Assembly (NCBI RefSeq): GCF_000001735.4
Contig: NC_003074.8
Coordinates: 8,246,101 to 8,310,100 of the forward strand
Origin: Arabidopsis thaliana
Lineage: Eukaryota > Streptophyta > Magnoliopsida > Brassicales > Brassicaceae
Direction of reading: 5' to 3'
DNA length: 64,000 nucleotides
The notes below the pieces were generated by a model. That model worked only from the letters and a program-made list of their open reading frames with translations, made no database searches and had not been told where the DNA came from. Of this stretch, positions 1 to 64,000 are shown piece after piece. A program made the position numbers and the translations under genes. The stretch's first letter is position 1, and every line of letters begins with the position of its first letter.

Positions 1-1081
1 TTTCATATGAAGTATTAGATAACAAGTTGATGAACAAATTAAGTAACAAGTTAGGCAAATATCACATTTTATTTGGTCATCAAGCACTATTTCTTAATTA
101 TGTGAACAATCATAGATATACTAATTGATGCCAGGGTATTATTACAATTACTCAAATATTTAATGTGCTTATATGCTAAATTCGTTATACAAATCGTATA
201 ATATAATTTATATTTTTTCAGCATCAGAATGTTGAAAAATGACTAAATGAAGAGCTACAACTTGTCACACACAATTTGGTTCTCTTTCTCTCATTTTTAG
301 TCGATGAATGGGCAGTTAGGTCTTCCACTTCCAATCAAAACTTTTTTGATTTTTGGTTTCAGATATATTCACATTCTTCTATATATAAAAAATCCATTTC
401 TTCCCTTTTCATTTTTTTTTCATTCTCATTAGCACTTTTTCCGCTCACAGCAGGAACAAAAATTTGATTAATAAATTTCGCAAAACAAAATTGTCCACTT
501 TGGAACTATTAAATATTTCAGTGTTGATTTGGGTTAAATTTTCATTATTGATGTTCGTTAAATTTTTAGAATTATTTTCTGAAATCAGATTACGTGGACC
601 AGTGTTTGTAGTTTAATGGTTTTACTTAACAATATATCACCACATTATCATTAGACTTATGTATTCACTCTAGTTTTCTCTGGCCATCACTATATTTAGT
701 TTGGGCTTTAAATTGGGCTTCGAAGCCCAGCTATACTCTTTTCGCATAGCCACTTTAGGAACAATTCATTTATTTCATTTTTTTGACTTTAGGAAACAAT
801 TCATTTAATTATAACTTCTACATTTTTTTATTTTATTTTTGTCAACACGAACTTCTACATTTATTTACAGAAAGAAGAGAAACCAAGTCCCATGCCCAAT
901 TATTCCTACCGAGACTTTTAGTTAAATTACAAGCAAACAGAATACATATCATTGAATGTGTAAGTGTGAAAATGGACGAAAATAGGTATAGCCAGAGACA
1001 TTTATATGCATTCATGAATTTGTTAGTATTTCTTACTGTTTCGATTGCATGTGACTTCTTTAATTTTGAAGATTATCATTA
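1..1081. other. Gene-poor AT-rich intergenic DNA
   Basis: No ORF here has convincing codon use or a recognisable family; the open frames are AT-rich chance frames. It holds a perfect 16-bp palindrome at 714-729 (listed separately) and pyrimidine-rich tracts. It ends at the left copy of the 159-bp direct repeat. Confidence 0.5.
714..729. promoter_or_regulatory. Perfect palindrome with two divergent TGGGCT boxes
   Basis: The sequence TGGGCTTCGAAGCCCA is a perfect 16-bp inverted repeat. TGGGCT/AGCCCA boxes are TCP-type (site II) promoter motifs in plants. No gene start is visible close by, so a regulatory role is inference only; another TGGGCT-like box lies just upstream at about 700. Confidence 0.3.
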
Positions 1082-1240
1082 TCTCCAACACTACATAGAG
1101 CATTTCTATATATGCATACACTATTCTTTCAGTTTATTACTATTAATGTTGTATATCACCCGCAAGTCCAAACACACATATAAATATTGAAACTGTTGGT
1201 GGATATTTTTTCCGTATGATTCTTTTATCAAGCTTAATTA
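1082..1240. repeat. Left copy of a perfect 159-bp direct repeat
   Basis: This stretch starts TCTCCAACAC and ends AGCTTAATTA. It matches 2746-2904 base for base as far as I can compare by eye. The two copies flank the CACTA-like element. Perfect identity over 159 bp of AT-rich, apparently non-coding DNA implies a recent duplication. Confidence 0.9.
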
Positions 1241-2745
1241 CATCAATTAAATAGTATCACAAGTATAAATGGTACAAGTTTAAATTACTTATAAGCAAAT
1301 GACACAAAATAAATAATTAAACATCAATTATAATAAGTGATGTATAAATTAACATGTTTAGCGTCACTTCAATCAAATTGATAGAAATTTGTATTAGTTT
1401 GCATCATTTTAACAAATTGATACAAAAATCTGTATTTACACCAATTAAATAACCGATGTATTCACTTAATTTTATTAACATCAGTTTATAAAAATGATAT
1501 AAAATTATACATCAATAAGAAGTGATGCTAATAAGTTTTTCTGTATTTTAATTTAAACAAAAAACTAACTTGAATTTATTGTAGATGACGAGAAATTGTT
1601 ATTACCATAAATAAATAATCATATTGGGTTAATAATTTATTATTAATTTCTATATTTTCCCTCAAAATCAGCTAACTAAATATATTTGTTTCCTTCACTA
1701 TAAATCCTGCTTTCACGCTCACGATCTTTTCTTACAGTTTTGTATCCAAAAACGTTTTTAGAATATCTTCAAATTAGTTTTTGAAATCTCATAACTCTCA
1801 TTCAATTCTTCATCTTCAACGACAAGTACTTTCTTATTTTTCTATCATTCTATCTTTCTCTTTTTCTTAACCATTGCTCAGTTTTTTTCTTTTCTTTTAT
1901 TTTCAGAAATCTGCCATTGATCATTAGGACTGTTTGTTTTCCTACACAGTTTGGAGAAACACAAAGTAAAGGTACTCTATCACTTTCTTTTAAAAATACT
2001 TACAAATGGTTATTCTTATTCCGACCAAAACAATTCTATAAATTTTCAAACAATTAATCTCTTTTTTATTTTGTACAGCAGAAACTCAAGTGTGATGAGG
2101 ATTCAAGGGATATAAGTTATAACCAAAGTATGATTTTGATTCTGTAAATGGAAGAGAGATGGCATAGAAGAAGAACTGGTATTTTTCAAGAAGAACCAAC
2201 AGTTAATGGAAGGAAGAAGCATGGAACAGAAGAAAGATGTGTTTAAACATGAAGAAACCAAAACCAAATTATGATTATTTTTTTGCTTATCTTATATAAA
2301 GATTTATTGTTCATGTAAAATATTTTATAAAATCTTGATAAAATTTTAGTAGATATTCCAACGAGTAATTATCCACAATGATCTGTTATTTTTTAAAAAA
2401 AGAAATAAATAAAATAATTATTCAAAATATTAATAACATTATATTAATAATTATATATATATTATTTAAATCAATTATTTAAACCGAAACAAATACTAAC
2501 ATCACTTAAATAAATTGATGTAAACATTACATCATTTTTAGTAACTGATACAATATTGATATCAATTACAATAATCGATGTAATTATTTTGATTATTTAC
2601 ATCGGTTACTAATTAACCGATGCAAATTATTTGCATCAACAATATTTAAGTCACTTATTTAAATGATACAAAATTCTTTTACATCACTTTTAACTAATGC
2701 AAATATTTATAATAAATGATGTAAAACAACCTTTTTTTTGTAGTG
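1241..2745 (+). mobile_element. Non-autonomous CACTA-like (En/Spm-type) DNA element, 5' end lost
   Basis: The right end, 2731-2745, reads CTTTTTTTTGTAGTG, the reverse of the CACTACAAAAAAAAG terminus used by plant CACTA transposons. Both flanks of the element are crowded with short subterminal repeats of the type ACATCAATT / GATGTAAAT in both orientations (about 1241-1540 and 2490-2725), as expected for transposase-binding repeats. The matching CACTA terminus is absent at the left, where the left 159-bp repeat abuts directly. No transposase ORF is present. The centre (about 1690-2300) instead looks like a small spliced transcription unit. CACTA assignment rests on terminus and subterminal pattern only. 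Confidence 0.55.
1690..2300 (+). ncRNA. Possible small spliced transcript inside the CACTA-like element
   Basis: A TATA-like CACTATAAAT at about 1697 is followed by a pyrimidine-rich leader. Plausible acceptors lie at about 1905 (TTTTCAG) and 2080 (TTGTACAG), with a donor-like AAAGGTACT at about 1970. The last exon-like part holds a 32-codon ORF at 2148-2246 that begins MEERWHRRR and is rich in Arg, Lys and Glu. The layout resembles a host-like gene carried by a non-autonomous element. Coding status is uncertain; it could equally be a decayed remnant or a non-coding RNA. Confidence 0.3.
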
Positions 2746-2904
2746 TCTCCAACACTACATAGAGCATTTCTATATATGCATACACTATTCTTTCAGTTTA
2801 TTACTATTAATGTTGTATATCACCCGCAAGTCCAAACACACATATAAATATTGAAACTGTTGGTGGATATTTTTTCCGTATGATTCTTTTATCAAGCTTA
2901 ATTA
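2746..2904. repeat. Right copy of the 159-bp direct repeat
   Basis: Identical to 1082-1240. It follows immediately after the GTAGTG end of the CACTA-like element. Unique DNA resumes at 2905, where the left copy instead runs into the element. Confidence 0.9.
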
Positions 2905-4370
2905 TATAGACCTTACCTTGACCGAGTTTGTTTCTTATCCACATGCCAATTTAGAATATTTGTTCGTGCGGGTTTTATGAAACAAATGTTATTGATGAAA
3001 GAAATAAATGTAGCTTTAGGAGGCTAAAGTCTACGATGAGCTGTAGTCCCAAAGTTCTTTTTCGTCTGTTATAAATTCACTAGTGAATATTCTTAAGTCA
3101 GTAGGATTCTCACATGTTCTCGAAATCCTATAAAACATTAATGCTCCTGATCAGCTTATAGAAAACGAATGACAATAGTTCTTTATCTAAATCCATAAAA
3201 CATAATGGTATACTTGTTTTACTATATATTATCTGCATGATCTCACTAAAAAGAGACTACGCCAAAAGGAAGTCAGCCTACATAATAACAAATCTATTCA
3301 ACTTCCATAATATCATTTTTCTTGAGGCTATAATTATTTTCCATTGCATATATAGAGAGTTTTGATCCATCGTGATTCGTTAAACGTTCTATTATATCCT
3401 AAAAAACGATATGGCAATAGCTAAAACCGAACTTATAAAACGCGGTTTCAATCGGTCCATAGAAGTTAAAGGGTACCGGTGTGAACGAAGTAAGTTTATG
3501 GAGGTGAATATTATTTTGTCGGTTCTGAAATTGAATACAGTAAAATATTAATTTTAGCAATCCTAAGAGTAGCAGGCGATCGCTCATCGATCGTATTTTT
3601 TTCTAAGTTTTATTTTGTTTTTGTTAAAGCATATTTTTCTAAGTATAGAAACCATCGAAATCAATTTCAGTTTTGGGGAGAACTCATAATAAATTTCATA
3701 AATGCTATTTAATTAATGAGAGCAATTTGTATATTCTTAATTGTTTTACCTACTTTAAGCACAACCACAAGTCCACAACTCCTTAGTGAATGCTTCTTTT
3801 AAAAAATTTGGTTTTATTATTTTGTAGGTATTACATGTTCACATTCAAAATATATTTCACACTATATTAGATTAAATTTAACTAAGCTTTAATATTTCAC
3901 TAGCTCCTACTAGCCTTCCAATTTTTACAATTTTACTTTGCAATTTTTACTCTCGATCCAAACAAATAAGTACTTTTTTGTACTATATTCAAAGATGAAC
4001 AACTTTATATTTTTCTTGAACAAAAATGAAATTGAATAGAGAGAAACTAGCTACCCTAACTAGTCACTCGAAACCTTATAAATAACACCTTCTGTAGTTT
4101 GTTTTCCTATGAAGAATATTTTTCAACTTTATCTATTATATTATCCTTTGTTAAACTTTCCCTGAAAATTGTTAGAAAATAAACTAATTAAAATAATTCT
4201 AAGCATGACGTTTTTGTAGTTATTAATTCATGTTACATTAGACGCACGAATTTAATTATAATACACACCCCCGTAATTAAGTACATTAAAGACCCTAAAG
4301 TATATATATTAACCATTGATAAAACAATTTAGCCCTAATTAGTGTCCGTTCACACACATAATCTTTCCTT
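2905..4370. other. Intergenic DNA upstream of URO
   Basis: No supported gene. Open frames here are short and AT-rich. The last few hundred bases are the presumed promoter of the zinc-finger gene at 4479. Confidence 0.5.
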
Positions 4371-4374
4371 TAGC

Positions 4375-4383
4375 TTATATATA
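4375..4383 (+). promoter_or_regulatory. TATA box of the URO gene
   Basis: TTATATATA lies about 100 bases before the start codon at 4479 in an otherwise mixed-composition stretch. That spacing gives a leader of roughly 70 bases. No competing TATA lies nearer the start. Confidence 0.5.
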
Positions 4384-4478
4384 CGCTGGTGTGTGTTTTT
4401 AAGAAGCTTCATACACTCATTTTCAAAACATTGAATACTGAGACTTGAGAGAGATCCCAACAGAAGAAGAAGAGAGAG

Positions 4479-4997
4479 ATGAACCACCGGGACAAACAAA
4501 TTGATTCCGGCTCTGGCTCTGGAGAAAACCGCCGGACTTATGACTGCGACATCTGCAAGAGAGGTTTCACGAATCCTCAAGCCCTCGGTGGTCACAATAA
4601 CATCCACCGCAGGGAACGCGAAAGATACCCCTCCTCCTCTTCTTCTTCTCACTCATTTCCATTTTCTCTTCCGTTACCATCTCAGTCTCCCTCCTCCTCC
4701 ACAAACTTCACAAACCCTCCTCCTTATTTTCCGACCATTGAGTCATACCTACACCAAGGGTCTCAGCCACCTATTAACCCTAGCCACAACACACAATACT
4801 TTGGATCATCATCATCATCAAGAGGAGGAGGGAGATTTGCTCAAGGGGCGTCTCATGATCTTAATTTGAGCTTAGGGCTCGGATCCATGAATGAAGATGA
4901 TGACACTCACCGGAGCCCACCAGAGACCGGAGGTTCTCAACCTCAAGATGGTGATCTTGATCTTGATCTTCGACTCGGCGGTCATCGTCATCATTAA
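4479..4997 (+). CDS. URO: C2H2 zinc-finger EAR repressor, URO (UPRIGHT ROSETTE, At3g23140)
   Basis: This single-exon gene encodes 172 aa. One C2H2 finger sits at residues 21-46 (C23, C26, H39, H43) and contains the plant-specific QALGGH motif at 34-39. A Ser/Pro-rich middle follows. Two EAR-type repression motifs come next: DLNLSLGL at 127-134 and DLDLDLRL near the C-terminus (about 159-166). The architecture is that of the SUPERMAN-type single-finger family of nuclear transcriptional repressors. The start at 4479 is the first ATG after a TATA box at about 4375, and an overlapping +1-shifted frame of 122 codons is a shadow. Recognition as URO rests on family, size and position next to ETR2; from memory, altered URO expression changes auxin-related plant architecture. 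Confidence 0.9.
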   Translation: MNHRDKQIDSGSGSGENRRTYDCDICKRGFTNPQALGGHNNIHRRERERYPSSSSSSHSFPFSLPLPSQSPSSSTNFTNPPPYFPTIESYLHQGSQPPINPSHNTQYFGSSSSSRGGGRFAQGASHDLNLSLGLGSMNEDDDTHRSPPETGGSQPQDGDLDLDLRLGGHRHH

Positions 4998-6002
4998 GCT
5001 TGCAGCGGTTTCCCTCACGTTCGATCCACGTAACCATATACAATATATATATATAGTTGAAAGTTAATCACCGTATAGTGCATGATGTTTATTGTGGTGT
5101 TTATATATGTTTTCAATATATATGTAGTATGATCAAAATATGTTGGACTTGGAGTCATGTTTTTATCATGATCGTATGAAGTTTGGGTTTGTATAATTCA
5201 AGACTATATTTTTCACTTAAAAATTATAGATCAAATAGGTTAATTTGAGTAATGTTTTTGTTATACCTTTTTCAAAAAGAAAAAAAAATGTTCTTGTTGT
5301 CTGAAGTTGGGTTTGTATAGTACAGGATTATTGTTCTTTTCCATAACTATATATTAGTGTAGATCTATAGATCAAGTAGTTTTGCGTAATATGTTCTAAT
5401 AATTAGTTACGTTGTATGAAATTTGGGTTTGTATAATCAAAGACTATCTATCATTCTCTTGTATAATATTTTACATGAATTTACATTTCAAGTGGGTTTG
5501 TATGAATTTACATTATAAAGTAAGTTTAAACTTATATTATGAATGAATTCGAACTGCAATGGGATAAACATTATATGCGTTTTAATAATAGGTTGGTGAA
5601 GTTTATAATTTACACCATTTGAAAAGCCTTCCAAATTTAGAAACTACATTTTTGCAGACCCATGTGAGCTCATATGAATCAATCATAGCCTTGATGTTGT
5701 AAAACAAATTATGATTATAAAAATGTGATAGTATATTACATGCATAAAAAATAAAGGAGAGTAAATGAAAGTCAAATCTGGGTTTTATGAACTGAAAGTT
5801 GAAGTTTAGAAGTAGAAGTAGCGATCAAAGTATGACCAGTTAAAAGGCCCAATATCATTTGGAGGTTTGATTTTTGGGTTCGTAAATTTCAAGAGCCAGA
5901 TTATGATTTGCTGGGCTTAAAAATCATGGAAAAATTGAAATGACGGTGTTAAAATATATAACTCAAATTAAAGATTTTAATTGGGTGTAGTAGGCTGATT
6001 TT
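4998..6002. other. 3' flank of URO and intergenic DNA
   Basis: AT-rich, no gene supported. Variants of GAAGTTTGGGTTTGTATA recur at about 5178, 5304, 5418 and 5492, so the stretch contains a degenerate short tandem repeat of roughly 60-130 bp spacing. Confidence 0.4.
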
Positions 6003-7240
6003 TTTATAAGAATCTTGTCTATAGATGCTTCAAGGTTATGCCTTATAGTACTGGTTGTAAAACACCACTATCTAATTTTGAAGCTGGTCAGAACTATAAG
6101 GTATGTTGTTGTTGGCCTTGTTGCTAATGAAGATTATAACATTCTGTTGTTGCATTTTTTTTTTTTTTTTTGTGTTAAATATATATATTTTTTTTGCATA
6201 TTTATTGTTGCATATTGTGTTGCATATTTAGTAATGGTTACATTCCCTGTTATCGGAGATCCAAGATAATACGGCTCTTGTGGCATGGACTACTACTCCA
6301 TGGATTCTTCCAAGTAATCTTGCTTTGTGTGTCAATGCAAAGTTTGTCTATCTTAAGGTTCGTCAACAACACTGGAAAAGTCTACATTGTTGCTGAATCT
6401 CGGTTGTCATCGCTTCCTAGTGATAAGCCTAAGGCCGGCTTAACTAATGGAACTTACTAGTGATACCATAATGCGAAAGGTGCTAATTAAGCTTGACAGT
6501 GAAGAGGATTCTTATCAAGTTTTGGAAAATTTTAATGGAGATTCCTTGGTTGGGAAGAAGTATGAACCTTTGTTTGATTACTTTTAGCGATTTCTCAAGT
6601 GTGACTTTTCGACTAGTAGCAGATGATTATGTCATGAATGATAGTGGTACTGGTATTGTCCATTGTGCTCCTGTCTTTGGTGCAGATGACTATCGTGTTT
6701 GTCTTGAGAACGAGATAATTAAGAAGGTTAGATTTGACAACATCTTCCTTATATCACCACCTTTAACATTAAGTTTATTTTCTTTCTTGTTTAAGTTTAC
6801 AGTATCTTCAAGAACCCATGTTCATGACACATTTTGTTCATGTGTTGTTTAGATTGTCAGAGATTTCAAACGTCCAGATGGTTTGAAAGATACAGAGATT
6901 GATGCAGCTGTAGATAGTACATATCTTAATTAAAAATACCACTTCTCTATGCTCTATTGTTGAGGAAACATATAATATTTGCATTCGTTCATGGTTCAGA
7001 TATGATGTTATGGTAATTCTTGATCTACGAGAAGATGAATCTTTGAAAAACGAAGGTGTTGCCCGTGAGGTAAATAAATGTAACCGAAGCGATTAATGGT
7101 CATATATAAGTTGTATATTTGATATATGGGTTTCCTTCTCATTGTGCTCATGCATTGAAAAGCACCCTGTTATGACTGTGGTTCTAGGAGAACATTTGCA
7201 TTTGACAGTCGGTGACTAATTGTTAAGCAAGAAGAACGCA
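6003..7240 (+). pseudogene. Isoleucyl-tRNA synthetase pseudogene, truncated, introns retained
   Basis: Several separate stretches read as cytosolic Ile[20 protein letters not shown] lies at about 6038-6095. VTFPVIGDP followed, out of frame, by [17 protein letters not shown] lies at about 6236-6340. VADDYVMNDSGTGIVHCAP and FGADDYR of the editing domain lie at about 6618-6700. RDFKRPDGLKDTEIDAA lies at about 6858-6912. Further on are VMVILDLREDESLKNEGVAR at about 7006-7068 and VVLGEHLHLTVGD at about 7178-7218. Frameshifts and stops separate the pieces, and large central and N-terminal parts of a roughly 1,200-aa enzyme are missing. Intron-like DNA remains between pieces (for example 6100-6234 and 6730-6850), so it arose by DNA duplication and not by retroposition. 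The parent is presumably the nuclear cytosolic IleRS gene elsewhere in the genome. Confidence 0.85.
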
Positions 7241-8630
7241 TGAGAGCCTTTTAAAGTGTTTTCTTCTAGATCGTTGCAAAAAGTTAAATGTCTCTTGAGA
7301 CTTTGTACTCATTCTATAGATAAAGATGGGATTTATTACAAAAACAACAAGAAACTTTGTTACTTGTGGAAATTCAAAATTATCCGAACTAGCTTCACAA
7401 AATATGCTCAAGAGTTTCAATGTATTTTTTTTTGTTCTGTAATTGTATGACTCCGTTTGAAGCATCAAGATTATGGTTATAGGTAGTGATGCTAAAACTC
7501 TCTGTTGTTACAGTGACCACTAAAAACACCAACAAAAAAAACTTAGGTAACGTGTCGTCTAAAAACTTCTAGGTTCAATTTCTTTAGATAGTACTATCAA
7601 TAAATAAAATAAATATGTACAAAGGCTTTAAACAATGATGTTTTTCAAAGATGATTGGTAGATACTAATTAGAGCTTCAATATAAAAGAACACATGCGAT
7701 TCTGACATTCTGTGGTCTAACATGGTTTCTTCTAGAGTCAAAACCATACAATTAAAAGTTAGGAAAGTAATAGCAATGTGGTTTCAAATATATACTCATT
7801 ACTCTTTAGATTCATGTATGGTGAAGGAAACATTATAATAAAATCAAAGATCACAGTTTTGTAGGTCCCTCATATTAATCAACATCTTAAGGCGTTATAC
7901 ATATCTTCTTTTTGTAAATATTTGACTAATTAAAATATCTAATTAGAGTATTAGACTAATCTCATCAAATATCCGACTACTTGTGTCAGTTCAAAACACA
8001 GTGATTACGTTAGATTTTGTGCTCTTTTGTTTATAAACAAAGCTAATTTAAGAAATATATGATCTATTTGCCTCCTTGGTCTTAATTTTATACTTTCTTG
8101 GAATAAAACACATTTATTAAAATAATTTTTAGGTTCCTAGATTCATGTCATGTGGCTTGATAGTTTCCAACAATTATACCAATATTTTACTCATTCATAT
8201 ACAAATAAACAAGCTTTATTCTATTCTTCAGTCTCATGATATACGGGATTTTGATAAAATTCAGAGTACCCATTAATTATTCTATGTTACAGCTTGTAAT
8301 AAGTTAAATTTATAAAACGTACAAGTTGAGGAAATAACAAATGTTTTCAATATTAAATGATTTATTAATACATTAGTGACCAAAAAATTATTAAGTGTAA
8401 GAAAAAAAACACAACTCAGAAAAAATTCAAAAGACCGTCTAAGTTCGGTTCATGTAAGAACAAGTGGGACCTCTTTAAGTTTCTAAATCAGAGAATAAAG
8501 AAGAAGAAAAAATCTCAAAACCTTCCTCTAAAACCAACGGCTCCTACCTTTACTTACACCCTATACATACACTTCTCTTTTTATCCTCCATCGGCGGCTT
8601 ATGGCGGTTTTCCGGCACTAATCATCTCCG
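7241..8630. other. Intergenic DNA and ETR2 promoter region
   Basis: After the pseudogene there is a short stretch (7250-7450) with open frames on both strands but no recognisable protein. The remainder is AT-rich. The last 300 bases are presumed ETR2 promoter, including a GGCGGC motif at about 8593. Confidence 0.4.
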
Positions 8631-8633
8631 GCA

Positions 8634-8643
8634 TATATAAATA
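8634..8643 (+). promoter_or_regulatory. TATA box of ETR2
   Basis: TATATAAATA stands in a C/G-richer context about 420 bases before the ETR2 start. Transcription beginning about 30 bases downstream would put the upstream ORFs at 8801-8904 and the leader intron at 8925-9021 inside the 5' UTR. Confidence 0.6.
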
Positions 8644-8800
8644 AACGTACTTCACGTTTTTTTATATAACTTCAAAGTAGTTTCAGATTTGTCTCTATCT
8701 CTTCACTTTTAAGTCTTCTGGTTTTGTCATCACCAGCTTTTTTTGTTCTGTCTCTGTCTTTCTCTTTGTGTATTTTTATTCTCGTCATCGTTGTTCTTCT

Positions 8801-8904
8801 ATGAGAGGAAGATCGGAATGTCGAAGAGAATTAGAAGATTCTCGTACATCACTTCGTTGGAATTTCACAGGTCGATGAGAGATCTGAGAACTGTTTCATT
8901 TTGA
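8801..8904 (+). promoter_or_regulatory. Two overlapping upstream ORFs in the ETR2 leader
   Basis: An ATG at 8801 opens a 25-codon ORF ending TGA at 8876-8878. A second ATG at 8818, in another frame, opens a 28-codon ORF ending TGA at 8902-8904; it reads MSKRIRRFSYITS and so on, and has a further in-frame ATG at 8875. Both lie in the first leader exon, before the splice donor at 8925. A minimal ATG-GAC-TAA follows at 9028-9036, after the leader intron. Upstream ORFs usually reduce main-ORF translation, so translational control of this receptor is plausible but unproven. Confidence 0.5.
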
Positions 8905-9055
8905 TCCAAACTCATCTCTTTCAGGTATTCCAAATTTTTCTTTCTCTGTTCTTTCTACTATTACCCAAATTAAAGTTTTGATTTTTATTTCTCACTCTGT
9001 TTCTTGTTTTTCTAATTGCAGAGTATAATGGACTAAGCATTTTTTTTCTCCGAAG

Positions 9056-11460
9056 ATGGTTAAAGAAATAGCTTCTTGGTTATTGATACTATCAATGGTG
9101 GTGTTTGTTTCTCCGGTTTTAGCTATAAACGGCGGTGGTTATCCACGATGTAACTGCGAAGACGAAGGAAACAGTTTCTGGAGTACAGAGAACATTCTAG
9201 AAACTCAAAGAGTAAGCGATTTCTTAATCGCAGTAGCTTATTTCTCAATCCCTATTGAGTTACTTTACTTCGTGAGTTGTTCCAATGTTCCATTCAAATG
9301 GGTTCTCTTTGAGTTTATCGCCTTCATTGTTCTTTGTGGTATGACTCATCTTCTTCATGGTTGGACTTACTCTGCTCATCCATTTAGATTAATGATGGCG
9401 TTTACTGTTTTCAAGATGTTGACTGCTTTAGTCTCTTGTGCTACTGCGATTACGCTTATTACTTTGATTCCTCTGCTTTTGAAAGTTAAAGTTAGAGAGT
9501 TTATGCTTAAGAAGAAAGCTCATGAGCTTGGTCGTGAAGTTGGTTTGATTTTGATTAAGAAAGAGACTGGCTTTCATGTTCGTATGCTTACTCAAGAGAT
9601 TCGTAAGTCTTTGGATCGTCATACGATTCTTTATACTACTTTGGTTGAGCTTTCGAAGACTTTAGGGTTGCAGAATTGTGCGGTTTGGATGCCGAATGAC
9701 GGTGGAACGGAGATGGATTTGACTCATGAGTTGAGAGGGAGAGGTGGTTATGGTGGTTGTTCTGTTTCTATGGAGGATTTGGATGTTGTTAGGATTAGGG
9801 AGAGTGATGAAGTGAATGTGTTGAGTGTTGACTCGTCCATTGCTCGAGCTAGTGGTGGTGGTGGGGATGTTAGTGAGATTGGTGCCGTGGCTGCTATTAG
9901 AATGCCGATGCTTCGTGTTTCGGATTTTAATGGAGAGCTAAGTTATGCGATACTTGTTTGTGTTTTACCGGGCGGGACGCCTCGGGATTGGACTTATCAG
10001 GAGATTGAGATTGTTAAAGTTGTGGCGGATCAAGTAACCGTTGCGTTAGATCATGCAGCGGTTCTTGAAGAGTCTCAGCTTATGAGGGAGAAGCTGGCGG
10101 AACAGAACAGGGCGTTGCAGATGGCGAAGAGAGACGCGTTGAGAGCGAGCCAAGCGAGGAATGCGTTTCAGAAAACGATGAGCGAAGGGATGAGGCGTCC
10201 TATGCATTCGATACTCGGTCTTTTGTCGATGATTCAGGACGAGAAGTTGAGTGACGAGCAGAAAATGATTGTTGATACGATGGTTAAAACAGGGAATGTT
10301 ATGTCGAATTTGGTGGGGGACTCTATGGATGTGCCTGACGGTAGATTTGGTACGGAGATGAAACCATTTAGTCTGCATCGTACGATCCATGAAGCAGCTT
10401 GTATGGCGAGATGTTTGTGTCTATGCAATGGAATTAGGTTCTTGGTTGACGCGGAGAAGTCTCTACCTGATAATGTAGTAGGTGATGAAAGAAGGGTCTT
10501 TCAAGTGATACTTCATATAGTTGGTAGTTTAGTAAAGCCTAGAAAACGTCAAGAAGGATCTTCATTGATGTTTAAGGTTTTGAAAGAAAGAGGAAGCTTG
10601 GATAGGAGTGATCATAGATGGGCTGCTTGGAGATCACCGGCTTCTTCAGCAGATGGAGATGTGTATATAAGATTTGAAATGAATGTAGAGAATGATGATT
10701 CAAGTTCTCAATCATTTGCTTCTGTTTCCTCCAGAGATCAAGAAGTTGGTGATGTTAGATTCTCCGGCGGCTATGGGTTAGGACAAGATCTAAGCTTTGG
10801 TGTTTGTAAGAAAGTGGTGCAGGTGAGTTTCCTTACATATCTCTTTCTAAAGTTCCTGTCATTAGTCTGAGTTTCTGTTTAGGAGTTCTTTGATAATGTG
10901 TGCAGTTGATTCATGGGAATATCTCGGTGGTCCCTGGCTCGGATGGTTCACCGGAGACCATGTCGTTGCTCCTTCGGTTTCGACGTAGACCCTCCATATC
11001 TGTCCATGGATCCAGCGAGTCGCCAGCTCCTGACCACCACGCTCACCCACATTCGAATTCTCTGTTACGTGGCTTACAAGTTTTATTGGTAGACACCAAC
11101 GATTCGAACCGGGCAGTTACACGTAAACTCTTAGAGAAACTCGGGTGCGATGTAACCGCGGTTTCCTCTGGATTCGATTGCCTTACCGCCATTGCTCCCG
11201 GCTCGTCCTCGCCTTCTACTTCGTTTCAAGTGGTGGTGCTTGATCTTCAAATGGCAGAGATGGACGGTTATGAAGTGGCCATGAGGATCAGGAGTCGATC
11301 TTGGCCGTTGATTGTGGCGACGACAGTGAGCTTGGATGAAGAAATGTGGGACAAGTGTGCACAGATTGGAATCAATGGAGTTGTGAGAAAGCCAGTGGTG
11401 TTAAGAGCTATGGAGAGTGAGCTCCGAAGAGTATTGTTGCAAGCTGACCAACTTCTCTAA
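9056..11460 (+). CDS. ETR2: Ethylene receptor ETR2 (At3g23150), subfamily II
   Basis: Two coding exons, 9056-10822 and 10906-11460, give 773 aa, the known ETR2 length. A further intron (8925-9021) lies in the leader. An extra N-terminal hydrophobic segment (about 5-23) precedes three ethylene-binding membrane segments (about 55-75, 83-101, 115-140). C32 and C34 correspond to the dimer cysteines of ETR1. C94 and H98 in CGMTH are the copper ligands. P66 is the site changed in the dominant etr2-1 allele. A GAF domain spans about 185-335 and a histidine-kinase-like region starts near 370. Its phosphoacceptor His is replaced (MSEGMRRPMHS, E377), and canonical N and G boxes are not recognisable. 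The C-terminal receiver (about 646-765) keeps D652, D702 and K751. The protein acts at the ER with CTR1 to repress ethylene signalling until ethylene binds. Confidence 0.97.
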
Positions 11461-13636
11461 GTTGTTATCTCAACTTCTCTTCTACATTCAAAATTTTTAC
11501 ACCATAGATTTATGTCAAATATATCAAAATGAAATTTCGAAATTGTTATTATATATACCACCCATATCTCTATGATTTGTACATCCTGTTTTTTTTTGTT
11601 CTTTTTCTCATTTTGAACCCCACGAAATTGCATTGAATCTTAGTATTTCGTAGGGTCAAGAAGGAGTCAGTTTCGTAGTTTTTTGTTTTCTTTATGTTAC
11701 GAACTTACGAAACTGAATATGGCATTATAGAGTTTTGAAGATAAATTTTCTTCGTTACTACTCTACATCAAGTTAATTCTCTAGTAGGTATTAGAGCTCT
11801 CTTAAATTATCCTGGAACATGAAAAGTTGTAGATAATGTCGTCTGCCACTTTTGTAATAAACTTTTCAAACAAAAGAATCATTGAAAAAAATGTGTGACT
11901 TTATTAGTTGTTACCAGTAAAAATCAAAATATAGTAATTATTTGTTAGATTCATGCCCCCTGGACTAGAGAAGATTACATTAAACAAAACTGCACATTCC
12001 TCGAGCCTATTAAACTAAAAGAACTGCATAAAATAAAGTAGAAATGGATTGGATTTGCAGAAAGTGAATCTAGGGAAGAGATGGGTTTACGTAACTTGCA
12101 ATTATATATTCAAACCCACTTGTGCTTATACATTTGTTTCTTCGAACCCGACAATCTTTGACAGATTAGTCTTAATTATTAGTTAAAGTACTAATTATTT
12201 GATAACTACAGTGAAAACAATCATGTCCAAATAGATAACCACTCTTCACTTTACACTTTCAAGAATCCAAATATTTCCCCCGGCTGCCTACAGTTATTGC
12301 GAGTAAAACAGTTTAGAGAAATAAAGAAGAAGAAAAAAGATTGATTTGTTACATTACATCATAAGTAAAATTATGTAAATAACTGATGTGCTAGTCTAAA
12401 TCGCGTCTAAAATTTTCTTTTGTGTATAAATTAAGAATCTTAGGAAATTTGTGGTACTAGGAAGTTATTATTGTTAGTTATTTTTCATAAGTAACTAATT
12501 TCGAAAAACAATTATTCAGAAAATATATAGGCTTATTTAAGTTGATCAAAAATAATTGCTATTATGAAGCCGAAATGATAATGGCTTGAGCCACAAGATC
12601 AAGACCAAAGGGGTCGTTCCTAGTCAATATAGCTGACAAAATGATTTGCAAAGTCTTGAAATACCTTATCACCATCAACTCATAAATAGAAGATGTTCGA
12701 TGTATTATTCATTCCAAAGTCGAACAATATACAAAAGGGACCGATGCATGTGTTAATCTTAATCATACCTCCTTTTTGTTTATACCCAAGAAAAAAAAAA
12801 GTATAATATGTGAACACATAACATAGAAGTTTTGCTTTCCCTCTATTTTTGGCTAAAACAGAAAGAAATTCATATCTCTTTTTTAGGTCTAGAAGAAAGA
12901 AAAAAAAAAACAAGAACACAAACGTAGATAGAGAATTCTACTCATATTATCCAAAATATAGTCAATTCGATCCAAACTTCTTGTTTGCTTGTGATCACGT
13001 CATTCACAAAAGATAAATTAGCTTTGTCTTAACATTATATGTTAGTCAAAGGAATTGAAGTATATCAACTACTGTTGTCTTCTAGTTTACTAGGAGGCCC
13101 TTGTTCAATTTTCCTAATTTTCTAAGTTAATTTCCACTAGAGAAATAGGAATATGAATACGAGTTATAAAGTTAATAAAACCAAAACTTTCTTGAATTAA
13201 TAGTTCAGCAATTTGATGTATTTATATATTCAGCAAAACACATAGGAAGATCTAGCTAGAAATTCTGGAGCTTAGTCTAGATACAAAGACTATGCAGAGA
13301 CCTTTACCAACGACTGATTTGATATAAAGAGAACTTTGGGCCAAAGGTTGATCTAGTTCTTAGTCAATATAAGGTTAGGCCCAAACCCCAAAAGCCTTGA
13401 CCCAATATATTAACTTTCTTTTTCATTCTTACACACAACAATCAATAGCAACAATAAATGAAATTCTCATCGTTGACACACAAAAAAAGAAAATCTCAAC
13501 CACAAAAATGTCAAGCTTGGTTCAAAAAACATCAATGCACTTTTTGCCCTACTCAATCTCTCTCTGATTAAATGCATTCATCACCTAACATCTCTCTCTC
13601 TTGTTGGGTTGGCTTTAATATATGTCTTTCAAAAAA
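11461..13636. other. Intergenic DNA between ETR2 and the DUF668 gene
   Basis: The first approximately 150 bases are the ETR2 3' UTR. The rest is AT-rich with no supported gene; the 79-codon minus frame near 12.7-12.9 kb is low-complexity. Confidence 0.5.
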
Positions 13637-13816
13637 GCTCATATTCTTCAATACACACACTTAACTTTGCCTAACTATGAGTTACCATCTCTAACATTGT
13701 CTAACTAAGATTGGAGTTATCATTGTTAAAGCTCATATTCTTCAATACACACTTAAAAAAACTCATATTCTTCAATACACACTTAACATTGTCTAACTAA
13801 GATTTGGAGTTATCTA
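13637..13816. repeat. Short direct repeats downstream of the DUF668 gene
   Basis: CTCATATTCTTCAATACACA occurs three times, at about 13638, 13732 and 13763. AACATTGTCTAACTAAGATT occurs at about 13693 and 13785. The array is an imperfect tandem duplication with one partial unit. It lies about 140 bases beyond the stop codon of the minus-strand gene, within or just past its 3' UTR. Confidence 0.7.
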
Positions 13817-13958
13817 CAACAGAACTTCAATTTTCACAATCATTTTTTATGTATGCAAACAAAACTAGATATTTAGTATTCACAATGTGTTGAATCATAA
13901 ACAAATGTATCTATAGAACAACACTAAGAAGAAGAAAGAAAGAAAAAAAAACCAATTG

Positions 13959-15554
13959 TTAGTCCAAGTAAGCTGCACGGCATTGGCTCTGCCACTCAAA
14001 ACAATCTTCATAATCAAAGCTACTCGCGCAATCCAACAACGCGTTTTGTTGTTGTTCGTAATGGCAAATGTAGTTTAACCCGACAAGAAGCTTACAAATC
14101 GCAGCTTCTGTCTTCTCTCTATCAGCAAAGTAAAGAGTCTGAAGTAGAAGAACGTTAGTTCGCTTCACAATCTGATTCTGCTGCTCGAAGTTGCGTTCGC
14201 TCTGCCACCGGATCATGTTGTGAGCTAAAGGAGCAAGCCAAGAAAGTATACCGTCTATGGTTTCTTTCCAGTCGTGAGCTAGAGGAGCGTCGTAGATCGA
14301 AATGTTCTTCAAGTATGATCTTAGACTAGCCTTAAGCGTTGTCTTCAAACTCGTTGGTAACATTTGGTAAAGATCATCTCTTGCTTCTTCGCCTATTAGA
14401 TGAGGGTACTTAAGAAGCTTTTCTACCACAATCACAACATTTGCATAGTGCAAAGATAAAGCAGATCCTCCAATAGTTGAAGCTGAAGCATGTTGAGTTA
14501 ACCTGCTCTTAAAACCAAACTTATTACTCCGAATCATCCTAGCTGTACTCAAAGGAAATGTAATCCGACCCCCATCTTCATCATCATCATCATCATCATC
14601 ACCAATAGTCCTATTCATAGCAAGACATTCCATGAACATCCTACCAGGATTAGTCCCACAAGGGAAATTGAAATCCCCTGCACGCGTAAACTCATCCGCT
14701 TCGCTTCTCCTCGAATCCTTAAAACCCGCAACAGACCTTGAGTTAACAGCCTTACTCGCTTCATTCTTGCTACGATCTCTCTTCAAAGTCACATCCTTTT
14801 TCCCTCTCAAACCCAACCCACCAAAAACAGTTTCAATCCTACCATAAATAGTACAAACAGTCCTAGCCAACATCTCAACAACCTTATCATAAGTTTGGTT
14901 CCACAACGAACCATCTCTAAGACTCTTCACGTCCTGTCTCTGCCACATAAGCTTCTGTTCAAAAGCTTTAACACTCTCTTGATGCTGCTGACTTCTCTGA
15001 AGCTTCACTATAGCTTGTTCAAGCTCATTCATCACTTCCATTTCACAATACAAACTACAAGTAGCATTCACAAATCTCTCCATCTTCTTAACCATAGATT
15101 CCATATCTTTAACCAAGAACCCTAACTTCCTAAAATCAATCGCACCATTCACTATATCTTCATAAACATGCTCAAATCCTTGTAAAGCAGGTTCGTTACA
15201 TTTCTTACCTAACCTAGACACAACACTAGCTACACGGCTCAAATCATCAAGCTTCTCAGAGACAGAGAGATCTAAAAGATGATTCTCATCGGAAGATACA
15301 AGCTTTCTAACTCCTTCCGAGTGAAAAACCTCGGCTTTAAGCTTAGAGATCTCTGTATCGGACAGAGAACGGTGAAGGTGAATGGTTTTAGACATAACGT
15401 TAGCTACTTCGAAAGATAAGATTCCAATTGTTTGTTTAGGAAGAGAGACTGGTTTAGGGGTTTTCTTAGTGGAAGAAGATTCAAGAAGAAGAGCGTGCTT
15501 GAGATTAGAACTTACTTGGTTTCTCATTTTCACAATCCAAGCTTCTGAAACCAT
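13959..15554 (-). CDS. DUF3475/DUF668 protein, PSK SIMULATOR-like (At3g23160)
   Basis: A single uninterrupted exon encodes 531 aa. An N-terminal DUF3475 region lies at about 43-99 (TIGILSFEVANVMSKTIHLH). A DUF668 region lies at about 363-452, with HYANVVIVVEKLLKYPHLIG. Between them are Lys/Glu-rich helical stretches (about 150-220) and a basic, Ser-rich linker. A run of Asp from GAT/GAC repeats (plus strand 14577-14598) is a short codon microsatellite. The family includes the PSI proteins linked to phytosulfokine signalling and growth, but those are usually longer and N-myristoylated. This one starts MVSEAW, with no Gly2, so membrane anchoring by myristate is not expected. The ATG at 15554 is the first of the long frame. 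The presumed leader contains an unrelated 104-codon open frame (15696-16010), probably chance or an upstream ORF. Confidence 0.88.
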   Translation of the reverse strand: MVSEAWIVKMRNQVSSNLKHALLLESSSTKKTPKPVSLPKQTIGILSFEVANVMSKTIHLHRSLSDTEISKLKAEVFHSEGVRKLVSSDENHLLDLSVSEKLDDLSRVASVVSRLGKKCNEPALQGFEHVYEDIVNGAIDFRKLGFLVKDMESMVKKMERFVNATCSLYCEMEVMNELEQAIVKLQRSQQHQESVKAFEQKLMWQRQDVKSLRDGSLWNQTYDKVVEMLARTVCTIYGRIETVFGGLGLRGKKDVTLKRDRSKNEASKAVNSRSVAGFKDSRRSEADEFTRAGDFNFPCGTNPGRMFMECLAMNRTIGDDDDDDDEDGGRITFPLSTARMIRSNKFGFKSRLTQHASASTIGGSALSLHYANVVIVVEKLLKYPHLIGEEARDDLYQMLPTSLKTTLKASLRSYLKNISIYDAPLAHDWKETIDGILSWLAPLAHNMIRWQSERNFEQQNQIVKRTNVLLLQTLYFADREKTEAAICKLLVGLNYICHYEQQQNALLDCASSFDYEDCFEWQSQCRAAYLD

Positions 15555-16010
15555 TGTAAAAATCGAAACTTTGAAAACAATTTCAAAGAAAGTTTGAGTC
15601 TTTATGGAGATTAAGAACAGATCCGTGGAAAAAAAGAAAAGGGTTTTTAGATTATGACATTTAACTTTCTCGAGGAATGAAGAAATGAAAAGGGTTTAAT
15701 CATTGGGGATTATGGGCGGTACTTGAAAAAGAAGATGTACCATTGATGTGAGCTTTTTGAGGGATTGGAGAAGGAGAAAGTAAAAGTGGTGAAGAAGAAG
15801 AAGAAGAAGAAGATGGGTTTTGATGAGGGAAGCTTTAAAGTTTGGACCCAACTCCGCAAGGTTCTTGTAAGAGACAGAGAGATGTTGAAGAAAGAGAGAG
15901 GATTTTGAAAGTTGTGAAATTTGGGTTTGATTTTGAGAAAAGAGAGAGAAGAAAGAGTTGTTATTAATTTTTTTGAAAGGGAGTGATGTTGCAGCTAGTA
16001 CTTGCTCCAC

Positions 16011-18549
16011 TAATGTTCTTCATTTTTTTTTGTATTTTAAATTTTACTCAAATTTTCAACTTATTCTATTTTAAATCTTGGGAATTTCAACCTATTCAAT
16101 ACAGTACCAAATCATTCTCTTTTTTATCCACAATTTTGTTAAAAATATTTTATAAAGAAAAAATTAGGTATTTTTGGTGATGTGGAGTGATGTCTCACAA
16201 AATATACATCAATCATGAAATTATTTTACACATTAATATTTTAGATACACTAATTTTGGATATTGTGGTGTTAAGTTTTTAAAGATATATTTTGGTAAAT
16301 TTCTTAAACGTAATTAATATTTATTTTAAAATATTTTTAAAAGTTTTGTTTTTGACGTCTATTGACTTGTAATATTTGTTTTGTTTCGTGTATATATGGA
16401 GGCTATCAACTTTTGTAATGGGGATTTATGATAAATAATTGTTGGAAACAAATTATATATAATAAATAACTAATCCTAAATTAGTAGATTTAGCATTGAT
16501 AAACCTTAGCAATCATTTGGTATTATTGATTCTTATTTCTAATATTTAGAGATATATTAGACTAAGATGTAAGAGTTTTAAAATTTTAAATGTCAAAAAA
16601 CCTTTAAACATACAGTAATATAAAGCAACAATAGGTGGAGCGTTTTTATGAAATTTCTTTGATAATCTTTGGAAACTGTTTTAAAAACCTTAAATAGATA
16701 CAGGTTCTCGGTTTCATCATTTGTCCCAAATAGAATGGAATCTGTAGAAGATGTAATGAAACTCGAATATGAGAGTAACTATTGTGTGAGCGTGACATCA
16801 TTGATAACTTGAGAGACCAATACATTGGGAACAAAGAAGCACTTAAAAAGTTGACTACAAGAAAGAATTTGTTTGACCGATGATGTTCTTCTTGTTGTCT
16901 CCACTCTCTTTGGATTTTTTGTCGGCTAAAGATTACCTAATTTACACTCACAAAACTTAAGAAATTCGCAACTTTCTCCATCTTTTCAAAACCAATTTTT
17001 TTCGTTGACCTAATTTCAAAGAAAAATCTAGGATCAAAATCAAGTGACATTTTTCAACACGGAATTAGAATTTTAAATATTCGAATTCGTTGTGTCGTGT
17101 TTGAAATGTTTGTGATTAAACAAGAAAGAAATATTTTATCATAGACGATAGATTAGTTGAGGTGAGAGAGGGAGTTGGTGACTAAAAATTCTTCATGTAA
17201 AGAGGAGACAAAGCATACAGAGACAATAATACAATGAATGAAATTACATGTTGATTTCCATCTCAGTGGGATTTCCTAATCATTATATATTTTATTATTT
17301 TGCTATAAAATTCACGAATTTCTCTTAAATACATATTTAAAATACTAAACAAATAATCTCAAACATACACTCATTAACAAAAATAAATAAAAGAAGGACA
17401 TAAAATTTTATTTTGTTACTTTGGTATGAAATATAGTACTTAATGAATCTAATACGGAATATCTGATCCAAACCCGAAGATCCAAAAACTCAAAATATCT
17501 GATCCGAACTTGAAGGGGTATCTGAACGTTCACCCCTAGCTGCTACACAAAAACATCAAAGTAAACTGAGGATAGGAAAATGCAGAAAAATCCACATAAT
17601 TGGTTTATGAATAAGATTATTCCTACTTACATTTTCAGAACTACTTACGTTTGAAACAAATCCATTGAAAAGAGAAGAAAAACTTTTAATATTTGTTAAA
17701 GAGAAAGAAAAAAAAATTAGTTCGAGACATTTAGTCTACATTTTTGATGAATTTATAAGTAATCTTTTTCTTTGCATTGTCGTAGTCTCGTAGAATATGA
17801 ATAACGTAGTATAAAATAGAAATTGTGATATTACATATAAAAATTTCATACGAGTACAATTCAAGCACATATTATTATTGTATAACAATTGTCTCAATAG
17901 AAAGACAATAAAATCATACTTCATTGAATTGTTATAGAATATAAATAGATAAGAGGATTATCAAGGCGTGGTGAGCCAACAACTTTCGGCCCACATTTCT
18001 TAAAATCATTCTCTTTTTGTGTCAAATTTAGGTTAAGATTTTGGTGGTTTCCATTTGGACCCTTGTCACATGCATCACTACTGATACTATTATTATTCTT
18101 GTACTAATCCGTAATAATCAATTCCGCTTTAACCTTATTGAGTTTGACATTTCATGGCCGTAGTCTGTTTCGCAATTAGGCCCGTTTCTTTATTAAGGCC
18201 CAATATAGTTCATACATCGAAATGGAAATAGGCTGGATAGCTACGTTTGAGAAGTTAACATGTCGTTCTTTCAACTACAGTTCAAGAATGCTAGGATTAG
18301 AACTTATTCCATGTGGTTCTAACCAACCGTTGTTAATATGCTATATAATATCTATACAATGGTTTAGGTATATAGTCAGAGACTCAAAGTGAAATTTATG
18401 ATCCTTTCGCAAAATAATTTTGCATCAAATCATGAGAAGTTGACAACAGTTGCAGATTAAGGCAAAATAATGAAGAAAGAGAGAGGATTCATTTATTATT
18501 TTATCATAAGATTTAAACGGATTAAACAGAATTAGTTTTGTATAGAAGA
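16011..18549. other. Long intergenic region, mostly AT-rich
   Basis: No confident gene. At 16735-16900 there is a less AT-rich stretch with a short plus-strand frame (MESVEDVMKLEYESNYC, then a stop). At 17455-17540 the sequence contains ATCTGATCC/GAACC-type repeats ending GAACGTTCACCCCTAG, which resembles a degenerate dispersed repeat of crucifer genomes. Both are low-confidence remnants. Confidence 0.35.
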
Positions 18550-18960
18550 TTAGCAATCATACAAGCATTCGCAATATATAATAATAGTTTCCGGAGGGAA
18601 TGGAAAATAAGTAACAGTTCCAACACCTTTGTATTTAGCCATGCATTTTTCTTTGCATGCATCTTCTCCAAAACAAGCCCATCCAGTTTTACATTGTTTT
18701 GCTTCTCCTACCATTTTTTGGTTCTCTATATATCAAAACAAGATTTAAATCATTGTATTAACATATTTTATTTTTTCTCTTAATTTTATATTTTAGTTTA
18801 CTTTTTATCAGTTCCAACCAAGAACACAACAACATATGTCAATCCGATTTTTGCAGGTTAAATGATGAAAATTAATATATTAAATAATTAATGATATAGT
18901 ACCTGATGAAGAAATAAGAAAAACGACAATTAGTACGAACATGATAGAAGAGTTCTTCAT
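18550..18960 (-). CDS. LCR42: Defensin-like cysteine-rich peptide (probably LCR42, At3g23165)
   Basis: Two exons on the minus strand, 18960-18903 and 18725-18550, give 77 aa. Exon 1 is a signal peptide, MKNSSIMFVLIVVFLISSS. Exon 2 encodes the mature peptide after the usual phase-1 intron. Cys spacing follows the DEFL pattern (QC..WAC..DAC..KC, then YCEC..DC), but only seven Cys are present. Where the paralogue at 20.1 kb has GVGTC, this one has GVGTV, so the fifth Cys is missing. The acceptor used here (TTTTGATATATAG) aligns with that of the paralogue and adds ENQKM before VGEAK; a weaker in-frame alternative (GGTAG) would omit it. Expected to be secreted. Symbol from position; the gene itself is clear. 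Confidence 0.8.
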
Positions 18961-19209
18961 ATTGATTTTTTTCTGGGTTTGTGAAGATTGAAATTAGTTT
19001 TAAATATCTATTTTTTTTTATTATTTTTTTTAGTGGTTTGCAATTTCCCTATCATATCATATTTATAGGAAAATCTTTAGTTTTTAACTTTGTCGCTTTA
19101 ATTTGTTTTCATTTATTGATATTCATACTTTATTGCTTTTAGTTTTTTACGTTATGATCATTTTCATTATATTTTTAGATTTGTTATTTATTGCTTATAT
19201 AGATTTTTT
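18961..19209. other. Intergenic DNA upstream of the first defensin-like gene
   Basis: T-rich presumed promoter of the minus-strand LCR gene. No other feature seen. Confidence 0.4.
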
Positions 19210-19555
19210 TTTTATTTTAGAACTTTTTAAAAACTCTTGTAAATCCTTTTAAAAAATCTTTAAAAGTTCTTGTAAATATCTTTTAAAATTTTTTAAAAGC
19301 TCTTAAAAAATTCTTAAAGCCTTTTGAACCCTTAAAAATCTTTTACAATGGTATTATAGTTTTACAAGGATTTTAAATAATTACAAAGGTTTTAAAAGTG
19401 GGTACTTAAATACTTTACAAGGATTTTAGTAGGTTTTCAAATGATTTACAAATCTTTTTAACAACTTTACAACGCTTTTAAAATGATTTAAAAATCTTTA
19501 CAAAGATTTATTTAAGAGTTTTTAAAAGATTTACAAGGGTTTTTAAATACAATTT
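19210..19555. repeat. Foldback (inverted-repeat) element built from TTGTAAAT/ATTTACAA units
   Basis: The left half repeats CTCTTGTAAATCCTTTTAAA-like units. The right half repeats their reverse complement (TTTTAAAAGATTTACAAGGG). The reverse complement of 19500-19550 aligns with 19215-19275 with few differences. The whole could fold into one long imperfect hairpin with its turn near 19360. It resembles a foldback or MITE-like element. No clear target duplication was identified. Confidence 0.6.
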
Positions 19556-20117
19556 GTTTTGGCGAGAAAAACAAGTTTGACCCAAACAATTTTATTTTCC
19601 AATTACATATTCTCATTAAATAATGGATAATTTAATTATTTCGTTGAAAGAAAGACGTATTTTAAAAAATGACCAACAAAAAAGATATTGTTGCAAAGAA
19701 GCACTAGAAAATAGTACTTTTGCAAATTCCCTAATCTTTTATTGAATAACATGTGATTTTAATAATAATAAAAAGAAGAAACTCTTATAAAATCACTAAT
19801 CCTGTACACCCCGCTTAATTTTCTTTGAATTTCAAAGTACACCCCTCTTTAATTTTCTTTGAATTTCAAAAACCCTTAGTATGGAGGATGACCGGTGCTC
19901 CATCAAGGATCATGTAACTTAAGTAAATCATGTATCCCAATTTTGTTAATTATAATTTTGATTTATGTCTAATTCTTTTGAGAAATATCAATTTATAATA
20001 AGACCTTGAATATATAAAAGATAAATGATACAAATATGGCGATTAAAAAACAGATTTTTAATTTATTTCTTTATTCTAAGATTTAATAGTTTACAAAGAT
20101 AGTTTGGATATAAAAGT

Positions 20118-20488
20118 TTAGCAATCAAACATGCAATCACACATATAATAAGTTATCGGAGCTGGGAATTCTGGAATAGTATACAAATTACAGGTTCCAA
20201 CTCCTTTGTGTTTAGCCATGCAGTTTTCTTTGCATTTGTCTTCTTCTTTAGGACCTAAGCAAGTCCATCCATCAGAACACGTTTTTGCTTCTCCTACTAT
20301 CAAAACCAAAATATACAAATTATTTACACCAAGAACACAACAAAAAAGTTTGCATGCCATTTTTGCAAGTTAAAGTACCAAAATTAATATATCAAACAAT
20401 GAGAATGTTTTTTTTAATCTAAAATACCTGAAGAAGAAATGACGAAAAAGACAACTAGTAGCAATAGAATAGAAGAGTTCTTCATCAT
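20118..20488 (-). CDS. LCR39: Defensin-like cysteine-rich peptide (probably LCR39, At3g23167)
   Basis: Two minus-strand exons, 20488-20428 and 20296-20118, give 79 aa. Exon 1 encodes a signal peptide with two adjacent start codons (MMKNSSILLLLVVFFVISSS). A phase-1 intron follows, and exon 2 begins VGEAKTCSDGWTC. All eight cysteines of a defensin-like fold are present (TC, TC, KC, NC, TC, MCDC, DC), with a GVGTC segment where the gamma-core normally lies. It is a close tandem paralogue of the gene at 18.55-18.96 kb: same intron position, same strand, near-identical signal peptide. The continuous frame that runs from 20360 through the intron is an artefact. Likely a secreted peptide; its target is unknown. 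Confidence 0.85.
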
Positions 20489-22104
20489 TTTTTCCTAGTT
20501 TGTGAATACTGAAAAGTAGGCTTTTAAAACTAGTTACAATGGGTGTTGAACAAAGGATTAAATAGTTGAATCCATTTGATAAAGGTGTTGAATCTAAGTG
20601 TATTAAATGAAGTTAGAAAAAAGTCAACTTTGTTGAATAAGTAACGTCAAGTTTTAACTTTATTTTGTACTTTAGTTCAGGTTTTTAAAGAAAAATATAT
20701 AAATCATAAAATTTGTATAATTACTTTATCACTTTCAGATTTTAAACATTGAAAACTAAATCCAAAAATTCAACACACCACTTCTTTTTGATACTTTATT
20801 ATTTATGACTGAATTCAGAAAGTCGATAATTAATAGATTTTTATTGAAAACGTTTAAAACTGAATTGAGAAAGTTAATAATAGAGATTTAGAGAATAATC
20901 TAACGACTAGTTAGAGACTTTTATTTGGGCATAATTCTTGGATGTATTCTCTCTTAATTAATAAATTTAAAAATTTAGGAATAAATTTTTCTTATTCATC
21001 ATCTCTTCTCTTCAATTCAGTATAAGAAAAGAGATTACCTTTTAGAGCTTTTGATAGGCTTCCATAATTGATAAATTTAAAGATAATCATCAGCTTTCCT
21101 TGAGCTTGAGAGATAAAACTCCCTCAGCTTTACTATATCTACTACAAACAAATAAATATTCTTACACAAAAATTGTGAGCATTTTTTTTGTCAGAAGATT
21201 ATGATCATTTATATACAAAATTGTGACATATTTATTTTGATTATAAAAATATTATAATTTTGTAATAATATTGTGACTGAATTGATGGTAACCAATTTTG
21301 GTACTAATTATCTCCAATTCGTTACAAAATATATAGTCACATTTATATGTACAGATTTGAGACCAAATATGGTAACTAAAGTTTACAATTTTTGTGACTA
21401 AATTTACGTCACGTCTAGTAACAAGAGTTTGAAACTACTCTGTCATAATTAGTCTTACATTTTTTCTTTTTTTGCCATTGGTCATAGATTGTGGCATAAT
21501 TATTACCACTTTTGTAACAAGAATAAAGAAATTGTGAACCAAATATTAAACCGAGCTGCCGGTTCGTCTGAAGCTTCTCATTGGAATAAACATTCTCAAG
21601 GGTGGATTAAATGAACTTGCAGAAATCCATTCGAATCAACAAATTTTCTCAAGATTCACATTATTATTTTCGTTTTTGGTTCCTTTTTGTAATCTCTAAT
21701 GCTCTCCACTCTTACTTTGTCTCTGTTAATTAATAAAGAGAGTGTTGATGGCTAAAAAAAGAAAAAACAGACTCTATAAATTAGTAACATTTCACTATAA
21801 ATTAACAAAAAAAATTGGTCTCAACATTATTAATTTGTAGAGATTTTAATGAATAATGTATTTCATTTTTGGCTACATTAATCTTGTGTTCACACATTTC
21901 ACAACGTTACACTATATACATAAACATCCACAATAACTAAATTGGACTTTAGCTTTTACATTTCGGACCATATAAAAACAGTAACAGAAACATGCTTATT
22001 AATTTAATAATCTTTTGATTTATTAAATTCTTTACGAAAATCGAGTTTGTTCCAACCACAAAATAGTAGAAACGCACAAAACGCGTTTTCTGGGCCGTTA
22101 GATC
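20489..22104. other. Intergenic DNA with TTGTGAC-motif-rich repeat debris
   Basis: No gene supported. Between about 21165 and 21560 the motif TTGTGA(C) and its reverse complement recur many times (for example 21173, 21221, 21271, 21402, 21532), alternating with GGTAAC/GTTAC. This suggests a degraded non-autonomous DNA element, family unknown. Confidence 0.35.
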
Positions 22105-22164
22105 TACATAGAATCAAAAAACAAACAAACTGTACTTTTGAACCGTTGGATCTCTAAACCAATA

Positions 22165-22488
22165 CTAAACCGGAACAAACGGTGGAACAAACGTCGATGA
22201 CTCGTAATAAAACGGCGCCGCGGGATGTTGCCATTTCTTGAAAACCGGCGTTTTCTCAACCGCCACCGCCGTCGACTGATTTTTCTCAACCGGTGGTTGG
22301 TCTACCGGTGATGATTCGGGAGAAAGAGCTAACGGCGAGAGGAGAGGTATAGCCGTATTCCAGTTATTCGCCGCCGGAGTCGCCGGAACGATTTTTAACG
22401 CCGGGGGTCGTTTTAGTAGACGACTGGGCTGCCGCCGTAGATCACCGGAATCTGAGCTGCAGCCCTGTCTCTTCATCGTCGTCGACAT
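22165..22488 (-). CDS. Small plant-specific Pro-rich protein (At3g23170)
   Basis: A single-exon ORF encodes 107 aa, starting MSTTMKRQGCSSDSGDLRRQ and ending FVPPFVPV. It has markedly higher GC and codon regularity than its surroundings, and a 5' leader of about 150 bases with no upstream frame of note. The composition is basic at the N-terminus, then Pro/Ala/Ser-rich, then aromatic (W, F, YY). There is no signal peptide, membrane segment or known catalytic motif. From memory it belongs to a small crucifer family with AtBET12 (At4g14450), whose members respond to biotic stress. A TTGACC W-box (minus strand, about 22718) lies roughly 230 bases upstream of the start, consistent with WRKY control. 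Molecular function unknown. Confidence 0.75.
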   Translation of the reverse strand: MSTTMKRQGCSSDSGDLRRQPSRLLKRPPALKIVPATPAANNWNTAIPLLSPLALSPESSPVDQPPVEKNQSTAVAVEKTPVFKKWQHPAAPFYYESSTFVPPFVPV

Positions 22489-24540
22489 AAACGCGAAAGA
22501 AATCGAGTTCTTGAAGAAGACTAAATAAGCAAAAAGATTTGGAATCGGAAAAAGCTAAAAATGAGATTTGTGGTGTTCCGAGAAAAAAGGTTAAAGTTTA
22601 GATTTTTAGAGATGTTTTTAGAATCTGTGAAGCTTAAAGATTCGTGTTCGTGTGTGTTGTGTATTTATATTAAGTCACAAAGACGTGTGTGTTGAGCATG
22701 TAAAGAGATTTTTTGTGGTCAAAAGTCTTAAGTCTGAAGATACATTGAAAGATAGGAATTAGCTGTTTTTTTAATTTTCTGTGGCTTTGCTGGATTTCCC
22801 TATCTTTCGGTTTCTTTATTTTAATTTTTATTTTGTTTTCCAAAGAGAGGAATATTCTCTGTTTCTTTCACTTGTTTTTCTGTATTTTTAATTTACTTCG
22901 ATTTAATAAGACTTATCTAGATTTTATATCATCATGAACTTATTAGTGATACTTTCATTTACGATAGGTATTCAAATCAATACTGGTAAAGGAGTTTTTT
23001 GGGTATGTTTTAACTGATAAAAAAAGAAGAAACATAAATTTTAAATATATTTTGAGTATGTTTTTGTTAATTTTTATCAGTTTCTTATATTAACTCTATT
23101 TTTTTGTAAGTTTTATACCGTGTAATTAGATAATTGTATACATACCATTTAAAGGGCAGAAAGATTTTATTTTATTTATTATTACTTAAAACTTTATATT
23201 AAAAAAAAGAGTCTAAATCATGAACATGCTCCTAAATCATATTAGTGATATTTTATATATTATCATGAACATATATAGTAACATATTTTATTTATGATAA
23301 GAATATCTATTTATCTTACACATGTTATTGATAAAACTGAAATTTCGATAGGAACCGATTTGTAAAAGTCTAGGTTTTAGGGTTTCCACCAACAAAAAAA
23401 AAAAGGCGTTTCGGTATTACTTAAATGACCAAGAAGAGTAAATTATAATTTTGTAGTTTTTATTTTATTTTTAATAATGGTATACACTATACCAATTAAA
23501 AAGCGCACTTAGATTTATTTCAATTTGATTTATTATTACTCAAAGTCTAAAACCAGTTATCAGCAGAAACAAATTCTGGTAGCTACCAATAAACAAAGAA
23601 GAAAAGAAGCGATGATTACGATGAAATAATAATGAGAAAGCAACGGAAGAACCGACGTTGAGAGATGGGACCATTGTAAGTAGGATCCAATGGACTTGGT
23701 GTTAACTGATACTTCATGCCACCGCCTGTTTTTTTTAATAATCTTTTGACCCTTCTCATTTGTTGTCACTATTGATTATTTGATTTTTTGAATATCTAGA
23801 GAATTCTCATGCCAAACATTACATAATCTAAGTGATTTGTGTTTATGCTATATAGATCATTATTATTTGAATCCAAATTCACATAATACTGTAGTATAAA
23901 TTAACAAAAATAAAGTAGTATAAAACAGTATTTCATAAAATATATTACATGATCTCTTTATTTCACTAAATTGTTTTCTTTTACTGTTCTATCATTCTGT
24001 TAATCTAATATTTTCTCGATTAGACCAATCAAAAAATTATTGAATAATGACAACATTTATCTCTGAAATTTTAAAACAGGTGTTGACCAAGTTTTTTAAA
24101 CACTTGACAATCAAGAAGTTAAATGTCTATTCTTTGACGCAAACGTGTTAAAGTCGGTAGACTTGTAAAACTCTTGTAATAGATTGTTATACGAATTTTG
24201 GCATCAATGACAACTTCAGCAATAGTTAGGAAGTAATTCCGGAAAACAATTTAAAATAAAAACACAAAAATTTGTAAACTAGAATAACTAAATATGCAAT
24301 TAAAAGGGATATATATACGTGTTCAATTTTGGTTTGACGACATTTATGTGTTCGTTTATCAAACCCTTTATGTCAACTTCTTCTTTGATTTTAGTGGGTT
24401 ACCGATTATCTTGTTTACGGAACATGTTTAGTCAAATCATTAATCTGATTACGATTTATAGCCAATCAAATATACCAAGATCCAATTATCCACACGTTCT
24501 ACGCATGAAAGCGTTTTAGCGTTTTGGTGCTTTGAAGTTC
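22489..24540. other. Leader/promoter of the small gene and AT-rich intergenic DNA
   Basis: The first 200 bases are the leader and promoter of At3g23170. Beyond that there are only AT-rich sequences and short chance frames; no gene or clear repeat is seen. Confidence 0.45.
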
Positions 24541-25592
24541 TTAACTCTACAAAATTGTGTAAATGGCTGTTTTGTTCAGTTGCTCCAAAACTTTTGCAAT
24601 CCCTGAAACAAAATATGTCTACTCTTCACAAGAAGAGATCATCTGAGAAGATAGAGGTAATAGTTTGGGCTCTTCAGCCTCTACCATCATCTCTTGTAAA
24701 CAAAATCTGTGTGTTAGAACTTAGGAGAAGTAGAAAAAGAAAAGAGTAAATGGCACTCCTGGCGAGCTCAAAAGAGTAAATAAAGAGTAAACAATCACGA
24801 TTTCACCAACTGATCGGTTTGAAACAACGACTCAAAATCATGATTACTTACCCTAGTAATTTCACCGTTGAATTTGACTCTAAGGTTCACTTCCTCTCAC
24901 AACCATCGAATGAATCCAAGTAAATAATGGTTTTGACAATAGTGACTCAACTTGTGTGTTATCACAACGGGTAGTTGCGATCCGTAAGCTCCAAGGTAAC
25001 AAACCTCCAAACATTGTACAAGAAAAACTCAGTTTTTCAACAGCGAAAAGTGTCGAAAATTCGTAGGAAACAGACGTTTTTTACCGTTTTCCTATCAAAA
25101 ATGTTTATAGGAAATGTCCCATAAAAAATATATTTTTGTAGGAATTTGGTAAGAAATTTCCTACGAAAACTATTCGTAGGAAAATGCGATGGAAATTTCC
25201 TAGGTGGAATTTTTTTTTTTTTTAAATAAAAAATACATCGCTCTTTTCACTGAGCTAGCTCTGACTTTATATGAGTAGTATCATATAGAGATGAACGAAA
25301 ATCTGCAAAAAAAAAAAAAAAACAGCCTATTCAGAAAGTTTCAAATTACTTTTTTTTCCTTTCTGAAGCTCTTACAATGGTGGCCATACAACTTTTATAG
25401 AATTATTAACAACCTCCTAAGATGTTAACCATCTATCCTCGATCTAGCCACATGCAAATGGGCAGTTAGGGTGTAAGACACGACAACATCAAAGGTTGTT
25501 TTGATATTGTCTAGTTTTCCTTTCTTACTGTTCATTTAAATGCAAAATACCTAGTTGATCAACAAACAATGCATGCACATTTGCATTAGAAT
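24541..25592. repeat. Segmental duplication, copy A (interrupted)
   Basis: Begins TTAACTCTACAAAATTGTG and ends TTTGCATTAGAAT. It aligns in direct orientation with 26669-27412 at high identity in blocks, for example GCGATCCGTAAGCTCCAAGG at about 24978 and 26969, and the stretch around CAAAGGTTGTTTTGAT at about 25491 and 27320. Copy A has extra DNA at about 24750-24965 and a CACTA-like insert at 25017-25205. It lacks roughly 100 bp that copy B carries after the GAAAC at about 24608. Confidence 0.85.
25017..25205. mobile_element. CACTA-type terminal remnant with TTCGTAGGAAA subterminal repeats
   Basis: This stretch is present only in copy A of the duplication. It starts TACAAGAAAAA, like the inner part of a CACTACAAGAAAAA terminus. 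It carries repeated TTCGTAGGAAA / TTTCCTACGAAA motifs in both orientations, typical of the subterminal region of Arabidopsis En/Spm-type elements. No coding part is left. It replaces about 35 bp found at the same place in copy B. Confidence 0.6.
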
Positions 25593-26668
25593 GCTAAACG
25601 ATTAGGCCCTAGTGTCCAAAAAAATATGGTCGGGTCCGATAAATCATATGACAGAATGTCGCATTGATGTGTATTTTTGTAAATCACTACGATATACAAA
25701 CTCATTTTTTTTTACCCCTAAAATATTCACACATTCTACAAATCTACTATTGATTACAACTTACAACCACACATGGAAAAAAAATGTACATTTGAAAGAC
25801 ATTTTAGGCATGTCCTAAATCAAAACTTTTCAATGTTTGTTTTATTTTCTTTTAGCTTTCTATGTTTCTGAAAAGGCCAAGGTTTAATACGCCTACACCA
25901 CAAGGAGAGATTTTTCTGAGAAGATAAAAAGTGAAACCAACAGATCATACATGTCTCGCATATAGTGAAAACGAAAAAAAACAAAGAGTTTGATGAGGAT
26001 GCAAATGCATGCATAACTATTGAATTTTCTTCCTCCCTTAGAAATTGTTGTTGCGCTCCATGTTGACCGCTCTTATCTCGCAAGAGAGGTGCTCTAGCTC
26101 CCAGTGATCAATTTGTACTTGAGATGCACTACAACGACCAGCAATGTTTAACTCGATGGATGTAGTTAAGGTAGCAATCCTCTGGAAAAGAAAAAACGAA
26201 GAGAATAAAAAACCGAAAACTGAAGAAGTTGGAAGTTATCACTATAAGTCAAGGTAACATTTAAGAATATTATTAGATATATCACCTTTTTAAAACGAAG
26301 ATAGCGTTGCAAGAGTGCTTTTCTTTCGATGATGTCCTAGTCTTCCAATAGTTCTCCGCTCTCTTCTCCTGCACACAAACAAAACAAAGAAATATATAAG
26401 CAAAGCAATAGTTCTCTGCTCTCTTCTCTATTCTCTCTTCTCCTGGACGTTCAATGCAAAGCAATATATAAACAAGATATATTGTGAGAATCTTAGCTAT
26501 TAGACTAATTACCAGTATAACTTGAGATGCCTCAGTGATTTGGTCAAGTCGGGCCATAGGTAAGCCAATCACACAGCTGGGTTTCTTCAAGATTTGTTCC
26601 ACCAGGCCATTGTAGCTACGAATCCCAGCAGCTTGTAGTCTTTCCACATCTCAAGCGTCAATCATACC
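25593..26668 (-). pseudogene. Unidentified coding-like debris between the duplicated copies
   Basis: Two minus-strand blocks look like former exons. One at about 26180-26036 reads RIATLTTSIELNIAGR...IDHWELEHLSCEIRAV. The other at about 26641-26500 reads RLQAAGIRSYNGLVEQILKK, then GLPMARLDQITEASQVI. The second ends near a donor-like site. In the flanking duplicated copies the minus strand reads MFGGLLPWSLRIATTR..., which could be part of the same former gene. I do not recognise the protein, and no intact frame joins the blocks. Host gene fragment or captured DNA are both possible. Confidence 0.35.
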
Positions 26669-27412
26669 TTAACTCTACGAAATTGTGTAAATGGCTGTTT
26701 TGTTTAGTTGCTCCAAAACTATTGCAATCTCTGAAACTTCTTTCTCTGCTTTGCATTTAAGGACTATATTGGTTATTAATCTATCTATGTTTCTTACAAT
26801 TGACATCTCTCTAAATTTTCATCAAACATAATATGTCTACTCTTCACAAGAAGAGATTTCTGAGAAGATAGAGGTAATAGTTTGGGCTCTTCAGCCTCTA
26901 CCATCTCTTGTAACCAAAAGGGTGTGTGTTTGAAGTTAGGAGTTGTGATTACATCAAAACGAGTAGTTGCGATCCGTAAGCTCCAAGGTAACAAACCTCC
27001 AAACATTGATATTGGTGGGAAGAGATGTCCATTTTTCAAAACGGAATTGTTTTTTTTTTTTTTAAGTACATTTCTCCCTCACGGAGCTATCTCTAACTTT
27101 ATCTTAGTAGTATCAGAAGAGATGAACGAAGATCTGCAAAAAAAAAAAAACAGAAGAGAAGAACTCTTTGTAAGGTTTCAAATTACTTTTTTTTCTAAAG
27201 CTCTTACAATGGTGTTCATACAACTTTTATATAATTATTAATCAAACTCCTAATAAGTTAACCATATGTCCTCGATCTAGCCACAAGCAAATGGGCAATT
27301 AGGTGTAAGACACAACATCAAAGGTTGTTTTGATGGTCTAGTTTTCCTTTCTTACCATTCATTTAAATGCAAAATACCTCAACAAACAATGCAGGCGCAT
27401 TTGCATTAGAAT
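26669..27412. repeat. Segmental duplication, copy B
   Basis: Direct-orientation partner of 24541-25592, free of the CACTA remnant, and probably closer to the ancestral arrangement. On the minus strand it holds an open frame of 81 codons including FGGLLPWSLRIATTRF and PFWLQEMVEAEEPKLL. Part of this is conserved in copy A but disrupted there. Confidence 0.85.
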
Positions 27413-28101
27413 CCCTTTCTTCTGCAATAGAGTTAATTGGACTGATAGATCAGTTTAATGTTGTCCAGTAAACAAGAAACGGAACAATAAAAAGCAAAAA
27501 CTACGGGAAAATAAAAAGTTGTCTCTTTGTTCGTGCTTAACAGAAACAAGAAACAGAAAGATAAAAAGAAAGTAGGATTATGAAGAGAAAATATGGATCT
27601 TGGTTAATAATCTATTATTTGGTAAATTATAATCTCATTCATTGGCATTCTTAAATTTTGCTCTTCTTTGATTTCATAAAACAAAATTTTATAGTATGCT
27701 TTTGCATCTAATGATCTGGAGGTTCTTGTTCTATTTTTGTAATTGACAACAAATCAGAAAAAGACTATAAAAAAAAAAAGTAAGCGAAGATTTTCGGCAC
27801 AAAGTCTTTTGTAACAAATTTGGTTTTTTAGAATTTGGTAGTTATTATTGTTCTTTATGTCACTTTCTTTGTGTACTTGAACTGTAGTCCATTGGTGAAC
27901 AATACACTGCAAGCATAACAGCAAACAAACACATTGGATGGAATGTGATATCACTTACTAAACCATAAGGTCAAATAGTCGTCTGATAAAAGAAAAATAA
28001 AAGGAAAAGACATAATGGGAACCATCGAAATAAAGCAATAGAGTTTGTGAAGTTGTCACTTTCAGTTTGCTTTTACTTTGGCTTTGGAAGTTGAGGCCTT
28101 A
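27413..28101. other. Intergenic DNA and 3' UTR of the HR-like gene
   Basis: AT-rich, nothing recognisable up to about 28000. The last approximately 100 bases are the presumed 3' UTR of the minus-strand gene. Confidence 0.4.
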
Positions 28102-28873
28102 TCATCCTTCGGTCTGCTTGTTCTTCTCTTCATCATCGAGGTTGTCGACAGTATGCTTCAATCCAATGTAATATAGCAACGCCCCGATTAACGTCAAGTT
28201 CTGCAAATCAATCACAATCTTTGTTAATCACCTAATACCATGTGATAAATCAATGTGTTGATTTACGCGGTGACAAAGCTTATAACCTGAGTGAAGTCAT
28301 TCAAGTTGGTAGGGAAAGGAATGACAGTTGAGAATATTTGCGTTGCGAGCTGAAATCAACAAAACATATTTGCGTTGAGATTAGAATCTTGATCAACAAG
28401 GAAAAAAACATTTTTCAAGATTAGAATTTATGTTTTTACCAAGAAGTAAGCTGGGATGGATTGTCCAAAGATGAACCATAAAGCTGCGGTTGCCTTTGCA
28501 CTTATGAGTGCGAACTCAATAAGTCGAACATCGAATGCGACCACTTGCATTCCAAAGTAAAATGTGAGAGCCTTAGAACCATATTTGCTCAACATGTTCA
28601 CGGCTGGTCCCATCGTCTTCTCGAGTGGCCCGCCAGCTCCACCGCCATAATGATCAGCATAACTAAACAGAGTTCAAAACCATAACCTTGTGGATTCGAA
28701 TACATAAAGTGATTAACCGAATCAAAGATTTATTTTGATGTTTCTTACTCTTGGATTGCAGTAATGAAAAAGACAAAGGAAAATGCCATTCTCCCAAAGA
28801 AGGCAATGGCTGGCATTGACTTTGTTAAGGTTGTGCAGAACATGCTCTTGACCTTGCTAATTGACATCTTCAT
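28102..28873 (-). CDS. HR-like lesion-inducing family protein (At3g23175)
   Basis: Four coding exons on the minus strand (28873-28749, 28662-28440, 28349-28287, 28200-28102) give 169 aa. A further leader intron runs from about 29168 (donor GTAAGT) to about 28903. The protein is a small multi-span membrane protein of the HRlike family (PF05514). Hydrophobic segments lie at about 20-40 (MPAIAFFGRMAFSFVFFITA), 73-95 and 97-115, and at about 138-150 near the C-terminus, followed by a charged tail (DDEEKNKQTEG). Family members are linked to hypersensitive-type lesions, and the biochemical role is unknown. It is divergently placed to two larger family members at 31.0 and 33.3 kb. The frame alone would show only exon 2. 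Confidence 0.85.
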
Positions 28874-29169
28874 ATTGTGATCTTAATGTCAATGTTTTCT
28901 ATAATATTAAAAAAGATTCAGATTTAGATCAGAGTCTGAATACGTCTTGTAGAAGAAAATCAAATCATAACAGAGAAATCTAGGGTTTACATGATATCAA
29001 GACATACAAAAAACAAGAACTCAAAAAATGATTTTATTTTCGCAGAAATTATAACAGTAACTTCTTTAAAACCTATGGTGTAATCAAATCATCCTATGTA
29101 AGAACTAATAATCGGAAACAAGAATCAAGAATCACATGATGATCAATGGTGCAGAAGATACTTACTTGT

Positions 29170-31030
29170 TCCGGAAGCAAACTATGAACGAACGATCAAG
29201 AAAGTGATATGATTAAAGCTTTGATGAATCTGGTTGCATAAGAAGTAAATAAATAGAAAGAATATGTCTTGAGATGGATAAAAAAGAAACATCCATTGAA
29301 GAAGAAGAAGTTTGATTTAGTCATTTCGGTCGTAATAAACAAAGACCATCATCATTCACGCAGACCCGGCTTGTTCGCACCAATTGATTTAAACAAAAGA
29401 CTTAAACTTGGGTCATTATGAAATGATTTAAATGTATTTTTTATCTTAGAGAAGGTGAGATTCATGAATTGGGTATTTAAAGTCAACGTTTACAAAAAAA
29501 AAAGAAGACAATTTGGATTAAGTAATAAATTAAAATAATGGTATCAATACAGTATACAAAAAAAGACAATTTGCATAACAGGTGTGCACAGTGCATAAAC
29601 AAAATTTTTTTAAGAATAATAATACTGTTTAATAAATAATGACATTATTGATTTTAGTGGCGTTGACATGATAGCCATTAACCAACGCCCATCTATAATC
29701 ACTACGTGAGATGGTATCGTCTGGAATAACCAAAAAAAAAAAAAAAAAGTCATCATAATTAACAAACTTAAAATCCTGTTGAGCTGCCAAGTAACTATCA
29801 TATGGTAAATTGTTTAAGAAATTTCAGTGGAAAACTTTTATTGAGACCGTCTTTTGTTATTGAATAAATTATCAATAATAGAAAGTGTGTTTATATAAGC
29901 AAAGCTAATATGTATGAAAATATATTATTAAATAATAAATACTCTTTTGGTTCCTTTTTGTTTGATTTTTCTTTTTTTAAATTGTTTTAAAAAAATTAAT
30001 TTTTTAGGTTTTCAATGCAATACTTATTAGTTATAATTGATAAATTGTAAAATTCAATAAAAATTATTAAATATTACTAGTTTAAAGTTATTGAAAATTG
30101 TAAATCACAAAAAAATAATGCATTTAAAAGCAACATTTAATATATTTTCTTAATATTTAGAATAGGTGGTTAATTTTATTTGACTGTCATTAGTTTAGAT
30201 TAATTAAGAAAAAAATGCATAATAGTGATAATATTGTAATCATATGTGATCAGCGTTGTCTCCAACTTCTTACCAAATTACATTGACCAGAAATTAACCA
30301 TTATCATAAATCAACAAAAAGAAAAATCAATAAAACCACAGGTTACAATATTGGATCAATTATTTGCCTACAACTACATATTATACGTAAAAGTTATATA
30401 AGCAATGGATGATTTTGTAGTATAAATTACCGTCAAGATTTCTCCTTTTGATTATGACTCTTCTTCGTCACCAATGTAAATGCACATCTCTCTTACTTCT
30501 TTCTTTTATTTCCTTATCCTCAACAAAACCCTTCATTGACCTCTGCTCTCTCTGTCTCTATCTTATTATCTCCTTAAACAAATTTTTTAAACCTTAAGAG
30601 CTACGAGTGAATTGGTTTTATTGTAAACTGTTTTGACAAGCGTCCATACTTTTGCCAAGTTATATAGCCAAGTGTATAATCCCTAAGATAAATGTCAAGA
30701 GATCCATCTTTTCTGTATGTGATGAATTGGAATTATACCGCACCAATACACCAAGTACAAACAAGATATACTTAATAACATGGTATAGTAGACTAATAAA
30801 TTGGTAAAATAGAACAAGGAACCTATACAGATGTCAATGAAATATGCTATGCACATGCACTTCATCTTTAACTACAATTTTATATTTTTTTAATATTTTT
30901 GATGAAATTAATCTAAATTTTCTTAGAGATCAAGAAGCTTGAAGAAAGAAGGAAAAAAAAAACAACGTGCATCCACTATTTTCTCCGGAAAGAAGACCAA
31001 ATCTGCAAATTCATCACCAAAGAATCAGAG
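29170..31030. other. Divergent intergenic region between HR-like genes
   Basis: Holds the upstream leader and promoter of the minus-strand gene and, towards 30.9 kb, the leader of the plus-strand gene. The region 29935-30170 is strongly AT-rich, with a CTCTTTTGGTTCC-type start like that of crucifer MITEs, but both ends could not be defined. No gene seen. Confidence 0.35.
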
Positions 31031-32296
31031 ATGGATGTTGTGCAAAGAAAAGTGAAAAAAATTGGAAGAAAAGTTGCTTCTTTCCCTCATGTTGAAACTA
31101 TTGGAAGAGCTCTCTTTGCCTCCTCCTTCTTCCTCTCTTCTTGGCATGAGTAAGAAACATCATTCTGATTCGTACTTGGAATTCAAATAGATCTAAGTCA
31201 GAGTAATGGGATCTGATAATTTTTGAAAATTCATATATACAAACATTTGAAGATGACTTGTAATTGAATGATTCTTAGGCATCAGAGACTCTTTGTTTTA
31301 ACAACAAGAAGGTTATTGAAAATAAAGAAATAAAAAAAATTAAAGAGGTTCTTGATATTTTTCTCAGTTGATGATTAAACTTAACAAGTGGGATTCTTTT
31401 CTTTGTTATATCTAGTTACATGGAGCTCAAAGCCAACTGGAATGGAACAGAGGATTATTGGAGCCCAAAGTTTGGCTATTCAGGAGACCAGATTAAGCAT
31501 CTTATGACAGTTAGTATCATTGTGAGAACTCTTGGAGGACTTATCTTCATCTATGGCAGCTTCTTCGGAGCCTTTCTCTTGGTACTAATATGAACACTTT
31601 ATTTATAGGAAAGCTTGAAACCTAATGAAATTAAATACGAATACATTGAAATAATTATAAGAATAATATACAGCTATTGTGATATGCATCACTTATAGAT
31701 CATATGCTTTGTGTCTTATTCCAAATCAATATGTTTCTTGTGGGTGCATATAGCTTATGTACCAAGGCATTGCTACAATGGTTCATCATGATTTCTACAA
31801 TCATCGTTTAGATACTGAAGAATTTGGACTGCTCTATCTCAAACTCAAAAGGGTATAACGACCTATATTTCTTCTTTTTAAGGCACTTTCAGTTTCTTTA
31901 GCTGCTCATTTGTTCTTTGTTTTGTCTCCTGGTTTGTTTGTCAGATTCTGAACGAAACAGTGTCGTACAATACTGCATACAATCTCTACAAATCAGACTT
32001 TGACGAGCAGCAGATAGAGCAAGTGAAATCAAAATTCCGTGAGGTGCGTTATTGAGGCCTACATGTAAATGTAATAATTGTAGCTTGTGAACACTGTGTG
32101 ATGATTGATTTAATGTGTTGTGTAGCTTGCGGATCACGCGATGACAAACCCTGCATTGTTCGGACATAATGAGTTTCTTCGTCGGCTCTTAAGCTTCGTC
32201 AAGGGATTGGCCGTAGTAGGAGCATTGCTGTTTTTCGTGGATATGAAGTATCGTCTCAACAAAGCCAAGAAGCAATCCAAAGTTAAAAATGATTGA
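31031..32296 (+). CDS. HR-like lesion-inducing family protein (At3g23180)
   Basis: Five exons (31031-31149, 31416-31581, 31754-31852, 31945-32043, 32126-32296) give 217 aa. The first exon ends at TGGCATGA, in the same phase-2 position as in both neighbours. The N-terminal basic stretch (VQRKVKKIGRKVA) precedes a membrane segment at about 25-37. A second segment lies at about 70-95 (TLGGLIFIYGSFFGAFLL), and a C-terminal one at about 188-200 (LAVVGALLFF) is followed by a Lys-rich tail (KAKKQSKVKND). The HRlike family is the best match. It is a tandem paralogue of the next gene, with about the same length but two fewer introns. Confidence 0.85.
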
Positions 32297-33344
32297 AAAC
32301 TAAAAAGCCATTACAAATGCTTTATCTTTATGTGCTATTGAACTAGAATCATATATCCATCTTTTGACAATCCAACAAATATGTTACCTTTATTAATTTG
32401 GTCTTGATTTGAATAATGGAGCTATAATTAATTCATGTAGTTGAAAAGTTCAAAATACGAAAAGAAAACAATATGACTAGCTAAATTTATTTATTAGAAG
32501 TTGTAGCAGAATATAAAATTGACCACATTAGTACAACTGTGCACGTTCTATGCTACTAGCTAGCATAGTCAATTACAAGCAAGTAAACATATTTTTAATG
32601 ACCTTTTCACAAATTTTCGAAACCAAAACCAGACAACACTTGATAATATTATTTGTTGTAAAGCTACAAAACGTGAGAATCCCGATAGCTATCTTTAATA
32701 CATTGACTTCTAACCGGTTAAAAAAGAAAAGACATTTGGTATGTACCACCAACGAGTCACCCTAACTAAAACTATAATTGGGAACTCCGATCAATTTTTC
32801 AAATCCCTCTAGTCATCTTAAAATATAAATTTATTTCACTCTATAATTGAGCATAATGCAAGTTCGTTCTGATCCAAAAAAAAAAAAAAGTTCCGGTCGT
32901 TTTATAAGGCAAGTCAACTTTGATAGAAACTAATTTAGCATTCGCATAACTGTACATTTTCTTTAAAATACACATTAAAAAGGTTTAAACGTTCAAGTCT
33001 TTATTTTTTATGATGAGGATATAGACGGTCTTTGATTTCAAATATTCGAAAGTCATTTTTTTTTAATATCACAAGTTGTAGTATTTTAAACAATATGTTA
33101 TTTCTTGACATAGAGATTATTTAGTCTTTTATTTATATGTGTTTACTATTCTTCTTCCTTTTATATAATCATATAACCTATAGTTTGTATATTTCAATTA
33201 TTCCATCATTTACCATTTAGTCGTCTCCTTGGTGATCCAAATACTTCATCACCTTCCTTCATAGCAAATTCTCTTCGTCTATCTCATACATTTAAACAAA
33301 CATAGACATACACTAATCAATCTTCCTTAATTTAAAAAAAAAAC
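32297..33344. other. Intergenic DNA between tandem HR-like genes
   Basis: 3' UTR of the upstream gene, then AT-rich DNA and the promoter of the next gene. No additional gene or clear repeat. Confidence 0.45.
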
Positions 33345-34563
33345 ATGGAGAAAACCCAAGAATCAGTGGTTAGATATGGAAAAAAGATCGAGAAAATGCC
33401 ATATCTTATGCCCGCCGGCCGAGTTGTCTTTGCATCTGCGTTCCTCGTGTCTGCTTGGAGAGAGTAAGCACTAATGAAATTGTTAGTTCTGAATGAAATA
33501 TATTGTTGTCTCTTCATGCTAGCTATTGATTTTTATATTTCATGGTTTTTTTGTTTTGTTTTTGTTAAGGTATTATGGTTTCGGATTAGCTGCCGATGAG
33601 TTAAGACCAAAACTTGGTTTCTTTGAGAACCAGGTAAACATTTTATTATACATAAGCGTTAAATAAACACAACCGATCATTTGTGTTGTAATTAATAACA
33701 AAAATTTATAGGCAAAAGCCATAGTTGCTCTTGGTATATTGATGAAGTTTGTTGGAGGGATCTTATTCATCTTCAATACGTACGTAGGAGCTGCGCTTTT
33801 GGTATACTAATTTACCTCATTTTCGTATTCTTATGTTTAATATTGAAATAAGAAACGAAATTACTAAAACATTGCATATGGTTTGATCTTATAGCTTGTA
33901 TACCAAGCCATCTTGAGCCCGATATTGTACGATTTCTACAATCGCGATTACGATAGAGACCATTTCACCGTTTTCTACACAAAGTTCAAAGAAGTAAGCA
34001 ACCCGATCCACGGCTTAAAGTGTAACTATAATCAGTATATTTGTAATCATTATTGGTAATATATGACTATATGTAACACATCTGGTATATATATGATTAG
34101 TTTGTGGAAGAGACGACGTCAGCTGATGGTGGAGTGGCCATGAGCCTCTATACCTCTGTGGTTAACGAAGAATCGCGCCAGAAATTCATCGATCAGCTTA
34201 ACGAGGTAATGAATCAGACTAGATAACAATTATTATGTCATTGCTTTTACATATATATCAAAACTTCTTAATGGTTATGTTTTTGCAGATTGCGAGAATC
34301 GCCATCTCGAATCCTCTATTCACACCAAGCGATTTCAACACATTGTTCATAAGGTTTATTAAGGTAGAAAACTAAACAAGAATAGTTAATTAACATTAAG
34401 AAAGTAATGATTAATTCAGATGAAATTATCGGAAACTGAAAAATTTGTTGTCTATTATTTATAGGGTGTTGGAATAGCAGCTGCATTGGCGTGCTTCATT
34501 GCGATGAAACATAGGCATGCGGTGCTCATCGAGAAGACGTCCAAGAAGCAAAAAACTAACTGA
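33345..34563 (+). CDS. HR-like lesion-inducing family protein (At3g23190)
   Basis: Seven exons (33345-33463, 33570-33633, 33712-33801, 33895-33993, 34101-34205, 34289-34363, 34465-34563) give 216 aa. The N-terminus (MEKTQESVVRYGKK) precedes a hydrophobic segment at 25-38. A second lies at about 62-90 (AIVALGILMKFVGGILFIF). A C-terminal one lies in the last exon (GIAAALACFIAM), ending in a basic tail (EKTSKKQKTN). Exons 2+3 correspond to exon 2 of At3g23180, and exons 6+7 to its exon 5, so two introns differ between the paralogues. Small multi-span membrane protein of unknown biochemical role in a lesion-associated family. Confidence 0.85.
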
Positions 34564-35558
34564 TCCGATTTGGCTTATTTACTTGTGGATCTCAATCAAC
34601 AAGTGATCTCTATGTTTTTCAATAATTATTAGTTTCTTTTAAGATTTGTGAGTTTTGCTTTTTGCTATGAATAAATAGCAAGTATTTAATTATGATGTTG
34701 TACTGTAATTTCATATCCGAACAAATTTAAATTTCCTTCGGATCATTTGATTAAGCTTTTTATGTTTTATTTTTCTTTATATATGGTAAGCTTTTTTAAA
34801 AACTAATTAACTAAAAAATAATGCGCAATTGCTTATACTCTTTTTTTTTAAAAGATATACTATTTAATTATATGACTTTTGTTTCTGAAAGTTTCAGTAA
34901 AAATTTGATGATTTACTATAAACTATCTATTATTTTCACTTTTAATTATAACAAAAAGTTGTGATTATAGTTTGCGAAAAGTAGGATATATTCTGGCTGA
35001 GTAAAAAACTAATAAAATAGTTTAACACTAACTAAAAAGGAAAAGAAAACTCAATAAACAACAACATACAAAGCCAAAAAAGCCTAATCAAATAAATAAA
35101 AAATAATTACATCAATCAACCCTAAAAAAAAAAATCCCAATTGAAAAAAGTGAACTTCCAACAATGCTAAAGCCAAAAGTTTGAATTAAATAAAATATTT
35201 GTCCATCACTTTCACCATTAGCTAATTTTACTATTTTAAAAAATTTCCACTTTCCAATTAACAAAAATAAAAAATTACGCATTTGTTCTTTCTTCGTCTT
35301 CTCTCCTCCTCTCTATGTGCCCCTCTCTCTGTTGAAAAAAAAACAAAAAGTCTTCAATTTTCCATTTTCTTCTCCTCTGATTCCTCAATTTCGTACCCTG
35401 AAAAAACGAAAAATCTCACCTTTATTGTTCACTCGCCGGAATAATCGCCTGAGTTTCAAGAAAGTTGAGCTTTTGATCTCGGAGAAGTAATAAAGACTAT
35501 AATTGACGATTTGGGTTTGTGTTGATTTGGAGATTATTGGGTTTCTTGTGGAAGAGAA
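34564..35558. other. 3' UTR, AT-rich spacer and leader of the CASP-like gene
   Basis: No extra gene. From about 35280 the sequence turns C/T-rich (CTTCGTCTTCTCTCCTCC), typical of a plant 5' leader leading to the start at 35559. Confidence 0.45.
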
Positions 35559-36503
35559 ATGATAGATATCCCTGGAACACCAGGGACTTTGACTGGTTTA
35601 GTCTTGAGAATCTCTCAGTGTGTTTTTGCTGCTGGTTCCATTTCTTATATGGTTACTTCTGGTGGCTTCTTTAGCTTCACTGCTTTCTGGTAAAGTCTTT
35701 TTGTTCTGTTTGATCAGATTTTAGGATGTTTAAGTTCTTGGATTAGTGTGAATTGTTAGATGAACCGTATAGATCCAATCCCAAGAAAGTTGTTTTAGCA
35801 TCTGTAACTCTTTTTATTACCTCTGGATTTAGTGTTTAGGATTTTGAAGCAATTTTGAGTGTGTTTGAGTCTTATGTTAGGTGCGTCAAGGATCTTGTTT
35901 TAGACTAGTGTAGCTTGTGGATGGATCCATTACCTTTGTTATGTGCAAAGATCTTGAAAACATCTGATATGTGAAATCTTTGATTCTGTGACATTTTTTA
36001 GCATTCATTCTCAAGCATATGTAGAATTAAACAATGTGGACTTTTCGTGTCTATGTTCTTACACCTGGAAGATTTGGTTGCAGCTATCTAATAGCAGCAA
36101 TGGGATTGCAAGTCATATGGAGTTTTGGTCTTGCAATACTAGACACATTCGCATTAGTGAGAAAGAAAACGCTTCTTAGTCCAGTTTTAGTCAGCCTCTT
36201 TGTAGTTGGAGATTGGGTAAGACTAGACCCTCTCTCTTTCTCTCTAGTATAATGACACAAGAATCATCAAAATCTTAAAACCATCTTGTTCTTTCTTCTC
36301 CGGTTTAGGTAACATCGACATTGTCACTAGCGGGAGCATCGTCTTCCGCGGGAATAACGGTTTTATACTTTGGAGATTTAGGAAGCTGCAGTTTCGAAGC
36401 AGAGTGTTGGAAGTACCAACTCTCTGTAGCTTTAGCCTTCCTTTGTTGGATCACTATCGCCGTTTCTTCACTTACTACACTTTGGTTACTTGCTTCAGCG
36501 TAA
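35559..36503 (+). CDS. CASP-like membrane protein 5B3 (At3g23200)
   Basis: Three exons (35559-35689, 36084-36216, 36309-36503) give 152 aa. It has four membrane spans at about 12-34, 43-67, 75-105 and 124-149, with short N- and C-termini. An Arg in the first span (R17) and an Asp in the third (D87, in VVGDW) match the charged pair conserved in CASP/MARVEL proteins. Two Cys-bearing loops ([10 protein letters not shown]) sit between spans 3 and 4. Casparian-strip membrane proteins form plasma-membrane scaffolds for wall enzymes; the CASPL5 group is broadly expressed and its roles are not well defined. The start is the first ATG of a frame whose leader is C/T-rich. The call as CASPL5B3 comes from family features and position. 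Confidence 0.88.
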
Positions 36504-37154
36504 GTAAAAACCGAAAAAACTCTTCTGTACAATTCCCATATATGTATAGACACAATACTCATTTGAGATTTTTGATTCTTTATCTTGTTAATAGTATACC
36601 ATTACACAATTTTTAAACTCTCAGTGTATAAAGATTACTCTTGTTGATGAAATTATGAAAAATACTCTCATTTTTATCAAATTTTGTGGGGCATTTTCAA
36701 TTATGGATTGTTGTACTAAAATAGATAATATCTAACGTTTCGTTTTTGGATCGAAACTATTTATGATTACAAATTACAAACATGTAAAATTCGGTTGGTG
36801 GTGGTTTTTTGCCTTGCTTTGAAGCTACAATATGACAAAGATCCAACGGCTGGGAATTAATGAGTTTTATAAATGAGTGGTTAAGATGCTTTTACTGGTA
36901 CCTACCTACTTAGGACCACTAACTTTTGAGTAATTTACAAAATACTCCTTCATTTTTTTATTTCTTCTACATCTGGTGTCATACATTTTCGAATTAATCT
37001 ATTTCCACCAGGAAACTGACATTTTATTCAAATCATAAAATTCTCTAATCTCCAAATGGTTACTGCAAAACTACTGATTAAAGAATCATCTGAAGGAACA
37101 AAAATTCCTAAGGGATTGATAACAATGATCAATGATGAATCAACATGAAGAAGA
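36504..37154. other. Convergent 3' region
   Basis: 3' UTRs of the plus-strand CASP-like gene and the minus-strand bHLH gene meet here; no other feature seen. Confidence 0.5.
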
Positions 37155-38815
37155 TTAAGCAACAGGAGGAAGATTTTTGAGATCACGAGACGTATCACGG
37201 TCAGCAGGAGGTAAGGGTGACCACATTGGCATGTTTGGAGGATAGTAGCCGTAAGGGTAAGCCACCGCCATCTTATGGGAATGGAAAGCTGCTGGATGCT
37301 GGGAGGGCATGAAACCTGGTGATGGAACCACCATAGATTTTAACTGTTGCTCCATCTTCTCCTTCTCCGCCTTCAACACCAGCTTTTCCTCTCGTAGCTC
37401 GTTTTTATCCGCCTATTACAGACAGTTAGATGAGAAATCAGATAAGTACCAAACATAATGATTATGAGCTAGAAACATTTTCAAGAAGAAGATACACAGA
37501 CTACTACTTAAATTAGGTTCTCATAACTTTATGACAAAGTTTTATGACCTTGAGCTTTATGACAAAGTGAGAAACCAACCTTTAGACTCTTGATCTCTTC
37601 TAGAAGCTTTTGGTTGGTTTCTTGAAGCTCATGAGCTTCACCTCTAAGCTGATTCACAACCCGGATTGCATCGTCGAGTATAGCTGATTTATCCGTCTTT
37701 GGAGTCCTGCCAGGCTCTAAAACAGAGCTCAAGTCCATGAACCTGAAAAAATACCCAATATTTTTTCATATAAGACGACTGCAGAACAACACAGTGCAAG
37801 CAATAACTAAAACATATGTAGAGAAAGCTCTGAACATACTTGTCATTTAGCTTTTCCCTTCTTAGTTTCTCGCGACAGGCTTTGGTTCCTGGCTTGCTAC
37901 ATGATCCAGTTCGTCTCCTGTTCATACATAATCACATCAAACAACGAAATGGATGCTATAGTTGTCTTGTAGATAACCAAACAACAAGATAACCATGGCC
38001 AATCCAAGCTACATAACTAAAAGACTCAATTCAAGACCCAAAACTAGTGGAGACCAAGAGAAATCATTAGCTGCAAATATCTTAATTCAATCTAAACACA
38101 CCACAGAAAACACAACATCTTTCAAATCATCAGAACAAAGAAAAGTAAAGAGCAAGGTATTCAAATTCTTAAAAGACTACCTCTTCCCCGAACATTCTTC
38201 CTCAAACTCTTCCTTAACAGCTCCAACAGATGACGAAGAATTGATTTCCACTACACCACTAAACACCTGTCCTTGTTGCTGCTGCAAATGAGGCACTGCA
38301 GAATCGTCGTTTTGTCCTCTAAAGCCACAGACTTGATGTGTCTCTTGCTGCAAAACTCCACTAAACGATGCAGCCAAATCCAATTGTGCTGATCCAATGC
38401 TACTACTATAAACAACTCCATTGTTTCCTCCTCTAAAGCTACTACAAACTTGCTCAAGATTTCCATTAAAAGAATCAAATTGTTCTTGTTGTGGCTGCAT
38501 CAGATTCACACCACAAGACCCAAAATCCTGAAATATGTTATCTTCATTTGTTTGCATATATCCATAAGGATCTTCTACTCCATTGCTACAGAATCAAGGT
38601 AACAACAATCTCCATCAACAACAATAACGACCGCTAGAAAAACTTTTCATATTCAAAATCGAAACTTTTGCTAAAATTGGATTGAAATTTGGAATTGTTA
38701 AGAAACCCAAATAACAAAAGGCACAATACAACACAATTCAACAATAAAAATCAAACCTTTGATCAAAACAAAGAGCAGCGAGAAGATCATCATCGTCTTC
38801 GATTGATGGATACAT
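37155..38815 (-). CDS. bHLH34: bHLH transcription factor bHLH34 (At3g23210), subgroup IVc
   Basis: Five exons on the minus strand (38815-38757, 38585-38181, 37917-37840, 37742-37580, 37412-37155) give 320 aa. The N-terminus is acidic (MYPSIEDDDDLLAALCFD), then Gln/Ser-rich. A basic patch GKRRRTGS (about 152-160) can act as a nuclear signal. The bHLH domain lies at about 167-217, with basic residues ACREKLRREKLND and helix 2 in ILDDAIRVVNQL. A leucine-zipper-like heptad follows (about 215-265). The C-terminal part is Pro/aromatic-rich (YPYGYYPPNMPMW). Subgroup IVc members (bHLH34, 104, 105/ILR3, 115) dimerise and activate iron-deficiency genes; bHLH34 is also reported as a glucose-responsive activator. 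Splice phases all agree. Confidence 0.93.
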
Positions 38816-41019
38816 CAGAAGAAGAACAGAGAATGCAGAACGAGAGAATCTGCAAAAATCTGTCTCAAACACACAAATACTGTATTCCCTAGAAAATTTG
38901 AGGAGATATATATCTTTTGTTATTGGAAAATATATATTAAAGATTTGAGAGAATTTTGGAATTTTAAACCAAATTTTATTCTCGTGAAAAAAAACATATC
39001 GAATTTTAACAAGAAAATCGGAATCGGTTTTATAGTATTAATAAATTAATTAATTTTTTAAAAATGTATAATAATATGTGGGGCTTTTAGAGAGCCACGC
39101 ATTTGGCAAATGAAAATGGTTGGGGTCAAGAGTGAAGAGAATCGTTCAGTGTTGGACCACTTTTCTTAAAAAAGGCGGGGCATTACGTTTCGTTTTTTGT
39201 ATTGGTTCGATTTGTTTATGTATAGTTAATGGTAGCATTTGCACTATCTTAATAAGTGTGCATGTTGATGTAGCATCACATTACACACATGTCTAACTTT
39301 AGATTATGGTGAACACTAGCTACTCGTCACATATGTCGTATATGAAGTCTTTGGGATAGGATTGAATTGATGCAGATTATCATGTTCTAAAATTAAATCA
39401 TAATCATGTTGATCTCATAGTATTGTATGTAATATATAACTTATTTCTTATGATGTTCACAAAATTGTCTCAAGTAAAACAAAATAATAGTTTAAACATC
39501 TCTTAACATGAGTTGCATGGTGTGACTAACAAAAATAAACATTTGCCTAATGTCCTAAAATATCATACATATTTTGGGGTCCCAAATAATCGTTAATTGA
39601 TATATTGGTAAATAATTTCTGTTAACTATATCTTATTTTTTCGTTTTCTTTTAACTATATCTTAATTGAGTATAAACTTCATTTTCGTATATTTAAAAAT
39701 TTATTTACTCATGTATAAACTGAAAATATTTATGAAATCAGTATTTCAAATTTTTCATTTATTATTTGTAATACGTCGTTTCCAAAACTTGACACTACCA
39801 AGAAATAAAAGAAGTATATAGTACGTAGTTTTGTCAATATTCTAGAGCGAGCAGTATCCACAAACTCAATAGAAGGCCAAACCAATTACTTGTTTGGTCA
39901 AAAAGTCGAAGACTTGTGAAAGAGTTGGCACTTGACATGGAAAAAAAATCTAACTTTGATAAAAGCAGGAACAAATAAAAGACACAAAGTGGGAAAATGG
40001 CCAATCGAAGAAAAGGAAAGACAAGTGAAGCAGTGTCATGATCATTACAGTGAAAGAATCAAAGAATCATTCATGTTTTCTTTTAAGTTTTTGACACTTG
40101 GAAGTTGGAACAACAAAACGTTCGTTGGTGTTTTCAAACGCCGCCATGCATCTTCGGATTTCAAGCATCTATCTCCCGGAGATGATCTTTTCATTATATT
40201 TTATCTTTGTAATTTAAAACCTATGTTATGAAATTATTTGGTACATTTTTTTGTTTAAGTGAAATTATTTGGTACATGCTGATGTTACTTCCACAACTTT
40301 ATCCAATTTCTGAATTAGATTTCTTTCGTTTTGTTTTATACTCATGAAAATACACATTTCAATACTCGAAATTATTTTAAGCATAACCCACATCCAACAT
40401 GTGATGGGACCTATAGTGATATGAGATAATACACTCATTGTTAATTAATTTCAAGTTAAAAGCTATGAAACTTAATGTGGTATTAGAGACCATATTTGAT
40501 CTACGTAATATTTGCATAGTGTGATCAATTCGAAATTGGACGGAAAACCATTATTTCGAGGAGAACGTGTTAGGAATTTCACATTGAAAAGATGATACGA
40601 CCTAGGGTAATATATAAAGTTAACAAAAGTGAACATATTCTATTGGATGTTAAAGTTGTTCTCCTACATATTTTGAGATGAAGATGTTTTTATAAACTAA
40701 TATCCTTTGTCCAATATATGGCCTTCAAGCATTGGTGGGAAACAGTTTGTTGGGCTTATTGGGTCGCTCAACATACCCAGTAACAATGTCGAATTAAGAG
40801 GCCTAAGCCCATGATTTGACATTTGTAGTTATTTTTTTGAACCTAGCTAATATACAGCTGTTCTAAAATGTTCTTTCTGCAATGTTTTGTAGTGATATAA
40901 TCATGCTAAAGTACATATAATTTGATCAAATAGGTTTACAATACACACAACTCCTAAAATTTGAATTTATTTTAACTATATTTTTTAAAATATATGTTAT
41001 TAAAACTGAAATAACTTGT
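38816..41019. other. Intergenic DNA between bHLH34 and ESE1
   Basis: Includes the bHLH34 leader. A 99-codon plus-strand frame at 39932-40231 shows no family signature and poor codon bias, so it was not called. The rest is AT-rich. Confidence 0.4.
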
Positions 41020-41224
41020 CTATCAAAACTGTATATATATTTTATATTATCTACTATAAGTGTTATCATATTTTACATGTCTTTATATGTATTATGATTC
41101 AATTCACACACATTTCTATGTGTTTCGTGATGGTCAAATTGAAATTTAAAAGACTAGAATCTACTACACGTGCATTCAAATTTCACACGTGAGTCAATTA
41201 ATTGAAGGAAAAACAAAAACAAAA
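41020..41224 (+). repeat. Tandem promoter duplication upstream of ESE1, unit 1
   Basis: An approximately 205-bp unit carries two CACGTG boxes at 41167-41172 and 41186-41191. It is followed at once by a second, slightly diverged copy (41235-41436). Shared blocks include ATTCAATTCACACACATTTC and GACTAGAATCTACTACACGT. Confidence 0.85.
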
Positions 41225-41404
41225 GTAGTATGCTCTATCAAAATGCAGAAATATTTTATGTTATCTACTATAAGTGTATCATATTTTACATGTCTTTATA
41301 AGTATTATGATTCAATTCACACACATTTCTATGTGTTTGGCGATGGTCAAATTGAAATTTAAAAGACTAGAATCTACTACACGTGCATTTAAATTTGACA
41401 CGTG
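41167..41404 (+). promoter_or_regulatory. Four G-boxes (CACGTG) in two duplicated pairs
   Basis: CACGTG occurs at 41167, 41186, 41380 and 41399. Within each pair the boxes are exactly 19 bp apart, and the spacing was kept by the duplication. A fifth copy (CACGTG at 41751) lies 118 bases before the ESE1 start. CACGTG with ACACGTG flanks is bound by bHLH/bZIP factors, including ABF-type ABA factors, so an abscisic acid or salt input is plausible but inferred. Confidence 0.6.
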
Positions 41405-41436
41405 AGTCAATTAATTGAAGGAAAAACAAAAACAAA
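41235..41436 (+). repeat. Tandem promoter duplication upstream of ESE1, unit 2
   Basis: The second copy of the unit at 41020-41224, at roughly 93-95% identity by eye. It preserves both CACGTG boxes. It ends about 430 bases upstream of the ESE1 start. Confidence 0.85.
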
Positions 41437-41868
41437 TAGCTTGACCCAAAAAAACAAAAGTGAGAGGCTGAGAGTATCTTTTGGTCCGTTGTCATAAAAA
41501 TACTTTCATTCAACTTAGCCGTCTCCTTGACCATCCAGATACACATACGACCCTATCTTTTTGATTTTTACAATTTAGTCCCTTAATTCTTCATATATTA
41601 TAATGTACACAGAGCAGCCACAATATATCCAATTTTTTAGTCGCACCAATAAATTTCATATACTATTACGATGGCATATAAATATTTTTATTTGCAATTT
41701 ATCCCCCTGATTTAACTTTATTGGTAATTTAAAGGAGGCTTTTGAACAGGCACGTGCGTTAAAATAATATCCACTAGATTTCTCTAATAGAGTCACATTA
41801 CTTCCACGTATAAGTTGTCATAGCTATCAACTCATGTACATGCAAAAACAAAAACCTTAAAAGCTTTC

Positions 41869-42288
41869 ATGGAACGTATAGAGTCTTATAACACGAATGA
41901 GATGAAATACAGAGGCGTACGAAAGCGTCCATGGGGAAAATATGCGGCGGAGATTCGCGACTCAGCTAGACACGGTGCTCGTGTTTGGCTTGGGACGTTT
42001 AACACAGCGGAAGACGCGGCTCGGGCTTATGATAGAGCAGCTTTCGGCATGAGAGGCCAAAGGGCCATTCTCAATTTTCCTCACGAGTATCAAATGATGA
42101 AGGACGGTCCAAATGGCAGCCACGAGAATGCAGTGGCTTCCTCGTCGTCGGGATATAGAGGAGGAGGTGGTGGTGATGATGGGAGGGAAGTTATTGAGTT
42201 CGAGTATTTGGATGATAGTTTATTGGAGGAGCTTTTAGATTATGGTGAGAGATCTAACCAAGACAATTGTAACGACGCAAACCGCTAG
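41869..42288 (+). CDS. ESE1: ERF group IX transcription factor ESE1/ERF95 (At3g23220)
   Basis: A single exon encodes 139 aa. The AP2/ERF domain occupies about 14-71 ([37 protein letters not shown]), with the Ala and Asp in YAAEIRD that mark the ERF rather than the DREB subfamily. An acidic C-terminal motif, [14 protein letters not shown], is the activation motif of small group IX ERFs. The nuclear protein binds GCC boxes. ESE1 is known to be ethylene- and salt-induced and to act downstream of EIN3. The promoter has a duplicated G-box module (see 41020-41436). It shares size and layout with the divergently placed ERF98 1.3 kb away, which indicates local duplication. Confidence 0.93.
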
Positions 42289-43546
42289 ATCATCACTACT
42301 TACTTACAGTGTAATGTTTTTGGAGTAAAGAGTAATAATCAATATAATATACTTTAGTTTAGGAAGTTATTCTGTTATGAGTCAATTTTCCCGGGAAAAT
42401 TTAAATTACTAGTTGTCACAACTCACAAGTGTGTTGATTGGCTTCAGGGTATAAATTAAATAGACTTGGCCCAAGTTACTGCCTTACTGGCTAGAATCTG
42501 AAAAGTGTCCTACAATATATCATTGATCTAACTCGAGAATAGTTTACTTAGATTTAGATAAAAAAAAGTTCTGTTTAGTTTTCTGATTATAAATAAATTT
42601 AATTTTACCTCTTCTTTTCAATAATATTATGGAGATCCCATTGAATCTAAAAAATGATATATTTTTATTCTCCTACTTCTCTATTTTTTTTTTTTTGTCA
42701 ACAAGGTCTATTGGTTTTTCTACTCAACTATTTGCTGTGGTGGTGTGGATACAAACTATATATCGCGCTCAAAGATTCTGCAGAGACAATAATGTCACTT
42801 GACCGATTCTCATACTTAAACAAATAAATTTGCAATATATCCTAGTTTTCTCATATTTTCCTAGTCAAAGGATTAATAGTCTATCTTAAAAACTTTAACT
42901 ACGACAGTTGATATTAATTCTGCTTTTTTTTTCCTTAAACAAAAATTTATTATAGATGATCATCTTGATCGGATACGATAATCTCAATTTCTCACATACG
43001 ACGATGTTCTAGTTGTTGGCAAAGTTGATTTTCAAGTAAAAAGATAATATATTGTTCTATTAGAATATTTCTTTTAGCACACCGATATCAATTCATCGTC
43101 CATAGATTCTCTAGGATGGTTAATTATAATGAAAATTTTCTCGTCTGACTTCTCTTCTACAAACTGAGGAATTTTACAATGTTCAAGAAGGAGTTATAGC
43201 AATGAGGCTAATCACACAAACAGAACTTATTAGTTATTTCGCCTACAATAACAACACTTTAATTTATATTGGCATAATATCATATATAGTAACTTAGTGA
43301 AGATCTATCTCATTAAGGAAGAATTATTTGAATCCATGTATATATTAAAAACAATGAAAGCTGGTGTACGTACTCAAACCATCTAACATTCATATTTCAT
43401 GAAAACGCAAAGTACGTCTTCTCTTACAATTTATGGTCGTGGCATGCATGTTATAAAGTACTAATCAAGCGACCTATACATGCACATAATGCACGTAGGT
43501 AGCCACAACAGTGCCACATAAAATATCAAAACAAAACTAATCGTGA
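42289..43546. other. Convergent spacer between ESE1 and ERF98
   Basis: 3' flanks of two convergent ERF genes. AT-rich, no further gene. Confidence 0.5.
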
Positions 43547-43966
43547 TTATCTCTTCCTTTCTTCTGAATCAAGAAGTTCTTCAAGAACCTTATCGTCCAA
43601 ATACTCAAACTCGAAAACTTCTCTTTGGTTTTGTCGACTCACATTAGTAGAAGTTGAACCCGATGACGACGACGAAGAAGAAGAAGCATAAGGAGGGCGA
43701 AGCGAGTAGTCGTCCATACGTGGATAATACTCATTAGGGAAGTTGAGTATAGCGAGATGACCCCTAAGGTTAAAGGCTGCTCGGTCATAAGCCCTTGCTG
43801 CCTCCTCAGCGGTCTCAAATGTCCCGAGCCAAAGACGGGCACCGTTTCTCGACGGGTCTCGAATCTCTGCTGCAAACTTTCCCCAAGGCCTTCTTCGAAC
43901 TCCCCGGAAACGAGCTTGCTTGTCATCTTGTGATTGGTTGTTGCTGCTCCTGTTTGAGCTCTCCAT
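43547..43966 (-). CDS. ERF98: ERF group IX transcription factor ERF98/TDR1 (At3g23230)
   Basis: A single exon encodes 139 aa on the minus strand. The AP2/ERF domain lies at about 20-77 ([40 protein letters not shown]). A Ser-rich linker encoded by TCG/TCT repeats follows, then the acidic motif [19 protein letters not shown] and a basic end (ERKR). ERF98, also called TDR1, is known as an activator of ascorbate synthesis and salt tolerance and as a defence regulator. A TATA-like ATATATAAATA lies at about 44077-44067 on the minus strand, about 100 bases upstream of the start. A CACGTG at 44119-44124 and an adjacent TTGAC are candidate control sites. Confidence 0.93.
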
Positions 43967-46900
43967 TAACTTTGGTGTTCTAGATTGGTTTGCTTTGTAA
44001 GAGCTTGGTCAGCACTGTTATTTAATAAGAGATCTATGGATTATGGATTATGTAGTATCATCTGTCTATTTATATATGAGGCCGGATTGTCGTCGAGTCA
44101 GAATCGACGTTCGTTTTCACGTGACTTGACGATTCTTGCCTTCTTGGGTTGACTATTCTTTCCTTTAATACCCTTTCTATTTTTTTCTATTTTTTTTTGT
44201 TATTTTTATGCATTAATGATACATTGTTGTCATCCAGGAAGATTCCACGTGGTGCACAAACCAAATTTGATTGTTCGCACATCTTAACCTTTTCTTAATT
44301 GTGAAAAAAAAAAAAACTTTTCTTAATTATGTAACTAAAATTTAATTAGTCTTTGACTCCAGAGTGATCTTAATTGTAACTTATGTAGAAGAAGTTGTAA
44401 CTCGTAATATCGATGGTCTAGGATTATAAAAATCTTCACAACAGTGATTAAAAATATCTAAAACATTATAATCATAGGTTCGCAAATATTGAGGTCTGAG
44501 TCCATAGAATAGAAAAAGCATAACCAAAGTAATTAAGTACCATTTAATTATGCCCAATCCCGTAAGTCCTACGCGTCCAATAACGACATGTATACGATGT
44601 ATTTATTAAAATAATAACTGATGAAAATAAAAATGATCTTTAACAAGTTGTCAAAAATATAGGGTATATTCAACAAAAAAGCAAAATTTAATTAAAGTTT
44701 TCTATGTATAGGATATATAAAGCACATCATTCTTGCAAATTATTGCTACGCAAATAGACTTAAACCAACTAATGGTGGTGTAGTAGTTGAACGTATCATT
44801 TTGAGTTAGAAAAATGTCCAAAATTTCACGATTCTTCACACTCTCAAGTATTTGTGTGGACATAGAGAGAGAGAGTAACAAATAATATATAAAGTGATTG
44901 GTCACTTCATATTTATATACTATTTTATAGCATCTCATTTCTCTTAAAATAAATTATGTTTGTTTCATTCTTTTTACTAATTTGTTTCATTCTTTTTACA
45001 AATTAAGATTAAAAAAATGAAATAATTAACTCGCCCTCTAGAAATGGAGTAAAACGCAAGATTGTTCAAAATTACTGATTTATATATATCTATCTCGCTT
45101 TATATCTTGTATATGTCAGATCAATGTTTTTATGTCTGATTATGTTTGCATTTTCTTTTACCTAATTTATGAGATGTCTCTTTTGCCTTAATCTTTTCAA
45201 TGAGGGATGGGATTCTGATTTGCCAAAACTGGAATATTATATTTTGTTCGAACTTTACAGTTGATGTTACATGAGTTCTGATTCCGGAGCTATCTTTAAA
45301 CATTTTATTAGTGTTTTGTTTTTTCCTTTTATAGTACAACATCTACAGTGTTTTTAATTCGTATCATATTTTTAACAGTGATCAAGGGAATTTTTAATAA
45401 CTCGCTTATTAATTGAAAAAATTGCTCCGTTATGTTTTAGTTTACTCATAGTTTCCCTAGTCATAACCTAGTAATATCAACATTCAAACAAATCTAGAAA
45501 AAAACGAATCTTTTATATGAGATATTACTAAGCTAATAATAGCTTCGAGGGTTTGGTGGCTAAACAGTCAACTCTTTTATGGTAACTTTTAACAATTATT
45601 AGTCAAATGTGTTTTCTAAAACAGTATGATGATTAATTGGTATCAAACTGTTTGCAAAACACTTTTCTAAACATGACTCCGATTTGGCAATTTGGTCGAT
45701 GTGGAATGTCGTAATAAAGTTTCTTTTAAAGATTACCCTTAAATTATAATATAAACCTAATCTTGGTCAAACGATGCCACATTTGATACAAATTCCCTTT
45801 AGACTAAGCAATTTAGGAACTGAAACGATATATTTTCTGGCAAACCTCTTTGATTTTAGTGAGTAATAATATTAAGAAACTAATCCACCTTAATTCGTAA
45901 AAATGTCTTCGGCCATTCTACATCCAAGATCCGAGTTTGCAAGATATACGTATATTGCATATCAGTAAAAGCTGTATATGTTTATAACTAACCTTTCATA
46001 TGGAATTTTTTCACATCTAACAAAAAGAAAAGATACTGTGAATCAAGGATACGAGTCCAGTTAAGAAGATTTATAAGCAGAATTTATAAAGAAAGCATCC
46101 AAAATTGTTGTTTTTGTTAACAAAGGTAATTCGAAGCTTTTGGCCTATGACACTTTTTCTGTCCCGGATCAGTCCTTGGTAATACTTATTCAAACGTAAA
46201 CAATCCTTCCTAAACGTAAAACTTCGCTGATCAAGAATTCAACCTCTCCCCAAAACAAAACAAAAAATTGGTTAGTGTAATGTGTTTTAAATAATTAATT
46301 AGTATATGTTGTAGAACAGTGGACAATACTTAGCAAACCATGTAATAAATAAAGAAATAGTGATAATTTGTGTTTTATTCAGAAATACCCGTCGTAACAT
46401 CAAAACATTACTTATAATCTTATTATATTATCTTTGACACACAATGACACAAACCTATATTTTAGTAGTCACCTTGCACCATTCGTATTCATTACATGTG
46501 CAACCGACCATAATCTGTTATTATTCGAGATTTTGAGTCTTCTAATATATTTTTGGTAAAAGTTACAATTTTTTCTATACACCCATTAACCTCTACTTTT
46601 GGGATATTGTAACTTGTAACTAAAATGATGATATAAAGTGGATTATAAGCAATGTGATAAAGAAGATAGTGGAATAGCGAAATGCAACTACCTTGGTACG
46701 TTAGTAGTTGGGGCCGACAACAACAGTTCAAGAATGTTCGTTAATCGTGTTATTGGGCTTGGTTTAGGGCCCATTCGGTTTCTTATCATATTGATACTGT
46801 AAAGTGTTTACTATGCCACTCTATAGAAGCTACTACTCTCTTTAACAATTTTTTTTAATGTTAAAGTAGTTGTAGGAGATTTTCTCGTATATGTTGTGTT

Positions 46901-48399
46901 GGCCTCTATATCGTATCAAAGGTCTCTCCCAATTGATATTTTTGTTATTTCTTAGATAGAATTGATATCATGACTCAAGTTTTAATTTTTTCATTCACTC
47001 GAAAAAAAAATTGATTTGAGTCCAGAAATTCTTTTGTTTCAAATCCAAATGGATTTTCCGAACGACAGAAAATGTTGCCGATTATACATAAATAATTTAA
47101 GAAAATCATGTAAATACATTAAATTTTTTTAACTGATATGACTATAAAATCATAAAAATGACTAGAAAATATACAAATAATATGACCACGTACCATGAAT
47201 GTGTAGCTATCGCCTTACGCCTAACACCTTAGTCAAATTTGAATGCTTACTGGACTTTGTTTTCTTTCTTTTTTGATTTGACTATAAATAATCTTTTTAT
47301 ATTTGCCTATTTCCATATAAAAATTTGAATCACTAAGAATTGAAATTCTGGAGCTTCCACTGACCGAAGGGAAAATATTGAGGAATATAAATCATTTTAG
47401 AAAACTTGTTTATTTTTATATGAAGTATTAGTAATTATTCGAATAATTATATTATTATTTTTTGTGTCAATTTATGGAAATCATTTAGCAACTGATATCA
47501 AAAGCAATTATTCTTGGGTTACTTTTCTGATGTCAATATTGAAATCAATTAATTTATTCATTTTCGGTACGTGTAAGAAGTTTAAAGTATTTTACCACAA
47601 AAAAATGAAGTTTAAAGTAAAGCCAAAAGAGATACAATGTCCAGGTTTGAAGTTTAAAATAGAGCCAAAAACTTTGAACACGTGCGGGATATCAAATAAT
47701 CAGTTATGCATAGTTTTGGATGGGCTTAAGAAAGAATAAATAATTTTGTGTCCTACTGGACTCAGGATGCATGTGATGATGTGTAGTGTTCTAATAGAAT
47801 TTAGTTGCGTATCCGTTCGAATAATTATTTTCAACACCTCCTACTTTTGTTACATTGTTTTAAATGACTATTGACAAAATAAAAGTAAATGTAAATAACT
47901 AAAACAGAAAAGATGTGAGAAAAACTAGGAAATTCTTTTTTTTGAAGAATTATTAAATTTGCTAGATTTGGATAATCGATTCAACATTTGGAAAAGAAAA
48001 AAAATATCTAAGGATGGTTGAAAGATAGTTTATGATCAAACTAGCCAGGATTTTAGAGGGGTCATCAGTTTTCTGAACATTTATATGTTGTTTTCCGATA
48101 ATACTATAAATTTGATCAACTAATTAGATGACTTAAAATAATGTAATTGGGATAATGTTTAAGAAAATATTAGGTAACTCATATAATTTAAGAGTTATAA
48201 TTTGGTTATAATTTGCACCAAATTTGAAATATATTTCTACTATAAGATAACTAGAAATAGTGAAGAAAAAAACAAAGGAAACTAGAAAAAATGAAAAAAT
48301 GGCACATGAAGTATCTTTTTTGTTTGAGAAAGAAGTTGAAAGCAGATAAAGCCAAATTATCTTCTAAACATGAGATGGCTCGAAATTATTTGTTGTTTG
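43967..48399. other. Gene-poor region between ERF98 and ERF1
   Basis: ERF98 promoter at the left. Small frames such as 44702-44938 and 45130-45342 (minus) and 47464-47739 (plus) show no family features. A GGGCTTGGTTTAGGGCCC element lies at about 46756-46773. No gene is called. Confidence 0.4.
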
Positions 48400-48428
48400 G
48401 GATTCAAGGGGGCATGTATCTTGAATCC
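48400..48428 (+). promoter_or_regulatory. Palindromic EIN3-binding site of the ERF1 promoter
   Basis: A 29-bp inverted repeat has 9-bp arms GGATTCAAG and CTTGAATCC separated by GGGGCATGTAT. This matches from memory the site through which EIN3 activates ERF1 (Solano and co-workers, 1998). It sits about 1.2 kb upstream of the ERF1 start codon. It ties the ERF1 gene to ethylene perception by receptors such as ETR2 in this same window. Confidence 0.9.
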
Positions 48429-49525
48429 TTCCAACCAACAATTTTCTTTAACCATGCTTTTGGCCAAAAGATTTTCTTTAATAATAATTAATAATAGCTT
48501 CCTAAGATTATAGGATAATGATTTGATATTTTATGTAATCATATTTGCAATACCTAAGCATGAAAATGTTTTGTTGAGTTGATCCAGCAGTTATTTTGGA
48601 ATATGGCTTAATCATTTTCACATCGATCTTGTTATTTCTGTTCGTGAAATGTGAACTTTCGCAGTTATTTGTTTTATTCATAAGTTGTTTTAGATCAAAT
48701 AAGTGGAGTCCACTTAGAAATTATAAGATGGGAATTTTATTTGCATATCAAAATTATCTATAAAAATTTTAGTCAACTGATTTTTAGTTTTCTACTAAAA
48801 TCGCCATCTTATTTTCTTCTAGATTCAATTTGATCTGAATGTGGCATGTAGGTTGATAAAACTTATCAAATAGCATCAAATCAGTATTTTCTAAAACTTT
48901 TTACATCATCATAAATCTTTCACTTATAAAATATAATATCTTGGGTACACCAAAGTAATCCTGATATATACTACAAAATATAACATTTTAGTTGTTTTCA
49001 TATGTGGTTAATCTTTTTTAGGTCGTACATGATTCATAAACCTTACCGTCATAAAAAGAAAAATAAATTATATTTAAACTAAGAAATGTGATATGATGCA
49101 AAAGTGACAAAATTTCGATGAATCATGTGATGATAATACGAAATGATATACCTAACCTACACTGCTCATTCTACATTTGAAGAATATATACCTAAATATA
49201 CATACCAATTCTGGGATAATTACATAATATACAGTTTCATATTAGTCTCACGTAATTACGATTCACGACAGTAAGAAGATTAGTTTAAACGGTACAAAAC
49301 AATTCATATATTACGAAAACATTAAATATCACACGAAGAGAAGAAATATGCAAAACGTCTTTGCTCGAATCTTCGACGAAGCAACATAGTTTTTCATTTG
49401 AGTGTAACATTATTTTTCGTAAATTCCCATTTCACCCTTTTATTACATGACATTTGTCTTTCACTGAGACAGTAAAAACTCAAGTCTAATTTGGACATTT
49501 GCATATACATACTCATTTTTTTCTC
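48429..49525. other. ERF1 promoter region
   Basis: AT-rich, no gene. It links the EIN3-binding palindrome to the ERF1 TATA box. Confidence 0.5.
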
Positions 49526-49536
49526 TATATATATAG
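49526..49536 (+). promoter_or_regulatory. TATA box of ERF1
   Basis: TATATATATAG stands 69 bases before the ERF1 start codon. Transcription starting about 30 bases downstream would leave a short leader beginning near 49560. The in-frame upstream ATG at 49491 would then lie outside the mRNA, supporting 49605 as the start. Confidence 0.6.
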
Positions 49537-49604
49537 ACCATGTCAATCCACTAACGATCCCTAACCGAAAACAGAGTAGTCAAGAAACAGAGTATTTTTT
49601 CTAC

Positions 49605-50261
49605 ATGGATCCATTTTTAATTCAGTCCCCATTCTCCGGCTTCTCACCGGAATATTCTATCGGATCTTCTCCAGATTCTTTCTCATCCTCTTCTTCTAAC
49701 AATTACTCTCTTCCCTTCAACGAGAACGACTCAGAGGAAATGTTTCTCTACGGTCTAATCGAGCAGTCCACGCAACAAACCTATATTGACTCGGATAGTC
49801 AAGACCTTCCGATCAAATCCGTAAGCTCAAGAAAGTCAGAGAAGTCTTACAGAGGCGTAAGACGACGGCCATGGGGGAAATTCGCGGCGGAGATAAGAGA
49901 TTCGACTAGAAACGGTATTAGGGTTTGGCTCGGGACGTTCGAAAGCGCGGAAGAGGCGGCTTTAGCCTACGATCAAGCTGCTTTCTCGATGAGAGGGTCC
50001 TCGGCGATTCTCAATTTTTCGGCGGAGAGAGTTCAAGAGTCGCTTTCGGAGATTAAATATACCTACGAGGATGGTTGTTCTCCGGTTGTGGCGTTGAAGA
50101 GGAAACACTCGATGAGACGGAGAATGACCAATAAGAAGACGAAAGATAGTGACTTTGATCACCGCTCCGTGAAGTTAGATAATGTAGTTGTCTTTGAGGA
50201 TTTGGGAGAACAGTACCTTGAGGAGCTTTTGGGGTCTTCTGAAAATAGTGGGACTTGGTGA
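49605..50261 (+). CDS. ERF1: ETHYLENE RESPONSE FACTOR 1 (ERF1, At3g23240)
   Basis: A single exon encodes 218 aa from [13 protein letters not shown]. The frame is open further upstream to an ATG at 49491, but that lies before the TATA box. The N-terminal third is Ser-rich with acidic patches. The AP2/ERF domain lies at about 82-140 ([38 protein letters not shown]). A basic nuclear-signal-like stretch ([14 protein letters not shown]) follows, then an acidic C-terminal motif ([14 protein letters not shown]). ERF1 binds GCC boxes and integrates ethylene and jasmonate signals in defence. It is a direct target of EIN3, whose known binding palindrome is present upstream. It is larger than ESE1 and ERF98 but has the same C-terminal motif. 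Confidence 0.97.
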
Positions 50262-53200
50262 AAGATTAGGATTTGTATTAGGGACCTTAAGTTTGAAGTG
50301 GTTGATTAATTTTAACCCTAATATGTTTTTTGTTTGCTTAAATATTTGATTCTATTGAGAAACATCGAAAACAGTTTGTATGTATTTTTGTGATACTTGA
50401 CTTTATCAATTTCAAGTTAGTGTAAAAGTCTTTGTCTCTTACTATTCAACTAGTAAGAAAACTCTCATTTTTCTTATTTATCGTAATGAGGATTGTCTTT
50501 AAGCATGTGCTATTAGAGTATTCAAACATGTTTTAAGTTAACATAATAATTTTTTTGCACAAAGCCTACAAATAGTGTAAGATGGTCATAATCAATTGCT
50601 CATAACAATATACAAAGACAGTTCTTTTTATTGTTCTGTAATATATGAGTCCATGAGTATTGAGGAGCGACTCTATATAGTAGTATAATTTATTTTTGTT
50701 AATCATTAATTAGGAGCCACCTAAATGGCTAACTATAATAATGGAGTATAAGTTAAAGTGTTTTAATTTTGTTTCAAATAGACCACAACTGAAAAAGATG
50801 GTCAGGTAGTGTAATGAAAATCTTGACTTCTTTCGGATTAGGTGGCAACTTCTAGAATTTTTGTGCTATTTTACATATATTTTTAATTCATGATTTAAAG
50901 TAGCTATGGATTTTCTTGTGACTTTCTAAGGGAATTATCTAAGAATAATTGAATAAAAAAGATTTAAATATGCAGAAACTTGAACTTTTTTTTTGCAATG
51001 AGATGCATCTGTAACTAGAACTTTTGTCCGATAAAACGTTTTAGGTAAAAAAAGTAGTCACATAATCACATTATTGTTTTGGTAGTTGAGGTCACCAGAA
51101 CGATCTGTCATAACTTTTGGGTTTGCTTGCGTATGGGTCATGACCAAGTGCATTGTAATCAAAATTTAGCCGGTAAATAGTATTATGGTAATGACATATT
51201 AAATCAACTCATAGATTTCTTTATAATATTTTAACCTGTAAAATCTAATCTTAATATTCAATTATTCACTAAAGACAAACCTGTAAACTTTTGAATGAAC
51301 TAATGTTAATTTTGATTTTTTTTTTATCTGATGATTTGGAATAATAATTAACAATCCTATCAATATTCCCCATCTCTAGTAATAGGAAATAGTATAACAA
51401 TTACTGATTATAGAAAAATTCTATAAAATGCCACACATTCAAATTTTGTTGTAAGAAATATCACTATTAGTTTAATGTTCCAAAAATACCACCAAAAGTT
51501 TTGATTTTTCAAAAATACCACAAACACCATACTTGATTTTCAAATGTTCAAAATTTTTAATTTTAAATTTAGGTTAACTATTTTAGATAACTTAAGTGAT
51601 ATTTTTGGAATATAATGGTATTTTTGGAAAACCAAAATTTAAGTGTTGTATTTTTGAGAAAAGTTTAAAATACTGTTAATAAAATAATTTGCAGTTATAA
51701 AATTCTATATTAAATTTCAGCAACATAGTAGTATATCTTTATATATAATTTCATTTTAAGATAACATAACATCTACTAGTAGTAAATTGCCAAATTGATA
51801 CATGAAACATCATATAAGCATTAAAAAAGGTATGCAATTTTATTTCAGCACGTGTTTATTTGAACGTCGGCGAATTGCAGAACAAAACAGAAAAGATTAT
51901 TTGTTTTTACGATGGTGGACCAAGTGGTCAATATTTTGCTGGGGGACATATCAAAAAGAGCATAGATTTAAAATAAAATAAATTGTATGCAATATAAAAA
52001 TAGATGAAAAAGGGCATAAGCTATGTAAATACTCTGAACTATTACTGTTCATCGACTATAATGCTGATGTGGTTTGATAGCTTTATCCATTATCCACAAT
52101 GGTTAAATGAATTTGGTCAAAAAATCATAAGAACTTAGTATTTTACAAAACCTCATTTGCATGAGAAACAAACAATAACATTAAATCATATACACTTTAC
52201 ACTTAAGTACTCCACAGAACATGGACTTGGTCCGATTCTTTCCCTTCAACAATTAACAGTGACGAATTTTTGTATATCAATATTTTTCTACTAAAATTTC
52301 TAGATCCATAACTATAATCATTATATAGGTCCTACAATAATTAAAATATGTTATCCAGTATTTTCGGCGTTGACCATTGCGCTGTTAAATTTTCAATATT
52401 TTATGTTCCAAAAAAAAAAGTGTTCACAAACTTTGAAGACAAGTTGAATTGGAAAAAGGGAGATAAATATTGAATAACAAAACTAAATTTTCAACATATT
52501 TTAAATCAATTATCTTAGATGGACGTTTAAAATATCAACTTTGTACAAGTTTTATAGCTAAATGAACAACAAGCTTCATTATGTTAAGTTTTAAAACCAA
52601 AAATATATATAAAAAATGTATCGTAAGTTTGTTTAGACGTGCATGCTTCAAGCATGTTACAACATTCTGTCTTGAATTTATTATCTTGGTGCAATTGAGG
52701 AATTCACCTCCCATAGTATGTACTTCTTACAGTCGAGTGTCAGATCTTTGTTTTTGCCATTCTTATATTTGGTTTCTAAAACTATTAAAACAAGCTTTAA
52801 TTGAATCCACTTCACTCTTTCATTAATCTTACTTTATCAATTTCTTGTCAGCCCATGCTAAAGTCCATTATCTATTTTCTAACTGATAGGCCCATGTGAT
52901 TAGTACAACATACAATTGTTGATATTTCAACTGGATTCACTAAGCCTTGTTTGCTTTTAACATTTGTTTTTGAGTTTGCTTATTATAACAGGATTTCTTC
53001 CAAAATGAAATTATAATTTTAACAATGATTTTTTGTTATTTCTTTTTTAAACTTTAACAGAAAACATAAAGAAAAGGAGAGCCATTGGTGCTGAAGGTTT
53101 TTCTAAAGAAAATTTTCATTCACCAAGTAATGATCTATTTCTATAAAGAACTTTTGTTTTTGAAGATGTAGATGCAATGAAGTATGTTGGAATTCGCATT

Positions 53201-54280
53201 AGTAAAAGAATCACCATCCACAACGAACTCGAACCTAGCTTGGTATAGTTGGTATATGGTTATTGGAAACCAAATCAAAATTGATTTACTAATTTTTTTT
53301 TTTTTTTTTTTCATTACACCGTTTTCTTGTATTATTACTACACAAAACTGTGACGTTAGCAAAATAAAACTGTTTTAAAACCAAACTTGGACCTTTTCTT
53401 ACGTTACATAAACGTAAATGTAATGGATGCTCCATTTTTCACTTGTTAGACTTCCACATTTAACGACCAATTCTCGACACGAGAAATTATTTATTCAGGA
53501 GGCCAAGAGCTATTATAAAGAGTTTGGAAGATATTTCGACTGATCATACAAAAAAATGTTATAAGATATTTGCTTGTTTTTTTAAAAAATTACTCGCATA
53601 TGAACCAATCATATAGTCACTCTCGATGTGTCAAAAGTAAATGCTACTTTTTTTTGTTTTTTGTTTTTTTTCACAAACAAAATGTTAATATAATCTCCAA
53701 AAAAACGTTTAAAACGAATCTAAAAATCAGCAAAAAAAAATCAATCTCCAAAAGAATGCTAATTTTCTCTGGTTTTCTGTTTGATTTTGATACCAACAAA
53801 CTTACATTTAACATGTTTTCTTTCCTCTATGCTGTGTAGGGCATGTATATTCGTTAAATTAAAGTGCGGCAAATTAAATGACGTTGAAAATATGGTACGA
53901 AAAATACTATAAGTAAATAAGATCAAATGTTTGGGGATATATCAGAACGTATCTCTCAAAATTTGAGGATACATATCCGGTACCTAGTCCAATACATAAT
54001 ATTGGTTTTAATTATTTTGTATGTTTATCATCATAATATTTTCCTTAGCAATAGACACAAAATAATAATTCATAAGAAAAACTGAAATTTATTGCAAAAT
54101 TGCAAAACGACAGTTTACTTTAATTAGACATAAAATGAACCTTTTTTTGTTGTTTTAATTTGTATGGCGTATGCTTTATATGCTTGAATGCGTCTCGCAT
54201 TTTTACGTACAAAACTGCTACGCGTAGCAAAATTTATAATTTAGCTCTATAACCTCTGACTTAATCTTATTCTTCGATGG
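50262..54280. other. Gene-poor region downstream of ERF1
   Basis: ERF1 3' UTR, then AT-rich DNA. A foldback repeat is listed at 51470-51665. A long oligo-T tract lies at about 53293-53311. No gene supported. Confidence 0.45.
51470..51665. repeat. Foldback repeat with CAAAAATACCA units
   Basis: The left arm carries CCAAAAATACCACC and TCAAAAATACCACAA. The right arm carries their reverse complement (GGTATTTTTGGAAAACC, GTATTTTTGAGAAAAG). The arms are about 75 bp and separated by about 50 bp of AT-rich DNA. This is typical of small inverted-repeat DNA elements in crucifers; the family was not identified. Confidence 0.55.
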
Positions 54281-54784
54281 CTAGAAAAAATCCCTCGCCG
54301 TTGGTCGTATCTCTGGTACTACTGGTGCTTCTTGATGAGTTTCTTCCGCCGCCGCCTCCTCCAACTTAACCTCATTCTTCGATGGCTGGTAGAAATCCCT
54401 CGCCATTGGTCGTATCTCTGGTATTACTTGTGCTCCTTGATGAGTTTCTCCCTCCGCCGCCTCCTCTAACTTGACCTCATTCTTCGATGGTTGGTAGAAA
54501 TCCCTTGTCGTTGGTCGTATCTCTGATATTACTGGTGCTCCTTGATGAGTTTTTCCTGCCACCGCCTCCTCCAACTTGACCTCATTTTTCGATGGCTGGT
54601 TGAGATCCCTCGCCGTTGGTCGTATCTCTAATATTACTGGTGCTCATTGATGAGTTTCTCCCACCACATTTATGCCTGCTCCGTTCGGGTTTTGGGGTAA
54701 AACCGGGTATCCTTGGAGAGAGATTTCAGTCATGTTGAAGATGTTCAGGATGATAATAACCACATAGAACGAAATCCACAACAT
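54281..54784 (-). pseudogene. Secreted tandem-repeat peptide precursor, cut by one in-frame TGA
   Basis: From an ATG at 54784 the minus strand reads a 46-aa peptide ending at TGA (54646-54644). It has a hydrophobic signal-peptide-like start (MLWISFYVVIIILNIF), then EISLQGYPVLPQNPNGAG. The same frame continues beyond that stop as about 3.5 direct repeats of 35 codons (105 bp). The consensus pieces are THQGAPVI, PEIRPTARDFYQPSKNEVKL and EEAAEGE, and the run ends at a TAG at 54283-54281. In unit 1 the stop replaces a Gly codon (GGA in unit 2); the final TAG replaces a Gln codon (CAG). The layout resembles multi-copy signalling-peptide precursors. The RPT and RDF pieces recall CEP-type precursors, but the CEP ending is absent. 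I do not recognise the family. Confidence 0.5.
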
Positions 54785-55379
54785 ACCTTGCTAAACTTTC
54801 CCAAACCTTTAAGGATTATCTTATGGTTATTTATCCATAACATCACAATAACGGCCACGAGGCAGTCACCGGTTCGAACAGATCATCTATCCCAAATAGC
54901 TTGGCATAAATACACCAAAACAAAATCTTTTTAAAATCACTAAAAAAACTTAACATCCCCACTCCAAATAATAAGACTCACAAGCTTCGAATGAAGAACA
55001 GCTTCCGCAACATTGAGGAACAAAGTATGTGTTGAGTTGGTACGTAACACACAAACTTAAGTTCTCTAGCCGTTACGATTAACGAGTGTCTAACTGTCTA
55101 TATCCCTGTATATTCGATAAATAAAGAAATCGTTCATGATCTTCCTCTTCTTCAGACGTTCACTTAGATAAACGTCATTTTTTAGACGTTCTTTTGGAGA
55201 CTATATTAGCATTTGTAATTTTAACTCCTATATATTTATTTTGTTATAAAATTTGGACTCATAAATGATTTTTTCTTTTCTTACAAAAAATAACTCAAAA
55301 TTTTCTAACGACCGCAAGAAAATAGCATTTTAGAATGACTAGATATTGGATTTTTAAACCTTTATAATTACTTAGAAGA

Positions 55380-55385
<6 letters not shown>
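54785..55385. other. Intergenic DNA upstream of the repeat-peptide ORF
   Basis: Presumed promoter of the minus-strand repeat ORF. A 73-codon plus-strand frame at 54713-54934 overlaps it antisense and shows no family features. Confidence 0.35.

Positions 55386-55423
<38 letters not shown>
55386..55423. repeat. (AT)n microsatellite
   Basis: A pure alternating AT tract of 38 bp (19 dinucleotides). Likely length-variable between accessions. Confidence 0.95.
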
Positions 55424-55425
<2 letters not shown>

Positions 55426-58400
55426 CAATAAAAGTCAAATACGAATTCTAAATTTTCTTCACACCACTATCATCTTATAATAGGGGCTATACAATATCTA
55501 GGTACTAGACTATAGGCTAAGGAATCATATATCAATTTCTCATAAATATTTGCATTCAATTATGGTTCCTAAAGTAGAAGATACCACCTGTATAAACCAA
55601 TGACCGGAAGCCAAGTAGAATATACCAAATATATAAACCAATGACCGTAACGCGTACGTAAAGTTGAAGTTTGTTCAAAGTTAGGCAAACGTATTGTTTG
55701 TCACATACAATAGTAAACAATCACAATCACTCATCGGATTAATTTGTCATTTAATGTGGAATATAATACTGCGAATTGTTACATATAAACAATCTGATAG
55801 ATTGCATGTTGTTGAAAACACCCTACTATGATACAAAGAAAAAGATTATCCTCAGTTTACGTTGCATGAACCATTATTTTGAATAATTAACTGAATCGAG
55901 ATTCTCTAGTTATGAATCGGGTATTAACAACTTGAGTTCATAGAGAAGATCAAGTTCATGAAATCTTTTCACATTTTATAAGTTATAGACTAGTATATGT
56001 CAAGAGATATTTTTTTCACATCTTCCGATCGAAGAGTCTCGATGCATAACTAATCTCTATTACGCAGGATAACACGACTTAGTAGAATCGAATTCCGGTG
56101 AAAATGGTGAACTCAAATGGATTTAACCACTTGACCAAATGCATATTTCCTTATGTAACCAAATGATTTTATTTTTCTTACGCAAAATAGCATTTCCTTC
56201 ATTGTATAAAAGAGAACCATTTTGACATTTCACTCATGTTAATATATTATTTAACTGTATACATATTCTACATATGAGTAATTAAATTAATTTTTTTATA
56301 AACTATGATTAAGAGATAGATTAAGTTGGGCTATTTTGTAAAAATATTTTAAAATTCTAAAACAATGTTGAAAAAAATCAGATACTTTTTCGCAAAGCAG
56401 AAAAAAGTACTAAATTTTTATGTAGATCGACCAGTTATTTATCATCAAGAGATGGTATAGCCGCCACCGTACATGTTGCCAATTCGATGACATAAATCAA
56501 GTTGAAATGCCTATTACATCCTAAGGTTAATAATGTTGTTATTTTAATCAAAGTAAAGTACATCTCCAGTTATTCAAAGCTGAGTGGAAAATTCCTACCA
56601 GATTCTGACAAATCATTAGCTGTTTGAACTTGAATTGGTTTGTAAGGTATCCTCTTGAGGCTACTAATTCAATCATCATGTCTATATATTTTAACATAAT
56701 CTATATTAAACTTTGGAATCGTAAGGTAAAATATAAAATATGTTTTAGTGGAATATAGTATTATAAAATCTATCAATCATGAAGTAAAATTTGCTACGTT
56801 ATCATCGGTTTTTCAAATAAAGGATGATAAAATTCAAACTTGAATGAGCCAGCCAATAAGAAGTAAAATAGAAATTTTACAGATGATTATAATTTCCATC
56901 GACAAATAGAAACACGACATATAATTTAACTATGAACAAAGCGTTCTTGAAAAAAATCACTGAAATCATCAACTTTCGAAAATGGTTAGTATACGGCTAC
57001 ACTAGTTTAAGCGGGATCAAAGTCAACATTTAATATTCAGTGTTTACGTTAATACGATCCTTAACATGATCCTCCATCAAAGGATAGACTCAAATCTTAG
57101 CTATGCAAGCCAACCACTTTAGTCAGCCAACCACTTCATCACCTGGTCACATTTATGCGGCCCAAAGAATGCATTTATCGTCTAAGACTATGACGACCCG
57201 TCTCACGAAACAACTAATCTATTTTTTAGCCGAGTAAATACACTAGAAAATAATTCTACTCACCAAATATGAGGGGGATAATATTAGATAAGAGAAATCA
57301 AGAGAAATAAATCTACACAACACTTCATGATCGATAAAGAGGAAAAATCCTCTAAATCTTTCAATATTGTAAAAATCTTCCGAATGACAACACACTAGTA
57401 GCAAAAAGCGCATAAACTTGATTTGACCCTATATGTGAAATATTCGTAAAACTAACTGATATAGAAAAAAATTAGAATTTTGGTGTAACGTATAGACTGC
57501 CCTTATTAGTGAACATTCACGTCTTTTTTCGGACTCGTAGGTTTAATTTCTATCAAACGATCGACTGCTATATCCGAAAGTTTTAAAAATTTGAAATCAG
57601 CATATGGTGTTTTCTCTTGTTTTGTCTTCATCTACACGATTTCGACAATCACTTTTCGAAATGTTATCCATTCTAAATTTTTCCTAACTCAATTACCATT
57701 AACTTTTGAGTTTTTTTCAGATTAGTTAACCAAAAAAATAAGTAAATTTTAGTGACATAAATGGTCAAATCATTTTCTTAAACCTCTGCACAGCATCAAC
57801 ACATTTCCTAAAACAAGAATTTTAGATCTCGCATTACATAAAATTAAGTTTAGCAAACCATTTGTAAGTATGTTTTGATTTTGAGCATTCGAATGAGAAC
57901 CGAATCAAACATACAAGACAAAATAAAATAAATAAAAACATTTTTGTCTGCAATTTTCATCTATAAAATCCAACAATGACAGCTACACTAGTTTACGAAA
58001 CAATTTGAAATCTGCTATGCGTTTTTTTTTTGTGTTGTTGCATTTTGTCTTCGACTGTTTTAAAAGTGCTATAATATTTTTTAGGATTACTCAAGACAAA
58101 TAATCATTATCTTATTCCTTAATATATTAGAGTTTACTTGAGACTGCGAATGTATAAATGCTGATCCACTGGATTAACCACTACTTAGCAGTTCTTTTTT
58201 TTAATTTTCTAAATAGTAAACGAACTACACATGGTTATTTTAGAGAAAAAGAATGAAAAAACATTGGTAAGCCATTATTACTTCTTTTTTACTTTCTTAA
58301 TACTATTATTTTAGAGAAAACGAGAAAATTAGATATAGACAAGTTGGTTTGCTATCGACAAGTGGTAAAAGCTTAATACTTAAATGGGAAAAAGCATTTA

Positions 58401-61400
58401 CAAAGTTGGAAAGTATAACTATGTTACTGTCATTGGCAGTCACTGGGTACTTAAGTAAAATAATCATAGCTTAGGAAAAGTCGAATTCGGAGGTTTATAA
58501 TACTGAACCGACACTTCGCTATTTAGTTGTGTTTAAGTCGACCAAAGTACCAATCCGAAAGATTTTGTATTCGTTTTTTTTTTCTTTTGAATAGAGATTA
58601 AAAATAATCGATGTTAATTCACAACAACTGTATACAACTATTGAGTCTTAATCATCCAGCGAATTTTTCACACGTTTTGACCATTTTAATTAGACTACCA
58701 CAAATGAAAATTACTCACTTATTAAACGATGTTATTCAAACTTTCGGATTAAAATACTCATAATAAATTCCAATACGATCCGGATCATAATAATAGGTTT
58801 CTCATACTATAGATAGACTCAAATTATCATAAAATTGTCTCCGCATTTAAAAAAGAAAAAGCTCGTTGAAAATGATTATCTAGACTATAAACGCTTGTTG
58901 AAACAAAATTGTCAATTCATTATCAGAAACCCAAAGTATTGCAAACTGAAATATAAGTCAAAGTATTCACAGAAGTTGTGATGATAAGAACGCGGATGAA
59001 TTAGTATCTCAATTCAATTGTAATTATGAAAAGAATCTTGGACATTTTGTACACATACATATGTTCAACTAAATATATCTTGTATGAATTTTGTAGGTCT
59101 AGTCTTGATAGAGTGGATGAGGTATTAATTGTCTAATTAATTCCAAGTTTTCAAAACTTGAGTTCACATAATTTGGAGCTAAATGTTGAGTGTTGACTAC
59201 GTTGATCGATCGTCTGCTAAATTACCAAACTTTGAATGTCGATATTATAATAAGTAGCAATTTTACTATCAAAAGATAGGTATATAGTATGCTAATTTCT
59301 TATTTTAGCCAACATGAGAAATCAACTTTAATTAAATACGTTTACATAGCCACTGTAAATGTAAACCATACATCGATGGGTATTACCCAAAACTTGTATC
59401 ATAATAATGTATAATTGTGATGTCATCGTGACCATTATGAAAATTATAGCATAATGGCTTGTAATAGTGTAGTAGTCATGTAAATTATCTTTGAATCAAT
59501 TTCTTATTATGTGTATGTGGAATCTAAGCGACGACAAATTAAAACATATCAATTGTACTTGTAAAATCACCAAATGAATCTGAATTTTTGAAAAAAAATA
59601 TATTTTATAAACTATGACTTATTTTTAAAGAGTGCCATATAATATAGACGATCTGAATTTTGGAGAAAAAAAAAAAAAAACTCATAAAGGATCCAACAAA
59701 AGAAAAGAATTACCTTATTCTGTTGAGTGTGAACACAAATTTTTATATTTATATTCTAAATTTAACAAGTGTCTACTACGCAACCAAATCTATTATTGAC
59801 CGTGAGAGAAAGAAGACCCGTCTCCAAAAGGAAATCCAATGTTCTTTCAAAAAATACTATTGAAAGAATTAGCTCCAAAAAAGTGAAAATAGTGGAATAA
59901 TGGTCCTCTAATTTGTATAGTAATAGTAATACCTCTGTAACAAAAAAACAAATTATATAGTAATATCTTTGACATATTTCGGGGACAGGACAAAAGTACC
60001 AACCCCATCTTGTTCTCTCACTCCGTACGTACTATTGCGACTTTAGTTTTTTTTTTTGCTTACGATTGTGTTTTCTAACGCGTTTTAAAACCCAAGAATT
60101 TTTTGTTTCCTGTTGAATTTCAATTTGCATGCACATATAATATCATTTTACTTCTTAGAAATCAGTACCAGACCTTCATGATTTATGTTGAAATTCTTTG
60201 ATGAAGTTGACATTCACAATCTTATCATTTATTTCAAAAGTCAGCTTTTACTTTTACAAAATCAAATTCTACGATTATATGCTATTTTAGGAATATGATC
60301 TGGTTTATAAGTACACTGTAGACTCAGAATGTATACTTCAAGTTTAAGAGAAAACATGTATATACCAGCTGTTTTTCCAATTTCTGAGTTGAAAAAATTC
60401 TTATCAAATATTAAGAATCATAAATCTTTAATTAAAACTACATGCAGTGATCTATATTTGATTAATTATTTTAGAAATTAAACAGTCAGTCAAGGATGAC
60501 ATGCTTATACATTATCATTTATTCAAAAAAAAAAAAAAAAAATGTATACTTTATACTATTTATAATTTATTAATTAGGCGACAGCTTTGCAACTACTTCT
60601 GTTCTTCAGCTATACGAATGCTTGTAAATTATGTAGTGTATCATATTAATTATAGGTCTAATATATATTCCATGAAGTCAAAATTTTACCGGCGATTCTT
60701 GTATTGGAGTCAATTGCATTTATATTTGAGTTTGAAAAGGCTAAAGTTTAAGAAAAAAATGGTAAATAAAAATCCCCTACGTATGTGAATATATATGACT
60801 TTTTCTTGTCATTCATTAACTAGCATTATGAACCAAGAAATAGTCTAAATGTACCAAGGTGTTTAAACTGCACGCGTTCACATAACAAAAACGGTATTCA
60901 TTTTGTGTTAGTTTTCTTTACCTATTGGTTCACAATGGTATTTGGTATATATGATATCGAATACTCGTGTATAAATTTTGTTGATCGACTATTAACATTG
61001 TAAATGTAAACCAAGTGACCTTCACTAGTTTCACCAAGTATAATTTAATATTTTAGAATACATCAAAAAGTTTATCACTTGTTTTCAACACGTACCAACC
61101 TTAGTTTTATGCAAGGTGCTAGGATTAACACCTTTTAGAACAATATTTGATGAAGAGAGATATCATGTTTGATAAACAATATGGAAAACTAAAAACTTTT
61201 TCATAATTAAAGATGGTTAAGCTAGGTGATGCTAATATATCTGCATATATAAAATTGCATAATTTAGAAAAATTATGGATTTATAGAATCGCAAAATCAA
61301 AAATCGAAATAAAAAGTTGAATACTAAACTCAGGCAAAAAAGATGAATTTGAATAAACTAAACAAAATTAAATAATTGATGTTTTGGTTTCATACCATAT

Positions 61401-62447
61401 CAAATCTGAGAAAGAAACAAAAAGATAGAGATGAAAGTGATTTTCACATTAAGCTGTGGATTATGTTTACAACGAAATACATATAAATATTATATTTATT
61501 AGGCTAGCAAAACCTTAACTAAACCCAAACATGATGCAATTGATAATTTGTCTTTCTGACCCAATAAACTGGGTACATAAATTTTATATGTCAGTATGCT
61601 TCATGTTACAGTACTTTAATTATTTAACACTAGTAACGCAAAAAAGATTTTTTAATAAATGATCATTTAATCATTATCATTCTTCATTAAACATTATTTA
61701 TTGTTTTCTAATAAAATATAATGATGGTTTAATTGTTAGTGTAAATTTATATGGTAAAACTAAAACCTGTAGGTAAGCCTCTTTTCAGTCTTTTGTTGAC
61801 CAGAAACTTTGAACAATAGAGTTCTATTTTAACAAATACTAACAAAATACAGAAGAAGGGTAAAGTTTTAGGTTGAAACTTAAAAGGGTGCGATACGTGT
61901 GAACGCGTTGGTCAACAAATACTATCACGAGCTGTTCTCTTTCCCGCGGACAGATATTGATTTTTTCGTGTTCTATTTTTGGATTTTGTGGCTGGTGTAA
62001 TAATAATATTAAAGCATATATACTAGTATAAAACTGGTAATTTTTCGTAGAGGATTGTTTTCTCAAAGCCCAAACAGTAGTTGCAAATTTGTAATAACCA
62101 GATTTTGAAGTAAAATAAAATGGTGAGGAAATTTTAGAATAATTTATTTATCAAAAAAAAACTTTAGAATATGTTACATATTTGGTAGTTATAGTATTGT
62201 ATCAAATACACATATTAATCGAATTGTTTGATAAAATGGAAGTAAATTATTTTTGACTGAACTATGTAGCACATATTTATTTTATATGAATCTCAAAATC
62301 ATTTATATAATTTATGAAAAAGTTAGTTTTTTTTCTATTCGATACGTTAACAATTAATTATGACCAATAAATTGTTTTAAGGCATTCAGCAGTCTAAAAA
62401 TAAAGACTGAAAATGGCGTCATAATAAACGTAAATGCAGTAAATATT
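55424..62447. other. Long gene-poor region
   Basis: About 7 kb of AT-rich DNA with no frame showing plant-like codon use, no tRNA, and no recognisable transposon protein. Scattered low-complexity A or T tracts occur (for example 59667-59680 and 60525-60541). Confidence 0.45.
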
Positions 62448-62710
62448 ATTCCCTCTATTTTTGAATATTTGTAGTTTAAAATTTTTGCACACAAATTAAG
62501 AAAACATACAAATCTCATTTAATTTATCTCTTTCTTATAAAAATATTATTAATTACAATTAATCCAACCAATAAAAAAATATGATATAAAATATAATTGG
62601 TTAAAAACTATTAAACACATTTAATTTTGCATAGAAAAGTGAAAACAACACTTATAGTAAAAAAAATAAAAAATCTTTAAATTACACTTAATTAGAAATA
62701 GAAAGAATAC
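62448..62710. mobile_element. MITE-like element with approximately 20-bp terminal inverted repeats
   Basis: The left end TATTCCCTCTATTTTTGAAT pairs with the reverse complement of the right end, TATTCTTTCTATTTCTAATT. The interior is very AT-rich and non-coding, and the length is about 260 bp. The CCCTCTATTT-type terminus is widespread among crucifer MITEs. A TA target duplication is possible but not certain. Confidence 0.55.
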
Positions 62711-63238
62711 AAAACGTACGGATGTTGTTAACCTAAACACGATTACTACCGAGACTAAAGATGTCTAAGTTTAATACTAAGAAAAGTAAAACAATTTTTC
62801 GAGCAGATATATGAATAGTGATTTTTTGGGTCAACACATAATCCACCCAACGTTGATTTTTGTTTGTCGTTTACAATCTCTAAAACGTTTATTTTCTAAG
62901 AAATATACGTGTGGGCTCATTTTAATGCCCTTCGTGCGTCTACCCGACGACTTTGTTTACTCGAAACTATATCACACACTACACCACATATTTCAACATC
63001 ACACTGTATACACACATTTATATATACATGCAGACCGATTATTATAATAATATTTTCTCCGGTCCCTAAAACATATATATCATTCATTCCCACATGAGAT
63101 ATAATATTATGTAAAACATACTTTTGACTATGTTGCCAATAATCAAAAAGACATCTCTCTCTCTCTCTCTCACATCCTATTTTCCAAGAAGCTCACCAAT
63201 GCTTTTGAATTCTCCCACATGTCTTTTGACAATTTTAG
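62711..63238. other. MYB15 promoter region
   Basis: Includes a CT microsatellite at about 63152-63170 and a TTGAC W-box core at about 63226, shortly before the TATA box. No gene; the plus-strand frames at 62811-63097 have no family features. Confidence 0.45.
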
Positions 63239-63246
63239 TATAAATA
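63239..63246 (+). promoter_or_regulatory. TATA box of MYB15
   Basis: TATAAATA lies 153 bases before the MYB15 start codon, with a plausible leader of about 120 bases rich in CA and AT. Confidence 0.65.
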
Positions 63247-63391
63247 CTCAAACCCCTTAGTCAGTCATTCTCATGTTCATCAACAGCATTTGATCTCAAG
63301 CTCATAGGAATTTGATCTCCACATTATATCTTGATCATCACCACAAGAAAAACATTTCAACTTCTTTTATCAGCAATCACAAATCAAAGAG

Positions 63392-64000
63392 ATGGGAAGA
63401 GCTCCATGCTGTGAGAAGATGGGGTTGAAGAGAGGACCATGGACACCTGAAGAAGATCAAATCTTGGTCTCTTTTATCCTCAACCATGGACATAGTAACT
63501 GGCGAGCCCTCCCTAAGCAAGCTGGTATGTAAAAATTATAATATCAAATTTCTTAATTTTGATCAAATTTCTTACATTAATTATTGGTAATTATTATTTA
63601 CAGGTCTTTTGAGATGTGGAAAAAGCTGTAGACTTAGGTGGATGAACTATTTAAAGCCTGATATTAAACGTGGCAATTTCACCAAAGAAGAGGAAGATGC
63701 TATCATCAGCTTACACCAAATACTTGGCAATAGGTATTTTACTTCACATATAAGTATATAACCGACACACAAGTTTTATTTTGTTTTCTTACTATATATA
63801 AATCACCAAAAGAAAGTAACTTTATACACACGTCTAGGTCGCACTACTATTCTTTTAACTACACAATGATCGGCTCTTTAATTACTTTTGTATTGATGTT
63901 CTTCGTTTTCCTTTTGGTATCATCTTTAGATGGTCAGCGATTGCAGCAAAACTGCCTGGAAGAACCGATAACGAGATCAAGAACGTATGGCACACTCACT
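63392..64000 (+). CDS. MYB15: R2R3-MYB transcription factor MYB15 (At3g23250), 5' part
   Basis: Three exons are visible: 63392-63524, 63604-63733, and 63930 running off the window end. They encode [20 protein letters not shown], the complete R2 repeat (W17, W37, then W57 after the intron, from memory of spacing) and most of R3 ([38 protein letters not shown]). The introns are at the two classical R2R3-MYB positions, with phases that agree. The GRAPCCEK start and domain fit subgroup 2 (MYB13/14/15). MYB15 is known to act in defence-induced lignification and in restraining the CBF cold pathway through ICE1. The C-terminal regulatory region lies beyond the window. Confidence 0.93.

Follow-up and report, generated by a model that had tools for sequence, protein, structure and literature searches.

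In the closest described systems, secreted peptide precursors carry short conserved motifs, sometimes several to a chain. CEP motifs comprise 15 residues ending in SPG(I/V)GH, and the CEP9 precursor has five motifs (PMC4526919). SCOOP precursors have an SxS motif in a conserved C-terminus; they are secreted precursors restricted to a single genus or family, some of them with two motif copies (PMC8448819). IDA/IDL and PIP/PIPL peptides share a core of the form S(G,A,V)PS and/or GxGH.

Within a 64,000-nucleotide stretch of Arabidopsis thaliana chromosome 3 (NC_003074.8, positions 8,246,101 to 8,310,100; hereafter the window), we studied a locus whose layout resembles CEP9-type multi-motif precursors: a signal-like N-terminus leads into several copies of a short unit, all in frame, with the tripeptide RPT in three of the four units and RPM in the remaining one. 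It differs from those precursors in having no CEP motif, in carrying internal stops and in showing no visible constraint, and it departs from the SCOOP precursors, which it resembles as a possible lineage-restricted secreted product, in that its 168-codon frame contains no SxS. We read the locus as a decayed single-locus multi-repeat open reading frame (ORF); this is the best of four readings, at a confidence that we would put slightly short of an even chance, with a chance minisatellite close behind.

Membership of the CEP family, raised by the shared RPT, was ruled out by profile and ungapped comparison. A profile built from 13 CEP motifs of this genome scored CEP loci at 15.9 to 34.1 bits over complete or almost complete motifs and the candidate at −1.9 bits, the candidate's best match spanning 4 residues (E 3.2). 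The best ungapped score was 14.2 for the candidate versus 75.0 for the CEPs themselves, and 10.5% of 200 shuffles reached 14.2. CEP-type places were recovered by the genome search, five of them within one 276-codon frame. SCOOP membership was rejected on the absence of SxS, and membership of IDA/IDL and PIP/PIPL on the absence of both S(G,A,V)PS and GxGH, from the 168-codon frame; a DY motif is also absent from it.

Read on the minus strand from ATG 54784, the locus gives 46 codons, a TGA (54646-54644), 120 open codons and a TAG (54283-54281). The TGA codon of unit 1 is GGA in units 2 and 3 and GAA in unit 4, while the terminal TAG codon of unit 4 corresponds to CAG, CAA and CAG in units 1–3, respectively. 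Past this TAG, unit 4 still agrees with the consensus at 23 of 30 bases, and thereafter at 2 of 12; because its homology continues, we regard the TAG as a further lesion within the array, which does not naturally end there. The earlier note had described a signal-peptide-like start in frame with 35-codon repeats, one phase kept through every unit, and a TGA where the next unit has GGA, all of which agree with our alignment: a hydrophobic N-terminus precedes 3.8 copies of 105 bp that are read in frame from the ATG without an indel between units. Its CAG-to-TAG change is likewise present, but as a lesion within the array and not its end, so that the single internal interruption it had counted becomes two. 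The present DNA could yield a 46-residue peptide at most, ending just inside unit 1.

Table 1. Features at the candidate locus, in window positions.
Feature	Position	Strand	Basis
168-codon frame with internal TGA and terminal TAG	54281..54784	-	codon reading
46-codon ORF closed by TGA	54644..54784	-	ORF listing; residues about 2-17 hydrophobic
In-frame TGA, unit 1	54644..54646	-	codon reading, unit alignment
In-frame TAG, unit 4, within homologous stretch	54281..54283	-	codon reading, unit alignment
Tandem array, 3.8 copies of 105 bp	54259..54659	-	Tandem Repeats Finder
Units 1-4	54658-54554, 54553-54449, 54448-54344, 54343 downwards	-	unit alignment register
QGYPVLPQ, perhaps a diverged echo of QGAPVIPE in the unit	54692..54715	-	score 31, protein shuffles
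75-nt intron-like stretch, AAG/GTATGT ... CTCTCTCCAAG/G	54712..54786	-	splice consensus
Left arm, 35-nt inverted repeat	53680..53714	+	89% complementary
Right arm, 35-nt inverted repeat	55180..55214	-	89% complementary

Tandem Repeats Finder reported the array with a period of 105, 88% matches and a score of 611, and an independent repeat search recovered three 203-nt windows at spacings of 105 and 105 with 87–88% identity. In the register starting at 54658, no indels separate the units; the ratio of indels to substitutions would predict three or four indels per 27 substitutions. Their absence hints at frame keeping, and is no test of it.

An open repeated frame was in itself common in random sequence. 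Among 5,000 random 105-bp units of the same composition, 89% had one or more of the six frames open and, as a length of 105 bases preserves phase, the long phase at this locus is largely a by-product of duplication. Of 20,000 simulated arrays, 12.5% placed an ATG 20 or more codons upstream in one open frame with the units; in 1.4%, this joined start passed a crude signal-peptide rule (hydrophobicity and residues −3/−1) as well. The 46-codon ORF satisfies this rule, as do 30 of the window's 278 ATG ORFs with a length of at least 30 aa, about one in nine. These figures, together with the neutral unit changes described below, lend support to a non-coding minisatellite, in which a GC-rich 105-bp stretch would have been duplicated by slippage or unequal exchange and the upstream signal-like start would be a chance hydrophobic ORF; all copies would then be in phase because the unit length, 105, is a multiple of three and one frame of the seed was open by chance. 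In copy number, unit length, match percentage and neutral changes the locus is indeed like an ordinary minisatellite with an open unit. It is unlike one in that its GC island extends upstream of the array, in that an in-frame signal-like start, found in 1.4% of the simulations, precedes the units, and in that an in-frame QGYPVLPQ echo also lies upstream. We consider the minisatellite a plausible account, ranked slightly behind the decayed ORF.

Comparison of the units with one another bears on both of these readings. Relative to the unit consensus (ties going to the base that appeared first; unit 4 truncated at base 81, its remainder being dropped), there were 27 changes, 8 synonymous, 17 non-synonymous and 2 to stop. 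The neutral expectation, from 20,000 shuffles in which the base type and unit of every change were kept and its position randomised, had means of 7.8 synonymous, 17.6 non-synonymous and 1.6 stops (P = 0.56 for at least 8 synonymous changes and 0.50 for at least 2 stops). With the two stops set aside, 8 or fewer synonymous among the remaining 25 changes had a probability of 0.03 at a dN/dS of 0.4 and 0.005 at 0.3, while values of 0.5 (P = 0.09) and 0.7 (P = 0.31) were compatible. The consensus shuffles thus detected no protein-level constraint over the divergence of the units, with low power above a dN/dS of 0.5. A synonymous cluster that might mark a conserved core was rejected (longest run 3, equalled in 47% of 5,000 shuffles). 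C-to-T or G-to-A changes made up 18 of the 27 (4 at CG, 4 at CHG and 10 at CHH sites), too few for a conclusion about a methylation-decay signature.

As the repeats have changed like unconstrained DNA, a relic is likelier than a working peptide gene and, with no synonymous excess among the units, any coding phase would therefore mostly predate their divergence. The substitution rate is about 7e-9 per site and year, from which the 10–12% divergence of the units would mean, as a rough inference, several million years. Two features to be expected of a secreted multi-repeat precursor in general are missing: the frame through the units is interrupted in unit 1 and unit 4, and the split of changes between units fits the neutral expectation. 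If the locus is a relic or a chance case, it illustrates how tandem duplication produces long phased frames that mimic conservation, and unit-versus-unit comparison offers a quick filter for such calls.

Other properties of the locus point to a coding past. The array has a GC content of 47.6% and the 125 bp preceding it one of 44%, compared with 28% and 30.5% for the two 1-kb flanks. The window holds eight segments with a GC of at least 0.44 over 500 bp, and the other seven all overlap a long ORF, the segment at 21951-22741 overlapping a 129-codon open frame. Similarly, the window contains nine ATG frames that span 150 codons or more up to the second stop, and the eight besides the candidate lie in long ORFs (for one of these, at 38177-38557, no Pfam match was found). 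A coding past is plausible because of this GC island, the long ATG frame outside any evident gene and the joined signal-like start seen in 1.4% of simulations, signs that were collected post hoc. Codon usage was ambivalent: the open repeat frame had the best score of the six (−0.08 per codon; next best, −0.10), yet this score is negative and lies under those of all eight training ORFs (−0.02 to 0.13). Upstream of the array, the match of QGYPVLPQ to QGAPVIPE, a post hoc observation, scored 31, a value that 0.18% of 5,000 protein shuffles attained; similarity between the two was not found at the DNA level.

We favour a decayed ORF because the neutral unit changes and two in-frame lesions stand beside the GC island, the long ATG frame, the joined signal-like start, the QGYPVLPQ echo and the lack of indels. 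It is weakened by the negative codon score, the missing synonymous excess and the post hoc gathering of signs, and by the fact that no open-frame homologue was seen in the searches described below. Under this reading, an ancestral ORF would have had a signal-peptide-like start running into a tandemly amplified 35-codon unit, and its product may have been translated and secreted as a multi-unit precursor, with a layout like that of CEP9-type multi-motif precursors. Constraint would have been lost early in the divergence of the units and not just recently in this accession, leaving a remnant that presumably now evolves without detectable protein constraint.

The earlier note had taken the conserved frame as a sign of very recent loss. 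Neither the neutral split of changes nor the two lesions bears this out, and a kept phase is what duplication would be expected to give. The corresponding alternative is that the locus is a genuine secreted multi-repeat peptide gene of recent origin, still intact in alleles elsewhere, or that this accession makes a functional secreted peptide of 46 residues. The signal-like start in frame and the absence of indels are consistent with it, as are the dN/dS values of 0.5 to 0.7 that the data allow. In pairwise comparisons (unit 4 cut at base 75, stop codons skipped), dN/dS was below 1 in five of six unit pairs, but each value derives from 1 to 5 synonymous changes, and the ratio exceeded 1 for units 3 and 4. 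The neutral split and the two stops argue against such a gene.

Searches for relatives also weigh against it. Across the genome (119.66 Mb, 7 contigs), DNA, array-protein (E up to 10) and 46-residue peptide queries returned this locus alone and no paralogue, in a search that hinges on its first look and that remote relatives may escape. Besides the four units, a degenerate pattern for EIRPTARDF hit 16 places in the genome at 2–3 mismatches, versus 9 control matches; among the matches listed when the unit was compared with these loci by tblastn, no other was better than E 0.017, and nothing convincing appeared in neighbouring similarity among those listed. This genome yielded no open-frame homologue; the bacterial/archaeal and viral contigs scanned gave no confirmed relative, and the solved structures searched gave none either. 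Pfam gave sub-threshold, implausible matches only, so that neither there nor among the structures nor with the CEP profile did the candidate match a family, in line with the earlier note; Rfam gave 0 matches at the gathering threshold. Seven peptide strings of the candidate had no match in the literature search, nor did a search with a locus number, or with the neighbour genes combined with peptide terms, find anything. We therefore judge a real peptide gene unlikely. Similarly little credence goes to its most specific form, a lineage-specific precursor of no known family that would release several copies of a peptide of about 20 residues, stay intact in other accessions or Brassicaceae and have its stop-codon loss segregating here. 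Should intact alleles exist, this would be a young signalling-peptide precursor that is still segregating, for which natural null accessions would be available.

The peptide frame might also be incidental, either because the start region (54786-54712) is an intron of some transcript or because an old transposon, bounded by 35-nt terminal inverted repeats, carried the locus as cargo; we regard both as very improbable. The intron-like stretch has a GC of 37%, a consensus-like GTATGT donor that contains the proposed start codon, and a pyrimidine-rich acceptor. Against this, once it is spliced out the repeat frame meets a TAG two codons ahead of the junction and acquires no start. A spliced frame skipping the TGA was likewise rejected on the 25 of 146 combinations listed, with intron GC of 0.43–0.49 and donors such as GTGGGA, GTGGTG or GTTTTA, which are far from the splice consensus. 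The inverted-repeat arms lie 1,465 nt apart with the candidate between them, and their score of 50 compares with a maximum of 44 among 300 Markov controls, which would suit a transposon. However, inspection by eye revealed no target-site duplication at the arms, a genome-wide search at up to 3 mismatches found each arm to match only the two arms themselves, and the flanking DNA showed no repeat family at the arms. We take the inverted repeat to be real and a transposon, for which no family was found, to be improbable.

The candidate, read as a decayed ORF, sits within an AT-rich part of the window (GC 29% across 50.3–63 kb), where its 97-aa repeat frame is the longest ORF listed for 50300-64000. 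A dispersed repeat of about 140 bp lies at 56010-56158 and recurs at 10 further places in the genome (contigs C1, C2, C4 and C5) with 70–80% identity. Elsewhere in the window, an ORF at 9056-10870 has ETR1_N/GAF/HisKA domains and ORFs at 41869, 43547 and 49491 have AP2 domains, which fits the ETR2–ERF1 neighbourhood. About 430 bp ahead of an AP2-domain ORF ends a 213-bp tandem duplication (41019-41436; 2.0 copies, 94% matches, zero indels).
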